Shown: positions 1 to 59,467 of the stretch, in pieces | How positions within the stretch are numbered: the stretch's first letter is position 1 | Layout: each line of letters opens with the position of its first letter | Assembly (NCBI GenBank): GCA_016841205.1 | Contig: JAENZP010000009.1 | Coordinates: 5,808-65,274, forward strand | Reading direction: 5' to 3' | From: Desulfoscipio geothermicus | Lineage (GTDB): Bacteria; Bacillota; Desulfotomaculia; Desulfotomaculales; Desulfallaceae | Length of the DNA stretch: 59,467 nucleotides | Translations under genes and position numbers: made by a program | Notes under the pieces: generated by a model | What the model was told of the DNA's origin: nothing | The model's database searches: none | What the model saw: only the letters and a program-made list of their open reading frames with translations

Positions 1-545
1 CCAGACTCATTATTGTGGTCGGCAGTATTAATAGTAACCTGCCATCGGTTATTAGCGGCATCAAAGCTGCCCGTATACCAATAGATGTCATCCTGACCAT
101 TAGACTCGGTCCAAACCGGGAACGTGACAGTATTGACCCCCGACCCTGAATCGGTCACATTATTAGCGAATACAGAGAAGGATGTGTTACTGGTGGGACT
201 GCCACTATTAGTAAGAGAACCTGCAGTCGGCCCAACCGTATCTGTTTTCGCTTGAACCGTCACAATAGTAAAGCCAAGGAAGGAAACATTGTTGACATTA
301 TCATAACCGTAGGCGTGCACATTGTAATCACCTGACTCATTGTTGTGGTAGGCAGTATTAATGTTAACTGTCCAGCGGTTGTTTGCAGCATCAAAACTAC
401 CCGTGTACCACTTTAGGTCATCCTGCCCGCCGTTTTCGGTCCAGGCAGCGAATATCACACTGGCGACACCAGACGGGTCAGTAACCCCATTAGCGTAAAC
501 CGAGAACGAAGTTTCTATAGTCGAACTTCCACAGCTAGTAGTGAC
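1..545 (-). repeat. Tandem GBS-Bsp-like protein repeats inside the M4 protease
   Basis: Two direct copies of an approximately 100-residue unit. Both contain the phrases WYTGSFDAANNRW, NTA.HNNESGDYNVHAYGYD or its equivalent, and SFSV.AN.VTD. The second copy (protein order) is cut at base 1. They resemble the GBS-Bsp-like repeat family from memory. Nucleotide identity is high but not perfect, so the duplication is old enough to have diverged. Confidence 0.75.
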
Positions 546-3245
546 TGATACAGCGGTAGGTCCGGTATTATCACCTGACCCTTCGGAGGCTACAAAATCC
601 AAGCAAGTGCTTGCATTTGTAAAATTAATGTACTCAGGACTAAATGTATAACCCTGCTTACTTGGCGTTACCCTATAAGTGGTACCTAAGGCAAATCCGG
701 CTTGCATATAGGAACCAAAATCATCCGTTGCTGCTGCGGAAGGCAAACTTCCGCTTCCGGCAACCCTGGAAAAGGTCATTGTAACATCTGGGATTTTGGA
801 AGCACCTGCTTCCAGGCTTAAGGTGTAGTTACCCAGTTGGGTAGAATCATAACCATTAGCAATGATGTAATATGTTCCTGCTTCCGGTAAATAATAATAA
901 TCTTGGGATGACGGTATTCTAGAATTAGAACCTCCGTCACTGTCATCATTGTCATACAGTAAATTTTCATTTTCATCTAATAAAGCTAAATATGTGTCAA
1001 ATGTATTTGATATCATGGTTATGGCTATTGGTTGGTTAGCCGATGCTGTGAAGGAATATAAATCATAATATGATCCATCCTCGAAAGTATTATCGTTTAT
1101 GTCCAGAGTTCCTGAAACCGTGCTCCCAAGACTTATCGGTGTTGCCTCCGGTAATATGTAAGGCATTATAAATGCTGGTTTAGTAGCCTTTTTATTGATA
1201 TTTATTGGAGCTGCGCTTATGAGCTGACGATCTCCCTCAGATACACTGCCAAAAACGCTAAAGTTTGAACCTGCGGCAGGGAAATTAGCTGTTAAGTTAT
1301 ATGAATAATCGCCAAATTCACCACACCAATAATACACCATGAGATAATAAGATGCCGGTCTTATGCCTTCATAAGATAATACCTCAGGTATACCTATACC
1401 TTCGTTAGCTGACTGAGCTAATTCATTAAGATCAGCATCATAAAGGACTAAATCATAATCTCCTTTTATATTATTTAAAAACGCGTTGATTGTGCCGGCA
1501 GCGTTAGTTGTAAAAGTAAAAACATCATAATCTTCTGGATTAGAAATCTGACCATTATAAATGGTACCCTTTTGTATTGTGGTAGCAGTACTAGGATCAT
1601 TATTTGGTTCATAAGGGTCATCCTGTATCGGGTCGCCTACACCGACACTGTTCCAGGCATTAGTTACTGCTGTTACCTTGGTAGAAGCTAGACCGAAAAG
1701 ATCGGTCGCTGATTGAATTGTTGCTTGCTTAGCATCCGTGAATAGCGAGTAAGTAGTCAAGTATTGGTATGCTCTATACCAGATATTCCCGGCATCCTGA
1801 CGACTAATACCGCTGTTGACTACGTTAAAAAATGCTTTATTGGGAATGCCCGAGTTGCTGTGAACTCCACCCTCATCTTTTTCCGTATAAATATAATCAT
1901 CCACATGTGCAGGTTGGCCATATAAAGCCGGGTTGGACATAGACCTAAGTCCATCACCAGGTGTATCGGGTGTCCATACATCTTCGCCAATTAGCCATTG
2001 GTTATCGGGTTTATTTTCAATAAGGTTGCCAAATACATCCGACCATGATTCGTTTAACGCCCCTGGCTCGTACTGGTAATATAATACCTGTTCGCTATCA
2101 GTTACGGCGTGGGTTAATTCGTGGGCAACAATGTCACATGCTCCGCTTAACGCTTCGCTTTGATAGCCGTCCCCATCGCCAAATACAATTTCAAAACCGT
2201 CCCAAAACGCATTGTTATATTGGTTGCCAAAATGAACAGCCGTATTAATTTGTGTTCCCTGTCCATCGTAAGAGTTGCGCCCGTATTTGTTGTAATAATA
2301 ATCCCGAGCTTTTCCTGCGTAATAATGGGCATCAACTGCCGCCGGGTCGTTCCAGGTGGTATCGATATCGGTTTCTATTGTGCCCGGTAGACTATCCTCA
2401 TCTACGCTGTTATTCATCGTATGAGTTTGAATAACAGCATTCTTGGTTAAGTCACGCATGTAATATGTTCCGTTTTGTTTGTCTAGGTTGATGCTTTTGG
2501 TATCGCCCAGCACTCCGGTACCCGTACCTGTAGCAGCGGCCGTTTTGTTTAAATTAACTTTTTGTACTAGTGAACCATCTTGTGCATCGATAAAAACATC
2601 GTAGTAGACCAGTTCTCCAGTATCAATTGTAGAAACCCTTACCTTATATACCAGGTGATAAGTTTTCTTTCTTGTTTCATAGATATATAAATCGGATTTC
2701 GGAACTTTAATTTTTTTGACATCAGACAGGCCAAGAAGTCCTTTTGCTTTGTTGGTTGCCTCTGATGCCGACAGTTTGGCTTTGGTATTGATACCCTTTG
2801 CTTTAACTTCTGGGTCATAATAACCGTTTATTGAAGTTACATCGCCATCATTATTTGCGTGCACAACCATCTGGTATCCGAAAACGGGGATACCCTGGTA
2901 GATCTGCTGGAATTTAAAGGTTTTACCATAGCTATCGCTAATTTCTTTAAATAATATAAATTCTGAAGTTGCTGAATCCATTTTAAACAGGGCCTGGTTT
3001 TCTTTCAGCACCTTTAAGGCATCTGTTGCATAAAAAACTTTTAGGTCGGATATTTTCCCTCTAATAAAGGAAGGGATGCCTTTTTCATTATTAGTTAGAA
3101 CTATTTGTCTAAGGTTTGTTAGTTCTTTAATACTAGGAATTTTCTTGGTTTCATTATCCTCAGCGCAAGCTGCTATTGTAAAAATAAACAAATAAATAAT
3201 AATTATAACTAAAATTAAATATTTGTGGTTCTGCGGCTTCTTCAT
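1..3245 (-). CDS. M4 (thermolysin-type) metalloprotease lipoprotein with PPC and GBS-Bsp-like repeats, C-terminus cut by window
   Basis: Secreted zinc endopeptidase, 1081 residues visible and still open at the window edge. The ATG at 3245 follows a good AGGAGG site. Residues 1-27 form a signal peptide ending in a lipobox (IAAC, Cys27), so it is probably membrane-tethered. An FTP/PepSY-type propeptide follows. The catalytic domain has HELTH (His375, His379; bases 2109-2123) and NESWSD with Glu399, exactly the thermolysin spacing, then GGVHSNSG with the transition-state histidine. After the catalytic domain come two regions resembling bacterial pre-peptidase C-terminal domains (about 1250-1560 and 830-1140), then a carboxypeptidase-regulatory-like stretch, then two repeats like GBS-Bsp-like repeats (about 256-545, and 1-250 partial) sharing WYTGSFDAANNRW. 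Repeats and PPC domains suggest binding to wall or substrate. The family call is secure; the adhesive role is inference. Confidence 0.95.
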   Translation of the reverse strand, partial: MKKPQNHKYLILVIIIIYLFIFTIAACAEDNETKKIPSIKELTNLRQIVLTNNEKGIPSFIRGKISDLKVFYATDALKVLKENQALFKMDSATSEFILFKEISDSYGKTFKFQQIYQGIPVFGYQMVVHANNDGDVTSINGYYDPEVKAKGINTKAKLSASEATNKAKGLLGLSDVKKIKVPKSDLYIYETRKKTYHLVYKVRVSTIDTGELVYYDVFIDAQDGSLVQKVNLNKTAAATGTGTGVLGDTKSINLDKQNGTYYMRDLTKNAVIQTHTMNNSVDEDSLPGTIETDIDTTWNDPAAVDAHYYAGKARDYYYNKYGRNSYDGQGTQINTAVHFGNQYNNAFWDGFEIVFGDGDGYQSEALSGACDIVAHELTHAVTDSEQVLYYQYEPGALNESWSDVFGNLIENKPDNQWLIGEDVWTPDTPGDGLRSMSNPALYGQPAHVDDYIYTEKDEGGVHSNSGIPNKAFFNVVNSGISRQDAGNIWYRAYQYLTTYSLFTDAKQATIQSATDLFGLASTKVTAVTNAWNSVGVGDPIQDDPYEPNNDPSTATTIQKGTIYNGQISNPEDYDVFTFTTNAAGTINAFLNNIKGDYDLVLYDADLNELAQSANEGIGIPEVLSYEGIRPASYYLMVYYWCGEFGDYSYNLTANFPAAGSNFSVFGSVSEGDRQLISAAPININKKATKPAFIMPYILPEATPISLGSTVSGTLDINDNTFEDGSYYDLYSFTASANQPIAITMISNTFDTYLALLDENENLLYDNDDSDGGSNSRIPSSQDYYYLPEAGTYYIIANGYDSTQLGNYTLSLEAGASKIPDVTMTFSRVAGSGSLPSAAATDDFGSYMQAGFALGTTYRVTPSKQGYTFSPEYINFTNASTCLDFVASEGSGDNTGPTAVSVTTSCGSSTIETSFSVYANGVTDPSGVASVIFAAWTENGGQDDLKWYTGSFDAANNRWTVNINTAYHNNESGDYNVHAYGYDNVNNVSFLGFTIVTVQAKTDTVGPTAGSLTNSGSPTSNTSFSVFANNVTDSGSGVNTVTFPVWTESNGQDDIYWYTGSFDAANNRWQVTINTADHNNES

Positions 3246-3870
3246 TAGCACTTTTTTTAAACCTCCTACTGATAACTGATTAGTTGCTAGTCTTTTATCA
3301 TCAACCAATACCTCCAATTCTATATTTCCAGTTGGTTAGATAAGTCGTCATAGTTGTGTTCTACAAAATTTAATATTTTTTCACCAGCACCCCCTTTTTG
3401 TGGTAATTGTTTGTGTAATAATATATAGGCGTAGATAATTTAGTTAATTTTACATTATCTTGGCATTGGTATGGTATTTTAACAATACATATTATTTTTT
3501 TTCTTTTTAGATCCTTCTGAGAATGAAAAAAATGGCAAACTATTTACGCGCTAAGTTTTTTATGGTGAATAAACTCCTGCCGATGTAACCCTAGGTAGGG
3601 GATTTTTGTTCGCTCGCTATGTCTACTGAGTTGATAGGGTTGAAAAGACATCATCGGCCATGGTGTCACTGGTTAGTGGGGTTTGCGTCTCTAATTATTC
3701 GATTTGAACCTGATATTTAGTGGTTTGCGTCGTTTATTAAGCCATAATTACGTCGTTATGCAGGATTTGGCCTTAAAGTATCGAAATGTAGTCAGGTAAG
3801 GAACAACTTGCCAGATTAATACGTCATATAACTAAACACCAGATAAATTAATTAGGAGGGATTTGGAATT
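3246..3870. other. 625-bp intergenic region, divergent from M4 protease and acidic protein
   Basis: Contains the ribosome site and leader of the protease on the minus strand and the leader of the acidic protein on the plus strand. It is AT-rich near 3400-3520. I see no ORF, no convincing terminator and no promoter pair that meets consensus well enough to call. Confidence 0.5.
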
Positions 3871-4887
3871 ATGAAAAGGAGAGTTTTGGTATTACTTATA
3901 ACGGTAGCTATGCTGTTGGCTTTTGGTGGTATGGCGGAAGCGACGGTGGCAAATAAGCAAATTAAGGTTAATTATAACAATGTAAAAATATATACTAATG
4001 GGAAATTGATTAGCTTATCAGCCGACCAGGAACCTTTTATTTTGAACGGTGTTACTTTTGTTCCACTGCGAGCGGCCGGGTTAGCATTAAATAGTACTGT
4101 AAACTGGGAGGGTACAACAAAAACTATCTATATAACCGACGGCACTGCCAAGGCAAACAGCGATTTTGCTGCACAGCTGGCGCAAAAGAATCAGGAAATT
4201 GCCGATTTGAAAAAGCAAGTCATAGAATTACAAGCAAAATTGGATGAAGATTTAAGCGATCTGGAAGATGATCTGTTGGATGATTTTGATGAACTGGAAG
4301 ATGTGGATATAGATGACATCAAGCTGGACGGCGACGAGGATGAAGTTGAAGTTGAAGTCGAAGTGGATCTGGACGATTATGAAGACGAATGGGCGGATTT
4401 ATCGGACAGTGATATAGAAGACTGGCTGGATGATCTGGTTGATTATATTCAGGATGAGCTAACGGACGATACGGTGATTGAGGGTATGATTTGCAGTACG
4501 GATGATGATGAATTAGTAGAATTTTATAAAGAAGGCGATGACAGACTGGAAGTGGATTTTAACGATGAAGACTTCCGCGATAGGGCTTCTGGTGTAGAAG
4601 ATAGCCTGATGGATGAAACATTTGAAATAGATGATTTGGAATTTACAGTATTCTATATCAACTATGATGATGAGGAGGTTAAAGTGAAATTTGAAGCAGA
4701 GGATTCCGACTGTGCGGCACAATGGGAGGATCTAAGCGAAGATACTATTGAAGATGATCAGGAGGATATTGGGGAAGATATAGCCGATGAATTTGAGGAT
4801 GAGGATGTTACCGTTGAAACTGTAAGATTATATTTTTTTGATGAAGACGATAACTTGCTTGATAGTTACAGGTATTATGTAGACTAA
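3871..4887 (+). CDS. Secreted copper-amine-oxidase-N-like domain protein with a very acidic C-terminal region
   Basis: 338 aa. ATG at 3871 follows AGGAGGG. A signal peptide (residues 1-25) precedes a domain of about 70 residues typical of the stalk domain named copper amine oxidase N-terminal (VPLRAAG, then VNWEGTTKTIYI). These domains are common in clostridial surface proteins and do not imply oxidase activity. A short coiled coil follows (residues 95-130), then about 200 residues exceptionally rich in Asp and Glu, including an alternating EVEVEVEVDLDD run. Such acidity suggests calcium or other cation binding, or an extended wall-spanning stalk; both are inference. It stands alone, followed by a strong terminator at 5022. 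Confidence 0.8.
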   Translation: MKRRVLVLLITVAMLLAFGGMAEATVANKQIKVNYNNVKIYTNGKLISLSADQEPFILNGVTFVPLRAAGLALNSTVNWEGTTKTIYITDGTAKANSDFAAQLAQKNQEIADLKKQVIELQAKLDEDLSDLEDDLLDDFDELEDVDIDDIKLDGDEDEVEVEVEVDLDDYEDEWADLSDSDIEDWLDDLVDYIQDELTDDTVIEGMICSTDDDELVEFYKEGDDRLEVDFNDEDFRDRASGVEDSLMDETFEIDDLEFTVFYINYDDEEVKVKFEAEDSDCAAQWEDLSEDTIEDDQEDIGEDIADEFEDEDVTVETVRLYFFDEDDNLLDSYRYYVD

Positions 4888-5021
4888 ACCATTTACCGGG
4901 GTGTTGCCATAGAAAGGAGCAGGTTTTAGCTCAACACCTGTAGATTATGTATACATGATGGCGACCAGTATTAAAGGCAATTGGGAAAGGTTCTTGCTTG
5001 CCCAAAGCAAAGCTCTATAAT

Positions 5022-5063
5022 AAAAAGCCCCTTGCCAGATATATTGGTAAGGGGCTTTTTTAT
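5022..5063 (+). terminator. Rho-independent terminator
   Basis: Long GC-containing stem AAAAGCCCCTTGCCA paired with TTGGTAAGGGGCTTTT, loop about 6 nt, ending in a T run. The symmetrical A and T runs allow bidirectional function. It closes the acidic-protein transcript. Confidence 0.9.
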
Positions 5064-5200
5064 ATCCTATGGATAATTGATGTGTGCCGGGACGTTTTCG
5101 AGGTCCTTGCCAGGTTCACAAAAAACTCAATATGCAGGAAATGCACCTGCCTTGTCGAAGTAGAAAACCATCATATATAAAAAAATGGAGGTTTTGTGCA

Positions 5201-5650
5201 GTGAGAAATATGAAGATTAAGGCTGTGATGGTATCCCTGCTGCTCATGGTAACGGCCATAATCGGCTATACAGGTTTGGCTGCAGCCAACAGTGGTGACC
5301 CCGGTTCTACCAGTGATCCCCTGGTCACCAAAAGTTTTGTAGTAAAGTATGTGCAGGAATATATTAGTAGCCTGGGCTCTTTGGGTGGCTCCGGCTCTTT
5401 GGAATGGAGCGTTGACGAACTTGAAGCCGGCCAGGAATTTATTGGTAAGGCCGGTACCGAAATCATCGTGCGCAGCGGCAGCGCTGTGGTGGTGGATCCC
5501 AGCGGCGGTGGTATACCCGACCTGACAGACGGGAAAAACGTCATGGCTGGTCAATTGGTGGGAAACAATCACTTGCTTAGCTTGCCCAAGTCTGACGGCA
5601 GAGGTATTCAGGCACAAAAACCAACTATCATTATGTACCGGGGATTTTAA
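5201..5650 (+). CDS. Small secreted protein of unknown function
   Basis: 149 aa from the GTG at 5201, chosen because TGGAGG lies about 9 nt upstream; ATG 5210 is a second option. A signal peptide (about 28 residues, cleavage near AAANSGD) precedes a short segment DPLVTKSFVVKYVQEYI that reads like an amphipathic helix, a Gly/Ser-rich linker, and a compact beta-rich domain with AGQEFIGKAGTEIIVRSG. I recall similar short proteins of unknown function in clostridia, built as a DPLV(T/S) helix plus an AGTEIILRSG domain. It could not be assigned. The downstream neighbour is the FAD oxidoreductase, and the synteny may mean a shared envelope role. Confidence 0.75.
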   Translation: MRNMKIKAVMVSLLLMVTAIIGYTGLAAANSGDPGSTSDPLVTKSFVVKYVQEYISSLGSLGGSGSLEWSVDELEAGQEFIGKAGTEIIVRSGSAVVVDPSGGGIPDLTDGKNVMAGQLVGNNHLLSLPKSDGRGIQAQKPTIIMYRGF

Positions 5651-5872
5651 GTATAACGGGGGGCGGGAGATGGCTATACTCGGGATATGGACTAATGGCT
5701 TTACGGCTGGGTATAACCAATACGAAACCTTCCGTTTAAATCTGTCGACTGGCAGGTGCGTTTTTTATGACGCAAATAACCTGTGAGTAAACAATGTGAG
5801 GCGAAAGTCTGGCTCTGTTTCGGGCTTTTTGAATGCCCGTCACTTTAGTGAGGGGGAAAGGTTTGTAATTAG
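5651..5872. other. Intergenic leader with small hairpins, no riboswitch recognised
   Basis: 222 bp between the small secreted protein and the FAD oxidoreductase. It holds a hairpin TGCGT/ACGCA around 5757-5775 and CGGGC/GCCCG around 5821-5839, followed by AGGGGGAAAGG, the ribosome site of the next gene. The sequence did not match any riboswitch class I know. Confidence 0.4.
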
Positions 5873-7759
5873 TTGATTAAGATTAATATAAAGTTGGCTT
5901 TATTGGCCCTGCTGGTCGGGGTGGCAGTTATAGCGTTGGCTTATGTGGCTATCAACAGCATTATAAATAGAGATACAAAAAACAATTATCTGCTCCCGCC
6001 CTGCCAAGTGAAGGACGCTTATGATTTAGTCGTTGTGGGTGGCGATCCTGAAGGAGTGGCTGCCGCAGTGTCAGGAGCACGGAACGGCGTTAATGTTTTA
6101 CTGGTGGATACCAGGTCAGAGCTGGGGGGGCTGATGACCAGGGGGTGGCTGAACAGTTTAGATATGAACTACGGCCCCGACGGTGAGATTTTAAATAAAG
6201 GCATATTTCAGGAGTTTTATGACCAAGTGGAGGGCGACTCCTTTGATGTGCAAACCGCCGTCCGTGTTTTTAACCGGCTGGTTAACGGTGAAGAAAATCT
6301 TACCGTGCTGCTTAACGCTGAAAATGTAGCACCTATTGTGAATGGCGTTGAAGACGGGCTGCCGGGCAGCAGGGTGGTCACGGGCATTAAGCTGGTCCAT
6401 GATAGTGTGTCCAGACAAATTAGTGCCCAAAGTATTATTGATGCTACCCAGGACGGGGACATGGCCGCCTTGGCCGGTGTGCCCTTTAGTCTGGGCCAGG
6501 AAGATATAGGCAGGAAGTCCAGTCTAATGGCGGTCACTCTGGTATTCAGGTTGGAAAATGTGAGATTGCTGGACTGGTTGAAAATCCGTTTTTATTTGAC
6601 CTTTACCGATGATAGCAAAAGCACTGGTGCCAACAAATACAGCGCCTGGGGTTTTTATGACCGGACATCCTTATACAAGCCCTCTACTGACAGGCTTTTT
6701 TTGAGGGGTCTAAATATTGGTCGGCAAAATGACGGTAGCTTACTGGTCAACGCGCTGATGATTTACAATGTTAACCCACTTGACCCTAATTCCAGACAGG
6801 AGGCCAGGAAAATAGCTATCCGGGAAATGCCCACTATTGTAGATTTTTTCAACAAGAACATACCAGGTTTAAGTAGAGCGAGCTTGGGTGGAGTAGCACC
6901 AGAGCTATACGTGCGTGAATCAAGGCATATTTGGGGTGAATACCGTTTGACCTTGGATGATGTACTGGAAAACAGGGATTTTGACGATAGGATAGCCTTC
7001 GGTTCATATCCCGTGGACATGCAGCCAACTGATCCTGGCATTCCAGGTATAATAATCGGCAGGCCTATGCAATATTCTGTACCCTTCCGGTGTTTGGTGC
7101 CGAAGCGGGTGGACGGACTGTTGGTATTGGGCAGAGCGGCCAGTTTTGATTCTCTGGCCCATGGCAGCGCTAGAACGGTTCCCGTGGGAATGGCCGCTGG
7201 ACAGGCCGCCGGCGCGGCAGCGGCACTGGCTGCAGAACAACAATTAACCTTCCGGGAAATGGCCGCTAACAAACAGGTAATTACTGAATTACAGCGTAGA
7301 TTAAAGGAACAGGGTATGGAGTTAGAACCTTTTCACATAGTCAACGAATTGGCAGATCACGAATCGTACACTGGTTTAAAATTTGTACGTGGGCTTGGTT
7401 TGGCCTCGGGTGGATATAATAATGATTATCGATTGGATCAGGATATCGCTGAGCAAAGATTTATTAATATTTTATTCCAGGTAGTTAAGCAAACCGGCCT
7501 GGATATTCAGGAATACCCAGCACTTTATCCTGAGGGAAATATCTTTAACCTGCATGATGCCAGTTATATGCTGGTTAAATTTCTGGGATTGAATTTGAGC
7601 AAACAAGAATCATTGGATTACCTTGCAGAAAAAGGTGTTTTCAAGGGGCATGAAAATTACTGGCAGGGTTATATGGACCATGAAAAACCGTTAAGCCACG
7701 GGGCAGCTTATTTGTTAATAAAAGAATTTGTTGATATATTGCGAGATAAAGGAAAATAG
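5873..7759 (+). CDS. Membrane-anchored FAD-dependent oxidoreductase (FAD_oxidored family)
   Basis: 628 aa from TTG 5873, with AGGGGGAAAGG upstream. An N-terminal membrane helix (residues 7-31) is followed by a Rossmann FAD-binding segment DLVVVGGDPEGVAAAVSGA, then ELGGLMTRGWLNSLDMN, as in the FAD_oxidored family. A second nucleotide-binding element, VDGLLVLGRAASFDSLAHGS...GQAAGAAAALA (positions 7110-7230), is typical of the C-terminal FAD contact. The last 130 residues look like an added domain. Substrate is unknown. The family is often seen near CsaB/DUF5693 genes, so an envelope-linked redox role is possible but is only inferred. It is probably co-transcribed with the next gene (50-nt gap). 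Confidence 0.85.
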   Translation: MIKINIKLALLALLVGVAVIALAYVAINSIINRDTKNNYLLPPCQVKDAYDLVVVGGDPEGVAAAVSGARNGVNVLLVDTRSELGGLMTRGWLNSLDMNYGPDGEILNKGIFQEFYDQVEGDSFDVQTAVRVFNRLVNGEENLTVLLNAENVAPIVNGVEDGLPGSRVVTGIKLVHDSVSRQISAQSIIDATQDGDMAALAGVPFSLGQEDIGRKSSLMAVTLVFRLENVRLLDWLKIRFYLTFTDDSKSTGANKYSAWGFYDRTSLYKPSTDRLFLRGLNIGRQNDGSLLVNALMIYNVNPLDPNSRQEARKIAIREMPTIVDFFNKNIPGLSRASLGGVAPELYVRESRHIWGEYRLTLDDVLENRDFDDRIAFGSYPVDMQPTDPGIPGIIIGRPMQYSVPFRCLVPKRVDGLLVLGRAASFDSLAHGSARTVPVGMAAGQAAGAAAALAAEQQLTFREMAANKQVITELQRRLKEQGMELEPFHIVNELADHESYTGLKFVRGLGLASGGYNNDYRLDQDIAEQRFINILFQVVKQTGLDIQEYPALYPEGNIFNLHDASYMLVKFLGLNLSKQESLDYLAEKGVFKGHENYWQGYMDHEKPLSHGAAYLLIKEFVDILRDKGK

Positions 7760-7809
7760 GTGGTTCGCTTTGAGTCAAGGTTTGCCAATCAGCCGTTGGG
7801 GGTATTAAT

Positions 7810-9771
7810 TTGAGCGAGAATAAGTGGAAGATATTATTGATCACAATAATTATTATATCAATATTGGCCGCGGGGTATATGGCCTATCAAAGGCATGTGC
7901 TGGAAAAGAATAACCAAAGTGTGGCCATATCGGTTGTTTTTGATGAGGCAGCATCACTTGCCCGAATGAATGGCCTCAGTACAGTGCAAGTGCTGGATAA
8001 GTTTAAGGAGCAGGGAGTAAACACTGTATTAATTAAGGAGCCCACTGTTTTTGACGCCGAAGCCAACGGTGAATTATTGATGCGTACCGGCAGTGAACTG
8101 CTTTTACCGGGTAACACCACCATATGGCAGCAATTTGGCGAACAATTCCGGGAGCAAATAAAACCGGATCACCGTTATCTAATAATTTTTAATCCTGATG
8201 TATACAAAAGGATTCAGGGACAGCTGCAAGCCAAGAAAGTACATATTCGATCCTGGGAAGGTAGAGAGGGAACGAATATTTATATCATAGATGTTGCCTA
8301 TAACTTAGGCCTGTTTGAACAAATGGGTCTGGGCTTCCCGGCCAGGGCCGTGGATGAAGTGAATGCTGCCGGGTTAAAGGTTATGGTGCAGGTGCGCACC
8401 TGGAATCAGGTAACCCCGGAGGGATTAACTTATGTTCTTCGGGAACTAAAGAAGATACCCAGTTTGTCCGGTGTATTATTTAATGATCCCGTATTACCCG
8501 GTTTTCCTGAACAGGTCAGTCTCCTCTCATATTTAATGGAGGAACTTGATGTTCCCTTGGTGCAGATTGAGTTTTCCAACCAGAAAGGTCTGGCGAAATT
8601 GGGCCTGCTGCTGGACAAAAACGTGGTAAGGCTGCATACGCTGACCTTAGAGGAAGATATCAAGAAAGATTACGATATCGCTGCCATGGTGGACCGGTTT
8701 AGCCTGGCGGCTACGGAACGCAACATTAGGGTTTTGCTTCTTCATACCTACATGAAAACCGATGTGCCGGATATGCTGGCATTTAACCTTCAATTGATCC
8801 AAGAGACCCGTGAAAAACTTGAGGCTGAAGGGCTGCAGTTGGGTGAGGCATCAGTGCTGCAACCCTTGGAAATATCTCGGTTTGTATTGTTTGTAATCGG
8901 GTTGGGTGTCATTGCCGGAGTAATGCTGCTTGCTCTAATGATTGGCTGGACAAGAATAGCCATTGGCTGCGGTATCCTAGGTCTTATTGCCTGGACCGGG
9001 TTGTTGGTTGTGGATATGGTAGGACCGGCCCGAAAAATAATGGCCTTCATTGCGGTGGTGGTTTTTCCCACCTTGTCCGTGATGCTTAATGTACGCCAGG
9101 GCGGTTCCCCGGTGGGATATAGTGTGTTATTATTGTTGCGAACTTCTCTTTACTCGCTGGTCGGAGCATGGCTAATGGTTGGTTTGCTGGGTGATGTTGG
9201 ATTCATGCTTAAACTGGATCAGTTTACCGGTGTCAAACTGGCCCACGTGGTCCCTTTGCTGCTCTTAACAGCAATATTCTTTTTCATGGGAGCAAAAGGC
9301 GAAGGTAACTGGCAGCGAAAACTGCAGAACTTGTTGGGTCAACCGGTGCTGGTAAAGTTCGTCATTGTTGGGGGGATATTATTGGTGGCGCTGCTGGTTT
9401 ATGTCTCCCGTACCGGCAACGAATCCGCGGCTATATCTCCCCTGGAATTGCATTTTCGTACTTTGCTGGATAATATTTTGGGCGTGCGGCCCCGCACCAA
9501 GGAATTTTTGCTGGGGCACCCGTTAATGCTGCTGCTGTTATACTTGGGTTATCGGAACAATAATTATTTGCCGCTGCTATTGGGCGGGGCCATTGGACAA
9601 ATCTCCCTGGTTAACACTTACGCTCATATCCACACCCCCCTGGTTATATCTTTAACCCGCAGTTTGCACGGTCTATGGCTAGGTATTATAGTCGGCATGG
9701 CGTTGATTGCCCTCTGGCGTATTGGGGAAAACCTACTCATCACGCGCCTGGGCTGGTTGCGGGGAGATTGA
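7810..9771 (+). CDS. DUF5693-like polytopic membrane protein
   Basis: 653 aa from TTG 7810, with GGGGGT about 7 nt upstream. Residues 10-28 form a membrane anchor, residues about 35-350 a probable extracytoplasmic domain, and from about 355 onward there are seven or more hydrophobic helices. Motifs near the C-terminus (YAHIHTPLVISLTRSLHGLW) match what I remember of DUF5693 proteins, which neighbour csaB in Firmicutes with S-layers. Function is not established. The linkage to CsaB and TagA-like genes suggests a role in secondary wall polymer export or modification (inference). Confidence 0.8.
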   Translation: MSENKWKILLITIIIISILAAGYMAYQRHVLEKNNQSVAISVVFDEAASLARMNGLSTVQVLDKFKEQGVNTVLIKEPTVFDAEANGELLMRTGSELLLPGNTTIWQQFGEQFREQIKPDHRYLIIFNPDVYKRIQGQLQAKKVHIRSWEGREGTNIYIIDVAYNLGLFEQMGLGFPARAVDEVNAAGLKVMVQVRTWNQVTPEGLTYVLRELKKIPSLSGVLFNDPVLPGFPEQVSLLSYLMEELDVPLVQIEFSNQKGLAKLGLLLDKNVVRLHTLTLEEDIKKDYDIAAMVDRFSLAATERNIRVLLLHTYMKTDVPDMLAFNLQLIQETREKLEAEGLQLGEASVLQPLEISRFVLFVIGLGVIAGVMLLALMIGWTRIAIGCGILGLIAWTGLLVVDMVGPARKIMAFIAVVVFPTLSVMLNVRQGGSPVGYSVLLLLRTSLYSLVGAWLMVGLLGDVGFMLKLDQFTGVKLAHVVPLLLLTAIFFFMGAKGEGNWQRKLQNLLGQPVLVKFVIVGGILLVALLVYVSRTGNESAAISPLELHFRTLLDNILGVRPRTKEFLLGHPLMLLLLYLGYRNNNYLPLLLGGAIGQISLVNTYAHIHTPLVISLTRSLHGLWLGIIVGMALIALWRIGENLLITRLGWLRGD

Positions 9772-9885
9772 AGCAGCTATTAGAATGTTCCTTAATTGAT
9801 CTGTACATTGAAATTTTTCATAGCATTAATTTTTATGCAACAAATGACAGCTCTTTTACGTCAAAAATATATACCGGGTGATAAT

Positions 9886-10620
9886 ATGAGAGTTGAAATA
9901 TTAAACGCGCCAATTGATTGCCTATCCATGGACCAATGTATTTATCGTGTGGCGGAGTTAATCAAGGCCGGGGGGGCGCATAGGGTTATTACCCTAAACC
10001 CCGAAATCCTATACCGGGCTGTGCAGTTTGACCATTCCCTGTTGGAACTGATTAACAGGGCGGACTTGGTTACCGCCGATGGGGAGGGCATTGTCTGGGC
10101 CGGTCGGGTAGCGGGTACGCCTTTCCCGGAGAGAGTTACCGGTATTGATTTGATGCTGTGCCTGGTGGAGCGGGCCGCCGCCGAAGGGTGGAAAATATAT
10201 CTTTTGGGGGCCGCGCCCGGGGTGGCCGAAGAAGCGGCGGGGAAATTAGCTAATCGCTTTCCCAAGCTGCAGGTGGCCGGGACCCTGCATGGCTACTTTA
10301 AACCGGACGAGGAAGTTAGCATTGTGCAATCAATAAAACAAAAAGCGCCCCAGCTTTTATTTGTGGCCCTGGGTGCACCAGCCCAGGAAAAATGGATTGA
10401 TCGCCATATTGAAGACATTGGCCAAGTGGTGGCTATTGGGGTGGGCGGCAGCTTTGATGTAATTTCCGGTCGGGTGGGCAGAGCGCCCCAGTGGATGCGG
10501 AAATTAAAAATAGAATGGCTGGGGCGGCTAATTAGTGAACCATCACGCTGGCGGCGCATACTGGTTTTGCCAAAATTCGCGTGGCTGGTACTCAAGACTT
10601 ATCGTTTTGGTCAGAAATAA
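9886..10620 (+). CDS. tagA: WecG/TagA/CpsF family glycosyltransferase
   Basis: 244 aa from the ATG at 9886, selected over an upstream in-frame start at 9796 because GGTGAT precedes it and family members start MRVEIL. It has the family hallmarks LNPEIL, TADGEGIVWAGR, GIDLM, LLGAAPGVAEEAA, LFVALGAPAQEKWI and VGGSFDVISGRVGRAP. The enzyme normally adds N-acetylmannosamine to undecaprenyl-diphosphate-GlcNAc at the inner membrane, the second step of a teichoic acid-like linkage unit. It would act after the WecA/TagO-type enzyme encoded at 23146. The symbol tagA reflects the family, not a proven substrate. Confidence 0.92.
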   Translation: MRVEILNAPIDCLSMDQCIYRVAELIKAGGAHRVITLNPEILYRAVQFDHSLLELINRADLVTADGEGIVWAGRVAGTPFPERVTGIDLMLCLVERAAAEGWKIYLLGAAPGVAEEAAGKLANRFPKLQVAGTLHGYFKPDEEVSIVQSIKQKAPQLLFVALGAPAQEKWIDRHIEDIGQVVAIGVGGSFDVISGRVGRAPQWMRKLKIEWLGRLISEPSRWRRILVLPKFAWLVLKTYRFGQK

Positions 10621-10746
10621 AATGGTACATTTTTGGTATGTGTGCGATAATTTTTTCATTGAATAAAGCCTTAGAAAGATATATTATGTCGATGTAGGTT
10701 GCCCCATGAGTAGCGTTTTTGTTGCGATAGGGAGGTGCCCTGTAGT

Positions 10747-12024
10747 ATGTCAATTATAAGAAAAAGGAAATTAAAAAGCAAACTGCGTTTGGCGGTATTT
10801 TTGCTTGTTCTAATCGGCCTGTTCGCCGGTGGTTTTGCGGTGGCTAACAATTTGTTATGGCCTTATATTACTGATAAACATTTGCCCGGTCTTAGTACTG
10901 ATGATGAAACAGAGAAGATTGCCAGTCTACCAGGCATCAATGTGCTGATGATGGGGGTTGACGAGCGCAGCGACGAAACAAGCTTGCGAACCGATACTAT
11001 GATATTGGCCAATATTAATAATGAGGAAAACCGTGTAGCGTTGCTTTCCATACCGCGCGATACTAAAGTTACACTTCCTGGTTACGGGGTTAATAAGATC
11101 AATGCGGCCAACATTTACGGCGGTCCCGAGTTGGCCATGGAAAAGGTGGCCGAGCTTACCGGAGTGCCGGTGGATTACTATGTGACAACTAATTTTAACG
11201 GTTTTAAGGATATCGTGGACGCTCTGGGCGGGGTTACAGTTGATGTTGAAAAGGACATGAATTACACTGAAAGGGCCTACGGCGGTGCTTACGATATTCA
11301 TCTACAAAAAGGGGTTCAGGAACTAAATGGTACGCAGGCATTGATGTACGCCCGTTTCCGTCATGATGAACTGGGTGATATCACTCGTACCCAGCGTCAG
11401 CTCAAATTGTTGACGGCCATCGGTGAAGAAGCGATGAAACCGAGTTCAATTACCAAGCTACACAAGCTCGTTCCTCAAATATATAAAAACGTGGATACCA
11501 ATTTAGGGCTGTCGGAAATGATCGCCCTGGCCAAGGCGGCTAAAAATTTGGATAACGTGCAAATAGTAACCCAAACGATGCCGGGTTGGTTTTTGGATGA
11601 AAATGGGGCCAGTTACTGGTATGTAGAACCTGAAAAGGCCAGGGAGGTAGCTACGGCTTTATTTGAAGAGGGTAAGGTTGTTGATGTGGTGCAGGGGACG
11701 ATTCCGGACGATACGCCAACACAAATAGCCATGGAGCAAACACAATCGACCGGGCAGGTCCGGGAAAATCCTATGGATTCTGTCACTAGCACTGCTACTA
11801 CTACCACTAATAATACTGCTGCTGATAATATAACACCGATTGTTGAATACACTGACGGTGAAGAAGATCGCGTCGGCAGTGGTAACGGTGATGTAAACGA
11901 GGGGCAGCAACCAACGGATAATGTATCGACAAATAACATTGCTCCCGCCTCACCCGAAGAAAATAACCAGGAAGAACCTGTTGCGAGCGAGCATGTGGAG
12001 ATCATTATAAATACTTTCCCCTAG
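10747..12024 (+). CDS. LytR-CpsA-Psr (LCP) family wall-polymer ligase
   Basis: 425 aa from ATG 10747; GGGAGGTG lies 9 nt upstream and overlaps the alternative GTG at 10735. One N-terminal membrane helix (residues 12-32) precedes the LCP domain with MMGVDERS, RTDTMILANI, SIPRDTKV, INAANIYGG, YARFRHDELGDITRTQRQ, all characteristic. LCP enzymes move undecaprenyl-linked glycopolymers onto peptidoglycan outside the membrane. The last 110 residues are a low-complexity Thr/Asn/Glu/Pro tail, which may span the wall. It fits with the polymer-building genes around it and ends at the terminator at 12153. Confidence 0.92.
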   Translation: MSIIRKRKLKSKLRLAVFLLVLIGLFAGGFAVANNLLWPYITDKHLPGLSTDDETEKIASLPGINVLMMGVDERSDETSLRTDTMILANINNEENRVALLSIPRDTKVTLPGYGVNKINAANIYGGPELAMEKVAELTGVPVDYYVTTNFNGFKDIVDALGGVTVDVEKDMNYTERAYGGAYDIHLQKGVQELNGTQALMYARFRHDELGDITRTQRQLKLLTAIGEEAMKPSSITKLHKLVPQIYKNVDTNLGLSEMIALAKAAKNLDNVQIVTQTMPGWFLDENGASYWYVEPEKAREVATALFEEGKVVDVVQGTIPDDTPTQIAMEQTQSTGQVRENPMDSVTSTATTTTNNTAADNITPIVEYTDGEEDRVGSGNGDVNEGQQPTDNVSTNNIAPASPEENNQEEPVASEHVEIIINTFP

Positions 12025-12152
12025 GCACCAGGACAAAAAGTCCAAATATCATTAAACAAGCAGACTATCAAGTTATATATTTATTGGCTAACACAATAAA
12101 AATTTACCTGTCTCTAAGAAACATACTTTTTAACCAGTTCAAAAAAAAGTGG

Positions 12153-12191
12153 GACGCAGCAATTTTTATTTATTGCCTGCGTCTTTTTTTT
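12153..12191 (+). terminator. Rho-independent terminator after the LCP gene
   Basis: Stem GACGCAG-CAAT / ATTG-C-CTGCGTC with an A/T loop, followed by eight T residues. It separates the LCP unit from the SLH genes. Confidence 0.85.
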
Positions 12192-12438
12192 AACTTGAGA
12201 ACTAATACTTTAGAACTATTTTGGTTTAATCATTTAGTATTATAGTTGGGATATTTTGAGCTTGTTGGAAGGATTTTAACCAGCTTTGTAGAATATTAAC
12301 CTTTTACATAATGCTTTATAATTTACATTACACAATAATTGACAAAAAAATTAAATAATTGTAAGGGGGGGTTGGGAACTGTTAAGACGGTGGTAGTGGT
12401 GAGAGTAAGTCAATTTGCATATGAAAGGAGTGACCGGT
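12192..12438 (+). other. AT-rich leader of the first SLH gene
   Basis: 247 bp with a possible minus-10 TATAAT at 12317-12322 but only a weak minus-35, and a TTGACA at 12339 without a good partner. A G-run (12364-12370) follows. No ORF. Highly expressed S-layer genes often have long leaders, so this may be an untranslated leader. Confidence 0.35.
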
Positions 12439-15435
12439 TTGCTTAACAAAAGAAGGATTGTGCCCATCTTAATGTCGCTATTTTTGTTAATTGCCGCAGG
12501 AGGATATGCGTTCGCGGCAGGATTTTCCGACATTAAAGGTCATTGGGCAGAGAGTCAAATCAATAAATGGGCGGAGAATGGTCTGGCCAGTGGTTATTCG
12601 GACGGCACTTTTAAACCCAATAACCGGGTTACCAGGGCTGAATTTGTTGCCTTAACCAACAGTGCCTTTGGTATTAATACCGAAGGATATGCCGCCGATT
12701 TTAGCGATGTGGCCGTAGGACAGTGGTACTACAATGATATAGCCGCCGCCAGTACGTCAGGTTATATCGGAGGTTATCCTGACGGTACATTTAAACCAAA
12801 GCAGTCCATTTCCCGCCAGGAAGCAGCCAGTATTATAGTAAGGTTATTGGGGTTGGAACCAACCTTACTAGAAATGGAAAAATTTAAAGATGCAGTTCAG
12901 ATTCCGCAGTGGTCCCGTGGCAACATTGGCGCTATAGTCAAGGCCGGTCTTATGGGTGGCTATCCCGACGGTACTTTTCAACCTGGCAAAAGCCTTACTA
13001 GGGCTGAGGCAGTGGCGTTCCTGGACCGGGCTCGGGATTTTGCACCGGGTGTGACTGAAGGAGCTTTATTGCAAGGAACTGTGACTCTGGACGATAAAGC
13101 TGTTAGCAGTGCAACGGTGCTTGTTTTTAAGGCCGATAGTTATGAAGTATTAAAAGAAACCGAAACCGATAGTAATGGTGTCTTTGAATTTTCGTTAGCT
13201 GCCGGTACCTATGATATAACAGCAGCTACAGATAGCCAGGTGGCTTATCAAAGTGATATTACTTTGGCACAAAACAAAAGCGCAACGGCCAATCTAAAGT
13301 TGGTACCCGCAGCGGTTATCTCCGGTACTTTGTATGATAAAGACGAAAAAAGCAAGGTTAAGAACGCTGAAATGCTCTTTACCACAAACCCAACATTTGT
13401 TATCTATACCGGTAATGACGGAAAATTTACCGGGGCTGTACTGCCAGGCAGTACATACACTGTTCGTGTTTACGAGCCCGGCGAAGAGGATGAGGAGCCG
13501 GTGCTTGTCGCCGAGGAATTGGATATTGGCTCCGCTGGTACCCGTAGTGTAGGTACCCTGAAAGCTCCGTTCTCTGTTTCAACTAGCGTTGGCGGCGGTG
13601 GCGGTGTCTCCAGTCCCAAAATAAAGTCGATTGCTGATATTAAGGTCACGGTTGCCTTAGGTGCTGATTACAGCTTACCTACTGAAGTCACGGCCAACAT
13701 GAGCAATGGCGCGACCAAGCAGGTAGCTGTAACATGGAGTCCCAGTACTGTAGACACAAGTAAAGCCGGGGTATTTACTTTCCAAGGCACCGTTAGCGGG
13801 TATACCTCTAATGCTATTCTAACCTTAAGGGTAGAAGCGCCAATTGGACAGTCTGTGGTGGTAGACTCAGAGGTTCCCATTGCATATGAGGACGGTATAA
13901 CCATTGACCTCTCTTATGTAGCGGATATACCGGAAGGCACAACGGTAACAGTTACCGAATGCAGTGAGTCGGATTATGAAGTTCCCGCCGTGCCATCCGG
14001 GCAGTTATTTGAAGTAGCGGGCGAGGTATTCGAAGTAGAATTTAGCGATGATACTATTGATTTCAGTAACGGAGTTGAAATAACACTGCCTTTTGAGGGA
14101 ACCGCAAGCGACGGCTTGGCAATCTTTTATTACAACGAAACAGATAATAAGTGGGAATGTGCAGATTCCACGGTGGACGAAGTTAATAAAGTTATCAAGG
14201 CAATAGTGTATCACTTTTCCAAGTGGGGGGTTGCCAATTCTACAAGAGTAGAAACACCAACGGCTTATCCGTCGGCAGGATTAGTTGCTGAGGGTACCGA
14301 AATCGAGTTAAGTACAAGCACAGACGGTGCGACAATCTACTATACTACAGACGGTAAAAATCCCAATGTCCCCAAGTATAGGGTCTTATATGCCGGTCTG
14401 ATTGTTGTCAATGCAGATACTACTATCAAAGCTATAGCTGTTAAAGACAATATGAAGGACAGCCATGTAGCCACTTTTGAGTATACAGTTAGTAGTAAAC
14501 CGTATATTCAGAGTATTACCAATGGATCTGTTGATCAGGATAGTAAGGTTATCACCTTAAACGAAGATCCGGGCAATTTATCCGAATCAAAGATTGTATT
14601 ATTTTCGCCTTCCGGCCAAAGCATTTTGGATATAACACTTGAGGACAGCTCGCTCGGCAGTTGGAAATTTGCCAACGGATCCAATGATATTACACTGGGC
14701 AATAGTATTGAGGGTGTCAATATCAGCACAACTATGGTTAAATTGCTTGGGGCAGGGTTAAGCTATCAGGATGTGCTTGAAATTGTAAATTATGACCAAG
14801 TTTTTGACGCGATTAAAAGCTATTCAAGCAAACAAGAGTTCTATGACGAGGTGCTTAAGGAAGTAATCAATAAAGCAAACGACGAGTTAGATGATGACGA
14901 TATGGAAGCTCTATATGAAGCCTTGAATATCCCCGCAATTAATGATGCCGCTGATAATGATACAAAGGATAAAATTAAAGATATATTGCAGCCTGCTGTT
15001 GATGTTTACAATGCCAGCGAGAGCGATAGTATTACCGTTGAAGATCTGGTCGGCAATGATTATGTAGATGTTTTGGCCAAGATCAACGCATCAGACTGTA
15101 AAGAGGATTTTTACAATGCAATAAATATTTCAGAACTTTATGAAGCCATAGCCGGCAAGAGCGCTCTTTATGGTGCTATAAACGAGAGTGCTATTATAAA
15201 CGCTATTATCGAAGGCGCAGAGGATGGGAAAGCCACTGTTATAGCCATGGCTCTGGTGGTTAATAATTATTTGGATAGCCTTGGTTCGGCTGCTAAAGAA
15301 GAAATTCTAAACGCTATTGATTTTAACAAGTTGATGGTGGTGGTGAGTGACAAGCTTGAAGACGAATTGCAGGTAATCGTCACAGATGAGGCGGATGACA
15401 CTAACCAAACAATTTACACGGTAACTGTACAATAA
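12439..15435 (+). CDS. SLH-domain surface (S-layer) protein with Ig-like and chitobiase-like domains
   Basis: 998 aa from TTG 12439, preferred because AAAGGAGTGA ends 6 nt upstream; an ATG 12421 and a TTG 12415 are in frame but lie on or before that site. Signal peptide to AFAAG, then three SLH repeats (about residues 20-195; GHWAESQINKWAENG, GYPDGTFKP, ITRAE-type motifs). Next are a carboxypeptidase-regulatory-like beta domain (LQGTVTLDDKAV, about 205-290), a second similar unit, a Gly-rich hinge (GGGGG), a bacterial Ig-like domain, a ZU5-like stretch, and a chitobiase C-terminal-like domain (GATIYYTTDGKNPN). A helical Asp-rich tail ends the protein. SLH domains bind pyruvylated secondary wall polymer, made with CsaB. 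Confidence 0.92.
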   Translation: MLNKRRIVPILMSLFLLIAAGGYAFAAGFSDIKGHWAESQINKWAENGLASGYSDGTFKPNNRVTRAEFVALTNSAFGINTEGYAADFSDVAVGQWYYNDIAAASTSGYIGGYPDGTFKPKQSISRQEAASIIVRLLGLEPTLLEMEKFKDAVQIPQWSRGNIGAIVKAGLMGGYPDGTFQPGKSLTRAEAVAFLDRARDFAPGVTEGALLQGTVTLDDKAVSSATVLVFKADSYEVLKETETDSNGVFEFSLAAGTYDITAATDSQVAYQSDITLAQNKSATANLKLVPAAVISGTLYDKDEKSKVKNAEMLFTTNPTFVIYTGNDGKFTGAVLPGSTYTVRVYEPGEEDEEPVLVAEELDIGSAGTRSVGTLKAPFSVSTSVGGGGGVSSPKIKSIADIKVTVALGADYSLPTEVTANMSNGATKQVAVTWSPSTVDTSKAGVFTFQGTVSGYTSNAILTLRVEAPIGQSVVVDSEVPIAYEDGITIDLSYVADIPEGTTVTVTECSESDYEVPAVPSGQLFEVAGEVFEVEFSDDTIDFSNGVEITLPFEGTASDGLAIFYYNETDNKWECADSTVDEVNKVIKAIVYHFSKWGVANSTRVETPTAYPSAGLVAEGTEIELSTSTDGATIYYTTDGKNPNVPKYRVLYAGLIVVNADTTIKAIAVKDNMKDSHVATFEYTVSSKPYIQSITNGSVDQDSKVITLNEDPGNLSESKIVLFSPSGQSILDITLEDSSLGSWKFANGSNDITLGNSIEGVNISTTMVKLLGAGLSYQDVLEIVNYDQVFDAIKSYSSKQEFYDEVLKEVINKANDELDDDDMEALYEALNIPAINDAADNDTKDKIKDILQPAVDVYNASESDSITVEDLVGNDYVDVLAKINASDCKEDFYNAINISELYEAIAGKSALYGAINESAIINAIIEGAEDGKATVIAMALVVNNYLDSLGSAAKEEILNAIDFNKLMVVVSDKLEDELQVIVTDEADDTNQTIYTVTVQ

Positions 15436-15452
15436 TAGCCTGGCAGGATATT

Positions 15453-15490
15453 TACCCCACTGCTTGTGATGTAGCAGTGGGGTATTCTAT
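15453..15490 (+). terminator. Hairpin terminator between the SLH genes
   Basis: Perfect 12-bp stem TACCCCACTGCT / AGCAGTGGGGTA, loop 8 nt, followed by TTCTATT. The T tract is short, so read-through into the next SLH gene is possible. Confidence 0.7.
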
Positions 15491-15558
15491 TAAACCGGCA
15501 GGAAAATACATTCTTTGCAGAGAATAGTATAAATAGTTTTTAAGGGGAGGTATTTTTA

Positions 15559-17157
15559 ATGCATGGCAAGAAATATTTGATGGCATTATTAATTTTAATC
15601 CTGATGTTGACTGTTTCCGGATACGCCTATGCAGCCGGTTTTTCAGATGTGAATGGTCATTGGGCGGAGGGCCAAATTAATAAATGGACCGACAGCGGGC
15701 TGGCCAGCGGTTATGCGAACGGTATTTTTAAACCCAACCAACAAGTTAGCCGAGCCGAATTTGTGGTCCTGACCAACCGTGCTTTCAATATTAACCAGGA
15801 AGGAATTGCAGCCGGTTTCGGAGATGTGAAAACTGATGATTGGTATTACAATGACGTGGTAGCCGCTAAAGTGGCGGGTTACATAGGCGGTTATACTGAC
15901 GGCACTTTCAAGCCAAATAGCCCCATTTCTCGCCAAGAAGCAGCCAGTATCCTGGTTAGACTGTTAAATATTGCACCAACAACTGAAGGACTTAGTACAT
16001 TTGCAGATGCCGCTCAGATTTCAGATTGGTCCCGGGGCAATATCGGCGCTGTGGTTCAAGAAGGGCTAATGCGTGGGACGCCGGATAACAAATTTATGCC
16101 TTTTAAAAATATCACCCGCGCAGAGGCTATAGTGTCCCTGGACCGTGCCATGGAATATGTGCCCGGCGGGCAAAAGCCGATTGAACAACAATCAGAACAG
16201 GAGACCGGCTTGCAGGGCTTGGTCACTTATAATGAGAAGGCGGTTAAAAACGCCACTGTGCATATATTTAAAGCTGACAGCTATGAAGTGCTTAACAAAA
16301 TCGAAACCGACAGCGACGGTAATTTTAAAGTTGAACTTGAGCCTGGTAAATATGATATTACAGTCGCTACGGATTTAGAAGTTTCTTTCAAAAGTGATGT
16401 TTTGGTAAATGAGCAAGAGCTGACCCGGGTGGATCTTAGCTTAATTAAAGCTGCCGTGTTGAGGGGAACTTTAATTGGAAGCAACGGCAAAGCGGTGAAA
16501 AAAGCAACTATGTATTTTACAACCAATCCCACGTTTATTACCGATACTGATTCTAGCGGCGAATTTGAGCTGCCGGTTTACCCTAATAAAACCTATAAAG
16601 TTCGGGCCATTGATCCGGATAATAAAGAGGAAAAACCGGTAGTTGTGGAGGATGAACTGGAAGTAAAAGGCGCAGGAAGTCATAATGTAGGCGATATAGA
16701 AGCTTCTTTTGATGGTGAAGTTTATGTGGTCGGTGGAAGCGGCGGCGGTAGCGGCGGTTCAACTGATACGGAGTCTGCGTTAAAAGTTAATTCCGTAACC
16801 TTTGTGGTTAATAATACCCCCGTAACAGTTTCGGGAGCAAACAATATTTTCACGGTTGATTTAACAAGCTATAATGATACGGACATGTTCACGGCGTTGA
16901 CTGTTAAAGCAACTTCCAATGCTACTAAGGCAAGGATTAACATATCGGGTATCACGGAGGAAATTACATTTAATCAGGGTACTGCAAGTGTTACTGTAAA
17001 GGAGATGTTAGGTTCTCTTGATACGGGAGAGCCTGGTGTTAGCTTGCAATCGCTAAGGATTTTACTGGGAGATTCCATTAATACATCCATTACAATATAC
17101 AGTGATACTGATGAAGAAAATGTTACAGTAACTGTTAAATTGCCTCCTGAACGTTAA
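15559..17157 (+). CDS. SLH-domain surface protein, paralogue of the preceding gene
   Basis: 532 aa; ATG 15559 with AGGGGAGG upstream. Signal peptide ends near AYAAG. Three SLH repeats (about residues 27-205) and two carboxypeptidase-regulatory-like domains align with the upstream paralogue almost motif by motif (GHWAEGQINKW, KADSYEVL, TTNPTFI). After a GGSGGGSGGS hinge the sequence diverges to a single beta-rich domain of about 140 residues. It is therefore a shorter, separately specialised product of a tandem duplication. It would be anchored by the same pyruvylated polymer. Confidence 0.92.
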   Translation: MHGKKYLMALLILILMLTVSGYAYAAGFSDVNGHWAEGQINKWTDSGLASGYANGIFKPNQQVSRAEFVVLTNRAFNINQEGIAAGFGDVKTDDWYYNDVVAAKVAGYIGGYTDGTFKPNSPISRQEAASILVRLLNIAPTTEGLSTFADAAQISDWSRGNIGAVVQEGLMRGTPDNKFMPFKNITRAEAIVSLDRAMEYVPGGQKPIEQQSEQETGLQGLVTYNEKAVKNATVHIFKADSYEVLNKIETDSDGNFKVELEPGKYDITVATDLEVSFKSDVLVNEQELTRVDLSLIKAAVLRGTLIGSNGKAVKKATMYFTTNPTFITDTDSSGEFELPVYPNKTYKVRAIDPDNKEEKPVVVEDELEVKGAGSHNVGDIEASFDGEVYVVGGSGGGSGGSTDTESALKVNSVTFVVNNTPVTVSGANNIFTVDLTSYNDTDMFTALTVKATSNATKARINISGITEEITFNQGTASVTVKEMLGSLDTGEPGVSLQSLRILLGDSINTSITIYSDTDEENVTVTVKLPPER

Positions 17158-17172
17158 TTTGCTATTTGAATG

Positions 17173-17217
17173 AAGAGGGGCCACTGCGAAGCAATTCGCT
17201 AAAGGCTCCTCTTTTTC
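17173..17217 (+). terminator. Rho-independent terminator after the second SLH gene
   Basis: Two-part stem: AAGAGGGGCC pairs with GGCTCCTCTT and the inner GCGAA pairs with TTCGC, then TTTTTCT. Confidence 0.85.
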
Positions 17218-17359
17218 TAATAGGGTCAGGCTTAAATAGCAAGTAGTGGATCACAATTTTACCTTGTAAAATTGGCAAATGCTGCAGGAGTTGAAGGTTT
17301 TATGTTGAAATATAAAAAAACGCATTATTGCCTGTAGCTAAGCCGGGGGTGTTTTTTTA

Positions 17360-18031
17360 TTGCCGGTTCGCAAAAAGAAAAAGCGCAAGAACTATACATT
17401 GCTTAATTCCAGGACCAGATGGATAGTTCTTTTGGGTACTCTGTTTTGCCTGGTTATTGTTATTGCTGTTAGTGTACTTGGCAGCGGCGATTTTCAACCC
17501 ATTTCGTATCCGCCTCCTGGCGAAAATTCCCTTGGTACTACGCCCGGTGGGGACGGGGATGCTAAGCCAAGCTGGGATGTGGAAGAATATAAGCTGGATT
17601 GGCCTGAAAACGTTAAATTTACTCCTGCGGGAGATGTAAATATAGTCTATGCTCCGCAGTCAAATGAGGCAGACAAGAAATCAATTATAGAGAAAATTTA
17701 TACTCAAATTTTTGAGAGCATGGAAGCCCAGTACAAGCAGGAGTTAAACCGCCTGGTAGAGTCGGCCAAGGCGGATTATATTGCTGTAAAAAGGGGACAA
17801 AAGGACATTACCATTAGCCGTTTGGCCCTTGATTATGTTAATGAGGGCAAAAAACTGGAAAAAGATGCCGATCAGGAATTTTTCAGAATCCTGGGTAATT
17901 TGCGCTCTGAATTAAAGGTGCAGGGACTGCCTATGGATATGGCCGATCAGGCAGAAAAACACTATAAAGAGCAAAAAAGCCAGATGCGCAAGGATTTACT
18001 TATGCAATTGGCGAGGTATGCCAATGATTGA
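17360..18031 (+). CDS. Membrane-anchored protein of unknown function at the head of the CpsB/CapA/CapB module
   Basis: 223 aa from TTG 17360, with GGGGGTG 9 nt upstream. A Lys/Arg-rich start (KKKKRK) is followed by one membrane helix (about residues 24-44), a Pro/Gly linker, then a charged, mostly helical domain (about 105-223) predicted to be outside the cell. I do not recognise a family. It overlaps the ribosome site and start of the phosphatase gene, so it is translationally linked to it and probably belongs to the same pathway. It could be a wall-facing partner of the chain-length protein; that is a guess from position. Confidence 0.75.
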   Translation: MPVRKKKKRKNYTLLNSRTRWIVLLGTLFCLVIVIAVSVLGSGDFQPISYPPPGENSLGTTPGGDGDAKPSWDVEEYKLDWPENVKFTPAGDVNIVYAPQSNEADKKSIIEKIYTQIFESMEAQYKQELNRLVESAKADYIAVKRGQKDITISRLALDYVNEGKKLEKDADQEFFRILGNLRSELKVQGLPMDMADQAEKHYKEQKSQMRKDLLMQLARYAND

Positions 18032-18827
18032 TTTGCATATACATATTCTCCCCGGTATGGATGACGGTTCCCGTGACATGGAGGAATCGCTGAAGATGGC
18101 ACGCTGTGCTGTAGCCAGTGGGATCAAAGCAGTGGTGGCCACCCCCCATGTGATGACTGGTTTATATAATAATACCAGGGAAAAAATACTGGATGCGGTG
18201 CAGGAATTACGCAGCCAGTTAAAAGACAACAATATACCGATGAAAGTCTACCCCGGAGCGGAATATATGCTGGACCCTGAAATACCGCGGTGGTTAAAAG
18301 AATGCCAGGCATTAACCTTGTATGATGAAGGCAAGTACCTACTTGTAGAGTTTCCTACAACGGATATTCCCATTTACGCCGTTCAAACATTTTTTGAAAT
18401 AGCATTGCAAGGTGTAACCCCGGTTATTGCTCATCCCGAGCGTAATGGAATTTTCTTGGAGGACCCGGATAAGTTACTGCCCTTCATTGAACGGGGCGCG
18501 CTGTGCCAAGGCACTGCGGGCAGTCTAACAGGTTTATTTGGTAGCCGGGTGCAGGAGGTGGCTTTGGATTACCTACTGGATGGTTGTTATCATTTTATTA
18601 GCAGCGATGCCCATGGAATCGGCGGTCGCTTTCCGGACCTGTCCGAGGCCTTTCGTATAGCGGAGGGATACAGTGCAGGCTTGGGCGAGCTGCTTACGAA
18701 GGATAACCCGGAGTTTTTGCTGAAGGGACGAGCTCCGATTCGACCGCCTGTGGTGGAAAAGCTGTCCGATAAAGGAAAGTTGAGCTTTTGGAACAGACTA
18801 TGGAGAAAAAAAATTACCCTTGGTTGA
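18024..18827 (+). CDS. CpsB/CapC/YwqE-type protein-tyrosine phosphatase (PHP fold)
   Basis: 267 aa from ATG 18024, chosen over ATG 18018 because GAGG at 18013 is 7 nt away and family members begin MIDLH. Metal-binding motifs are visible: HIHILPGMDDGS, ATPHVM, GAEY, AHPERN, SSDAHG. This manganese-dependent phosphatase removes phosphate from the tyrosine cluster of the cognate kinase encoded at 20273. Overlaps the upstream unknown gene by 8 nt. Confidence 0.93.
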   Translation: MIDLHIHILPGMDDGSRDMEESLKMARCAVASGIKAVVATPHVMTGLYNNTREKILDAVQELRSQLKDNNIPMKVYPGAEYMLDPEIPRWLKECQALTLYDEGKYLLVEFPTTDIPIYAVQTFFEIALQGVTPVIAHPERNGIFLEDPDKLLPFIERGALCQGTAGSLTGLFGSRVQEVALDYLLDGCYHFISSDAHGIGGRFPDLSEAFRIAEGYSAGLGELLTKDNPEFLLKGRAPIRPPVVEKLSDKGKLSFWNRLWRKKITLG

Positions 18828-18933
18828 TAAAGTGTACCGATGCATTTACTACTGGTTACTGAGCGTACCGTTACCCGGCCTCTGATAGTTTTTACAACAA
18901 TGTAAGTAGATAAGTACACAGGAGTGTGAAGAA

Positions 18934-20289
18934 ATGCCCGAAAAAACGGATTACATGGAATCCGACGTTATAGACTTGCGGCAAATATTTGAGGTGCTGA
19001 AAAAATGGCAACGGGTTATTATGATCATTACACTGTTGGCGGTGTTTACCAGTGCCATTATGAGTTATTTTGTCATGGACCCGGTTTATGAGGCCAAGTC
19101 CATGCTGTTGGTAACTATGCCCGCCGCCAATCAGCAGTCGGTGAACTTACAAAATCAGAATAATCTGGAGTCAGTGATCAATACTATGTCGCGGCTGCCT
19201 CTTATGACCATGAATACATATGTTAGTCAGCTGACCAGCGATACCATGTATCAGCGGGTGGTTGATCGGCTGAAGCTGGACGAACAGGGATATACGGCCA
19301 AAAACCTGGCAGGTATGGTAAAGGCTGAGGTGGCCAAGGACAGTAATATTATCCAGCTCAAGGTGCAGCATACCGACCCGCGATTGGCTACCGACGTGAC
19401 CAATGCGTTGGGTGAGGAATATCTGAAATACCTATCGGAACGAAATCAGCAGCAAATGACACGTTCCACCGACTTTTTGCAGGAACAGAAGGCAGAGACT
19501 GATAAAAAGCTAAATGAACTTTTGGAACAGTACAGGGTATTCAATGCCAACGCTCAGAGCGTGGAATACCTGCAAAAACAGTTTGCCAGCGTAACTGATG
19601 ATTTAAACAAATACCAAACCAGTGTGGACATGGCGAATATGGAAGCAAGACAGTTGGAGGCCGGTGTGTCCAGCCTTAACGCCAAACTGGCCAGCACCCC
19701 GGAAACCGTAACCGTTAACAAAGCCAGCCAGGATGGTACTGGGACATTTGCTTCCGAAGAAATGAACCCGGTTTATATTTCACTGGCTGAAAAATTAAAT
19801 GAAAAAGAGGCTGAATTGGCGGAGAAGACGGCCAGTCTCAATGCCATGAATGCTACCATAGAGCGGCTTCGCTTACAGCTTGAATCGCTCCAGTCAACCT
19901 TAAGCGCCAAGCAAATTGTACAGCAGCAGATGCAAAATGAAATTACCCGTTTGGAAGCAACCCAAAATATGCTGGCAGAAAAGATCACCCAAACCCAAAT
20001 TGCCAAGTCTATGGACATGGGTGAGACCAGCATAAATATTGCTTCACCGGCCCTGGTCCCCGCTAATCCGGTAAAGCCAAACAAACAGATGAACATAGCC
20101 GTGGCCCTGGTGCTCGGGTTGATGGTGGCGGTGGGTCTGGTCTTTGTATTAGAATTTATGGATAATACCATTAAGAGTCCCGACGATGTACAAAAGCATC
20201 TGGGGTTAGCTGTGGTGGGCAGTATACCGGTTTACAATGGTTCCGGTAATAAAACCGGAAGGGGGTTTTTCCGTGTCCGAAAAGCCTAA
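18934..20289 (+). CDS. Wzz/CapA-type polysaccharide chain-length and kinase-adaptor protein
   Basis: 451 aa, ATG 18934 with AGGAGTG upstream. Two membrane helices (about residues 28-50 and 386-408) flank a long coiled-coil region (about 165-370), the Wzz plan. The C-terminal cytoplasmic segment would contact and activate the tyrosine kinase. VPANPVKPNK precedes the second helix, the usual proline-rich motif. The module sets polymer length and export; polymer identity is unknown. Confidence 0.9.
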   Translation: MPEKTDYMESDVIDLRQIFEVLKKWQRVIMIITLLAVFTSAIMSYFVMDPVYEAKSMLLVTMPAANQQSVNLQNQNNLESVINTMSRLPLMTMNTYVSQLTSDTMYQRVVDRLKLDEQGYTAKNLAGMVKAEVAKDSNIIQLKVQHTDPRLATDVTNALGEEYLKYLSERNQQQMTRSTDFLQEQKAETDKKLNELLEQYRVFNANAQSVEYLQKQFASVTDDLNKYQTSVDMANMEARQLEAGVSSLNAKLASTPETVTVNKASQDGTGTFASEEMNPVYISLAEKLNEKEAELAEKTASLNAMNATIERLRLQLESLQSTLSAKQIVQQQMQNEITRLEATQNMLAEKITQTQIAKSMDMGETSINIASPALVPANPVKPNKQMNIAVALVLGLMVAVGLVFVLEFMDNTIKSPDDVQKHLGLAVVGSIPVYNGSGNKTGRGFFRVRKA

Positions 20290-20992
20290 TAGGTTTGTAT
20301 ACAGTAACGTTGATTCCCGTTCGCCTTTTGCCGAAGCCTTTCGAACCTTGCGCACTAATATAAGTTTTTCGGGTGTGGATAATCCCTACCGGACTATTTT
20401 AGTGGCCAGCACTTTGCCCGGGGAGGGTAAATCAAGTACAACAGCTAATCTGGGTGTAGTAATAGCTCAAGCTGGGCAAAGGGTATTAATTATTGATTGC
20501 GATCTCAGAAAACCAGTTCAACATATTAACTTTAATTTAAATAATACGCCCGGCGTAACTAATTGTCTGGTTAATGAGCTTGAATTAAGCAAGGCGATTC
20601 AGAACACAGAAGCACAAGGGCTGGATGTATTAACCAGCGGTCCCATACCGCCCAACCCCGCTGAGTTGATTGGCTCCAATAAAATGGCTGCATTAATTAA
20701 CAGCGCCCGGGATGCTTACGATATTGTCATATTAGATTCACCGCCTGTAGTTACGGTCACTGATGCATCACTTTTAGCTTCTATGGTGGATGGCGTGCTG
20801 TTGGTGGTTAAAACCGCTTCCACCAAAATTGAGCTGGTGCAGGAAACCAAATCGCTATTGGAAAAGGCCAACGCTAAAATAATTGGCGTGGTGCTCAACA
20901 AGGTAGACGTAAACGGCAGCAACTACTATTACCATTATTATTACTACAGTAGTGAGGACAAGAAAAACAATATCCCCCGGGTGGCTTTGTAA
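20273..20992 (+). CDS. CpsD/CapB-type bacterial tyrosine kinase
   Basis: 239 aa from GTG 20273; GGAAGGGGG sits 8 nt upstream, and the start overlaps the chain-length gene by 17 nt, which supports coupled translation. Walker A GEGKSST (about residues 50-56), A-prime IIDCDLRKP and Walker B IVILDSPP are intact. The C-terminus has the autophosphorylated tyrosine cluster (NYYYHYYYYSS). Partner of the Wzz-like adaptor and substrate of the PHP phosphatase, forming the usual switch on polysaccharide assembly. Confidence 0.94.
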   Translation: MSEKPNRFVYSNVDSRSPFAEAFRTLRTNISFSGVDNPYRTILVASTLPGEGKSSTTANLGVVIAQAGQRVLIIDCDLRKPVQHINFNLNNTPGVTNCLVNELELSKAIQNTEAQGLDVLTSGPIPPNPAELIGSNKMAALINSARDAYDIVILDSPPVVTVTDASLLASMVDGVLLVVKTASTKIELVQETKSLLEKANAKIIGVVLNKVDVNGSNYYYHYYYYSSEDKKNNIPRVAL

Positions 20993-21063
20993 TACAGCGC
21001 AATTGAAAGGTTAGACCGTTAACGGGAGTGAAAAAAGCAACAGGTTTTTCGTTTACCAAGTGT

Positions 21064-21084
21064 AGCCCGGGGTTAGCCCGGGCT
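21064..21084 (+). terminator. GC hairpin downstream of the tyrosine kinase
   Basis: AGCCCGGG / CCCGGGCT with a 5-nt loop. There is no T run, so it may be a weak terminator or an RNA stability element. Confidence 0.4.
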
Positions 21085-21205
21085 TAAACTAACTATTGTA
21101 AAAATATAAGATTACCCGGCAGGGTTTGCTAAGACCGGGTATGGGTAATAAAATAATAAGGGAATAGTTGTAATTGAGAGCTGGGAGATTCTAGAAGGTG
21201 TAAAA

Positions 21206-22306
21206 ATGGGATACAAAATAGTCATTTCCGGTTATTACGGGTTTGGTAACCTGGGGGACGAAGCGGTTCTGTATAGCATGCTGCAGGCCCTACGCCGGGA
21301 GATACCTCGTTTGGAAATTACCGTGTTATCCAACGACCCTCCTGCCACCTCCCGGGAATACGGCGTGGCAGCAGTGAACCGCTGGAACATGCGCCAGGTA
21401 GCCGGCACCTTGCGGTGTGGGGAACTGTTACTCAGCGGCGGCGGCAGCCTACTCCAGGACGTCACGGGGATGAAGAGCCTGGTCTACTACCTGGGCGTCA
21501 TCTGGATGGCCCGCCTGTTCCGCCGGCCGGTGATGTATTACGCTCAGGGCATCGGTCCGGTGAATACGGCTATTGGGCGGCAGCTGGTGTGTGTGACCAC
21601 CCGGGGCGCTCGAGCTGTAACCGTGCGCGACGGAGAGTCCTTAAAAGACCTGCGGTTCATGGGCGTGCGGCGACCGGTGGAGGTGACCGCGGATCCGGTT
21701 CTAGGCTTGCGCCCCGGCGACATTAACCTGGCGGTCGGGGCGGGCATATTAGCCCGGCACGGGATTATACCGGACAGCCCTGTGGTGGGAGTATCTGTTC
21801 GTCCGCTGCCCGGCTTGGCGACGTGGGAAAAGGAGCTGGTCAGGGCTTGTGATGAGTTGGCCCGGGCAGGGCTTAAAGTGGTATTTATTCCTATGCACAC
21901 CCCCGCCGACCTGACCCTGTCTCGGGAACTGGCCGTATTTATGCGCGAACCCCACGTAATTATCAGCGAAAAATTAAACGTATCCGAGGTAATTTCCTTG
22001 GTGGGAAACCTGGACCTATTAATAGGCATGCGCCTGCACGCCTTGATTTTTGCTGCTGTTACCGGTGTACCGCCCCTGGGCATAGTCTATGACCCCAAGG
22101 TGGAGCGGTTCCTGGACCGCATAGGCGTCCCCCACGCGGGACAGCCCAGGGAAATCCAGGGCGATGCACTAGCCCGTATGGCTCAAAGTTTTTTGGCTAG
22201 TCAAAAGGAGCTGCGGGAAAAAATATCCCGCCGGGTCCATGAATTACGCGACACCGCCGAACAAACCGCACAAATGGCCCATCGGATATTAAGGGGTCAG
22301 GCTTAA
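21206..22306 (+). CDS. csaB: CsaB, polysaccharide pyruvyl transferase
   Basis: 366 aa, ATG 21206. Starts YKIVISGYYGFGNLGDEA, the CsaB signature, with LLSGGGSLLQD, YYAQGIGPV, AVTVRDGES, and GMRLHALIFAAV near the end. CsaB transfers a pyruvyl group from phosphoenolpyruvate to a hexosamine of the secondary cell wall polymer, creating the ketal that SLH domains bind. This directly ties it to the two SLH proteins at 12439 and 15559. The gene is noticeably more GC-rich than the flagellar half of the window. A 54-bp palindrome begins 16 bp after its stop. Confidence 0.95.
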   Translation: MGYKIVISGYYGFGNLGDEAVLYSMLQALRREIPRLEITVLSNDPPATSREYGVAAVNRWNMRQVAGTLRCGELLLSGGGSLLQDVTGMKSLVYYLGVIWMARLFRRPVMYYAQGIGPVNTAIGRQLVCVTTRGARAVTVRDGESLKDLRFMGVRRPVEVTADPVLGLRPGDINLAVGAGILARHGIIPDSPVVGVSVRPLPGLATWEKELVRACDELARAGLKVVFIPMHTPADLTLSRELAVFMREPHVIISEKLNVSEVISLVGNLDLLIGMRLHALIFAAVTGVPPLGIVYDPKVERFLDRIGVPHAGQPREIQGDALARMAQSFLASQKELREKISRRVHELRDTAEQTAQMAHRILRGQA

Positions 22307-22321
22307 ACTTTGCCAAACTAG

Positions 22322-22375
22322 GGGGGTCAGACCTTGACATTTGACATTGATGTCAAATGTCAAGGTCTGACCCCC
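22322..22375. repeat. 54-bp near-perfect palindrome, copy 1 (REP-like)
   Basis: Two 26-base arms GGGGGTCAGACCTTGACATT.. with a 2-base centre TG. It is related to the copy at 22873 but has the centre in the opposite orientation. It has no T tract. Ends in GGGGTCAG/CTGACCCC. The sequence resembles REP-like elements associated with tyrosine transposases as I remember them; no transposase is present here. An outer pair AACTTTG (22306) / CAAAGTT (22385) nests around it. Confidence 0.9.
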
Positions 22376-22436
22376 ATGAAACTCAAAGTTATTTAAAGAT
22401 AGGTGAAGTTTATTAAGGGAGGTATATTATAATATA

Positions 22437-22865
22437 ATGGATATCAGGCAAATTATGGATATACTGCCCCACCGGTATCCTTTTCTGCTGGTGGACCGCA
22501 TTGAAGAACTAGTGCCCGGCGTAAAGGCGGTGGGGATTAAAAATGTAAGCGTAAATGAAAATTATTTTCAGGGACACTTTCCCGGCTTCCCGGTGATGCC
22601 CGGGGTGCTGGTTATCGAGGCTATGGCCCAGGTTGGTGCAGTGGCCGTTTTGAGCATGCCGGGCTTTGCCGGCAAACTGGCTCTGTTTGCCGGGATCGAT
22701 AAAGCCCGGTTCCGTCGCCAGGTAATGCCCGGCGACGTGTTGCGCATGGAAGTGGAACTAATACGGGTGCGCGGCAGCCTGGGCAAGGGCAAAGCTTTGG
22801 CCACCGTGGACGGCGCGAATGCAGCAGAGGCAGAGCTGCTGTTTGCCATAGTAGATAGGGAGTAA
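22437..22865 (+). CDS. fabZ: FabZ, 3-hydroxyacyl-ACP dehydratase
   Basis: 142 aa, ATG 22437 with GGGAGGT upstream. Signature [15 protein letters not shown] with catalytic His, [21 protein letters not shown] and the catalytic Glu in [10 protein letters not shown] are intact; length is normal. It dehydrates 3-hydroxyacyl-ACP in type II fatty-acid synthesis. It sits alone among cell-wall genes, between two inverted palindromic elements, so it may be its own transcription unit. Confidence 0.96.
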
Positions 22866-22872
22866 AGGCAAA

Positions 22873-22924
22873 GGGGTCAGACCTTGACAATTGACATCAA
22901 TGTCAATTGTCAAGGTCTGACCCC
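22873..22924. repeat. 52-bp perfect palindrome, copy 2 (REP-like)
   Basis: Two 25-base arms GGGGTCAGACCTTGACAATT.. around a centre CA. Compared with copy 1 there is a T-to-A change in one arm and the matching A-to-T change in the other, so pairing is kept. The centre CA is the reverse complement of the TG in copy 1, so the two copies face opposite ways around fabZ. Confidence 0.9.
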
Positions 22925-23145
22925 AACGGCAAAGCGATAGTGGCGATGGAATTGTTTCCATTAAGATACCCTGTGTAGATAAACAGCGCCTGGCGGGGAA
23001 TGGTGGGACAAACCTGCGTTATTTAGCAGCTATTCTATTAAATTGCTCGATTATTCGCGGTTTATGCTCTTTGTGCAACCAGGTCCGGCGGTGATAAAAT
23101 AACCATAGGTTAGTCTGCATTGACTTCAATGGTGGAGGGATCCCA

Positions 23146-24225
23146 TTGACATACTACATATTGCCCTTACTGCTGGCCCTGGTCGCGGGTTACCTGTTAA
23201 CCCCTGCAGTACGGGTGTTGGCGTTTAAAACCGGGGCGATGGATCATCCGGACTCACGCAAGGTGCATAATGGTATCATGCCCCGCATGGGCGGGCTGGC
23301 CGTTTACCTGGCCTTCATCGCGTCGGTGCTCCTATTCCGGCAAGTAACCCCGCAGGTATGGGGGTTGCTGGCAGGGGCAACCGTAATCCTGCTGGTGGGG
23401 ATTCTGGACGACATCAGAGGACTTTCCCCCCGGGTCAAAATGGCCGGTCAGATTCTGGCCGCAATGGTAATAGTTCATTTTGGCATTCAGGTAGACTTCA
23501 TAACTAACCCTTTAAACGGAAATATGATTTACTTGGGTATGTTCAGCATACCCGTGACGATTTTCTGGGTAGTGGCTGTAACTAACGCCGTTAATTTGAT
23601 CGACGGCTTGGACGGTCTGGCCGGGGGTGTATCCGGCATTGCCGCCCTGACCATGGCAGCCGTGACATGGACCCAGTGGGGCGCTGCGGGCATGGAGAAT
23701 ATTATGCTGGCGCTTACCCTGGTGGCTGCGCTGGCCGGCTTTTTGAAGCACAACTTTTACCCCGCTAAAATCTTTTTGGGTGATACAGGATCACTGTTCC
23801 TGGGCTTCACCCTATCGGTAATGGCCATCATGGGTTTGACCAAAAGCGCTACAGCCGTTTCGGTGATTGTCCCGCTGGTTATCCTGGGCGTGCCCCTGAT
23901 GGACACCTTCTTTGCGGTGATCAGACGCTATAATGAGCACAAGCCCATTTTTCAGCCTGACCGGGAACACCTGCATCATCAGCTTTTGGCCATGGGTCTC
24001 AGTCACCGGCAAGCGGTGCTTGTTATATACGGGCTCAGCGCTTTTCTGGGTCTTACCGCTGTGGTATTGAACATGGTGAGCAGCAACCAGGCTGTGGCTA
24101 TGCTGGTATTGCTGGCGCTGGTAGTGATTTATCTTGCCAACCGGGTGGGCGTGCTGGGTAGATCCCGGCGGACAGGCTATAGCTTTACAACCGAAGAGTA
24201 CAAACAGGAATCTTCGAAAATGTAG
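23146..24225 (+). CDS. tagO: WecA/TagO-type undecaprenyl-phosphate N-acetylhexosamine-1-phosphate transferase
   Basis: 359 aa from TTG 23146 with GGAGGGA upstream. About ten membrane helices. Motifs of the MraY/WecA superfamily: RKVHNGIMPRMGGLAV, GILDDIRGLSPRVK, NAVNLIDGLDGLAGG, FLGDTGSLFLGF and a cytoplasmic HLHHQLLAMGLSH, which distinguishes the WecA/TagO branch. It attaches GlcNAc-1-phosphate to undecaprenyl phosphate, the first step before the TagA-type enzyme at 9886. Confidence 0.93.
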   Translation: MTYYILPLLLALVAGYLLTPAVRVLAFKTGAMDHPDSRKVHNGIMPRMGGLAVYLAFIASVLLFRQVTPQVWGLLAGATVILLVGILDDIRGLSPRVKMAGQILAAMVIVHFGIQVDFITNPLNGNMIYLGMFSIPVTIFWVVAVTNAVNLIDGLDGLAGGVSGIAALTMAAVTWTQWGAAGMENIMLALTLVAALAGFLKHNFYPAKIFLGDTGSLFLGFTLSVMAIMGLTKSATAVSVIVPLVILGVPLMDTFFAVIRRYNEHKPIFQPDREHLHHQLLAMGLSHRQAVLVIYGLSAFLGLTAVVLNMVSSNQAVAMLVLLALVVIYLANRVGVLGRSRRTGYSFTTEEYKQESSKM

Positions 24226-24250
24226 GCATGCTTTTTATAAAGATAACATT

Positions 24251-24394
24251 TTAGGGGACAGGCAGTTTTTTCGTCTTATGAAAAAACTGATTGTCCTCTT
24301 TCCTGTCTTGCTCCAGGCGGGCCAGGTAGTCCCTGTACATCCATTCCCGCTGCAAATCTTCCAGCTTGATAAGCTTAAACTTTTTAGTCTTCAT
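24251..24394 (-). CDS. Possible small charged protein (47 aa)
   Basis: An ORF on the minus strand from ATG 24394 to 24251, encoding a very charged peptide (KLIKLEDLQREWMYRDYL, then an acidic/basic tail). An upstream extension to 24580 exists but overlaps the start of the phosphohexomutase gene. Ribosome site is weak (AAGG). Convergent with the WecA-type gene. Its last codons lie in an inverted repeat. I do not recognise it. Confidence 0.35.
   Translation of the reverse strand: MKTKKFKLIKLEDLQREWMYRDYLARLEQDRKEDNQFFHKTKKLPVP
24253..24300. terminator. Bidirectional hairpin downstream of the WecA/TagO-type gene
   Basis: Perfect 10-bp stem CAGTTTTTTC / GAAAAAACTG with loop gtcttat, extended by AGGGGACA / TGTCCTCT. 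A/T runs in the stem would allow termination on either strand. Confidence 0.5.
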
Positions 24395-24579
24395 TGTATA
24401 ACCTTGGCCCCCTTTAGTGGATAATGTATTAACAGCCAATCCTTCGGGAAAATAAAGCTTGTATAATATATGAAATGCTCTGGTTAAAAATGAACATTTT
24501 TGATAAAATTGTATATTGGAATATGAATGAGCAAACTGGTACCAATGCATGGTGCCAATATAAATGGAGGTTTGCTGCA

Positions 24580-26079
24580 TTGAAAAAAATTAAATTCGGT
24601 ACGGACGGCTGGCGCGGGATTATTGCGGATGACTTTACCTTTGAAAACTTGCGTATTGTATCCCAGGCGGTGGCTGATTACGTGAACGGGCGGGACATGG
24701 GGCACAAGGGTATCGTGGTAGGCTATGACAACCGCTTCCTCTCGGACCGGTTTGCCGATACCGTGGCGGACGTAATGATTCAGAACGGGATTAAGGTTTA
24801 TCTGGCCGACGGGCCGCTGCCCACCCCGGTAACCGCCTTCGCAGTCAAGGTCCACGATGCCGCTGGTGCGGTGATGCTCACCGCCAGCCACAATCCGCCG
24901 GAATACAACGGCTTTAAGTTTATTCCCGATTATGCAGGCCCCGCCCTGCCGTACATTACCGAGGCAATCGAAGAAAATATTGATCGGCTGCAAAGAGGCG
25001 ATGGGCAGCAGAGGCCTTTTTTACAAGAACAGGCCCTGGAAATGGCCGTGGCCCAGGCCCCGGTTGATGCAGGCGCGTTGCACCCTGCTGCACCGGTCGT
25101 GCCCCGGGTGGCCGAGCGCATTGTAATCGACCCTCGCTCCGAATATTTTGAACACTTGGAGCAGCTGGTGGACATGGAAGCCATTGCTGGTTCCAACCTG
25201 CAGGTGATGGTGGACGCTATGCACGGCAGTGGCATGGGCTACCTGGACGTAATGCTGGATCGGGCCGGCATCAGTGTGGAGCCGTGCCGCTGCTATCGGG
25301 ATCCGTTGTTTGGCGGTAGCCTGCCGGAACCCACGGGTCAAACCTTAGCACGTGGGTGTGAATGGGTCAAGGAAAGGGGTGGCCGGTTGGGCCTGGCGTT
25401 GGACGGCGATGCCGACCGGTTCGGCATCATTGATTCCTGTGGCGTGTATATCACCCCCAACCAGTTTTTGCCCCTGCTTTACCATCACCTGATCACAAAA
25501 AAAGGTTTGGCCGGACCGGTTACCCGCACCGTAGCTACCACACATATGCTGGATCGTATTGCAAAAAGGCACGGGCAGGCGGTTTACGAAACCGCCGTGG
25601 GCTTTAAGTATATCGGCCAGAATCTGCTTGAGAAAGGCTGCGTGTTGGGGTGCGAAGAAAGCGGTGGCCTGTCTATAAAAGGGCACATCCCGGAAAAAGA
25701 CGGCATCCTGGCCGGTCTCCTGGCGACGGAAATGGTGGCGTTGAACGGTAAGAGTTTACATGAGATAGCCGAGGATATAGCTAAAGAATATGGTGGCCGG
25801 CTGTACAGCGAGCGCTTGGATGTGCATACGTCGGTTGCAAAGAAGCAAATAGTAATGGAAAGACTTCAGCGTTTTAGCCCTGCTAGGTTAGCCGGAACAC
25901 CGGTAACCGAGCGTATTATTTTGGATGGCGTCAAATTGGTGCTGGACAGCGGTGAGTGGGTACTGGTGCGGGCTTCGGGCACTGAACCACTATTTAGAAT
26001 TTACGTGGAATCTGATCGGTTGGAGCGGATTAATGAGTTGGGCCGGGATGTGGTGTTGCAGATTGGTCTGGATGGCTAG
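24580..26079 (+). CDS. Phosphoglucomutase/phosphomannomutase family enzyme
   Basis: 499 aa from TTG 24580; TGGAGG lies 9 nt upstream and MKKIKFGTDGWRG is the usual family start, so the earlier ATG 24475 is rejected. Catalytic phosphoserine loop TASHNPPEYNG (Ser103), metal loop DGDADRFG, sugar loop GCEESGG and phosphate-binding RASGTEPLFR are all present. It interconverts hexose-6- and hexose-1-phosphate, feeding nucleotide-sugar synthesis for the neighbouring glycan genes. Exact sugar specificity cannot be told from sequence. Confidence 0.92.
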   Translation: MKKIKFGTDGWRGIIADDFTFENLRIVSQAVADYVNGRDMGHKGIVVGYDNRFLSDRFADTVADVMIQNGIKVYLADGPLPTPVTAFAVKVHDAAGAVMLTASHNPPEYNGFKFIPDYAGPALPYITEAIEENIDRLQRGDGQQRPFLQEQALEMAVAQAPVDAGALHPAAPVVPRVAERIVIDPRSEYFEHLEQLVDMEAIAGSNLQVMVDAMHGSGMGYLDVMLDRAGISVEPCRCYRDPLFGGSLPEPTGQTLARGCEWVKERGGRLGLALDGDADRFGIIDSCGVYITPNQFLPLLYHHLITKKGLAGPVTRTVATTHMLDRIAKRHGQAVYETAVGFKYIGQNLLEKGCVLGCEESGGLSIKGHIPEKDGILAGLLATEMVALNGKSLHEIAEDIAKEYGGRLYSERLDVHTSVAKKQIVMERLQRFSPARLAGTPVTERIILDGVKLVLDSGEWVLVRASGTEPLFRIYVESDRLERINELGRDVVLQIGLDG

Positions 26080-26152
26080 CATGCATTCGCAAGGATTTTC
26101 TTTAAGTTGAAATGCCGGGATTATAAATATAGCTGGATGTGAACTAGTTCAC

Positions 26153-26199
26153 AATAAGAAAGCCTAGGCAACTAATAATCTGCTTAGGCTTTCTTTATT
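26153..26199 (+). terminator. Rho-independent terminator after the phosphohexomutase gene
   Basis: Stem AATAAGAAAGCCTA-GCA / TGC-TAGGCTTTCTT, with one mismatch and T/A-rich flanks on both sides, so it may act in both directions. Confidence 0.85.
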
Positions 26200-26531
26200 A
26201 ATAGATACTGATACATAAAATATTTTTTTAGCAAAATAAGAGGATTATCCCAAAAAATAGCGAAGTAATGTGTTGTTCCTCAAAAAGTAAACTGATTAAC
26301 AGATTATCATTATCCTTAAATAGCTTAATAAAATCTTAATCATAACAAAAACCAATTAAGTTCTTAATAATTATTATAATAGTACTATCTTATCGGGCAA
26401 TATGATAATAGTCCTATTTTAGCTGGGAAAAAGGTCCTAGTGATTCATTTTTCAGATTTAGCGAGAAAATGGTTGCCAATTGCTGGCAGTAACATAAATT
26501 ATCATGGATATTAGGAAGGCAGTGATCATCA
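26200..26531. other. 332-bp AT-rich intergenic region
   Basis: No ORF. A TATAAT at 26375-26380 is a possible minus-10, but no good minus-35 lies at the right distance. Probably carries the promoter of the FlaA1/CapD-type gene. Confidence 0.4.
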
Positions 26532-28367
26532 GTGAAAAGTCACATGCGGTTAGGCCTTTTATTAATTTGTGATACTTTTTTAATTAACCTATCAATTATC
26601 TTCGCTTACATGCTAAGGTTTGAAGACTTGCATCTAACCGGTACATACCTTCTGCAATACTATAAAATTGCTCCTGTTGTTGTTTTGATCTACTTAACCG
26701 TCTTTTATATCATGAAACTATACAACCGGGTATGGGCCTATGCCAGTATAAGCGAGCTGTTGGCCATTGTTCAGGCGGTAACGCTGGGCAGCCTTGGCGT
26801 TATCGGCCTTACATATTTATTTGAGTACCTGCTGCCCCGCAGCATCATATTGTCATCTTGGGCTTTATTAATTTTACTGGTGGGTGCTTCCAGGCTAAGC
26901 TGGCGCATCTTGTTGAACCGCAAAAAAGGCAATGGTCACTACGGCAGGCGCACCTTGATCATTGGCGCGGGAGATGCCGGAGTACTAGTGGCTCGGGAAC
27001 TAAAAAACCACGATAGTGGTCTGCTGCCGGTAGGTTTTATCGACGATGATAAGAGCAAGCAAAAAATGCATGTGCTGGATCTGCCGGTATTGGGTACCAG
27101 GGAACGGATTCCTTTTGTGATCAGGCTCTATAACATTCAGGTCATTATCATTGCTATGCCCTCTGCGGATGCACAAACCGTAAGGGAAATATTCTCACTA
27201 TGCAAACAGTCCAGCCTAGAGGTAAAAATACTGCCCGGTATGTACCAACTTATTGACGGCCGGGTATCCGTAAGTAACTTACGCCCTGTGAAGATTGAAG
27301 ACTTACTGCACCGCGAGCCGGTGAAACTGGACCTGAAGGAAATATCTGGTTATATCAAGGGGGAAACCGTATTGGTTACCGGGGCAGGGGGTTCCATAGG
27401 CTCGGAGCTCTGCCGGCAGGTAGCAGGCTTTGGCCCTAAAAGGCTGATACTGTTGGGCCACGGAGAAAACAGTATCCACAAAATCTGGCTGGAACTGGTC
27501 GATAAGTTTCCGGGACTGTCCCTGGGTATAGAAATTGCAGACGTCCGGGATCGGGCGAAGATTAACTATATATTTCAAAAATACCATCCAGAATTGGTAT
27601 TTCACGCTGCTGCTCACAAACATGTGCCCTTGATGGAATTGCATCCGGATGAAGCAGTTAAAACAAATATATTTGGTACAAAAAACTTGGCTGAGGCGGC
27701 GGACAACGCGGGCACCAAAACCTTTGTGCTAATTTCTACCGATAAGGCGGTAAACCCCTCTAGCGTAATGGGGGCCACTAAGCGTATGGCTGAGCTTATT
27801 GTGCAGCACATGGCCAGGATCAGCCAGACTCGGTTTGTGGCCGTAAGGTTCGGAAATGTGCTTGGCAGTCGGGGCAGTGTTGTGCCCATATTCGAAGAGC
27901 AAATTAAAAAAGGCGGCCCGGTTACCGTTACCGACCCGGAAATGAAACGTTATTTTATGACCATTCCGGAAGCGGTTCATCTTGTCATCCAAGCGGGCTC
28001 TATGGCGGACGGGGGTGAAGTGTTCATTCTGGATATGGGGCAGCCGGTAAAAATAGTGGACTTGGCTATGGAAATGATCAGGCTTTCCGGTTTGGAGCCC
28101 GAAAAGGACATTAAAATAAAATTCGTGGGCATTAGGCCTGGGGAAAAAATGTTCGAGGAATTGCTTACCGCTGAGGAAGGTTCCGCCGCTACAAAACATA
28201 AAAGGATATTCGTGGCCAGGCCTTGCTTGGTGGAAATATCCGCTCTGGAGCGGGAGCTGCTTGCATTGGCCCAAAATTCCACTCGGCTTAAAGACGACGA
28301 TGTATTTACCGCCCTGAGGTCGATATTGCCTAATTTTAAAAGTTATAGGCAGGAGCAGGCGATGTAG
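26532..28367 (+). CDS. Membrane-bound UDP-sugar 4,6-dehydratase-like protein (CapD/PglF/FlaA1 family)
   Basis: 611 aa from GTG 26532. Four N-terminal membrane helices (to about residue 125), a CoA-binding-like Rossmann domain (LIIGAGDAGVLVARE, about 140), then the SDR domain with GAGGSIGSELCRQ (about 285), SADKA-type STDKAVNPSSVMGATKRMAE, and RFGNVLGSRGSVVPIF. The Tyr of the usual YxxxK is Met here (MGATK), as in PglF and WbpM. These enzymes make UDP-4-keto-6-deoxy sugars for surface glycans. Being next to the motility genes, it could also serve flagellin glycosylation (inference). Confidence 0.92.
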   Translation: MKSHMRLGLLLICDTFLINLSIIFAYMLRFEDLHLTGTYLLQYYKIAPVVVLIYLTVFYIMKLYNRVWAYASISELLAIVQAVTLGSLGVIGLTYLFEYLLPRSIILSSWALLILLVGASRLSWRILLNRKKGNGHYGRRTLIIGAGDAGVLVARELKNHDSGLLPVGFIDDDKSKQKMHVLDLPVLGTRERIPFVIRLYNIQVIIIAMPSADAQTVREIFSLCKQSSLEVKILPGMYQLIDGRVSVSNLRPVKIEDLLHREPVKLDLKEISGYIKGETVLVTGAGGSIGSELCRQVAGFGPKRLILLGHGENSIHKIWLELVDKFPGLSLGIEIADVRDRAKINYIFQKYHPELVFHAAAHKHVPLMELHPDEAVKTNIFGTKNLAEAADNAGTKTFVLISTDKAVNPSSVMGATKRMAELIVQHMARISQTRFVAVRFGNVLGSRGSVVPIFEEQIKKGGPVTVTDPEMKRYFMTIPEAVHLVIQAGSMADGGEVFILDMGQPVKIVDLAMEMIRLSGLEPEKDIKIKFVGIRPGEKMFEELLTAEEGSAATKHKRIFVARPCLVEISALERELLALAQNSTRLKDDDVFTALRSILPNFKSYRQEQAM

Positions 28368-28385
28368 GGAAAATATAATTCTTGT

Positions 28386-28422
28386 AAAGGGACGCCCCCA
28401 ATTTGGGAGGCGTCCCTTTTTG
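28386..28422 (+). terminator. Rho-independent terminator
   Basis: AAGGGACGCC / GGCGTCCCTT with an inner CCC/GGG, then TTTTT. Separates the surface-glycan genes from chemotaxis. Confidence 0.9.
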
Positions 28423-28528
28423 AGTTTTACGGGGGGTAAATTGATTTAGAACTTGCTTCTAATTACTTAAGGTTTATGCTGCAAAATGCAAATAACAAAA
28501 ATGCTATTGAAAAGGAGGGGATAATTAT

Positions 28529-28556
28529 TAAAGTTTTAAGTTTTTAAAGCCGATAA
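28529..28556 (+). promoter_or_regulatory. Sigma-D (sigma-28) type promoter for the MCP gene
   Basis: TAAA at 28529-28532, 16-nt spacer, GCCGATAA at 28549-28556. This is almost the B. subtilis sigma-D consensus (TAAA-N15-GCCGATAT). It lies 117 nt before the MCP start. Confidence 0.8.
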
Positions 28557-28673
28557 TTAGATTAAAATGTTTTTTTTGTAAAGGGTTTTATTTCGAATGC
28601 CCGAAAGGAGGTTTAACTAGTTTAGTAACTACTAAGATAAAATGTTGGTAATAACAAAACAGGAGGAAGTTGC

Positions 28674-30272
28674 ATGAAACTAAAACTGGGTACCAAGATT
28701 GCTTCATGTTTTATAATTATGTTAATTATGGTTTTGTTTATGGGAGTTAGTGCATTTTTATCATTTAGAAATATAACTAATAATATTGCAGAAGTTTATG
28801 CAGCAAATCAAATTTTAATAACAAATATGAAGATAGACAATGCCGTTTCAACAGCAGCAGCTTCGCTTCGGGGATTTATCGCTTACGGTGATGAAAAGTT
28901 TTACGTACAAACAGAGGATGCTTTAAAAACGGCTTTAGAGTTAGAAAACCAGTTGCTAGGAGCAGTAAGTGATGAAAAAAAAGAAAATGTAAAAACCCTA
29001 ATTAACAACACAACCAAATACGGAGATAGCTTTGTTAATAAATTATCGCCTGTGGTAAGGCTATATATAAAGGAGCTTAATGCGGGTAACAAAAAGCAGG
29101 CTGATGCTTACTTTACTGAGCTTAATTCCATTGCATCCGACAATACAGCAAGGATCAACGAGATTGCACAAATTGTTGATGAATTAATCTCAGAGAACAA
29201 CGAAAGAGTTAATAACACACTTCTGGCAACAAAAGAACAAGCTAATAGAACTATAAATATTAACTTAGTAATTACTGTTGTGGCCATTGTTATAAGCCTA
29301 GTTTTAGCCATATTCCTAACTAAAATGATTCGAAATCCCATTCAAAAAATGGTTATAGGTGCACGAAGGATAGCGGACGGGGATTTCACAGGTCGTGTGG
29401 AATTTAATTTACAAGATGAAATTGGTGATTTAGATAAGGGAATTAAACAAATAAAAGAAAACTTTAAAGAAATTATATTGAGTCTTAAAAACAGTTCCGA
29501 TCTCTTGATGGATTCTTCTCAGCAGCTTGCTGCTCAAGCCCAACAAACTACCGCCGGGGCTACTGAAACGGCTTCAACGATGAACGAAATTGCGACTACG
29601 GTGGATAATATGTCCCAGAATACTCAGACCGTTTCTCAGCAAGCTAATTTGGCTTCTCAGCACGCAGATAAAGGTAACCAAGGTATTGAAATGGTTACAG
29701 GACAAATGCAAGATATCGCAGCAGCTACAGAACAGGTAGATAAATCCATTATTTCTTTAAAAACCGCAATTAATAGAATTGGTCAGTTTGTTGAAGTTAT
29801 TACTAATATTGCCGATCAAACAAATTTATTAGCCCTAAATGCCGCCATTGAAGCCGCGAGGGCTGGTGAGGCCGGAAGAGGTTTTGCGGTAGTAGCGGAG
29901 GAAGTGCGCAAGTTAGCTGAACAATCTGCACAATCAACTAAAGAAATAACCGTATTAATTAAAGAAATCACTGAACAGTCGGAATTAGCTGTACATGCTA
30001 TAAATACCAGCAATGAAAAAGTTTCACAAGGTAATGAAATTGTTACTGAAGTAGGTAAAAGCTTTGCTGAGATAATCAATGCGGTTAGAGAACTATCCGA
30101 ACAAGTCCAAGATGTTGCAGCTTCAGCGCAGCAAGTATCCGCGGGCATACAGAATGTTGCCGGCACTACAGAGGAACAAACCGCAGCCATGGAAGAAGTA
30201 TCTGCCGCCACAGAAAGCCTAAGCAAATTGGCTGATCAGCTTAATGCAAAAATGAATAAATTTAAGTTGTAA
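28674..30272 (+). CDS. Methyl-accepting chemotaxis protein
   Basis: 532 aa, ATG 28674 after AGGAGG. Membrane helix (about residues 10-30), a helical sensing domain of about 160 residues, second helix (about 197-219), HAMP (to about 275), then the methyl-accepting signalling domain with the conserved hairpin tip [19 protein letters not shown]-like sequence ([19 protein letters not shown]) and [14 protein letters not shown]. Four-helix-type sensor; ligand unknown. It heads an operon with the cheW that starts 13 nt later and sits behind a sigma-D promoter. Confidence 0.95.
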
Positions 30273-30285
30273 TGGGGGATCTAAC

Positions 30286-30705
30286 ATGGAGGAAAATAAC
30301 CAGTTGGTGGTTTTTGGATTAAACGATCAACATTATGGCCTTCAGATAGAAAATGTATCGGAAATTATACGTATAATGGATATAACCAGGGTTCCTAATA
30401 CGCAGTATTACTGCAAGGGTATTATAAACCTGAGAGGATCCATTGTGCCCGTTATTAGCTTAAGCTTGCGACTGGGTTTGGAAGAGTATGAGACAGGCAG
30501 AGACTCCCGTATTATGGTAGCTGAGACAGCTAAAGGAAAGTTGGGTCTAATTGTTGATAATGTATATTCTGTAACGAGGTATTCAGATGATGAAGTAGAA
30601 AAATCCGAAGCGATGAGCGGGGAAGACAGGTTTATAAAAGGAATCCTTAAAAAGGAAGACGGTATGGTTTTGTTATTAAATTTGGGAGAGATTATGGAGG
30701 ATTGA
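30286..30705 (+). CDS. cheW: CheW chemotaxis coupling protein (first copy)
   Basis: 139 aa, ATG 30286. Single CheW domain: VFGLNDQHYGLQIENVSEIIR, VPNTQYYCKGIINLRGSIVPVI, and a C-terminal EDGMVLLLNL. Links receptors to CheA. It is the closest partner of the MCP, and its transcript ends at the hairpin 30724-30753. About 30-40 percent similar by eye to the second CheW at 32514, so they are old paralogues. Confidence 0.93.
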   Translation: MEENNQLVVFGLNDQHYGLQIENVSEIIRIMDITRVPNTQYYCKGIINLRGSIVPVISLSLRLGLEEYETGRDSRIMVAETAKGKLGLIVDNVYSVTRYSDDEVEKSEAMSGEDRFIKGILKKEDGMVLLLNLGEIMED

Positions 30706-30723
30706 ACAGTTGCTTTTTTATTA

Positions 30724-30757
30724 AGAGTCCCTCTTAACTTGAAGAGGGACTCTATTC
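30724..30757 (+). terminator. Hairpin terminator after cheW
   Basis: Perfect 12-bp stem AGAGTCCCTCTT / AAGAGGGACTCT with a 6-nt loop. The T tract afterwards is poor (ATTCACATG), so termination may be partial. Confidence 0.65.
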
Positions 30758-30874
30758 ACATGTTCACTTTTTTATTTATAATATGCAGGATTTTAATAGA
30801 AAATGAAGAAAAATTACTAATTTAATTAGAATAAATTGTATTAAGGTCTTTTTACCCAAACGGGGGTTAGTATT

Positions 30875-31666
30875 TTGGTTAACAGGCGCAGTCACAAAAA
30901 AAAAGAAGAGAGTAGTAGCGAACGCTGGTTAGTAACCTATGTTGATATGATTACTCTGCTGCTGATTTTTTTTATTGTTATGTATACGTTAAGTAAAGTC
31001 GATGTAGCTAAATTCGAAACACTGGCTGAATCACTATCCGCAGTCTTCGGTGCGGGAGGGATGGTGTTAGACAGCCCGGGTCCGGAGGTTATCCCCGGAT
31101 CTCCCCCGGAGAAAATACATGATGTTGTTGAACAGGATGAACAAATTAAAGAACAGCTGGAGTTAATGCAGCTGAGCAATTTACAAAAAAAGCTCGAAGA
31201 ATATATTGAGAAAAACGGACTTGCATCCAGGGTTTCAGTTGACATGGAAGAAAGGGGTATTGTGCTAAGTTTTCAGGAAGCGGTTTTATTTGATCTGGGC
31301 TCTGCTCAACTGACCCCATATGCATATCAAATATTAACAAAATTAACACCCCTAATGATAAATATACCTAATTACATTCGTATTGAAGGGCATACCGATG
31401 ATTTGCCAATTAGCACTTCCCGATATCCGTCCAACTGGGAGCTGTCTGCAGCCAGATCTACTAATGTGCTGCAGGCAATGATCAATGATTTCGGATTTGC
31501 CCCATGGAAGATGTCCGCCACTGCATATGGGCAATACAGGCCCAGGGTAACCAACAGCAGCTCTGAAAACCGTCAACTTAATCGCCGGGTCGACCTGGTA
31601 ATCTTACGCAATAAGTTTGCTGAAGTTGAGCCAAATAACATTCTAAATTCAACTGTAACAAACTAG
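30875..31666 (+). CDS. motB: MotB, flagellar stator protein
   Basis: 263 aa from TTG 30875, with CGGGGGTTAG upstream. One membrane helix with the proton/ion-binding Asp24 (TYVDMITLLLIFFIVMY), a plug/linker, then an OmpA-like peptidoglycan-binding domain (about 140-250; IEGHTDDLPI, SNWELSAARSTNV, NRRVDLVI). Binds peptidoglycan and anchors the stator. Here it precedes motA. Confidence 0.94.
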   Translation: MVNRRSHKKKEESSSERWLVTYVDMITLLLIFFIVMYTLSKVDVAKFETLAESLSAVFGAGGMVLDSPGPEVIPGSPPEKIHDVVEQDEQIKEQLELMQLSNLQKKLEEYIEKNGLASRVSVDMEERGIVLSFQEAVLFDLGSAQLTPYAYQILTKLTPLMINIPNYIRIEGHTDDLPISTSRYPSNWELSAARSTNVLQAMINDFGFAPWKMSATAYGQYRPRVTNSSSENRQLNRRVDLVILRNKFAEVEPNNILNSTVTN

Positions 31667-31708
31667 CATTTTAATGTTTATAAATTGTAAAGGAATGGAT
31701 AAAAAATT

Positions 31709-32494
31709 ATGGATTTAGCAACTATATTTGGATTTTTCACCGGTATACTCTCATTACTGGTTGGTTTTATGTTGGAAGGAGGGAGTGTGGCGGCCTTGTT
31801 TCAGCCTAGTGCCGCGTTGATAGTTTTCGGAGGCACTTTTGGAGCCACACTTTTTAGCTTTTCCCCCGGTGATTTTAAGGCTTTGCCGCAAATGATAAAA
31901 ATAGCTCTTTTTAACAAACCTTATGACCCAGCAAAAACCATTGATAATATTATAGCCCTGGCCGAAGAAGCCCGGCGGGAAGGGCTATTGTATTTGGAAA
32001 ACCGACTTGAGGAAATTGATGATACCTTTTTTAAAAGAGGGCTGCAGTTGGTGATAGACGGCACTGACCCGGATTTGGTAAAAAATATTATGGAAGTCGA
32101 AATTTATACTATAGAGGAGCGCCACAGTATAGGTGCAAAAATATTTCAAGTTGCTGGCGGTTATGCGCCCACAATGGGTATCATAGGTACAGTGATGGGT
32201 TTAGTGCACGTTTTGGGAAACATGAGTAACCCTGATACCCTTGGTTCTGCCATTGCCGTGGCATTTATGGCCACTCTTTACGGTGTAGGCAGTGCTAACT
32301 TGCTCTGGCTTCCTCTAGCTACCAAGTTATCCAACATAAGCGATAAAGAAATATTATTAAAACAGCTTATGATGGAAGGTATTATTGCTTTACAGGCAGG
32401 GTACAACCCAATTCTGATCAGGGAAAGGTTGGTATCCTATCTTAACCCGTCAAAAAGACAAACAGAGGGAGAAGATAATCCCGAAGAAGAATAA
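31709..32494 (+). CDS. motA: MotA, flagellar stator protein
   Basis: 261 aa, ATG 31709. Four membrane helices, with the family motifs FFTGILSLLVGFMLEGG, AALIVFGGTFGATL, and GYAPTMGIIGTVMGLVHVL...GSAIAVAFMATLYGVGSANL. Cytoplasmic loop has the charged residues that touch FliG. Partner of MotB upstream; the gene order motB-motA is the reverse of the common order. Confidence 0.95.
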   Translation: MDLATIFGFFTGILSLLVGFMLEGGSVAALFQPSAALIVFGGTFGATLFSFSPGDFKALPQMIKIALFNKPYDPAKTIDNIIALAEEARREGLLYLENRLEEIDDTFFKRGLQLVIDGTDPDLVKNIMEVEIYTIEERHSIGAKIFQVAGGYAPTMGIIGTVMGLVHVLGNMSNPDTLGSAIAVAFMATLYGVGSANLLWLPLATKLSNISDKEILLKQLMMEGIIALQAGYNPILIRERLVSYLNPSKRQTEGEDNPEEE

Positions 32495-32513
32495 ATCAGA
32501 GGAGGCTTTTTAA

Positions 32514-32981
32514 TTGTCTACTGAAATAATTAATTTACAAATTGCAGTATTTTCGATAATTGATCAATATTTCGGTATAGATATATCTTTGGTATCAGAG
32601 ATTATTCGCCTGGAAAAAATCACCTCTACACCAAACGCTCCCGCATATGTGGAGGGAATAATTAATATCAGGGGAGAAATAGTGCCGGCTGTTAATTTAC
32701 ATGTGCTGTTTAATATTCAGGCCAATGAATGGACAGAAAACAACCGGGTTATTGTAGTGGAAACAAAAGAGAATAAATTTGGCATCATTGTTGACGGTGT
32801 TTCTGAAGTAAGAAAGATCAGAGCGGATATGATTAAACCCGTGCCGCCCAGTATTAGTGTTGATCAACATTACCTGAAGGGTATAATCCTGGATGATCAA
32901 GACTTAATTGTGCTGGTGGATTTGCAGCAGCTTCTACCCAACAAGGATATGCAACAATTGAAGCAATTAACAGAAAACTAA
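32514..32981 (+). CDS. cheW: CheW chemotaxis coupling protein (second copy)
   Basis: 155 aa from TTG 32514 with AGAGGAGGC upstream. Single CheW domain: FSIIDQYFGIDISLVSEIIR, TPNAPAYVEGIINIRGEIVPAVNL, GIILDDQDLIVLVDL. Lies directly before cheA in the motA-cheW-cheA-cheB run. Confidence 0.94.
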   Translation: MSTEIINLQIAVFSIIDQYFGIDISLVSEIIRLEKITSTPNAPAYVEGIINIRGEIVPAVNLHVLFNIQANEWTENNRVIVVETKENKFGIIVDGVSEVRKIRADMIKPVPPSISVDQHYLKGIILDDQDLIVLVDLQQLLPNKDMQQLKQLTEN

Positions 32982-32999
32982 AAATGAGAGGGTGATACG

Positions 33000-35114
33000 G
33001 TGTTTAGTAATGAGGAAATTGCAATCTTCCAGGAAGAACTGGAAGAAAAAATGCAAATAATCAGCGACAATGTACTTCTATTAGAACAGCAGCAAGCCAC
33101 ACCCGAGGTTATTCAGGAAATATTTCGGGCCGCTCATACCATAAAGGGATCTTCCGCTGTAATGGGTTACGACAAAATGACAGAATTAACCCATGAGTTG
33201 GAAAGCTTATTTGATGAAATACGTCATGATCGGTTGGAAATAACCGGTGACTTGGTGGACGTGCTCTTTGAAGCCGTGGACAAGCTCAGTGATTTAAAAG
33301 ACGAAATAACAGGCAATGCCAATGAGAATGTGGATATCAGTCAGGTTTTACAGAGAATCAAACAAGTTAAGCAAACACCAGGTGTCGAAACTAATAACCA
33401 ATATGGGACCAAGCACCAGTATAGTCCTAAAATGTCAATAGTAAGTGATTACGAACAATCTTTAGCGGAGATCGAAGTTGATGACGTATCCGAGGATGTC
33501 ATCGGGGAAGCGGAAATCCGTGGCTACCATGCCTATGGCCTACAGGTTGTTTTTGCAGAAGACTGCCAGATGAAAGAAGTGCGCGCTTTTCTGCTCATTG
33601 AAACGTTAGAGCAGGTAGGCGAGATTATTAAAACCAACCCCCAAATGGAAGAAATTCAAAGCGAGCATTTTAACAACAGTATAGCACTGATTATTATCAG
33701 TCAGTCAGACATTGACCAGGTTAAAAACTTAGCCCTCTCGGTAGCGGAAATCAATGCTGTACATATACAAAATATTAGAATTAATAATACTCTGGAGCAG
33801 GAAATGAAAAATTCATCGGACCGGGAAAACACAGTCGAAGCAGCACCTGCTGTTGTAAATCTGCCTAACATTGCTGACAATGGTCCAAAGAAAACCATAA
33901 AAACCGTCCGGATAGACGTGGAGAAATTAAACACCCTGATGAATCTGGTAGGGGAACTGGTAATCGAACGCACCAGGTTGGAGCGTTTTGTAAACGTATT
34001 TGAAAGCAAATTCGGCTCCGAGGACATTGCCGAAGATATATTGGAAATATCCAGCCACCTGGGCAAAGTTACCACTGATTTGCAGGACGAAATCATGAAG
34101 GCGCGCATGTTGCCCGTTGCCCAGGTGTTCAATCGTTTTCCTCGTATGGTAAGAGATATTGCTCATAAACTAGGCAAGGAAATTGACTTTATTATCGAAG
34201 GTAAAGAAACCGAACTTGATCGTAATGTGATTGAAGTTATCGGAGATCCCTTAATCCACCTGTTAAGGAACTCCATTGACCATGGTATTGAAGACGCCAA
34301 GGAAAGGCAACGCCTGGGCAAACCCGTTCAGGGCTTTCTCAAGCTAAAGGCATCTTATTCCGAAGGCCACATAGTCATAACTGTGGAGGATGACGGGCGA
34401 GGTATGGATGCGCGGAAAATAAAGAAAAAAGCCCTGCAGCGAGGCTTAATAACACAGGAGCAATCTGACCGGATGAGTGACCGGGAAGCCCAGGAGCTTA
34501 TTTTTGCACCGGGTTTCTCAACGGTGGAGGAAGACCATGTAAGCGATATTTCCGGACGGGGTGTCGGTATGGACATAGTACGCACCCAAATAGAAAATAT
34601 CAATGGCACAGTGGATTATTACACCGTGCCTGGTCAGGGTACCCGGTTTTCCATAAAGCTGCCGTTAACTCTGGCCATAATTCGTGCGCTAATGGTCGAA
34701 CACGGCTCCAGGACATACGCATTTCCACTGACCTACGTGGTGGAAACTCTTTATGTCAATCGTTCGGATATAAAGACCATCAGGTATTCCAAAGTGATAA
34801 TCATTCGTGGCCAGGTATGTCCTTTAAAACGACTGGGAGATATTTTCAATCATGAAACATCAAAAACTGATGATGACAAAGTTTATGTGGTCATTGTCGG
34901 TTCGGGTGACCGCAAACTAGGTATTATAGTGGATGAATTAATTGGTGAACAAGAGATAGTCATCAAATCGCTGGGCTCTTACCTTGGTCAGGTGGAAGGA
35001 TTGGCCGGAGCGGCCATATTGGGAGACGGTAAAGTATCCTTGATTGTTGACGTGCGAAGCCTTGTAAGAAGCGCGGGCTCCGAGGAGGCCTTGTTATATG
35101 CTGCGGCCAATTAA
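33000..35114 (+). CDS. cheA: CheA chemotaxis histidine kinase
   Basis: 704 aa from GTG 33000 with GAGGGTGA upstream. HPt domain with phospho-acceptor His46 (FRAAHTIKGSSAVMG), a P2-like CheY/CheB-binding region (about 175-265), dimerisation domain starting KTVRIDVEKLNTLMN (about 300), HATPase with N box (HLLRNSIDHGIE), DDGRGMD and GRGVGMDIVRTQIE, then a CheW-like regulatory domain. All expected catalytic elements are intact. Overlaps cheB by 17 nt. The matching cheY is not in this window. Confidence 0.96.
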   Translation: MFSNEEIAIFQEELEEKMQIISDNVLLLEQQQATPEVIQEIFRAAHTIKGSSAVMGYDKMTELTHELESLFDEIRHDRLEITGDLVDVLFEAVDKLSDLKDEITGNANENVDISQVLQRIKQVKQTPGVETNNQYGTKHQYSPKMSIVSDYEQSLAEIEVDDVSEDVIGEAEIRGYHAYGLQVVFAEDCQMKEVRAFLLIETLEQVGEIIKTNPQMEEIQSEHFNNSIALIIISQSDIDQVKNLALSVAEINAVHIQNIRINNTLEQEMKNSSDRENTVEAAPAVVNLPNIADNGPKKTIKTVRIDVEKLNTLMNLVGELVIERTRLERFVNVFESKFGSEDIAEDILEISSHLGKVTTDLQDEIMKARMLPVAQVFNRFPRMVRDIAHKLGKEIDFIIEGKETELDRNVIEVIGDPLIHLLRNSIDHGIEDAKERQRLGKPVQGFLKLKASYSEGHIVITVEDDGRGMDARKIKKKALQRGLITQEQSDRMSDREAQELIFAPGFSTVEEDHVSDISGRGVGMDIVRTQIENINGTVDYYTVPGQGTRFSIKLPLTLAIIRALMVEHGSRTYAFPLTYVVETLYVNRSDIKTIRYSKVIIIRGQVCPLKRLGDIFNHETSKTDDDKVYVVIVGSGDRKLGIIVDELIGEQEIVIKSLGSYLGQVEGLAGAAILGDGKVSLIVDVRSLVRSAGSEEALLYAAAN

Positions 35115-36132
35115 GGTGCTGGTGGTGGATGACTCTGCTTTAATGCGCCGGGTCATCACCCGTATTCTGGAATCACAGGCTGATATTAAAGTAATCGATA
35201 CTGCTGCCAACGGTCAGGAAGCCATTAAAAAAGCAATCGCGCTGCGGCCTGATGTAGTAACTATGGATGTGGAAATGCCCGGTATGAATGGTGTGTCCAC
35301 CGTAACCACGCTGATGCGGGAATGCCCCGTGCCCGTGGTCATGCTTAGCGCCCATACCACCGAAGGCGCTAGGGTTACTATGGAAGCACTGGCAGCCGGT
35401 GCGGTTGATTTTGTCCCCAAACCCCTCAAGGCGGGAGATACCGAAAAAATGGCACGTGAATTGGCAAGGAAGGTTAGGGTTGCTAGGCGGGCGGTAATGA
35501 AAAAATACCCTGCATCCTCTGTAATACCACGGCCTGCAGTTAAATCATCACCAGGTAAAATGGAACTGCTTGCGATTGGCTCATCCACCGGAGGCCCGGC
35601 GGCGCTGCAAGTTCTGTTACCTGTACTGCCTGCCGAACTGCCCTGTGGAGTGGTAGTGGTGCAGCATATCCCGGTGGGGTTTAGTGGCCCAATGGCAGAG
35701 CATTTAAACCATAAGTGCAAACTAGAGGTAAAACATGCCGAGCACGGCGACCGGATTTTACCCGGTCAAGTACTGGTGGCGCCGGCAGGCTATGACCTGA
35801 CCTTCAGCAGACATGCCGGTCAGTTGAGCGTAATATTGGACAAAGGAAATAAACCGGTGCCGCCCGGAGGCTTTCGACCTTCAGTAGACGTAATGATGAA
35901 CTCAGCGGCGGAAGTGGCAGGCAGCCGGACGATGGGCGTACTGTTAACCGGCATGGGCCGGGACGGCGCCCGGGGGATGCTGGCTATTAAACAGCGTGGC
36001 GGGTATACCGTCGCGCAGGACGAAAGCACTTGTGTGGTCTACGGCATGCCCAAAGCTGCGGCCGAACTGGGCGCCACGCAAAGAATTCTCCCCCTGCCCC
36101 AAATTACCGGGGAAATTTTACGAATCGTATAA
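35098..36132 (+). CDS. cheB: CheB, receptor methylesterase/deamidase response regulator
   Basis: 344 aa, ATG 35098, overlapping cheA. Receiver domain with DD (11-12), phospho-acceptor Asp57 (VTMDVEMPGMNG) and Lys in VPKPL; C-terminal methylesterase with catalytic Ser (GSSTGGPAAL), His (VVQHIPVGF) and Asp (TGMGRDGARGM). Removes methyl groups from receptors. No cheR is seen here. Confidence 0.96.
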   Translation: MLRPIKVLVVDDSALMRRVITRILESQADIKVIDTAANGQEAIKKAIALRPDVVTMDVEMPGMNGVSTVTTLMRECPVPVVMLSAHTTEGARVTMEALAAGAVDFVPKPLKAGDTEKMARELARKVRVARRAVMKKYPASSVIPRPAVKSSPGKMELLAIGSSTGGPAALQVLLPVLPAELPCGVVVVQHIPVGFSGPMAEHLNHKCKLEVKHAEHGDRILPGQVLVAPAGYDLTFSRHAGQLSVILDKGNKPVPPGGFRPSVDVMMNSAAEVAGSRTMGVLLTGMGRDGARGMLAIKQRGGYTVAQDESTCVVYGMPKAAAELGATQRILPLPQITGEILRIV

Positions 36133-36156
36133 AGTTCATAAAATATTTACCGAATA
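36130..36156 (+). promoter_or_regulatory. Possible sigma-D promoter for the flgM operon
   Basis: TAAA 36130-36133 (overlapping the cheB stop), 15-nt spacer, ACCGAATA at 36149-36156. The minus-10 departs from GCCGATAT at three places, so this is weaker than the other three. Confidence 0.45.
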
Positions 36157-36197
36157 TATATAATAACAATGCAATTTAAAAAGGGCGGGTGAAAGAT

Positions 36198-36488
36198 ATG
36201 AAAATCACCCATCTGGGGTCAGGTATGATTGATACCTACAAAGCCCAGCATGACAAAAATAAAAACATTAAGCAAAACAATAGTGCGCAGGAAAGAGACC
36301 GGGCGGAGATATCCTCTGCCGGCAAAGAGCTGCAGACATATAGGTCGAAACTTAAAGAAATGCCCGATGTCCGGCAGGAACGGGTAGAGGCTTTAAAAAC
36401 CCAGATTAAAAACGGTGATTACGAACCTTCCGCGGAAAAAATAGCTGAAGGAATCTTAAGAGAACGGCACCTGGATACCAAGGTTTAA
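36198..36488 (+). CDS. flgM: FlgM, anti-sigma-D factor
   Basis: 96 aa from ATG 36198, with GGGCGGGTGA upstream; a GTG at 36189 overlaps that site and is rejected. The C-terminal half carries the FlgM signature: RAEISSAGKELQ, MPDVRQERVEALK, KNGDYEPSAEKIAEGIL. Holds sigma-D inactive until the hook is finished and it is exported. First gene of the late flagellar block, and sigma-D-type promoters lie before the MCP, flagellin and fliD genes. Confidence 0.88.
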   Translation: MKITHLGSGMIDTYKAQHDKNKNIKQNNSAQERDRAEISSAGKELQTYRSKLKEMPDVRQERVEALKTQIKNGDYEPSAEKIAEGILRERHLDTKV

Positions 36489-36518
36489 TCACTTCAGCTG
36501 AAAAATGGGGGTGTATTT

Positions 36519-36872
36519 ATGAAAATAGGAGCAGGCGGACTGCAGGCCTACGCTACACATGATGATGTGGCCAGCCGGCAGGCGCAGGAAAGTCGTAAAC
36601 CGGCTGAGCCGGTTAGACCTCAGGATAGTGAGAATGCTGCGGCACTAAACAAAGATGCTTTAAATAGTAAAGTGGAAAGACTAAATGACGCGGCCCAGGC
36701 GTTTGATTTACCCCTGCGCTTTGCCAATAAAAAAACCGATGAAGGTAACGACTATATTGAAATGCGCAACATAAAAACAGATAGCACAAAAGATATTGAC
36801 ATTAAAGAAGCCAGTGAATTAATGAATAAAATAATTGATTCCAAGGGGATCAATATAGATTCATACGTTTAA
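36519..36872 (+). CDS. Uncharacterised protein between flgM and flgN, FlaG-like
   Basis: 117 aa, ATG 36519 with GGGGGTG upstream. A low-complexity N-terminal half (Gln/Glu/Arg/Pro-rich) is followed by VERLNDAAQAFDLPLRFANKK and a helical end. The central phrase resembles the FlaG motif (helix then LRFEIHEK), but the beta strand MVKV is missing. Could be a shortened FlaG relative or a structural export partner. A true FlaG lies at 51231. Confidence 0.6.
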   Translation: MKIGAGGLQAYATHDDVASRQAQESRKPAEPVRPQDSENAAALNKDALNSKVERLNDAAQAFDLPLRFANKKTDEGNDYIEMRNIKTDSTKDIDIKEASELMNKIIDSKGINIDSYV

Positions 36873-36890
36873 ATTTAAGGAGAGGTGCTC

Positions 36891-37379
36891 GTGGAGCTTC
36901 TTTTTTTTGAACTTGCCCAAATATTAAAGCAGCAGAGGGAAACCGTAAAACAATTATTAATCCAATCCGAAGCTCAGAACCAGGCACTGCGCAAAAATGA
37001 TGTTGAGTTATTGAATAACGCAGTACAGCAGTTAACCAAATTGTCCGGTTTAATGGCGGATCAGGATAACCAGCGGCAAGAAATTCTGGATAAATTAGCA
37101 GCTATTTTAAACGTAAAGCAGGGCTTATCCATTAAAGATTTGTTGCCTGAAGCACCGGCATCATTAAAAACCGAACTTCAGAAAGTACATACTGAAATAA
37201 AGAACGATTTTCAGCAGCTCAAAGAGCTGACCATGTTAAATAGCCTGCTGACCAGGCGCGCGTTAATGGTCAATCAATCACTGTTAAATATATTTCGGGG
37301 CGGCGGGCAAACCTACCAGCCTGGCGCCAGGCTGAAACAGGACAAACAATCGCTGGGAGTATTAAACAAAATCGTGTAA
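36891..37379 (+). CDS. flgN: FlgN, export chaperone for FlgK/FlgL
   Basis: 162 aa from GTG 36891; AAGGAGAGGTG is just upstream, and the GTG at 36885 overlaps it. All-helical, Leu/Gln-rich, with the FlgN pattern (LLIQSEAQNQALRKNDVELLNNAVQQL). Bound late substrates FlgK and FlgL are encoded immediately downstream. Confidence 0.85.
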   Translation: MELLFFELAQILKQQRETVKQLLIQSEAQNQALRKNDVELLNNAVQQLTKLSGLMADQDNQRQEILDKLAAILNVKQGLSIKDLLPEAPASLKTELQKVHTEIKNDFQQLKELTMLNSLLTRRALMVNQSLLNIFRGGGQTYQPGARLKQDKQSLGVLNKIV

Positions 37380-37396
37380 GAAAGCGGGGAAAATTA

Positions 37397-38788
37397 ATGC
37401 CCGGAACATTTTATGGCCTGGAAACAGCTAAACGGGGGCTCAAAACAGACCAAAATCTATTGGATATAACCGGTCATAATATAGCAAACGCCAATACTCC
37501 GGGTTATTCTAGGCAAGAAGCGGTACTGAAAGCCACAGATCCTTACTGCAATCCTACAATAGACAGCTCGGTAACCCCGGGCCAAATGGGCTCCGGTGTG
37601 GAAGTAAGCATGATACGTAGAGTACGGGATGAATATCTGGATAACCAGGTTCTTAGCACCACTTCAGATAGCGCATACTGGAAAGAACAAATTGACATAT
37701 TACAAAATGCCGAGGCTTTTTTTGCTGAACCGGACTCTGAAGGTATAGAGCAGGGAATGATAGACTTCTTTAAATCATGGATGAACTTAAACAACAACCC
37801 GCAGGATTCCGGTGTCAAATACACGGTCGCTCAGTTAGGGGACGAACTGGTCTCATTAATGTCCTACACATACGAGCAGTTGGACACGGTACAAAAAAAT
37901 GTTGCCGATACAGGCACACCGGGGATGGTTAGCAATGGTGAACTGGCCCAAAATGTTAAACAGGTCAATGATATATTAACCCAGGTCAGTGACCTAACCA
38001 AAGCAATTAAAAATATATATTCAATCGGTCAGCAGCCTAATGATTTGTTAGACAAGCGCGATCAGCTTCTTGAGGAGCTAAGTGGAATAGGGACGGTAAA
38101 AGTTACTATTGAAAGCGGAAGCAGTGATAGCACAGGGGATTTGGTCGAGTTTAGTTTTTACGGGCAAAGTATTGATCTAAATAACCTGGATGAGTTTAAT
38201 TTAACAACTGACGGTGACAGTATTACATTAAATTACGGGGCGGACTCTGTAATTAATCTTACGGAAAAATGTTATGATATCAATAAAGGTTCGCTCCTGG
38301 GTTTGGAGAAAGCCAGACAGGATGTCGTAGGCTATAAAGAAAAGTTAAATGCTATGGCTGATGCCCTTTATGTAAACGTTAAAGCCAATGAAGATCTGGA
38401 TTTCTTTACAAAAGATGGTCAGACGGGTTTATTAAAGGTTAATTCATCTGTTATGAACCACCCGGACTTAATTGATGGCACTATGGCCGGTGACATGGCT
38501 AACCTTAGGGACGAAAAAATAGATTCACTGGAATCGCTTACTTTTGAGGAATATTATAATCAGCTGATCACTGAAGTGGGGGGCAATGCTAATGGTGCGG
38601 ACAGTATGACAGAGAGCCTGTCAGCCATTAGCGAGCAGGTACAAGCATTGCGGGATTCGGTTTCCGGTGTCTCCATTGATGAAGAGCTGACTAGAATGAT
38701 TCAATATCAATACGGGTTTCAAGCATCCGCCAAGGTAGTCAGCGCCATGGATGAAATGCTGGATGTGCTGATCAATCGCCTCTTCTAA
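37397..38788 (+). CDS. flgK: FlgK, hook-filament junction protein 1
   Basis: 463 aa, ATG 37397. N-terminus FYGLETAKRGLKTDQNLLDITGHNIANANTPGYSRQ is the classic axial-protein start, with D0/D1 helices; the C-terminus has VSIDEELTRMIQYQYGFQASAKVVSAMDEMLDVLIN. Length is usual. First junction protein between hook and filament. Confidence 0.96.
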   Translation: MPGTFYGLETAKRGLKTDQNLLDITGHNIANANTPGYSRQEAVLKATDPYCNPTIDSSVTPGQMGSGVEVSMIRRVRDEYLDNQVLSTTSDSAYWKEQIDILQNAEAFFAEPDSEGIEQGMIDFFKSWMNLNNNPQDSGVKYTVAQLGDELVSLMSYTYEQLDTVQKNVADTGTPGMVSNGELAQNVKQVNDILTQVSDLTKAIKNIYSIGQQPNDLLDKRDQLLEELSGIGTVKVTIESGSSDSTGDLVEFSFYGQSIDLNNLDEFNLTTDGDSITLNYGADSVINLTEKCYDINKGSLLGLEKARQDVVGYKEKLNAMADALYVNVKANEDLDFFTKDGQTGLLKVNSSVMNHPDLIDGTMAGDMANLRDEKIDSLESLTFEEYYNQLITEVGGNANGADSMTESLSAISEQVQALRDSVSGVSIDEELTRMIQYQYGFQASAKVVSAMDEMLDVLINRLF

Positions 38789-38804
38789 ATTAGGAGGATT
38801 TTGT

Positions 38805-40061
38805 ATGAGAATAACGAACCGTTATATGGCCAACGCATTTATTACCAGTATTCAAAGCAATTTAAGTAAGCTAGCCCGGAGCGAGGAGCAGATTGCTACA
38901 AGCAGTAAATTATTGCGCCTCAGCGATGACCCCAATATTCTAAGCCAATATATGAGCACTAAAGCTACCCTCTCTTATAATGAGCAGTATGACAAGAACA
39001 TTGAGGACGGGCTATGTTATCTGGATATGAATGACGTAACCCTGGGCTCCCTGAATGATGTTATTTCAAAAGCCAACGAATATACTATACAGGCAGCCAG
39101 TGATACTTACAACGCAACAGACCGTGCTGCCATCGCCGAACAAATAGATAAATTGATTGACGAAGTAGTGGATTTTGGCAACGCGACGGTAGGCGGTAAA
39201 TATATTTATGCCGGTACAACCAACAACAGGCCACCGTTCAGCAGGGAGAGCGGCACCGACACTATAACATACAGCGGCGATTTTGGAGCAATTTACCGTG
39301 AGGTTTTAGCCGGTATGGATTACCGTATAGACGCGCCGGGTGTGACCAGCGGGGTGCAAATTGAAGGCACCCCTTCACCCGAACTTGTCAGCAGGCAGGA
39401 TGATAAAGATAAAGTTGGTGTTGTTAAAATAACCATTAATGATGATAATAGTGTTAGTTTAAATGGGTATAATCTGGACGGTGTTACCGAAAACTCCGAT
39501 TTGATCAACAACCATAGTTATGATACCGTTTCTAAATTATTTACCGTTACTGAAGGTGAATTAGCCGGGTTGCAAATCGATTTTTCCAATGCCGAGGCCG
39601 GTACGGAATACACCATTACCATTGACAACCGTACAGGGGTATTCGGACATGCCGATCAAATTACCGGTGACTCTGATACATATGTGGTATATGACCCCAC
39701 AACCGCATCTGACAAGGCTGAAGTTGATAAAGGAATATTCGATGTGCTGTTTACCCTTCGGGATAGGTTAAATAATAACGATACGGCGGGGTTACAGGAC
39801 AGTATAGAGGAACTGGAACAGGTAAGTAATGAACTGATAGAATACCGCGTCGGCGTAGGCGCGCGTACACAACATTTTGAAAGATTAGAAACAAGTATTT
39901 CTGATCAGGAAGTTATATTGAATCAAGTTCTGGAAGGTCTTGATGGGGCAGATATAGCTAAATTGTCCATTCAGATGAGCCAGCAGCAACTGGCTTACGA
40001 GGCTTCCCTGTCTGTTGGGGCAACAATTTTGCAGACCAGCCTGCTAGACTTTTTGAACTAG
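38805..40061 (+). CDS. flgL: FlgL, hook-filament junction protein 3
   Basis: 418 aa, ATG 38805 with AGGAGG upstream. N-terminus MRITNRYMANAFITSIQSNL and C-terminus SQQQLAYEASLSVGATILQTSLLDFL are typical FlgL. The middle holds an inserted beta-rich domain (about 190-300), which makes it longer than the 300-residue norm. Second adapter between hook and filament. Confidence 0.95.
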   Translation: MRITNRYMANAFITSIQSNLSKLARSEEQIATSSKLLRLSDDPNILSQYMSTKATLSYNEQYDKNIEDGLCYLDMNDVTLGSLNDVISKANEYTIQAASDTYNATDRAAIAEQIDKLIDEVVDFGNATVGGKYIYAGTTNNRPPFSRESGTDTITYSGDFGAIYREVLAGMDYRIDAPGVTSGVQIEGTPSPELVSRQDDKDKVGVVKITINDDNSVSLNGYNLDGVTENSDLINNHSYDTVSKLFTVTEGELAGLQIDFSNAEAGTEYTITIDNRTGVFGHADQITGDSDTYVVYDPTTASDKAEVDKGIFDVLFTLRDRLNNNDTAGLQDSIEELEQVSNELIEYRVGVGARTQHFERLETSISDQEVILNQVLEGLDGADIAKLSIQMSQQQLAYEASLSVGATILQTSLLDFLN

Positions 40062-40091
40062 AGCACTAACCAAAATATATTTGTTTAAAAC

Positions 40092-40119
40092 TAGGTGACC
40101 TTAAGCTAAAGGTCACCTA
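40092..40119 (+). terminator. Hairpin after flgL
   Basis: Perfect 11-bp stem TAGGTGACCTT / AAGGTCACCTA, 6-nt loop. The flanking is AAAAATTT rather than a T run, so it may be a partial terminator or processing site. Confidence 0.45.
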
Positions 40120-40168
40120 AAAATTTATATTGCAATGCACTATTCGAGTAATAAGGGGGACAATTGCA

Positions 40169-40618
40169 ATGATAATAAAAAACACCTGTGATAAAGTAAT
40201 TAATTTTCCCAAAGGCATCCCCGGTTTTGAAAATTTACGCCAGTTTATTTTGCTTCCCGTTAAAGGTACAGAACAAATGCTGTGGCTTCACTCACTGGAA
40301 GACCAGGCTATAACCCTGCTGGTTATTGATCCGTTTATCTACTTTAAAGGTTATGAAGTCAATATCCCTCAGGCTGATGTTGAGGAACTGGAAATAAAAG
40401 ATATTTCGGAAACTCTGGTGCTGACAACCATCACCATACCCCGGGAAAACCCTGCGGGTACCACAGCCAACCTGGTGGCCCCCATTGTAATCAATACCAG
40501 GCTAAATAAAGCCAAACAGCTTATACTTACCGGAACCCCGTACTTTACCAAACACCGGCTTTTTCAAGAACAAACTGCAAAACCAAATAAAAAAGTTTCC
40601 GGTGGGGAGGGTGTATAA
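40169..40618 (+). CDS. fliW: FliW, flagellar assembly factor and CsrA antagonist
   Basis: 149 aa from ATG 40169 with AAGGGGGAC upstream. Typical start INFPKGIPGFENLRQFIL, LWLHSLEDQAITLLVIDPF, and TTANLVAPIVINTRLNKAKQLIL. FliW binds both flagellin and CsrA; free FliW relieves CsrA repression of flagellin translation. Its stop overlaps the csrA start by 1 nt. Confidence 0.95.
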   Translation: MIIKNTCDKVINFPKGIPGFENLRQFILLPVKGTEQMLWLHSLEDQAITLLVIDPFIYFKGYEVNIPQADVEELEIKDISETLVLTTITIPRENPAGTTANLVAPIVINTRLNKAKQLILTGTPYFTKHRLFQEQTAKPNKKVSGGEGV

Positions 40619-40851
40619 TGCTGGTCCTTACCCGTAAAAAAAATCAGGGCATCATGCTGGGAGATAACATCAGCATCACTATTTTGGAGATCAGAGAAGA
40701 CACCATAAAAATCGGTATTGAAGCCCCCAGAGATATCAGTATCCTGCGCAGTGAACTTTACCAGGCTGTGAAAGACGAAAACACCATTGCTATTGCCAGG
40801 GATGATAAGGCTGTGGATGCGTTGAAAAAATTATTTGCTAATAATGGTTAA
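40618..40851 (+). CDS. csrA: CsrA, RNA-binding translational regulator
   Basis: 77 aa, ATG 40618 with GGGGAGGGTG upstream. Starts MLVLTRKKNQGIMLGDNISITILEI, with RNA-contact residues at the first strand and IEAPRDISILRSELY at the last. Binds GGA in hairpin loops; flagellin mRNA leader next door shows two such sites. Confidence 0.96.
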   Translation: MLVLTRKKNQGIMLGDNISITILEIREDTIKIGIEAPRDISILRSELYQAVKDENTIAIARDDKAVDALKKLFANNG

Positions 40852-40857
40852 ATAAAC

Positions 40858-40884
40858 TAAAGGATGTCGTTTAATAACCGATTA
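40858..40884 (+). promoter_or_regulatory. Sigma-D promoter for flagellin
   Basis: TAAA 40858-40861, 15-nt spacer, ACCGATTA 40877-40884. It leaves a leader of roughly 90 nt before the flagellin start at 40980. Confidence 0.65.
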
Positions 40885-40938
40885 TATATGTAGGGATATA
40901 GTACTAGCCCTTCAGGGTGGCCACCCGGAGATTTATAC

Positions 40939-40972
40939 ATGCAAGGATGCAAAATAATTTTTCAGGGAGGAA
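40939..40972 (+). promoter_or_regulatory. Two predicted CsrA binding sites in the flagellin leader
   Basis: Site 1: TGCA-AGGA-TGCA at 40940-40951, a hairpin whose loop is AGGA. It matches the CsrA consensus RUACARGGAUGU except that the A-U closing pair is replaced by G-C, i.e. pairing is kept. Site 2: CAGGGA at 40963-40968, which is part of the Shine-Dalgarno CAGGGAGGA. The GGA triplets are 21 nt apart, as is typical for bivalent CsrA binding to B. subtilis hag. Confidence 0.8.
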
Positions 40973-40979
40973 TGTAAAC

Positions 40980-43442
40980 GTGATTATTAATCATAATATC
41001 GCAGCGCTGAACACATATCGTCAGTTGAGTGCCAACGGTACCAACACCAGCAAAGCGCTGGAGAAGCTGTCCTCTGGTCTGCGGATCAACCGTGCCGGTG
41101 ACGATGCAGCAGGTCTGGCAATCTCTGAGAAGATGCGTGCTCAGATCCGTGGTTTGGATCAAGCTTCTGCTAATGCTCAGGATGGCATTTCTATGATTCA
41201 AACCGCTGAAGGTTCGTTAAATGAGACTCATAGTATCTTGCAGCGTATGAAAGAGCTTGCTACTCAGGCAGCTAACGACACCAACGTGGACGTTGACCGT
41301 GAAGAGATCCAGAAGGAAATCAACCAGCTAACTTCTGAAATTAACCGTATTGGTAATACTACTGAGTTTAACAAACAGGTATTGTTAAATGGTGGAGGAG
41401 TTAATCCGACAACAACTCAAAAGGGTTCAATAATTGATGTGCCCAAGAATTTATCCGGTGGTATAGGCGCAGCAGATACATTGACAACAGATCTAAGCGT
41501 AACCTATTCAATAACTGAAACCTTTGCCGGTGATGTTGAGCAGGCTGCTGCAGACGGGAGAGAAATTACATTTACCATAGGAGAAAAGGAAGTAAAACTT
41601 ACATTAAATAATGGTTTATCAGCGGCAAACTCTACCGCAACTCAGGTAGGTATTGCTGATGTTACAACTGCTACGAACCTTGCAGACTCAATTGAGAACG
41701 CTCTAGTAAAAGCATTTGCAGAGGATTCTTATCTGTCTGAAAACTATCAATTAACTACTGGTTCTGATGCTGATATTGTTATTTCAGCCAAAGCGTATTC
41801 TTTTTCCGGAGGAAGAGCAACCGGTTTGGAAACCGGGTTGAGTGGCAATATAGAGATATCAACAGATGTTGAACATACCTCAGCGGTGACAACGCCAGCT
41901 GTTGGCAATTATGCCACTGCTAATATTGATTTTACCGGTAAAACAGGAGCGGATTTGGTAGGAACAAGCTTATGGGTTTCCGGTAAAGAAATTGCCTTCT
42001 ATGATAGTTCCGAGGGAGCCTATACCGGCGGTGCCGCCTTCGAAGTTGATCTAAACGGAGCTACAACAGGAGAGGCAATTGTTGACAGAATAGTCAATGA
42101 AATGTTTAATAAAACAGGAGCTGCTGACACCAAAGGCGGATATACAGCTGCAGCTAATGAGAGCTACATGGAAAATGTAGACTTCTTTAAGGATCCGGGT
42201 AACAGTAGTGTACTGGCACTTCATGCCGGCGTGGATGAAGCAGATGGTCAGTTGATAGCTTCAGGCTCCGATGGTAATGCCATTACAGTTGAATTTGATG
42301 CTCCTCTTTCTGTTACCAGTACTGTAGACAGTCCAATGCTTTCCGGTGAAAAAATTGTATCCGCCAAAGGTCTGGAAGATGGCATGCATACAATAAAGCT
42401 GACTTATAGTGCAGCCAGTGTACTGGCAGGTGCAGATACTACTACTAGTGCAGCTTTGGGGGTAACAGTTGGAACAACAACTAATTTTGAAAGCGGGAGC
42501 TACCGGTTAACTAATGTAAGTGCTGCTGCCGGTGCTGACCATGCACAGCTGCAAAAACTCAGCGCTGATGGTTCTACTTGGACTACAGTGGCTGGATATG
42601 AAGATATTACTATGGCTGCTGGTAGTAATACTATTGGTGATATAACTATTACAGGCTATTCAGCAGGCGACATTACAGCCGCTGCTGCGGGTACTGAAAG
42701 CTTTAATTTTAGTATTGAAAAACAAGGTTACACTGTAGCTCTCCAGGAAGCAAATGATGAGAGTACAACCTGGGGTCCGTTTGTCTCTGTTGAGTCAGGC
42801 CAGAATAATATTACTCTTACCTCAAATGACGGTGTAGGCAGCGTTACATTTGATATTGGTGATATATCCGACGATCTGGTGGTGGGAGCTTATACAGAAA
42901 TTAATTTTGTTACCACCAAGAGTACCGGCACTGACGTTTCAGGCGGTACCTTTACCGCCAAATTCCAGATAGGCGCCAATCAGGGTCAAAGTATGCAGGT
43001 GGACATTCAGGATATGCGTTCACTAGCTCTGCAAGTATCCGGTACCGCAGCTGCCAGTAAAGCAGGTGATGTGGATGACGCCTATTATACTGAAATTGCC
43101 ACTGTTACTAATGGAAGTGATAACGAAAATGTAGAATATGCTCTTGATGTGTCGACTTATGAAAAGGCTTCTGCAGCAATTACAGTTATCAGCAATGCCA
43201 TTGAAGCAGTTTCTGCCCAGCGTTCCGCGCTTGGTGCTTATCAAAACCGTTTGGAACACACAATTAATAACCTGGGTACATCCTCTGAAAACTTAACGGC
43301 TGCCGAAAGTCGCATCCGCGACGTCGATATGGCCAAGGAAATGATGGAATACACCAAGAACAACATTCTTTCCCAGGCGGCCACGTCCATGCTGGCCCAG
43401 GCCAACCAGCAGCCCCAGCAAGTGCTCTCACTCCTGCAGTAA
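40980..43442 (+). CDS. hag: Flagellin with large variable central domain
   Basis: 820 aa from GTG 40980, with GGGAGGAATG upstream; conserved start IINHNIAALNTYRQL shows that in-frame codons earlier than this are not coding. Residues 1-140 and about 715-820 are the canonical D0/D1 helices (LSSGLRINRAGDDAAGLAIS; NLTAAESRIRDVDMAKEM; SQAATSMLAQANQQPQQVL). Residues about 140-700 are a long beta-rich, Ala/Thr/Gly/Asp-rich insertion, three or more times the middle of an average flagellin. The central part is presumably exposed on the filament surface. Only one flagellin gene is in this window. Confidence 0.95.
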   Translation: MIINHNIAALNTYRQLSANGTNTSKALEKLSSGLRINRAGDDAAGLAISEKMRAQIRGLDQASANAQDGISMIQTAEGSLNETHSILQRMKELATQAANDTNVDVDREEIQKEINQLTSEINRIGNTTEFNKQVLLNGGGVNPTTTQKGSIIDVPKNLSGGIGAADTLTTDLSVTYSITETFAGDVEQAAADGREITFTIGEKEVKLTLNNGLSAANSTATQVGIADVTTATNLADSIENALVKAFAEDSYLSENYQLTTGSDADIVISAKAYSFSGGRATGLETGLSGNIEISTDVEHTSAVTTPAVGNYATANIDFTGKTGADLVGTSLWVSGKEIAFYDSSEGAYTGGAAFEVDLNGATTGEAIVDRIVNEMFNKTGAADTKGGYTAAANESYMENVDFFKDPGNSSVLALHAGVDEADGQLIASGSDGNAITVEFDAPLSVTSTVDSPMLSGEKIVSAKGLEDGMHTIKLTYSAASVLAGADTTTSAALGVTVGTTTNFESGSYRLTNVSAAAGADHAQLQKLSADGSTWTTVAGYEDITMAAGSNTIGDITITGYSAGDITAAAAGTESFNFSIEKQGYTVALQEANDESTTWGPFVSVESGQNNITLTSNDGVGSVTFDIGDISDDLVVGAYTEINFVTTKSTGTDVSGGTFTAKFQIGANQGQSMQVDIQDMRSLALQVSGTAAASKAGDVDDAYYTEIATVTNGSDNENVEYALDVSTYEKASAAITVISNAIEAVSAQRSALGAYQNRLEHTINNLGTSSENLTAAESRIRDVDMAKEMMEYTKNNILSQAATSMLAQANQQPQQVLSLLQ

Positions 43443-43462
43443 TTGCTATCACATACAACAGC

Positions 43463-43498
43463 AAAGGGGTCTCAGGTTATCCTGGGGCCTCTTTTCTA
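43463..43498 (+). terminator. Rho-independent terminator after flagellin
   Basis: 14-bp stem AAAGGGGTCTCAGG / CCTGGGGCCTCTTT (with G-U pairs), TTAT loop, then T/C run. Confidence 0.85.
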
Positions 43499-43525
43499 CA
43501 TAACCAATGAAATGAGGAACATAAA

Positions 43526-43894
43526 GTGGAAAAGCGCATTGACAGAATGAGAAAGATAATTGAACTGGTGGAAACCTGCCTGGAGGGTTTGGAACATGCC
43601 AAGTCTAAGATGAACGAGGGTGACTTTGAAAACGGGGTAATCATGCTGCATAACGTGGTAGATGGATATTATCAGGCTGAGCTATTGCTCCAGCCATTGT
43701 ACAAAGATCTTCCAAGCAACCAACTTGAACCCTTAGATCAAGCCTTGCGTAACTCCCTTGAACTGGTTACGTCTGCCTATGAACAGGGGGAAAGAGTCAA
43801 AGCTATGGAATTGATGCAGTTCAGCGTGGTGCCAAACTTCAAGAAGTGGCAAGCGGAGCTAAATCGTTGCCTGCTGCCGCACATAGTATCATAA
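43526..43894 (+). CDS. Helical protein of unknown function downstream of flagellin
   Basis: 122 aa from GTG 43526, with ATGAGGAA upstream. All-helical, with conserved-looking phrases FENGVIMLHNVVDGYYQAELLLQ and MQFSVVPNFKKWQAEL. I do not recognise it with confidence. Position after flagellin and the helical make-up suggest an export chaperone or filament-related factor; that is inference. The next gene begins 18 nt later. Confidence 0.75.
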   Translation: MEKRIDRMRKIIELVETCLEGLEHAKSKMNEGDFENGVIMLHNVVDGYYQAELLLQPLYKDLPSNQLEPLDQALRNSLELVTSAYEQGERVKAMELMQFSVVPNFKKWQAELNRCLLPHIVS

Positions 43895-43911
43895 ATATAC
43901 ACCACAAAAGG

Positions 43912-44157
43912 ATGGTTACTATCAATTCCAATGCGGATTATCTCAAACAAAAGCTAGAGTGGGTGGAACAGCGGATAAAGGCCTTGGACGAGATTGAGGT
44001 CAGGCTGAGGGAAATGAGAGAGCTGGCCGAGTATACCAGGGACAACGATATCGATTTCACCGGAGCGCAGAAGATCAACGACAGGCTGCGGGTAATGCAG
44101 GAGGAAGTCACCGAGCTTGACGAGAGGAGCAGGGTGTTCTGGATGGACTGCCAGTAA
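43912..44157 (+). CDS. Small coiled-coil protein of unknown function
   Basis: 81 aa from ATG 43912, with AAAAGG directly before it (short spacing). An upstream in-frame ATG 43846 lies inside the previous gene. It has a Leu-heptad coiled coil (YLKQKLEWVEQRIKALDEIE) ending WMDCQ. No family recognised. Likely part of the same small cluster as the gene upstream. Confidence 0.55.
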   Translation: MVTINSNADYLKQKLEWVEQRIKALDEIEVRLREMRELAEYTRDNDIDFTGAQKINDRLRVMQEEVTELDERSRVFWMDCQ

Positions 44158-44215
44158 CTCCCCGTGCTTTTTCACCACAGTACATATAAAAACCATCGAG
44201 AACGGGGGGATACTA

Positions 44216-44404
44216 ATGGACATAGCGGCTTTATCAATACTGAAAAACCAGGCCCAGTTGCAACAGGATGCCGGCGTCGCTGTTATGAAGAAGGCTATGG
44301 GCACGGCGGAACAGGGCAGCGACCTGGTGAACCAAATGCTGGACAAGGCTGCCGAGGGTGCCAACCCGCCCCATCTGGGCAGCTATCTGGATGCAAGGGT
44401 GTGA
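44216..44404 (+). CDS. YjfB-like putative motility protein
   Basis: 62 aa from ATG 44216, with GGGGGGA upstream. Sequence MDIAALSILKNQAQLQQDAGVAVMKKAM matches the YjfB putative motility family as I recall it (MDIAALS...QQ.GVSV.KKAMD). Family function is unknown; in B. subtilis yjfB is under sigma-D control. Location right after flagellin fits a motility role. Confidence 0.85.
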   Translation: MDIAALSILKNQAQLQQDAGVAVMKKAMGTAEQGSDLVNQMLDKAAEGANPPHLGSYLDARV

Positions 44405-44641
44405 TGTGCACCATAAGGGGTCGCTTAAAGTGTCATAGTTGAAGGAAGGTAAATAATCCATTGCCAGACTTTCTTTTTGCCAAGCTTTAAAAAATAACAA
44501 AGATAAATCAGAGACAGCAACGATATAATCTTCTTCGTTTAAAAGCGAAGTATATTCATGGCTAATGTCCTTAACGCAAGCCAAGACCTCTGCTGTTAAC
44601 CAATCTTCATTGTTTTTTATTAAGTAAATTAACCGTTCCAT
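44403..44641 (-). CDS. Possible minus-strand small protein or remnant
   Basis: The frame is open from ATG 44641 down to 44234, but the last 170 bases overlap yjfB on the other strand, so only the part to about 44403 is a credible remnant. The visible N-terminus (YLIKNNEDWLTAEVLACVK) reads like a real protein start, but the ribosome site is weak and no family is recognised. It may be a truncated gene. Confidence 0.3.
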
Positions 44642-44774
44642 CTCTGGTACCTAATAATTCTTATAACTGCTATTATTGTAATTGTAGTATTAATAAAAAC
44701 TGTACAATAAAATGATATAATTAAAGTTAATTTTTATAGAATGATCAATATTTGATATAAATATATTTTAACAC

Positions 44775-45476
44775 CTATACTATAAAATTTACTCTATTAC
44801 TGATTACCTTTTGTATATAGTTTTTTGTTTCCCGGTAGTTGGGGATGCCGTCGGCGCGGTCTACCGCTCCGGGACCGGCGTTGTAAGCGGCCAGTGCCAG
44901 GGAGACATTTCCATCGTAACGGTTTAACATTTGTTTCAAGTAGCGTACTCCACCGTCTAAGTTTTGCGTCGGTTCGAGGGGGTCAGTGACGCCCAGTGAG
45001 GCGGCTGTTTCCGGCATAAGTTGCATTAGCCCCATAGCTCCTGCTACGGAAACCGCCTGGGGATTAAATCCGGATTCCGTCTGTACCACTGACTTTACAA
45101 GTGCCGGGTCTACGCTGTATTTTCGGGCCACCTGTTCAACTATTTTTTCTAGCTCTGATTTATCCGCGCCGGCCATGGTGCCGCTAGAGGTTACACCGTG
45201 GCCGGACGCCGCGTTGTAAACACCAGACTTGGGGCTTGATATGCCGGCGGCATAACTATCACTTACTTGATGGCCGCTGGTGACGTAACATTGATTGACT
45301 AACTGGCGTGATTCGTTGGCAGGGTTCATTTCTTGACGCAGTAGGGCCATTAATAAAGTATCGGAAAAATTTAGGCCTGTGATAAGGTTGCTATCTGTTT
45401 GGTCTGTACCGGAAAATGAGGACGACAGCATATCTATAAAAAGCGTTCTTACTAGTGTATCTATCGTTATATCCAT
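44775..45476 (-). CDS. Lytic transglycosylase (SLT domain)
   Basis: 233 aa from ATG 45476, preferred because AGGAGAT lies 9 nt upstream; the longer reading from 45548 lacks a site. Residues 1-105 are a linker. The SLT domain (about 110-233) has the catalytic Glu134 (VVQTESGFNPQ), the GAMGLMQLMPETA signature and AAYNAGPGAV. Without a recognised signal peptide it may be exported by the flagellar export system as in FlgJ-like enzymes, where it would open peptidoglycan for the rod; this is inference. Divergent from the FliK-like gene. Confidence 0.9.
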   Translation of the reverse strand: MDITIDTLVRTLFIDMLSSSFSGTDQTDSNLITGLNFSDTLLMALLRQEMNPANESRQLVNQCYVTSGHQVSDSYAAGISSPKSGVYNAASGHGVTSSGTMAGADKSELEKIVEQVARKYSVDPALVKSVVQTESGFNPQAVSVAGAMGLMQLMPETAASLGVTDPLEPTQNLDGGVRYLKQMLNRYDGNVSLALAAYNAGPGAVDRADGIPNYRETKNYIQKVISNRVNFIV

Positions 45477-45646
45477 ATCTCTCTTATCTCCTGTATGCTT
45501 ATAAAATACGCTAAGGCTGGCGGCCAGGGAATCGTTTGTGGCGGACAAAACAGCTTGCTTACCATTATAGCTTGAGATATTATAACTTAGGATATTGTAG
45601 TTTGGGAAAATGTTTAGTATTTTTATTAAGGCAGGGTGTTATTCTC

Positions 45647-46204
45647 ATGCAGGTTTCCAGCTTACTGCCGATTTTGTTTAATATTATTTTAAGCGAACAG
45701 CAGAAACAAAAACAAGTGCCTAGGGAGCAAATTGCAAACAAAACAGTACCGCGGTCTCAATCCTTATCCACTGATACAGTAAAAGCAGAAACAGGAACTC
45801 CCCAGGGCCGCATGGCGGAAGGCGGTGGTCCAATACTACTGGCCCTACCCCTAAAAACACCGCTTTTTCCGGATACCCAGTTTTTTATTTTCCGCAAACC
45901 CGATGATGCTGATCATAAACAGAGAAAAGTTGAGACAGGGATTGTGTTCAGCCTGACTACCGTCAACTTGGGACAATTATTTTTTATGCTTAACCAGCGT
46001 GGGGATACAGCGATAAATATAGTCTGCCACACCGAGAATGAAAAAGTTGCCTCCCGGCTAACTGCACGTGCGGGAGAGTTGAAACAACAAGTGCAAGATC
46101 TAGGCTTTGAGCAAATTACTTTTCATTGCACCGTGATGGATCATAAACTTCGTAAGTTGCAGACCGAACTTGCTTCTCCTGTCTTATTGGACCGAAAGGT
46201 GTAG
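45647..46204 (+). CDS. FliK-C-like (YlqG-type) protein
   Basis: 185 aa from ATG 45647; upstream in-frame positions lack a ribosome site. The C-terminal part (about 105-165; LGQLFFMLNQRG, ENEKVASRLTARAGELKQQVQDLGF) resembles the Flg_hook domain of hook-length control proteins, and the N-terminal half is low complexity. It is paired with an FlhB-C-like gene, the same arrangement as ylqG-ylqH. Since FliK C-terminal domains bind FlhB, the pair may interact (inference). Confidence 0.65.
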   Translation: MQVSSLLPILFNIILSEQQKQKQVPREQIANKTVPRSQSLSTDTVKAETGTPQGRMAEGGGPILLALPLKTPLFPDTQFFIFRKPDDADHKQRKVETGIVFSLTTVNLGQLFFMLNQRGDTAINIVCHTENEKVASRLTARAGELKQQVQDLGFEQITFHCTVMDHKLRKLQTELASPVLLDRKV

Positions 46205-46209
46205 TATAA

Positions 46210-46491
46210 ATGGATAATAAGCATCCCAAAGAAATAAAGCTTGCCAACCCCTATGCTGCTGCCCTGCGCTATCGGCCCGACAAAGACCAGGTCCCTCAGG
46301 TAACGGCCGCAGGCCGGGGTGATATGGCACGCGCTATTAAGAAAATTGCTGAAAGCCACGGTATACCGGTTTACGAAGATGCTAAACTTGCTGAAACACT
46401 GTATAAACTGGGTGTGAACACTGAAATTCCGCCCGAATTATATGAAGCAGTGGCCCAGATACTGGTTTTTATCGCCCGGATAGACTGTTAA
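46210..46491 (+). CDS. FlhB C-terminal-like protein (FhlB/YlqH family)
   Basis: 93 aa, ATG 46210. Sequence PYAAALRYRPDKDQVPQVTAAGRGDMARAIKKIAESHGIPVYEDAKLAETLYKLG-type motifs match the cytoplasmic domain of FlhB/YscU, but the NPTH cleavage site is replaced by NPYA and there is no membrane part. Such short proteins are known alongside FliK-like proteins in Firmicutes. A decayed copy lies 0.9 kb downstream. Confidence 0.9.
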   Translation: MDNKHPKEIKLANPYAAALRYRPDKDQVPQVTAAGRGDMARAIKKIAESHGIPVYEDAKLAETLYKLGVNTEIPPELYEAVAQILVFIARIDC

Positions 46492-46992
46492 ACAGGTCAA
46501 TTAAACCATTTGCAATATTACTGTAGGTGGATCCGGAACTCTGTTAAAATTTCCAGTACGACTTTGCTTTGAACACTCCCTAATATTTCCCCTCATGTCT
46601 CTATTTTACACCCACCTAAAAGAAGGCTGTTTTTATACCTAATTTCTTTCATCCGTTATAATTCATGTAATCATACCTAAATCATACCTAAATCATACCT
46701 AAATCATATTTACTACTGATATGCAAGTGTTATTTTCTTTAGTAATATAAAATAAAATACAATTTTTACTTCTTTTGCATCTTTAGGGATCTGTATTCTA
46801 CTTTTGTTGGTATATTGGGCTATTCTCCTTATTAATGCATGTTATTTTATAAAAAATTTACGAGGGTGCGAATATAATGCCCAAAATGGTTATTATAAAG
46901 TAACATGCCTATTTTAGCTAATCAATTTTGTTCATGGTGTTTAGTAAATCCAGTTATTAGCTAAATTAAACTTTTTATAAGGAGGGATTTTA
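46492..46992. other. 501-bp intergenic region with an 11-bp tandem repeat
   Basis: AT-rich, no convincing ORF. Holds three perfect tandem copies of the 11-mer ATCATACCTAA at 46670-46702, plus a partial fourth, listed separately. No terminator or consensus promoter was identified. Confidence 0.5.
46670..46708. repeat. 11-bp tandem repeat, 3.5 copies
   Basis: ATCATACCTAA repeated three times head-to-tail (46670-46702) with the first six bases of a fourth copy. Period is one DNA turn. Function unknown; could be a regulator-binding array or slippage product. Confidence 0.9.
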
Positions 46993-47121
46993 TTGCCTTA
47001 TTTATATATGAGAGAAATTTGGACTCCACTGAGCTTTTTGGGTGTCCGTTTATATACATGTGACGAAAAAAGGTCTTTATATATTTGTATCGGTAAAGGT
47101 AAGTTAAGGAGAATTTTTTAA
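46993..47121 (+). CDS. Possible 42-aa small protein
   Basis: TTG 46993 preceded at good spacing by AAGGAGGGA. It encodes a short Arg/Lys-rich hydrophobic peptide (MREIWTPLSFLGVRLYT, then GKGKLRRIF). A strong ribosome site is the main support. It ends 5 nt before the decayed FlhB-like copy, so it may be a false or leader peptide. Confidence 0.35.
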   Translation: MPYLYMREIWTPLSFLGVRLYTCDEKRSLYICIGKGKLRRIF

Positions 47122-47125
47122 AGTA

Positions 47126-47400
47126 ATGTTAAATTTTCCGTGGTGCGCTATCGTTATGCTGCTACTCCGCTACCAGCCTGGTAAAGACAAGGCTCCTTGG
47201 GTAACGGTCGCAGGCTGGGGTGATCTGGCATACGTCATTTATGGAAATTGCTGGAACCCACAGCGTACCGGTTTTAACTCACCCAAACATTGTATAAACT
47301 GGGTGTAAACAACGAATTTTCAACGAAGTAGTGGCCCAGATATGGTTTTTGTTGCTCGGATGAACGTTAACAGGTCAATTCAGATTAACTTGCAAATATG
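47126..47400 (+). pseudogene. Decayed second copy of the FlhB-C-like gene
   Basis: Bases from about 47140 to 47400 align with 46250-46520: YQPGKDKAPWVTVAGWGD versus YRPDKDQVPQVTAAGRGD, then in another frame the nucleotides TTGTATAAACTGGGTGT(A/G)AACA and GTGGCCCAGATA...TGGTTTTTGTTGCTCGG and the tail TAACAGGTCAATT. Internal deletions put these segments in different frames. Clearly a duplicated and degrading paralogue. Confidence 0.85.
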
Positions 47401-47464
47401 GTGTATGATTGCTTGTCTTAATGATAAATATTGATAATAAATTAACGGTTACCTAATTTTTATG

Positions 47465-48547
47465 TCAGTAAGCGTTGGTAAGGGATACCTTGGTTGCACT
47501 TCCTTCTATAGCTAATTGGCGAAGGTCCTCCTGTCGTACAGTCTCCTTAATTACAATATCGTTTTCCATTTTCAAATTAATTTCTTCATTTGTAGCCAAT
47601 ATCTTTACTACCGGCCTAAAAACCAGGCCAGGGTTTTGTTTGTAAATCTGGGCAATGTAGCCGTTACTTAAATACACTATGCTCCCAACTGGATATGGTA
47701 CAATGCACTTTATAAAACCATTAATAGTAACGGAGGTAAAATTAATTTCACTGGATGCTATTATCATTTCATAAGCTTCATGGGGTGGCAGTGCTTTCCG
47801 ATAAACTCTATCTGCAGTCATAGCACTGTATACATCAGCTATAGCGCAAATATAAGCTAATTCGTTAATTTCATTGCCATGTAGCCCGTTAGGGTAACCA
47901 GAGCCATCATATCTTTCATGATGGTTCAATACTATTTCCGCACTTATACGATTTACATCGTGTTGTTTAATTGTTTCATAACCATAAACAGGATGTTTTT
48001 GCATTATACTAAACTCGGTTGGTGTTAGTTTGCCCGGTTTTTTTAATATTTCGACTGGTATTTTTGTTTTGCCAAGGTCATGAAGAATACTGCCAACTCC
48101 GAGGCAAGTAAGTTTTTTTCTGTTGTAACCCATCTTAGCCCCAATTGCTATAGCTAATATTGTGACGTCAATTGAATGGGTATACGTGTATGTATCTGCC
48201 AAACAAATTTCTGATAGACTTCCGACTACTGCTTTACCTGATAATATTTCGTCAATAATATCTTCTATTGTTTTAAGAAGTGCTGCAAAAACTTTTTTAT
48301 CAAAGCTTTTATTCCATTCCTTAATAACTTTTAAAGCGTTTAACTGAATTTCTTCTCTTATTTCATCTTCCCGTTCAATTTCAAAACTACTTGTTACCCT
48401 TACAGACATTACTCCTGTGCGGTGCATGGCCAAAATGTTTCGTGCTGTTAAAACGGAACCTTTTTTAAGTAATAGTTTACCATTTTGGTCATAGAGCGGT
48501 TTTTCCAGTATCATTCCAGGTAATAAATATGAAGTTAATAACTTAAT
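47465..48547 (-). CDS. HD-GYP domain protein, predicted c-di-GMP phosphodiesterase
   Basis: 361 aa if translation starts at ATT 48547. N-terminal region (about 90 aa, LLPGMILEKPLYDQNGKLLL) is a typical DUF-like lead of HD-GYP proteins. The catalytic domain has HSIDVT, HDLGKTKIP, HPVYGYE, HHERYDGSGYPNGL, and DVYSAMTADRVYR, all HD-GYP hallmarks. It hydrolyses c-di-GMP to pGpG/GMP. The strong AGGAGGG (48554-48560) precedes no ATG/GTG/TTG: the ATT at 48547 (6 nt after it) or an upstream TTG 48571 overlapping the site are the only options. It lies 3 kb from a c-di-GMP riboswitch. Confidence 0.9.
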   Translation of the reverse strand: MKLLTSYLLPGMILEKPLYDQNGKLLLKKGSVLTARNILAMHRTGVMSVRVTSSFEIEREDEIREEIQLNALKVIKEWNKSFDKKVFAALLKTIEDIIDEILSGKAVVGSLSEICLADTYTYTHSIDVTILAIAIGAKMGYNRKKLTCLGVGSILHDLGKTKIPVEILKKPGKLTPTEFSIMQKHPVYGYETIKQHDVNRISAEIVLNHHERYDGSGYPNGLHGNEINELAYICAIADVYSAMTADRVYRKALPPHEAYEMIIASSEINFTSVTINGFIKCIVPYPVGSIVYLSNGYIAQIYKQNPGLVFRPVVKILATNEEINLKMENDIVIKETVRQEDLRQLAIEGSATKVSLTNAY

Positions 48548-48571
48548 AGAAATCCCTCCTACAAAAAACAA

Positions 48572-48793
48572 TAGAAATAACGATCGCTGTTGTTGACGTG
48601 AGTAAGTTATGAGTAAAATATGATAAAATTCTACACAAAGATCTAATAACCCTTGATAAAAAATAGAATAATTTGTCGAATTAGAATTATTTTTAAAATC
48701 TTAAAAATTTAAATAATATTTTCGTATAAATCAATAACAAGTTATCCTGGCCACTACGGCTGTTTTTTTTTGGCTTCATAATAACTAATTGTA
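48572..48793. other. AT-rich divergent region between HD-GYP gene and fliD
   Basis: Over 220 bp without ORF; carries leaders for both divergent genes. No clear minus-strand promoter identified. Confidence 0.4.
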
Positions 48794-48820
48794 TAAAGTT
48801 TCATGATTTTTTACCGATAA
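48794..48820 (+). promoter_or_regulatory. Sigma-D promoter for fliD operon
   Basis: TAAA 48794-48797, 15-nt spacer, ACCGATAA 48813-48820. Only the first base differs from the GCCGATAA found before the MCP gene. Lies 45 nt before the fliD start. Confidence 0.8.
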
Positions 48821-48864
48821 GTTATTAGAAAGGTATTGCTTTATAAGGAAAGGCAGTGGTAACT

Positions 48865-50331
48865 ATGTCTTCTGATTTGCGTATTGGTGGATTGGCATCA
48901 GGTATCGATACAGAATCTATTATTAAGCAATTAATGCAGGCTCAAAGAGAACCCGTAACACAGTTGGAACAAGACAAGCAGATTTTAGAATGGAAACAGG
49001 AAGATTATCGAGAAATAAATACTACTTTGCGAAGTTTTAGGGATGTTGTTTTTAATATGAAACTACAAAAAACATTTATGACTAAAGAAGTAACTTCTTC
49101 TGATGATTCTGTTGTAACTGCAACTGCAAATACAACAGCTATAGAGGGGACGCATACTATTAAAGTTACACAATTGGCCAAATCGGGATATCTAACAGGC
49201 GGACAATTGGATGCCTCAGGGGATACAACCATGAGTGAATTAGGAGTGACAGAAACAGAGTTGGAATTAACAATTGCTGGCAAGTCTTTAGATGCGATAA
49301 CTGTTAATTCCACAACAACAATAAATGATTTAGTTAATGAAATTAACGATTTAGATGGAGGGATACAGGCCAGCTTTGATGAAAATTTAAAAAGACTGTT
49401 TATAATGACTACCAATACAGGAAGTGATCAAACAATTACGATTAGTCAAAATGATTTGACCGATGCACTTAAATTAACCCAGGATAATACTTATCAAGCA
49501 GGCCAGAATGCTAAGTATACACTTAACGGTGTGGATCTTGAGTCCAGTACTAATAAATTCACTGTACATGGAATAAATTTTAATTTAAAAGGTATAGATA
49601 CGGATAATGAAAAATACATTGCCATCTCTCAAGATACTGATGCAGTTTTTGATTCTATTGTAAATTTTGTGAATGAATATAACAAAGTAGTTGAATTGCT
49701 TAGTGATAAGTTATATGAAGTGCGTTATAGCGATTATGAGCCGCTGACAGATGACGAAAATGCAGAACTTACTGATAACCAAATTGAACAATGGACGGAA
49801 AAAGCTCGTAGCGGGCTGTTACGCAATGATTCTATATTATCAAATGTATACTCTGATATGCGTATGACTATGTCTAAGTTTATTAATGTTGATGGCGATA
49901 GTAATTCTCTTGCCAGTATTGGTATTACAACCACCAGTGATTATACGTCTGCAAAATTGGTAATTGATGAGGAAAAATTGCGTGAAGCTATTGAAAGTGA
50001 TCCGGAAGGTATTTTGGATTTATTTACAAAAAGCTCAGATACGGGCGAGTCAGATGAAATAGGCATTGCTGTACAGTTATATAAAAATGTTAATAGTGCA
50101 ATGAATAGTATATCCCAAAAAGCAGGTAGTGACAGTGAATATAGCTTGGTAGACAATAGTTACATTGGTAAGGAAATAACAGAGATTGATGATAGAATTG
50201 ATAAAATGAACGACCGTTTAGATGAGATAGAGGAACGTTATTGGAGCCAATTTACTACTATGGAAGAAGCTATACAGGAAATGAATTCCCAAAGTTCGTG
50301 GCTTATACAGATGTTTAGCACGAGCTCATAA
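48865..50331 (+). CDS. fliD: FliD, filament cap protein
   Basis: 488 aa from ATG 48865, with AAGGAAAGG 12 nt upstream; the GTG at 48856 is too near that site. Starts LRIGGLASGIDTESIIKQLMQAQREPV, the FliD signature, and ends with the coiled coil DDRIDKMNDRLDEIEERYWSQFTTMEEAIQEMN. It caps the growing filament and folds flagellin. Operon with fliS. Confidence 0.96.
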   Translation: MSSDLRIGGLASGIDTESIIKQLMQAQREPVTQLEQDKQILEWKQEDYREINTTLRSFRDVVFNMKLQKTFMTKEVTSSDDSVVTATANTTAIEGTHTIKVTQLAKSGYLTGGQLDASGDTTMSELGVTETELELTIAGKSLDAITVNSTTTINDLVNEINDLDGGIQASFDENLKRLFIMTTNTGSDQTITISQNDLTDALKLTQDNTYQAGQNAKYTLNGVDLESSTNKFTVHGINFNLKGIDTDNEKYIAISQDTDAVFDSIVNFVNEYNKVVELLSDKLYEVRYSDYEPLTDDENAELTDNQIEQWTEKARSGLLRNDSILSNVYSDMRMTMSKFINVDGDSNSLASIGITTTSDYTSAKLVIDEEKLREAIESDPEGILDLFTKSSDTGESDEIGIAVQLYKNVNSAMNSISQKAGSDSEYSLVDNSYIGKEITEIDDRIDKMNDRLDEIEERYWSQFTTMEEAIQEMNSQSSWLIQMFSTSS

Positions 50332-50370
50332 TAAAAACACATTAGAAGTTTATTAAGGGAGGTAAGTAAA

Positions 50371-50751
50371 ATGGCTCTAAATAACCCTTACCAAAGATAT
50401 CAGCAAAATTCTGTTGTCAGTGCCTCACCTCAGGAATTGACCGACATGTTATATAGTGGCGGAGTGCGTTTCATTCGTCAGGCTATACAGAGTATTGAAG
50501 AAAACAAAAATGAAAAGGCACATAAAGAACTAGTAAGGGCGCAGGAAATATATAAGCATTTACAAGATACTTTAAATATGGATATTGAAATATCCAGTAA
50601 TTTATATAGTTTATATAGCTTTATAATCCGCCAATTGCTGCAGGCTAACATAAAAAAGGATACCGCTATTTTACATGATGCTTTAGGTTTGGCCGAGGAA
50701 TTGCGCAATACCTGGAAAGAAGCTATGGTAAAAGCCCGGGGGCAGGTTTAG
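50371..50751 (+). CDS. fliS: FliS, flagellin export chaperone
   Basis: 126 aa, ATG 50371 after GGGAGGT. PYQRYQQNSVVSASPQELTDMLYSGGVRFI and the four-helix plan are typical of FliS. Holds flagellin unfolded until export. Confidence 0.95.
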   Translation: MALNNPYQRYQQNSVVSASPQELTDMLYSGGVRFIRQAIQSIEENKNEKAHKELVRAQEIYKHLQDTLNMDIEISSNLYSLYSFIIRQLLQANIKKDTAILHDALGLAEELRNTWKEAMVKARGQV

Positions 50752-50754
50752 TAC

Positions 50755-51210
50755 TTGGAAAAGAATAATAGCTTGGGGCAGCAGCAAAAAAAGTCAGCAA
50801 TATTGCGGAAAAAGCTTGCGTTATTGCATGAGTTTTACAGAATAACGGATTTAATGCAAGGGACTTTGTCTTTTGAAAACATGGAAGAGTTTAACGCTCA
50901 AATAGAACAGAGAAAAAAGTTAATTAAAAGTATAAACGTCTTGAACAAAGAATTAGCAAATCCCTGTAATACAAACGAAATTTTAAGTAATGAAACAAAA
51001 AACAATGAAACTGAAGAGTTAGAGTCGAAAATAAAACTATGTCTAACGCAGATTCGGGAGATTGACCAAAAGTTACAGCAGGATCTTAAAAAAAACTATA
51101 ACAACCTTATAAAAGCACTGAGTACATTGCGCGTAAACAGGCAGGCTGTGACTAATTATTTTAAAAAAAACAAACAGTCACACGCATTTTTTATTGATAA
51201 GAAAAGGTAA
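50755..51210 (+). CDS. FliT-like putative flagellar chaperone
   Basis: 151 aa from TTG 50755, starting 4 nt after fliS. All-helical, Lys/Gln-rich; the first 80 residues (LHEFYRITDLMQGTL, IEQRKKLIKSINVLNKEL) recall FliT helices. Position after fliD-fliS is the usual fliT slot. Assignment rests on position and helical plan, not on strong motif matches. Confidence 0.6.
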   Translation: MEKNNSLGQQQKKSAILRKKLALLHEFYRITDLMQGTLSFENMEEFNAQIEQRKKLIKSINVLNKELANPCNTNEILSNETKNNETEELESKIKLCLTQIREIDQKLQQDLKKNYNNLIKALSTLRVNRQAVTNYFKKNKQSHAFFIDKKR

Positions 51211-51230
51211 AAGTGGTGGGAGGTGATTTG

Positions 51231-51599
51231 ATGAAAATAACAGGTATAGATCCTGTTGCAGTTACCGAACTAAGTACATATAAACCATTTGTTCCTGAAG
51301 AACAGCAAAATGAATTCGGGGCTAATAAAAAGACTGATACCGAACAACAAAAACAGTTGGAGGAAAACTGCTACTCAAAAAAAGAATTGGTACAATCCCT
51401 TGAAACTTTAAATAATACCATGAAAGATTATCAGACTGAACTCCGTTTTGAAATTCATGAAAAAAGCGGCGAAATAATGGTAAAAGTACTTAACAGTGAA
51501 GACGGTAGCGTGATCCGTGAAATTCCTCCTGAAAAGGTGCTAGAAATGGTTGGGTATTTCAAAGAGATACTAGGCATTATGGTGGACAAGCTAATTTAG
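51231..51599 (+). CDS. flaG: FlaG family protein
   Basis: 122 aa from ATG 51231, with GGGAGGTGA 7 nt upstream; the GTG at 51213 lies before it. C-terminal FlaG domain: LRFEIHEKSGEIMVKVLN, VIREIPPEKVLEMV, ILGIMVDKLI. Affects filament length in other species. Last gene of the fliD operon, followed by a terminator. Confidence 0.93.
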   Translation: MKITGIDPVAVTELSTYKPFVPEEQQNEFGANKKTDTEQQKQLEENCYSKKELVQSLETLNNTMKDYQTELRFEIHEKSGEIMVKVLNSEDGSVIREIPPEKVLEMVGYFKEILGIMVDKLI

Positions 51600-51607
51600 A
51601 GTTTTAA

Positions 51608-51640
51608 AAAGCCTTGCTACAAAAGTAAGGTTTTTTAAAT
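51608..51640 (+). terminator. Rho-independent terminator after flaG
   Basis: Stem CCTTGCT / AGTAAGG (with one G-U pair) then TTTTTT. Closes the fliD operon before the flgB promoter region. Confidence 0.8.
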
Positions 51641-51661
51641 AGTTAGTTAAGTCTGTTTATA

Positions 51662-51690
51662 TTGATTAATTATAAATAACTTGATATAAT
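51662..51690 (+). promoter_or_regulatory. Sigma-A promoter upstream of the riboswitch
   Basis: TTGATT 51662-51667, 17-nt spacer, perfect TATAAT 51685-51690. Transcription would start near 51697, about 40 nt before the aptamer, matching the layout of riboswitch-controlled operons. Confidence 0.65.
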
Positions 51691-51735
51691 CTGACAAAAG
51701 TAATGTTTTTATGCAAGTAATAACTATATATGTTT

Positions 51736-51814
51736 AGTGGGCATAACCGGTGAAAGCCGGCGACGCAAAGCTATGGGTCTACGGTGCTTACAGTACTATG
51801 ATTGCCAAGCTGCA
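51736..51814 (+). promoter_or_regulatory. c-di-GMP-I riboswitch (GEMM-I aptamer) upstream of the flgB operon
   Basis: The conserved core is visible: GGCATAACCGG, a GAAA tetraloop hairpin CCGGTGAAAGCCGG (P1b type), then GACGCAAAGC, GGGTCTACGG, and GATTGCCAAGCTGC. These match the class I c-di-GMP aptamer consensus. A terminator follows directly, so ligand binding would control read-through into the flagellar operon. The same arrangement (Cd1 before flgB) is known in C. difficile, where c-di-GMP switches the operon off. Confidence 0.9.
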
Positions 51815-51821
51815 AGTTGAA

Positions 51822-51858
51822 AATAAGAAGTCACTTGTGGCTTCTTATTCTTTTTTTT
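51822..51858 (+). terminator. Riboswitch terminator
   Basis: 13-bp stem AATAAGAAGTCAC / GTGGCTTCTTATT (one G-U) followed by C and eight T residues. Sits 8 nt after the aptamer; the expression platform. Confidence 0.9.
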
Positions 51859-52015
51859 CGCTAGGCATGTCCGCCGAGCCGATGGGTCGAAAGAAACCGG
51901 AGTTGATACGGGGAGACTGCGAATGAAAAAGATGTAGTAATGGAAAAAGTGGAAGAAACGTTGAGGAAAATAGCTGAGGTGTTATCTTGCACGATTTGAT
52001 AAAATTAGATAAATA
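51859..52015 (+). other. Leader between riboswitch terminator and flgB, no gene
   Basis: About 160 bp. Holds a GC-rich stretch (51865-51930) and a possible 19-codon peptide at 51940-51999 without a good ribosome site. I see no family. Confidence 0.35.
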
Positions 52016-52043
52016 TTGACATATAATTCAGAATAAAAATAAT
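52016..52043 (+). promoter_or_regulatory. Possible sigma-A promoter downstream of the riboswitch
   Basis: TTGACA 52016-52021, 16-nt spacer, AATAAT 52038-52043, 46 nt before the flgB start. If active it would bypass riboswitch control. Confidence 0.4.
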
Positions 52044-52088
52044 AATTTGCAGGAGATTTTGCATTATATTTCATCCGGAGGGATATTT

Positions 52089-52463
52089 ATGAATATCTTT
52101 AACGATATGTTATCTGTTATTTTAACTAAACAATTAGACGCCTGTACTTTACGCCAGCAAGTAATTGCTAATAATATCGCTAACTTTAATACACCTGGCT
52201 ATAAAAAGTCTGAGGTATCTTTTCAGCAGCAGTTAAAAAAGGTTTTGGAAAACAGCCATATTAAACAAAACAATAATTTAACCGAATTAACACCCGAAAT
52301 AATACAGGTTAAGGATACTGCAATGAGGGTTGACGATAATAACGTAGATATTGATCAGGAGATGGTCAACCTGGCTACGAATACCCTGTTATACAGGTTG
52401 GCAACAAGAGTAAAAAGTGATAAAGACAATACATTAAGCTATGTGATTAAAGGAGGTAGTTAA
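52089..52463 (+). CDS. flgB: FlgB, proximal rod protein
   Basis: 124 aa from ATG 52089 with CCGGAGGG upstream (an in-frame codon at 52047 lies before it). Motifs: TLRQQVIANNIANFNTPGYKKSEVSF and VDIDQEMVNLATNTLLY. First gene of the rod-basal-body operon. Confidence 0.95.
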   Translation: MNIFNDMLSVILTKQLDACTLRQQVIANNIANFNTPGYKKSEVSFQQQLKKVLENSHIKQNNNLTELTPEIIQVKDTAMRVDDNNVDIDQEMVNLATNTLLYRLATRVKSDKDNTLSYVIKGGS

Positions 52464-52465
52464 CA

Positions 52466-52900
52466 ATGGCTTTGTTTGACAGTTTTAGTATCAGCGCTTC
52501 AGGTATGACAGCAAACCGTTTTTGGGCGGACCTGATAGCCAATAATATCGCTAATATGAACAGTACAGGCAAGCCGGGTGACCTAAATAATCAACCATAT
52601 CAACGCCAAGTGCCTGTTTTTGCAGAAATATTACAACAAAAAACAAATATTACTCCGGTACAGCATGGACGAGGCATACAAGTTACCCGGTTAGTCTACG
52701 ATAACAGCGACCCGAAATTGGTATATGACCCGGGCCATCCTGATGCTAATCCAGAAACGGGATATGTAGCTTATCCGAATATTAACCTTTTAAATGAAAT
52801 GGTAAACCTTATGTCGGCCACTAGGGCTTATGAGTCCAATGCTACAGTTTTTGAAGCAGCTAAGAGTATGGCAGTTTCAGCACTGGAAATGGGGCGTTGA
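52466..52900 (+). CDS. flgC: FlgC, proximal rod protein
   Basis: 144 aa, ATG 52466, AGGAGG upstream. SFSISASGMTANRFWADLIANNIANMNST and NINLLNEMVNLMSATRAYESNATVFEAAKSM are standard FlgC. Two nt after flgB. Confidence 0.96.
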   Translation: MALFDSFSISASGMTANRFWADLIANNIANMNSTGKPGDLNNQPYQRQVPVFAEILQQKTNITPVQHGRGIQVTRLVYDNSDPKLVYDPGHPDANPETGYVAYPNINLLNEMVNLMSATRAYESNATVFEAAKSMAVSALEMGR

Positions 52901-52905
52901 TTATA

Positions 52906-53205
52906 ATGGAAACCATAACTTCTGTTTTACCGGTACAATCTGAAATACAGGTTAAGCCAAGTTCAACAGGTCATAATATGCAAAATTATTCCTTTAAAAA
53001 TATATTTCACAATGCTTTAAAAAATTTAAACGATAGTCAGCTAAAATCGGAGGAAACAGTAAAAAATTTTTTAGTCGGCGAAGTTACAGATGTGCATACG
53101 GTTATGATTTCTTTGGAAGAGGCCAAACTTTATATGCAATTGGCAGTAGAAGTGCGTAACAAATTGGTTGAAGCTTACCAGGAAGTATCCAGAATGCAAG
53201 TTTAA
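52906..53205 (+). CDS. fliE: FliE, hook-basal body complex protein
   Basis: 99 aa from ATG 52906; alternative TTG 52897 overlaps the flgC stop. C-terminal half carries the FliE pattern: FHNALKNLNDSQLKSEE, VHTVMISLEEAKLYMQLAVEVRNKLVEAYQEV. Confidence 0.93.
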   Translation: METITSVLPVQSEIQVKPSSTGHNMQNYSFKNIFHNALKNLNDSQLKSEETVKNFLVGEVTDVHTVMISLEEAKLYMQLAVEVRNKLVEAYQEVSRMQV

Positions 53206-53233
53206 TATAACCTAGACAAAAAGGCGTGGGTTG

Positions 53234-54769
53234 ATGAACAGCAATATATTGGATAAATTGCGTCAACGTCGGCAGACTCTAAATCGATCACAGAAAATTA
53301 TATTTGTTTCAGGTTGCGCTGGTATTCTTATTACCATTGCCGTGTTGAGCCGACTGTTGTTGATCCCAACTTATGCACCTTTATTTACCGAATTAGAGCC
53401 GCAAAATGCGTCTAAAATTATTGAACAGTTGGAAACTCTACAAGTCCCTTACCATTTAACAAATAATGGTAAAATAATAGAAGTTCCCGAGGATCAGGTA
53501 TATAAACTGCGTATACAAATGGCCAGTGCCGGGGCCTTATATAATAGTGGTCAAGGTTTTGAATTGTTTGATGAAAAAAAGTTTGGCATTACTGAATTTG
53601 AGCAGCAAGTTGGTTACCAAAGGGCGCTGCAGGAGGAATTGCGCCGCACCATTGTACAACTGGACGAGGTAGACCAGGTCCGGGTGCATTTGGTGCTGCC
53701 TAAGGAAAGTGTCTTTCTGGATGAACAGGCGGTGCCTTCCGCTTCCATTGCTTTGAGACTAAAGGCATATGCAAAACTGGAACCTGATCAGGTACGGGGC
53801 ATTCAAAGCTTGGTAATGGGGAGCATACAAGGACTGACCCCTGAAAATATTCACATTATAGACATGCAGGGGAACGTGCTAAATGAAGATATGGAAACTG
53901 ACGATGGTGAGTTTTCCTCTGCTTCGGCTCTTAAGAACTATCAGGTAAGAAGAGAATATGAAAAAGAAATGGAACAGCGACTACAGCAAATGCTAAATCG
54001 TATTTTAGGTCCTGGTTGTGCTGTAGCTATGGTAACCGCTGATCTGGATTTTGACCGGCAAGAAATTTTGCAGTCCACGTATGGCCCCGGTACTATACAA
54101 CACGAGGAAAAGTTAACAGAGAAAGGGTCAGGCACTGCCGGCGGTGGTGTACCAGGTACGGATGCTCAAATGCCGGGGGATACGATGCCATTTGCCAATA
54201 GCAATACCGGTTCAGAATATAGTAGGGATCAGAGTATAAATGACTATCAAGTTGATACTAATCAACAAACTTTAGTTAAAGCTCCGGGTGCCGTCAAGCG
54301 GCTTTCCGTGTCTGTGGTGGTGGACGGTAATTATACGCAAAATAAGTTGGACTCTTTACAGCAAGTGATTGCCGGAGCGATAGGTTACGATCAAAAACGT
54401 GGTGATCAATTAAATGTTTCGAGCATGGATTTTGATAAAAACTCACTGCCGAATTTTGAAGAAACACCGGCATCGGCACCATCATCACTAGCAGATAAAA
54501 GGCTTATTATTCCTGGGGCTATTGCCGGGGCACTTCTGCTAATGCTTGTTATTTTTCTTATACTTAGAAGACGTGCTCGTCGCCGCTATGAAGAAAGTCT
54601 GATACAGCAGCAGCTTGAAAAGGAAACATTATCTCGGGTAGTCCAGGAAGAGCCTATACAAGAAAAAGAGGAAGATCCAGCAGCTAAGCAACGTAAATCC
54701 TTAAAGCAAATTGCCCGGGAAAGACCGGCCGAGGTAGTGGAGATTTTAAAAATATGGCTGAGGGAGTAG
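53234..54769 (+). CDS. fliF: FliF, MS-ring protein
   Basis: 511 aa, ATG 53234 (a TTG 53231 just before it also possible). Membrane helix about residues 23-43, YscJ-like ring domains (YAPLFTELEPQNASKIIEQLE; VRVHLVLPKESVF), a variable linker and a second helix about 426-447 followed by a cytoplasmic tail that contacts FliG (ARERPAEVVEILKIWLRE). Slightly short, but complete. Confidence 0.96.
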   Translation: MNSNILDKLRQRRQTLNRSQKIIFVSGCAGILITIAVLSRLLLIPTYAPLFTELEPQNASKIIEQLETLQVPYHLTNNGKIIEVPEDQVYKLRIQMASAGALYNSGQGFELFDEKKFGITEFEQQVGYQRALQEELRRTIVQLDEVDQVRVHLVLPKESVFLDEQAVPSASIALRLKAYAKLEPDQVRGIQSLVMGSIQGLTPENIHIIDMQGNVLNEDMETDDGEFSSASALKNYQVRREYEKEMEQRLQQMLNRILGPGCAVAMVTADLDFDRQEILQSTYGPGTIQHEEKLTEKGSGTAGGGVPGTDAQMPGDTMPFANSNTGSEYSRDQSINDYQVDTNQQTLVKAPGAVKRLSVSVVVDGNYTQNKLDSLQQVIAGAIGYDQKRGDQLNVSSMDFDKNSLPNFEETPASAPSSLADKRLIIPGAIAGALLLMLVIFLILRRRARRRYEESLIQQQLEKETLSRVVQEEPIQEKEEDPAAKQRKSLKQIARERPAEVVEILKIWLRE

Positions 54770-54781
54770 GTTATCTGCGCA

Positions 54782-55789
54782 ATGCCAAATAATCAAGTAA
54801 ATGGATTGCAAAAAACAGCTATACTACTGATTTCGCTTGGGACAGATATATCTGCTGAGATTTTAAAAAAAAATTTTCATGAACAGGATATTGAAAAAAT
54901 TACCCAGCAAATATCCATGATGGAAGCCGTGCCACGGGGAATTCAGAATCAAGTGCTGGAGGAATTCGGACAACTTCTGCAAGCCAGGGATTATTTGTCA
55001 GTAGGTGGTGTTGATTACGCCAAAGATATGTTGCAAAAAGCTTTTGGCGAGAATAAGGCAAGTCAAATTTTAGATAAAGTGCAGGTAGGTATCATTAACA
55101 AACCCTTTAGTACATTGCGCAAAACAGACCCTAAAAATTTAATGACCTTTATTCGCGGTGAACATCCCCAGGTTATTGCATTAATTCTAAGTCATTTACA
55201 CGGTGAACAAGCAGCAATGATACTTTCTTCATTAAACCCGGAAATGCAAAGTGACATAGCCCGCCGTATTGCTATGACAGATCGGGTCTCTCCTGAAATG
55301 ATTCACGAGGTGGAAAGTATCCTGGAACGCAAAATGTCTTATCTCGATCAAAGCGAACAGAGCTTAGGCGGTATTAATTCCCTGGTAGATATTTTGAATA
55401 AGGTGGATCGCGGTACGGAAAAAAATATTTTGGAGGAACTGGAAATTGAAAGTCCATCACTTGCTGATGAAATACGTAAACGCCTGTTTGTATTTGAGGA
55501 TATCGTAAAGTTACCGGATGCTTCTATACAACGAGTGCTCAGGGAAATTGATCCACAGGATTTGGCCAAAGCAATGCGGGCTTCAAATGACGAAGTACAG
55601 GAACGCATCTTTAAAAATATGTCTAAGCGGGCTGCCGATATGCTGCGGGATGAGATTTTATACATGGGACCGGTGCGCTTGCGGGATGTAGAGGAGTCCC
55701 AACAAAAGATTGTGCAAATTATCAGGCGCCTGGATGAGTCTGGTGAAATTATCATATCGCGGGGTGGAGAGGATGCCATCATTACATAA
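54782..55789 (+). CDS. fliG: FliG, flagellar switch protein
   Basis: 335 aa, ATG 54782. N domain LQKTAILLISLGTDISAEILK; middle EHPQVIALILSHL; C-terminal charge-bearing region LPDASIQRVLREIDPQDLAKAMRAS and MSKRAADMLRDEI. Torque-generating rotor part that touches MotA. Confidence 0.97.
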   Translation: MPNNQVNGLQKTAILLISLGTDISAEILKKNFHEQDIEKITQQISMMEAVPRGIQNQVLEEFGQLLQARDYLSVGGVDYAKDMLQKAFGENKASQILDKVQVGIINKPFSTLRKTDPKNLMTFIRGEHPQVIALILSHLHGEQAAMILSSLNPEMQSDIARRIAMTDRVSPEMIHEVESILERKMSYLDQSEQSLGGINSLVDILNKVDRGTEKNILEELEIESPSLADEIRKRLFVFEDIVKLPDASIQRVLREIDPQDLAKAMRASNDEVQERIFKNMSKRAADMLRDEILYMGPVRLRDVEESQQKIVQIIRRLDESGEIIISRGGEDAIIT

Positions 55790-56546
55790 AATCATTATTC
55801 ATGACCAAAACGGGGACGGTGATTTAATTAGCTGGAAAAGTATAGATTTAAGACACGATTTTATAAGAAAAAATAACAATAGCCTTTCTCATAACGAGCC
55901 TCAGCCCAAAATAATGATGGAGTTATTAGCTTCAGCCAGGAAAGAAGCTGAAGGAATAAAAAAACAAGCTAAAGCTGAGGCAGCTGAACTTATGGAAAGC
56001 AACAAACAAAAAGCCGTTGCTGAGGCTGAGCGAATAAAAGCTGATGCAATCAGACAGGGCTACGATGAGGGTTACCAGGCCGCGCTGGAAGCGGCCAACA
56101 AAGAGGCAGATAAAATAAGGGCCCAGGCCAAATCGGTTTTGGTGCAAGCCGAGGAAAATCGACGAGATAAGATAAACAATCTGAAAGAAGAAATCCATGA
56201 TCTGGCTATTGATATTGCGGAAAAAATCGTGGTCAAAGAACTGGAAATAAAACCGGATGTTGTGTTAGCTATAGCACAAGAAGCAATTCAATTGGTTAGC
56301 AACCGGAAATACATTGTTTTATGGGTTCATCCGGGAGAAAAGGAAATCTGTCAAAAGCATCGGGATCAGTTGATGAAACATCTGCCACCCAAGGCTCAGG
56401 TGCACATTATGACTGATGATACCGTGGCCAGGGGGGGCTGTATTGTAGAAACCGATTATGGGAAAGTAGATGCTACATTGTCAAACAGGTGGCAAACCTT
56501 ATTAAACGCAATTAACGAGGGTTTAGATGCAGGAACTGGTAAGTGA
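55773..56546 (+). CDS. fliH: FliH, export apparatus stator
   Basis: 257 aa from ATG 55773, overlapping fliG by 17 nt; GTG 55764 is an alternative. Long coiled coil (about 45-130, Ala/Glu/Lys-rich), then a C-terminal domain (DLAIDIAEKIVVKELEIKPDVV, GGCIVETDYGKVDATLSNRWQTL) of the FliH/V-ATPase E type. Regulates the FliI ATPase encoded next, again with overlap. Confidence 0.92.
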   Translation: MPSLHKIIIHDQNGDGDLISWKSIDLRHDFIRKNNNSLSHNEPQPKIMMELLASARKEAEGIKKQAKAEAAELMESNKQKAVAEAERIKADAIRQGYDEGYQAALEAANKEADKIRAQAKSVLVQAEENRRDKINNLKEEIHDLAIDIAEKIVVKELEIKPDVVLAIAQEAIQLVSNRKYIVLWVHPGEKEICQKHRDQLMKHLPPKAQVHIMTDDTVARGGCIVETDYGKVDATLSNRWQTLLNAINEGLDAGTGK

Positions 56547-57846
56547 AATCAGGCATTGGCGGTGCCAAGTAAGCCAGGCAAAACTATTGCGGTCCACAGG
56601 AAAAGTAACTAAGGTAATTGGTATTACGGTTGAAGTGAAAGGAATTTCGGCCGGCATAGGACAGGTTTGTGATATCTATATTCCCGGTGAACGCAACCCG
56701 GTTATGGCAGAAGTGGTGGGCTTCCAAGAAGATTCTTCAATATTAATGCCCCTTGGAGAACTGCGCGGCATTTATCCGGGCTGTACGGTAGTGCCCCGAA
56801 ATGAAGCATTGATTATAGGGGTGGGCGAAGGTCTTTTAGGCAGAGTTTTGGACGGGATGGGCAGACCCATAGACGGTGAAGACATTACTCTTCAGGAAGC
56901 ATATTCTGTAAATAATCCCCCGCCGGACCCGCTGCAAAGAAAGCGTATCAGTGAAGTTTTTACCACCGGGGTCCGGGCTGTAGATGCGTTAATGACCTGT
57001 GGCCAGGGACAGCGTATTGGTATTTTTGCCGGCAGCGGGGTTGGTAAAAGCACTATTTTAGGCATGATGGCCCGGTTTTGCAGTGCTGATTTAAACGTGA
57101 TTGCTTTAATCGGTGAGCGTGGCCGCGAGGTCCGTGAATTTATAGAAAATGACTTGGGGCCAGATGGCATGAAACGTTCTATAGTAGTGACTGCTACCTC
57201 GGATCAACCGGCTTTAGTAAGACTGAAGGGTGCTTTTGTAGCCAGTGCCATTGCAGAGTATTTCAGAGAGCAGGGTAAAAATGTATTACTTTTTATGGAT
57301 TCAATAACCCGTTTTGCCATGGCCCAACGTGAGGTTGGGTTGGCCGTAGGGGAGCCGCCGGCCACCAAAGGGTACACTCCATCTGTCTTTAGCCTGCTGC
57401 CAAAGTTGTTGGAACGTTCAGGCAGCTCGGAAAATGGTACCATCACCGCTTTTTATACTGTTCTTGTGGAAGCGGACGATATGAATGAGCCCATAGCTGA
57501 TGCAGTTAGGGGTATATTAGACGGGCATATTGTATTATCACGTGAATTAGCGGCACAGGGCCATTACCCGGCTATTGATGTATTAAACAGTGTTAGCAGG
57601 CTAATGGCGAATTTGGTTAAACCCGATCAGTTACAGGCTGCCTCTCGATTACGACAATTGCTAGCCACATACAAACAATCAGAAGATCTTATAAATATTG
57701 GAGCTTACGTAAAAGGCTCTAACAGTAATATTGACGAGGCATTAAAGTACCATAATAAAATTCTAAATTTTTTGTGCCAAGATATAAATGAGCGATCTGA
57801 TTATAATGAAACAATAAAAAAACTAATTTTTTCACTAAAAGGATGA
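56527..57846 (+). CDS. fliI: FliI, flagellar export ATPase
   Basis: 439 aa, ATG 56527, overlapping fliH by 20 nt. Walker A GSGVGKST (169-176), GERGREV, Walker B NVLLFMDSITRFAMAQRE, and GEPPATKGYTPSVF typical of FliI. Drives unfolding and release of substrates at the export gate. Confidence 0.97.
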   Translation: MQELVSEIRHWRCQVSQAKLLRSTGKVTKVIGITVEVKGISAGIGQVCDIYIPGERNPVMAEVVGFQEDSSILMPLGELRGIYPGCTVVPRNEALIIGVGEGLLGRVLDGMGRPIDGEDITLQEAYSVNNPPPDPLQRKRISEVFTTGVRAVDALMTCGQGQRIGIFAGSGVGKSTILGMMARFCSADLNVIALIGERGREVREFIENDLGPDGMKRSIVVTATSDQPALVRLKGAFVASAIAEYFREQGKNVLLFMDSITRFAMAQREVGLAVGEPPATKGYTPSVFSLLPKLLERSGSSENGTITAFYTVLVEADDMNEPIADAVRGILDGHIVLSRELAAQGHYPAIDVLNSVSRLMANLVKPDQLQAASRLRQLLATYKQSEDLINIGAYVKGSNSNIDEALKYHNKILNFLCQDINERSDYNETIKKLIFSLKG

Positions 57847-57853
57847 TGATTTT

Positions 57854-58300
57854 ATGAGCAAATTTAAATTTTATCTAGAGCCTGTTTTGAAACACAGACA
57901 AACATGTGAAGAAATAGCTATTCTTAAACATGTACAAGCTCAAAAGGAGTATAGTCAAAATTACAATAGACTTTGTATGATTAAAAACAAACTTGTGCAA
58001 ACAGATTTAAACTATAACAACATATCTTCTTTTGATTATTTGAACAAAATGTTATATTGCGATTACATGGCAGAGGAAGTTAAAAAACAAGAAGCGGTGT
58101 TAGAAAAAATAAATAAAAAAATTGAAATATACAAGAACAATGTTATTAAAGCCATGCAAGAAAGGTCTATTATGGATAAGCTCAAGGAAAAAAAATTTGT
58201 TACCCATAAGATATTGACTCAAGTTACTGAGCAAAAACAAAGTGATGAAATGGCTATACACCAATATTTCCGTAGGGATGATTATGGTGACGCATATTAA
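57854..58300 (+). CDS. fliJ: FliJ, export apparatus stalk protein
   Basis: 148 aa, ATG 57854, 7 nt after fliI. All-helical coiled coil starting KFKFYLEPVLKHRQTCEEIA, the FliJ pattern. It is more AT-rich than fliI. Connects FliI to FlhA. Confidence 0.9.
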   Translation: MSKFKFYLEPVLKHRQTCEEIAILKHVQAQKEYSQNYNRLCMIKNKLVQTDLNYNNISSFDYLNKMLYCDYMAEEVKKQEAVLEKINKKIEIYKNNVIKAMQERSIMDKLKEKKFVTHKILTQVTEQKQSDEMAIHQYFRRDDYGDAY

Positions 58301-58391
58301 GAGGATAATATTACCTAGTGTAGTGAGTCGTTAAGTTGTTTTCTACGTATTAATACGCATTAAGATATCATTAAAAGGGGGTGATTTAGCA

Positions 58392-59467
58392 ATAATAGAA
58401 AATTATATTTTATCTAATAGACTGGTCGATTTAAACAAGCCTATGAATGGCAATTATTTAAACAATAAGGAAATGAGTTTTTTGCAGTTATTTGATGAAT
58501 TTATAAAAGATGATAAGGCATTGAAAGAGACTCATCTTGTAGATTCGGTAAAACAGCATCTTTTGTTATCAGAAGATTTATCTTTGGCTGTAATAACTGT
58601 GCTTCAGGCTGAGCAGGTAGCAAGTGAAAACAACAACCTCGTACCCGAACAAATAGCTACCGACCTAAAGCTAACCGTTCAGCAGCTAACAAAGTCGGAG
58701 CTAATGCAATTACCAACGGAAATAACAGACATACAGAGAGGTAAAACACCACAGCTGGCTGATACCACAAGCACACCAACCACGTTAAGCCAGTGGTGGC
58801 CCGAAGAAGCACAAAGTACAAACCTAAAAACAATAAATACACTAGACGCAACAACAACACACACCAGCCAGTCAAGCGCCGATCTGGAAATAACGGTTTC
58901 AAATAACCAGGTCACTGAAAAGCTGGCAAATACGGCAGCAAAACAGCCAGTGCAGTCCATAAATCGACAACCAAGACCTGAACTGGCCACAACCATACAA
59001 CAGCAAGGAGAAAACAACAACCCCATACAAGCCACCGACCTAAAGCCAACCGTTCAGCAGCTAACAAAGTCGGAGCTAATGCAAATACAAACGGAAATAG
59101 CAGACATCCAGGGAGGCAAAACACCACAGCTGGCTGATACCACAAGCACACCAACCACGTTAAGCCAGTGGTGGCCCGAAGAAGCACAAAGTACAAACCT
59201 AAAAACAATAAATACACTAGACGCAACAACAACACACACCAGCCAGTCAAGCGCCGATCTGGAAATAACGGTTTCAAATAACCAGGTCACTGAAAAGCTG
59301 GCAAATACGGCAGCAAAACAGCCAGTGCAGTCCATAAATCGACAACCAAGACCTGAACTGGCCACAACCATACAACAGCAAGGAGAAAACAACAACCCCA
59401 TACAAGCCACCGACCTAAAGCCAACCGTTCAGCAGCTAACAAAGTCGGAGCTAATGCAAATACAAAC
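58392..59467 (+). CDS. FliK-like hook-length protein with tandem repeats, C-terminus cut by window
   Basis: Open frame from the stop at 58332 to the window end, after fliJ, the usual fliK slot. The ribosome site AAAGGGGGTGA (58374-58384) is followed at 7 nt by ATA 58392, with no ATG/GTG/TTG until ATG 58443, which lacks a site. First 80 residues are helical (SFLQLFDEFIKDD); then a 125-residue Thr/Gln/Pro/Asn-rich unit repeats at least twice (QPRPELATTIQQQ; LSQWWPEEAQSTN). Low-complexity middle fits FliK, whose central part acts as the ruler; the C-terminal FlhB-binding domain is beyond the window. Confidence 0.75.
   Translation, partial: MIENYILSNRLVDLNKPMNGNYLNNKEMSFLQLFDEFIKDDKALKETHLVDSVKQHLLLSEDLSLAVITVLQAEQVASENNNLVPEQIATDLKLTVQQLTKSELMQLPTEITDIQRGKTPQLADTTSTPTTLSQWWPEEAQSTNLKTINTLDATTTHTSQSSADLEITVSNNQVTEKLANTAAKQPVQSINRQPRPELATTIQQQGENNNPIQATDLKPTVQQLTKSELMQIQTEIADIQGGKTPQLADTTSTPTTLSQWWPEEAQSTNLKTINTLDATTTHTSQSSADLEITVSNNQVTEKLANTAAKQPVQSINRQPRPELATTIQQQGENNNPIQATDLKPTVQQLTKSELMQIQ
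58656..59467 (+). repeat. 375-bp in-frame tandem repeat inside the fliK-like gene
   Basis: Copy 1 58656-59030, copy 2 59031-59405, copy 3 from 59406 cut by the edge. Exact 375-bp (125-codon) period; copies 1 and 2 differ at about ten bases, all within the first 90; the rest appears identical. Recent duplication within the ruler region. Confidence 0.95.

Follow-up and report, generated by a model that had tools for sequence, protein, structure and literature searches.

How transcription of the flagellar operon that begins with flgB is controlled in Desulfoscipio geothermicus, and whether it can escape that control, is the question raised by a leader within the 59,467-nucleotide stretch of DNA analyzed here (the window). 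The preliminary description had placed a c-di-GMP-I riboswitch and a terminator behind a promoter upstream of flgB, and had proposed that a second promoter-like pair lets some transcription bypass the switch. Our explanation, which as a whole we consider very probable, combines a gated OFF switch with a sigma-H-like bypass promoter that belongs to the wider family and has lost its -10 half here, and with the remnant of an intron in the leader. The aptamer, the terminator, the alternative pairing, the intron remnant, and the loss of the -10 half are established from the sequence; the features of the leader are collected in Table 1.

Table 1 Features of the flgB leader and its surroundings (positions are those of the window).
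Feature	Position	Strand	Evidence or remark
flaG (FlaG), end gene of the upstream fliD-fliS-...-flaG group	51213..51599	+	Pfam PF03646, 95.6 bits
Hairpin and T-run 3' of flaG	51606..51636	+	By eye; absent from the terminator scan output
Sigma-A-type promoter TTGATT-N17-TATAAT with TG extension	51662..51690	+	Predicted to drive the riboswitch leader; shuffle p = 0.010
c-di-GMP-I riboswitch aptamer (RF01051)	51730..51817	+	67.9 bits; Rfam gathering score, 35
Switching strand GCUGCAAGU, aptamer 3' side and antiterminator 5' side	51809..51817	+	Pairing analysis
Intrinsic terminator (stem of 12 bp, four-nt loop, T8)	51822..51858	+	Sequence, structure scan
Antiterminator 3' side ACUUGUGGC, overlapping the terminator loop and upper stem	51833..51841	+	Pairing analysis
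5' end of decayed group II intron	51857..51898	+	83.9-88.1% identity to the L053, L054, and L057 copies
Remnant of the RT gene 3' end, joined to the intron 5' end via an internal deletion	51899..51959	+	85.5% identity to L053
Candidate promoter-like pair TTGACA-N16-AATAAT	52016..52043	+	11/12 consensus letters, p = 0.014
TTTGCAGGA, -35 half remaining from the sigma-H-like promoter of the family	52046..52054	+	Alignment, sigma-H model
flgB ribosome-binding site GGAGGG	52077..52082	+	By eye
flgB (124 aa), ATG at 52089	52089..52463	+	Pfam PF00460, 33.5 bits

The switch lies between fliD, fliS, and flaG on its 5' side and flgB-flgC-fliE-fliF-fliG-fliH... on its 3' side (the genes 3' of flgB match PF06429, PF02049, PF01514, PF01706, and PF02108), and the hairpin behind flaG probably closes the upstream operon. 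When the entire 59-kb window was compared with 4227 Rfam families, RF01051 gave the sole match at or above the gathering score, a full-length covariance-model match (model positions 1-87, E 3.3e-11). This is the Infernal comparison that the preliminary description had suggested for its c-di-GMP-I aptamer; the match lies well over the threshold, and the outcome named there as refuting the aptamer is absent. The core letters are GACGCAAAGC (51762-51771) and GGGTCTACGG (51775-51784) with a GAAA loop, and the GGC on the ligand-pocket side is intact, agrees with the RF01051 model consensus, and presumably includes residue 20 of class I switches. According to the available text of PMC6274999, a G20A change turns a class I c-di-GMP riboswitch towards cGAMP. 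The riboswitch itself is a further member of the known RF01051 family.

The terminator and the upstream promoter of the preliminary description also stand. The terminator stem (51822-51849, 12 pairs closed by a loop of four) begins 4 nt 3' of the aptamer and leads into eight T residues (51851-51858). The promoter consists of TTGATT (51662-51667), a 17-nt spacer, and TATAAT (51685-51690) with TG 5' of the -10, lies about 38 nt ahead of the aptamer, and beats 99% of dinucleotide shuffles of the stretch before the aptamer. The same TTGATT/TATAAT pair is present in two related genomes (G003 and G010), and an upstream promoter is significant (p < 0.05) in four of the nine riboswitch loci of the window's family and not in the other five. 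A consensus scan of 51300-52500 returned six promoter-like sites against 4.3 (sd 2.3) expected and one terminator against 0.5 (sd 0.7) expected; since the promoter count is near expectation, a promoter consensus alone is weak evidence.

The sign of the switch follows from how its strands can pair. The 3' strand of the aptamer, GCUGCAAGU, forms nine of nine possible pairs with 51833-51841, and none of 300 strand shuffles is equally stable. The aptamer and the terminator occupy separate, mutually compatible stretches. This conserved alternative pairing, by contrast, breaks both, so that the antiterminator and the aptamer-plus-terminator arrangement are mutually exclusive: the GCUGCAAGU strand is used in both. 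Among the nine expression platforms of the window's family (f1; named members Desulfoscipio, Desulfotruncus, and Desulfallas, with Desulfoscipio placed in the Desulfallaceae), the pairing is kept in the same register at nine of nine positions in six and at eight of nine in two, with compensatory variants in L012 (GCTGCAAAC/GTTTGCGTC) and L013 (GTTGCAAGT/GCTTGCGAC); L011 is without an antiterminator in this register (-3.5 kcal/mol, with 228 of 300 shuffles as low). For the seven pairing-positive platforms other than that of the window, between 0 and 7 of 300 shuffles are as stable, and of 20000 trials in which strands were re-paired between species, 294 reached a summed stability as good as that of the true pairs. 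The OFF-type layout, with an aptamer-compatible terminator and a competing antiterminator, is thus found in the window and in eight of the nine family platforms, L011 being the exception. The same layout is described for the Cd1 riboswitch of Clostridioides difficile in the available text of PMC9262584, in which the ligand-bound aptamer and the terminator likewise coexist and the antiterminator uses the aptamer 3' strand; unlike that folding model, the folding proposed here is a prediction from sequence.

Given the nine-of-nine pairing and its retention at eight or nine positions in eight of the nine family members, the flgB riboswitch is most likely an OFF switch; c-di-GMP binding and the sign of the response are inferred. 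The opposite sign, in which the ligand would prevent termination and c-di-GMP would turn flagella on, appears very unlikely to us. Class I switches of either sign exist (PMC9262584, as far as its available text goes), one C. difficile class I switch responds in the opposite direction (PMC3649979, likewise in part), and the full leader, folded with the ligand left out, favors the terminator over the antiterminator (-38.2 versus -34.8 kcal/mol); against these points stands the compatibility of aptamer and terminator, together with a conserved pairing that disrupts both, which is the OFF layout of PMC9262584. The predicted fold of the nascent RNA up to 51841 is the antiterminator and that of the full leader is the terminator, and as the latter is the more stable without ligand, the open state of an OFF switch would rely on kinetics.

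In the proposed OFF mechanism, a sigma-A-type promoter would start a leader that carries the c-di-GMP-I aptamer. Binding of c-di-GMP would keep the 3' strand GCUGC (51809-51813) within the aptamer and block the antiterminator, whereupon the terminator would fold and transcription would end before flgB; because the terminator folds in the bound state, high c-di-GMP would shut off flagellum building. With the ligand absent, the strand, extended to 51817, would pair with the terminator top at 51833-51841, and RNA polymerase would continue through the antiterminated leader into flgB-flgC-fliE-fliF-fliG-fliH. The parallel with C. difficile drawn in the preliminary description is sound: the flgB switch there, Cdi1_3, is a c-di-GMP OFF riboswitch that shares the Rfam family, the operon, and the order of promoter, aptamer, and early terminator (PMC3649979, available text). 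The C. difficile flgB leader is described as 496 nt long, containing an invertible 'flagellar switch' and served by a single sigma-A promoter (available part of PMC7438776). It differs from the present case in that the leader in the window holds an intron remnant and that f1 members bear a sigma-H-like promoter behind the terminator.

The intron remnant went unmentioned in the preliminary account of the leader. Its two parts find their places in a full copy, L057 (genome G022), which begins with the homologous 5' end followed by RF02001, contains the homologue of 51899-51959 inside the reverse transcriptase (RT) reading frame, and continues into domain V. With matches to RF02001 and RF00029 and an RT gene of 423 aa (TIGR04416, 444.9 bits against a cut-off of 300), this intact relative is a group II intron, having both domain V and a reverse transcriptase. 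The remnant sits directly behind the intrinsic terminator, as do other copies in nine of ten loci judged by eye; class C (IIC) introns insert behind intrinsic terminators (available texts of PMC4424553 and PMC8919778). Homology and position mark 51857-51959 as a dead group II intron, one of the kind that targets terminators. It shares with group IIC introns the insertion directly behind a terminator and differs in being dead and in having struck the conditional terminator of a riboswitch, so that the remnant would be transcribed when the gate is open. The same fused remnant occupies the same place in G003 and is absent in G005; its insertion and collapse would therefore be older than the split between G003 and the window species. 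In the proposed history, a group II intron would once have landed 3' of the riboswitch terminator, leaving the decayed piece that now lies within the leader.

That this stretch is instead a functional structured leader RNA is hard to credit: the leader is kept at 78% identity in G003, but the stretch has no Rfam match at or above the gathering score, is absent in G005, and joins an intron 5' end to an RT gene end across a deletion relative to the full copies. A second structured regulatory RNA at 51857-51959 was accordingly rejected in favor of intron debris by homology, and so was a functional intron in the window, where only the 5' end and the RT tail are present and no Rfam intron match reaches the gathering score anywhere in the window. 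A second shortened 5' end of the same intron lies behind a terminator elsewhere in the same genome (L054 1500-1680, G000:C17).

Between the remnant and flgB lies the pair that the preliminary description had proposed as a bypass promoter, TTGACA (52016-52021) and AATAAT (52038-52043) separated by 16 nt. The letters are there, and the pair is uncommon in shuffles of the stretch it occupies (p = 0.014 in the window, for the 228 nt from terminator to ATG; 0.022 in G003 and 0.028 in G005, three species that are not independent). A bypass from it is not established, the pair being present only in these three, and the element conserved across the family at this position is a sigma-H-like promoter, whose -10 has been deleted in the window. 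An active sigma-A promoter here, giving basal, switch-independent transcription of flgB, strikes us as possible though doubtful. The 11 of 12 consensus letters, the three p values, and a block (52015-52054) that can be aligned in G005, which is without the intron remnant, speak for it; its confinement to the three closest species, with nothing comparable visible in the other f1 leaders compared, an AATAAT that is not a strong -10, and an overlap with the conserved sigma-H -35 that could itself be the cause of its conservation speak against it. The pair may thus be a real sigma-A promoter of the window species, G003, and G005.

The family-conserved promoter behind the switch is, by its motif, sigma-H-like rather than the TTGACA/AATAAT pair. 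At about 70-85 nt 5' of flgB, and 3' of the terminator, f1 has the element TTTGCAGGA-N-GTTGAA. Its -10 half GTTGAA is present in G003 and G005 and deleted in the window, where AGGA stands 38 nt from the ATG as opposed to 69 nt in G003, which points to a deletion (31 nt net) that took the -10. We scored these regions with a weight matrix derived from 29 sigma-H promoters of C. difficile (section 17 of PMC7438776), for which 30 of the 40 table rows were typed, the ten without standard spacing being omitted, and one was dropped for lack of GAA. Eleven of twelve f1 flgB upstream regions score 11.3-19.1 bits (p 0.010-0.050, with a floor of 0.010), whereas between terminator and flgB in the window the best score is 4.8 bits (p 0.62) and the AGGA/GAA box combination is not found. 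The window species thus seems to have lost its sigma-H-like bypass. Across all 83 flgB loci, p is at most 0.02 in 43 and above 0.02 in 40, many of the latter from distant phyla, and the true strand scores above the reverse strand in 78.

The matrix also recovers sites of at least 11 bits at two other genes, upstream of spo0A in 14 of 16 relatives' loci (L144, incomplete, was omitted) and upstream of spoVG in 11 of 16, against 0.045 such sites per 300 nt in control stretches; the best spoVG match in the window's own genome (11.7 bits) is off the position seen in relatives, and a strict sigma-H regular expression finds only 4 of 17 spo0A and 9 of 16 spoVG loci. The assignment to sigma-H rests on this motif match, and the element could be the site of another sigma factor or of a DNA-binding protein, which we regard as unlikely. 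The model was borrowed from another order, with 30 of the 40 table promoters entered for it and the ten of non-standard spacing left aside; nevertheless, the boxes and their spacing equal those of expression-supported C. difficile sigma-H promoters (AGGA and GAA; available part of PMC7438776), the same sites precede spo0A and spoVG in these genomes, and each of 17 genomes has a sigH gene scoring above the cut-off. Going by the listed names, the 40 promoters of the sigma-H table of that source include none of a flagellar operon; most of the Desulfallaceae-type genomes covered here, in contrast, have the site upstream of flgB. On the sigma-H assignment, for which we infer both use of the factor and expression, the promoter 3' of the terminator should in the wider family start transcripts that bypass the switch; in the window species, with its -10 lost, transcription of flgB would have to come from the gated promoter, barring activity of the weak TTGACA/AATAAT pair.

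The relatives further show that the gate is dispensable. FlgB was found in 12 of the 16 f1 genomes of the relatives set and RF01051 before flgB in nine of these twelve; the three without a riboswitch before flgB (G001, G005, and G006) belong to the window's own genus. The nearest of them, G005 (FlgB 84% identical), retains the riboswitch terminator directly behind flaG, apparently the scar of riboswitch loss. Two other genomes of the genus, G002 and G004, matched neither FlgB nor MotB and are probably non-motile lineages.

The two inputs also differ in order between lineages, as seen when the 220 nt before the aptamer and all bases behind it were scored separately for sigma-H. In f1, sigma-H-like sites lie behind the switch in seven of nine loci at p <= 0.02 and in eight of nine at p <= 0.03 (the remaining locus is that of the window), and before the switch in none of the nine; as f1 is one family, this shared order counts as one event, not nine. 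Among 20 riboswitch loci of other lineages, such a site lies before the switch in 13 (p <= 0.02) and behind it in none, several of these loci having fewer than 100 nt behind the aptamer and little room for a site. The 20 comprise the core-pattern finds among 80 named loci and three extra loci sent to Rfam, together with L025 and L034; Rfam was run on part of the 80, L087, one of the three extra loci, had no match, L026 and L079 share a contig and entered the count as one, and RF03167 matches in L024 and L031, which do not precede flgB, were left out. For the flgB switches of L076, L095, and L118, the best-scoring family is RF03167 (c-di-GMP-I-GGC) instead of RF01051.

These orders suggest a reading whose chances we put as even: two groups of anaerobic spore-formers would have connected the c-di-GMP switch and the transition-phase factor sigma-H in opposite sequence. 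Sigma-H would be gated by the switch in other lineages and would bypass it in the Desulfallaceae, where starving cells would build flagella whatever the c-di-GMP level, the window species would have reverted to the gate only through deletion of the sigma-H -10, and sigma-H-like sites before motB and an HD-GYP gene could open its gate indirectly. We did not find the gated-versus-bypass arrangement or the change of order in the open (non-subscription) literature. What a riboswitch means would then depend on where a promoter stands, gated before the terminator and bypassing it behind, and the differing order between lineages, with the loss of the bypass by one deletion, amounts to a natural experiment on how swimming, settling, and sporulating are wired together. 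The intron remnant adds that a riboswitch terminator can host a terminator-seeking intron without destruction of the gate.

Beside fliD in the window lies an HD-domain gene with the stretch HHERYDGSGYP (47465-48571, minus strand), which we take to be of the HD-GYP, c-di-GMP-degrading type. A sigma-H-like site at 48655 (minus strand), 84 nt 5' of this gene, scores 19.5 bits; the site in G003 reaches 22.5 bits, and G005 has nothing comparable. Acting through this site, sigma-H could lower c-di-GMP and so open the switch indirectly. Another such site, at 30785 upstream of motB (30875), scores 15.9 bits (18.8 in G003 and 18.2 in G005), with none of at least 9 bits before motB in the other 11 loci checked. 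The motB site thus occurs in 3 of 14 loci and the HD-GYP site in two of three, both confined to the closest species.

Elsewhere in the same genome, c-di-GMP-I switches precede reading frames that by eye resemble a RodZ-like helix-turn-helix protein, an HD-domain protein, and a PilB-like ATPase (L001, L003, and L004). Two weaker RF01051 matches (L005 1501-1583, 44.8 bits; L006 1501-1584, 41.2 bits) have an altered core in which CTAGAGCC replaces CAAAGCC, and each lies some 330-345 nt 5' of a near-identical reading frame resembling, by eye, a potassium-transport regulator; they are perhaps a riboswitch variant with a different ligand.
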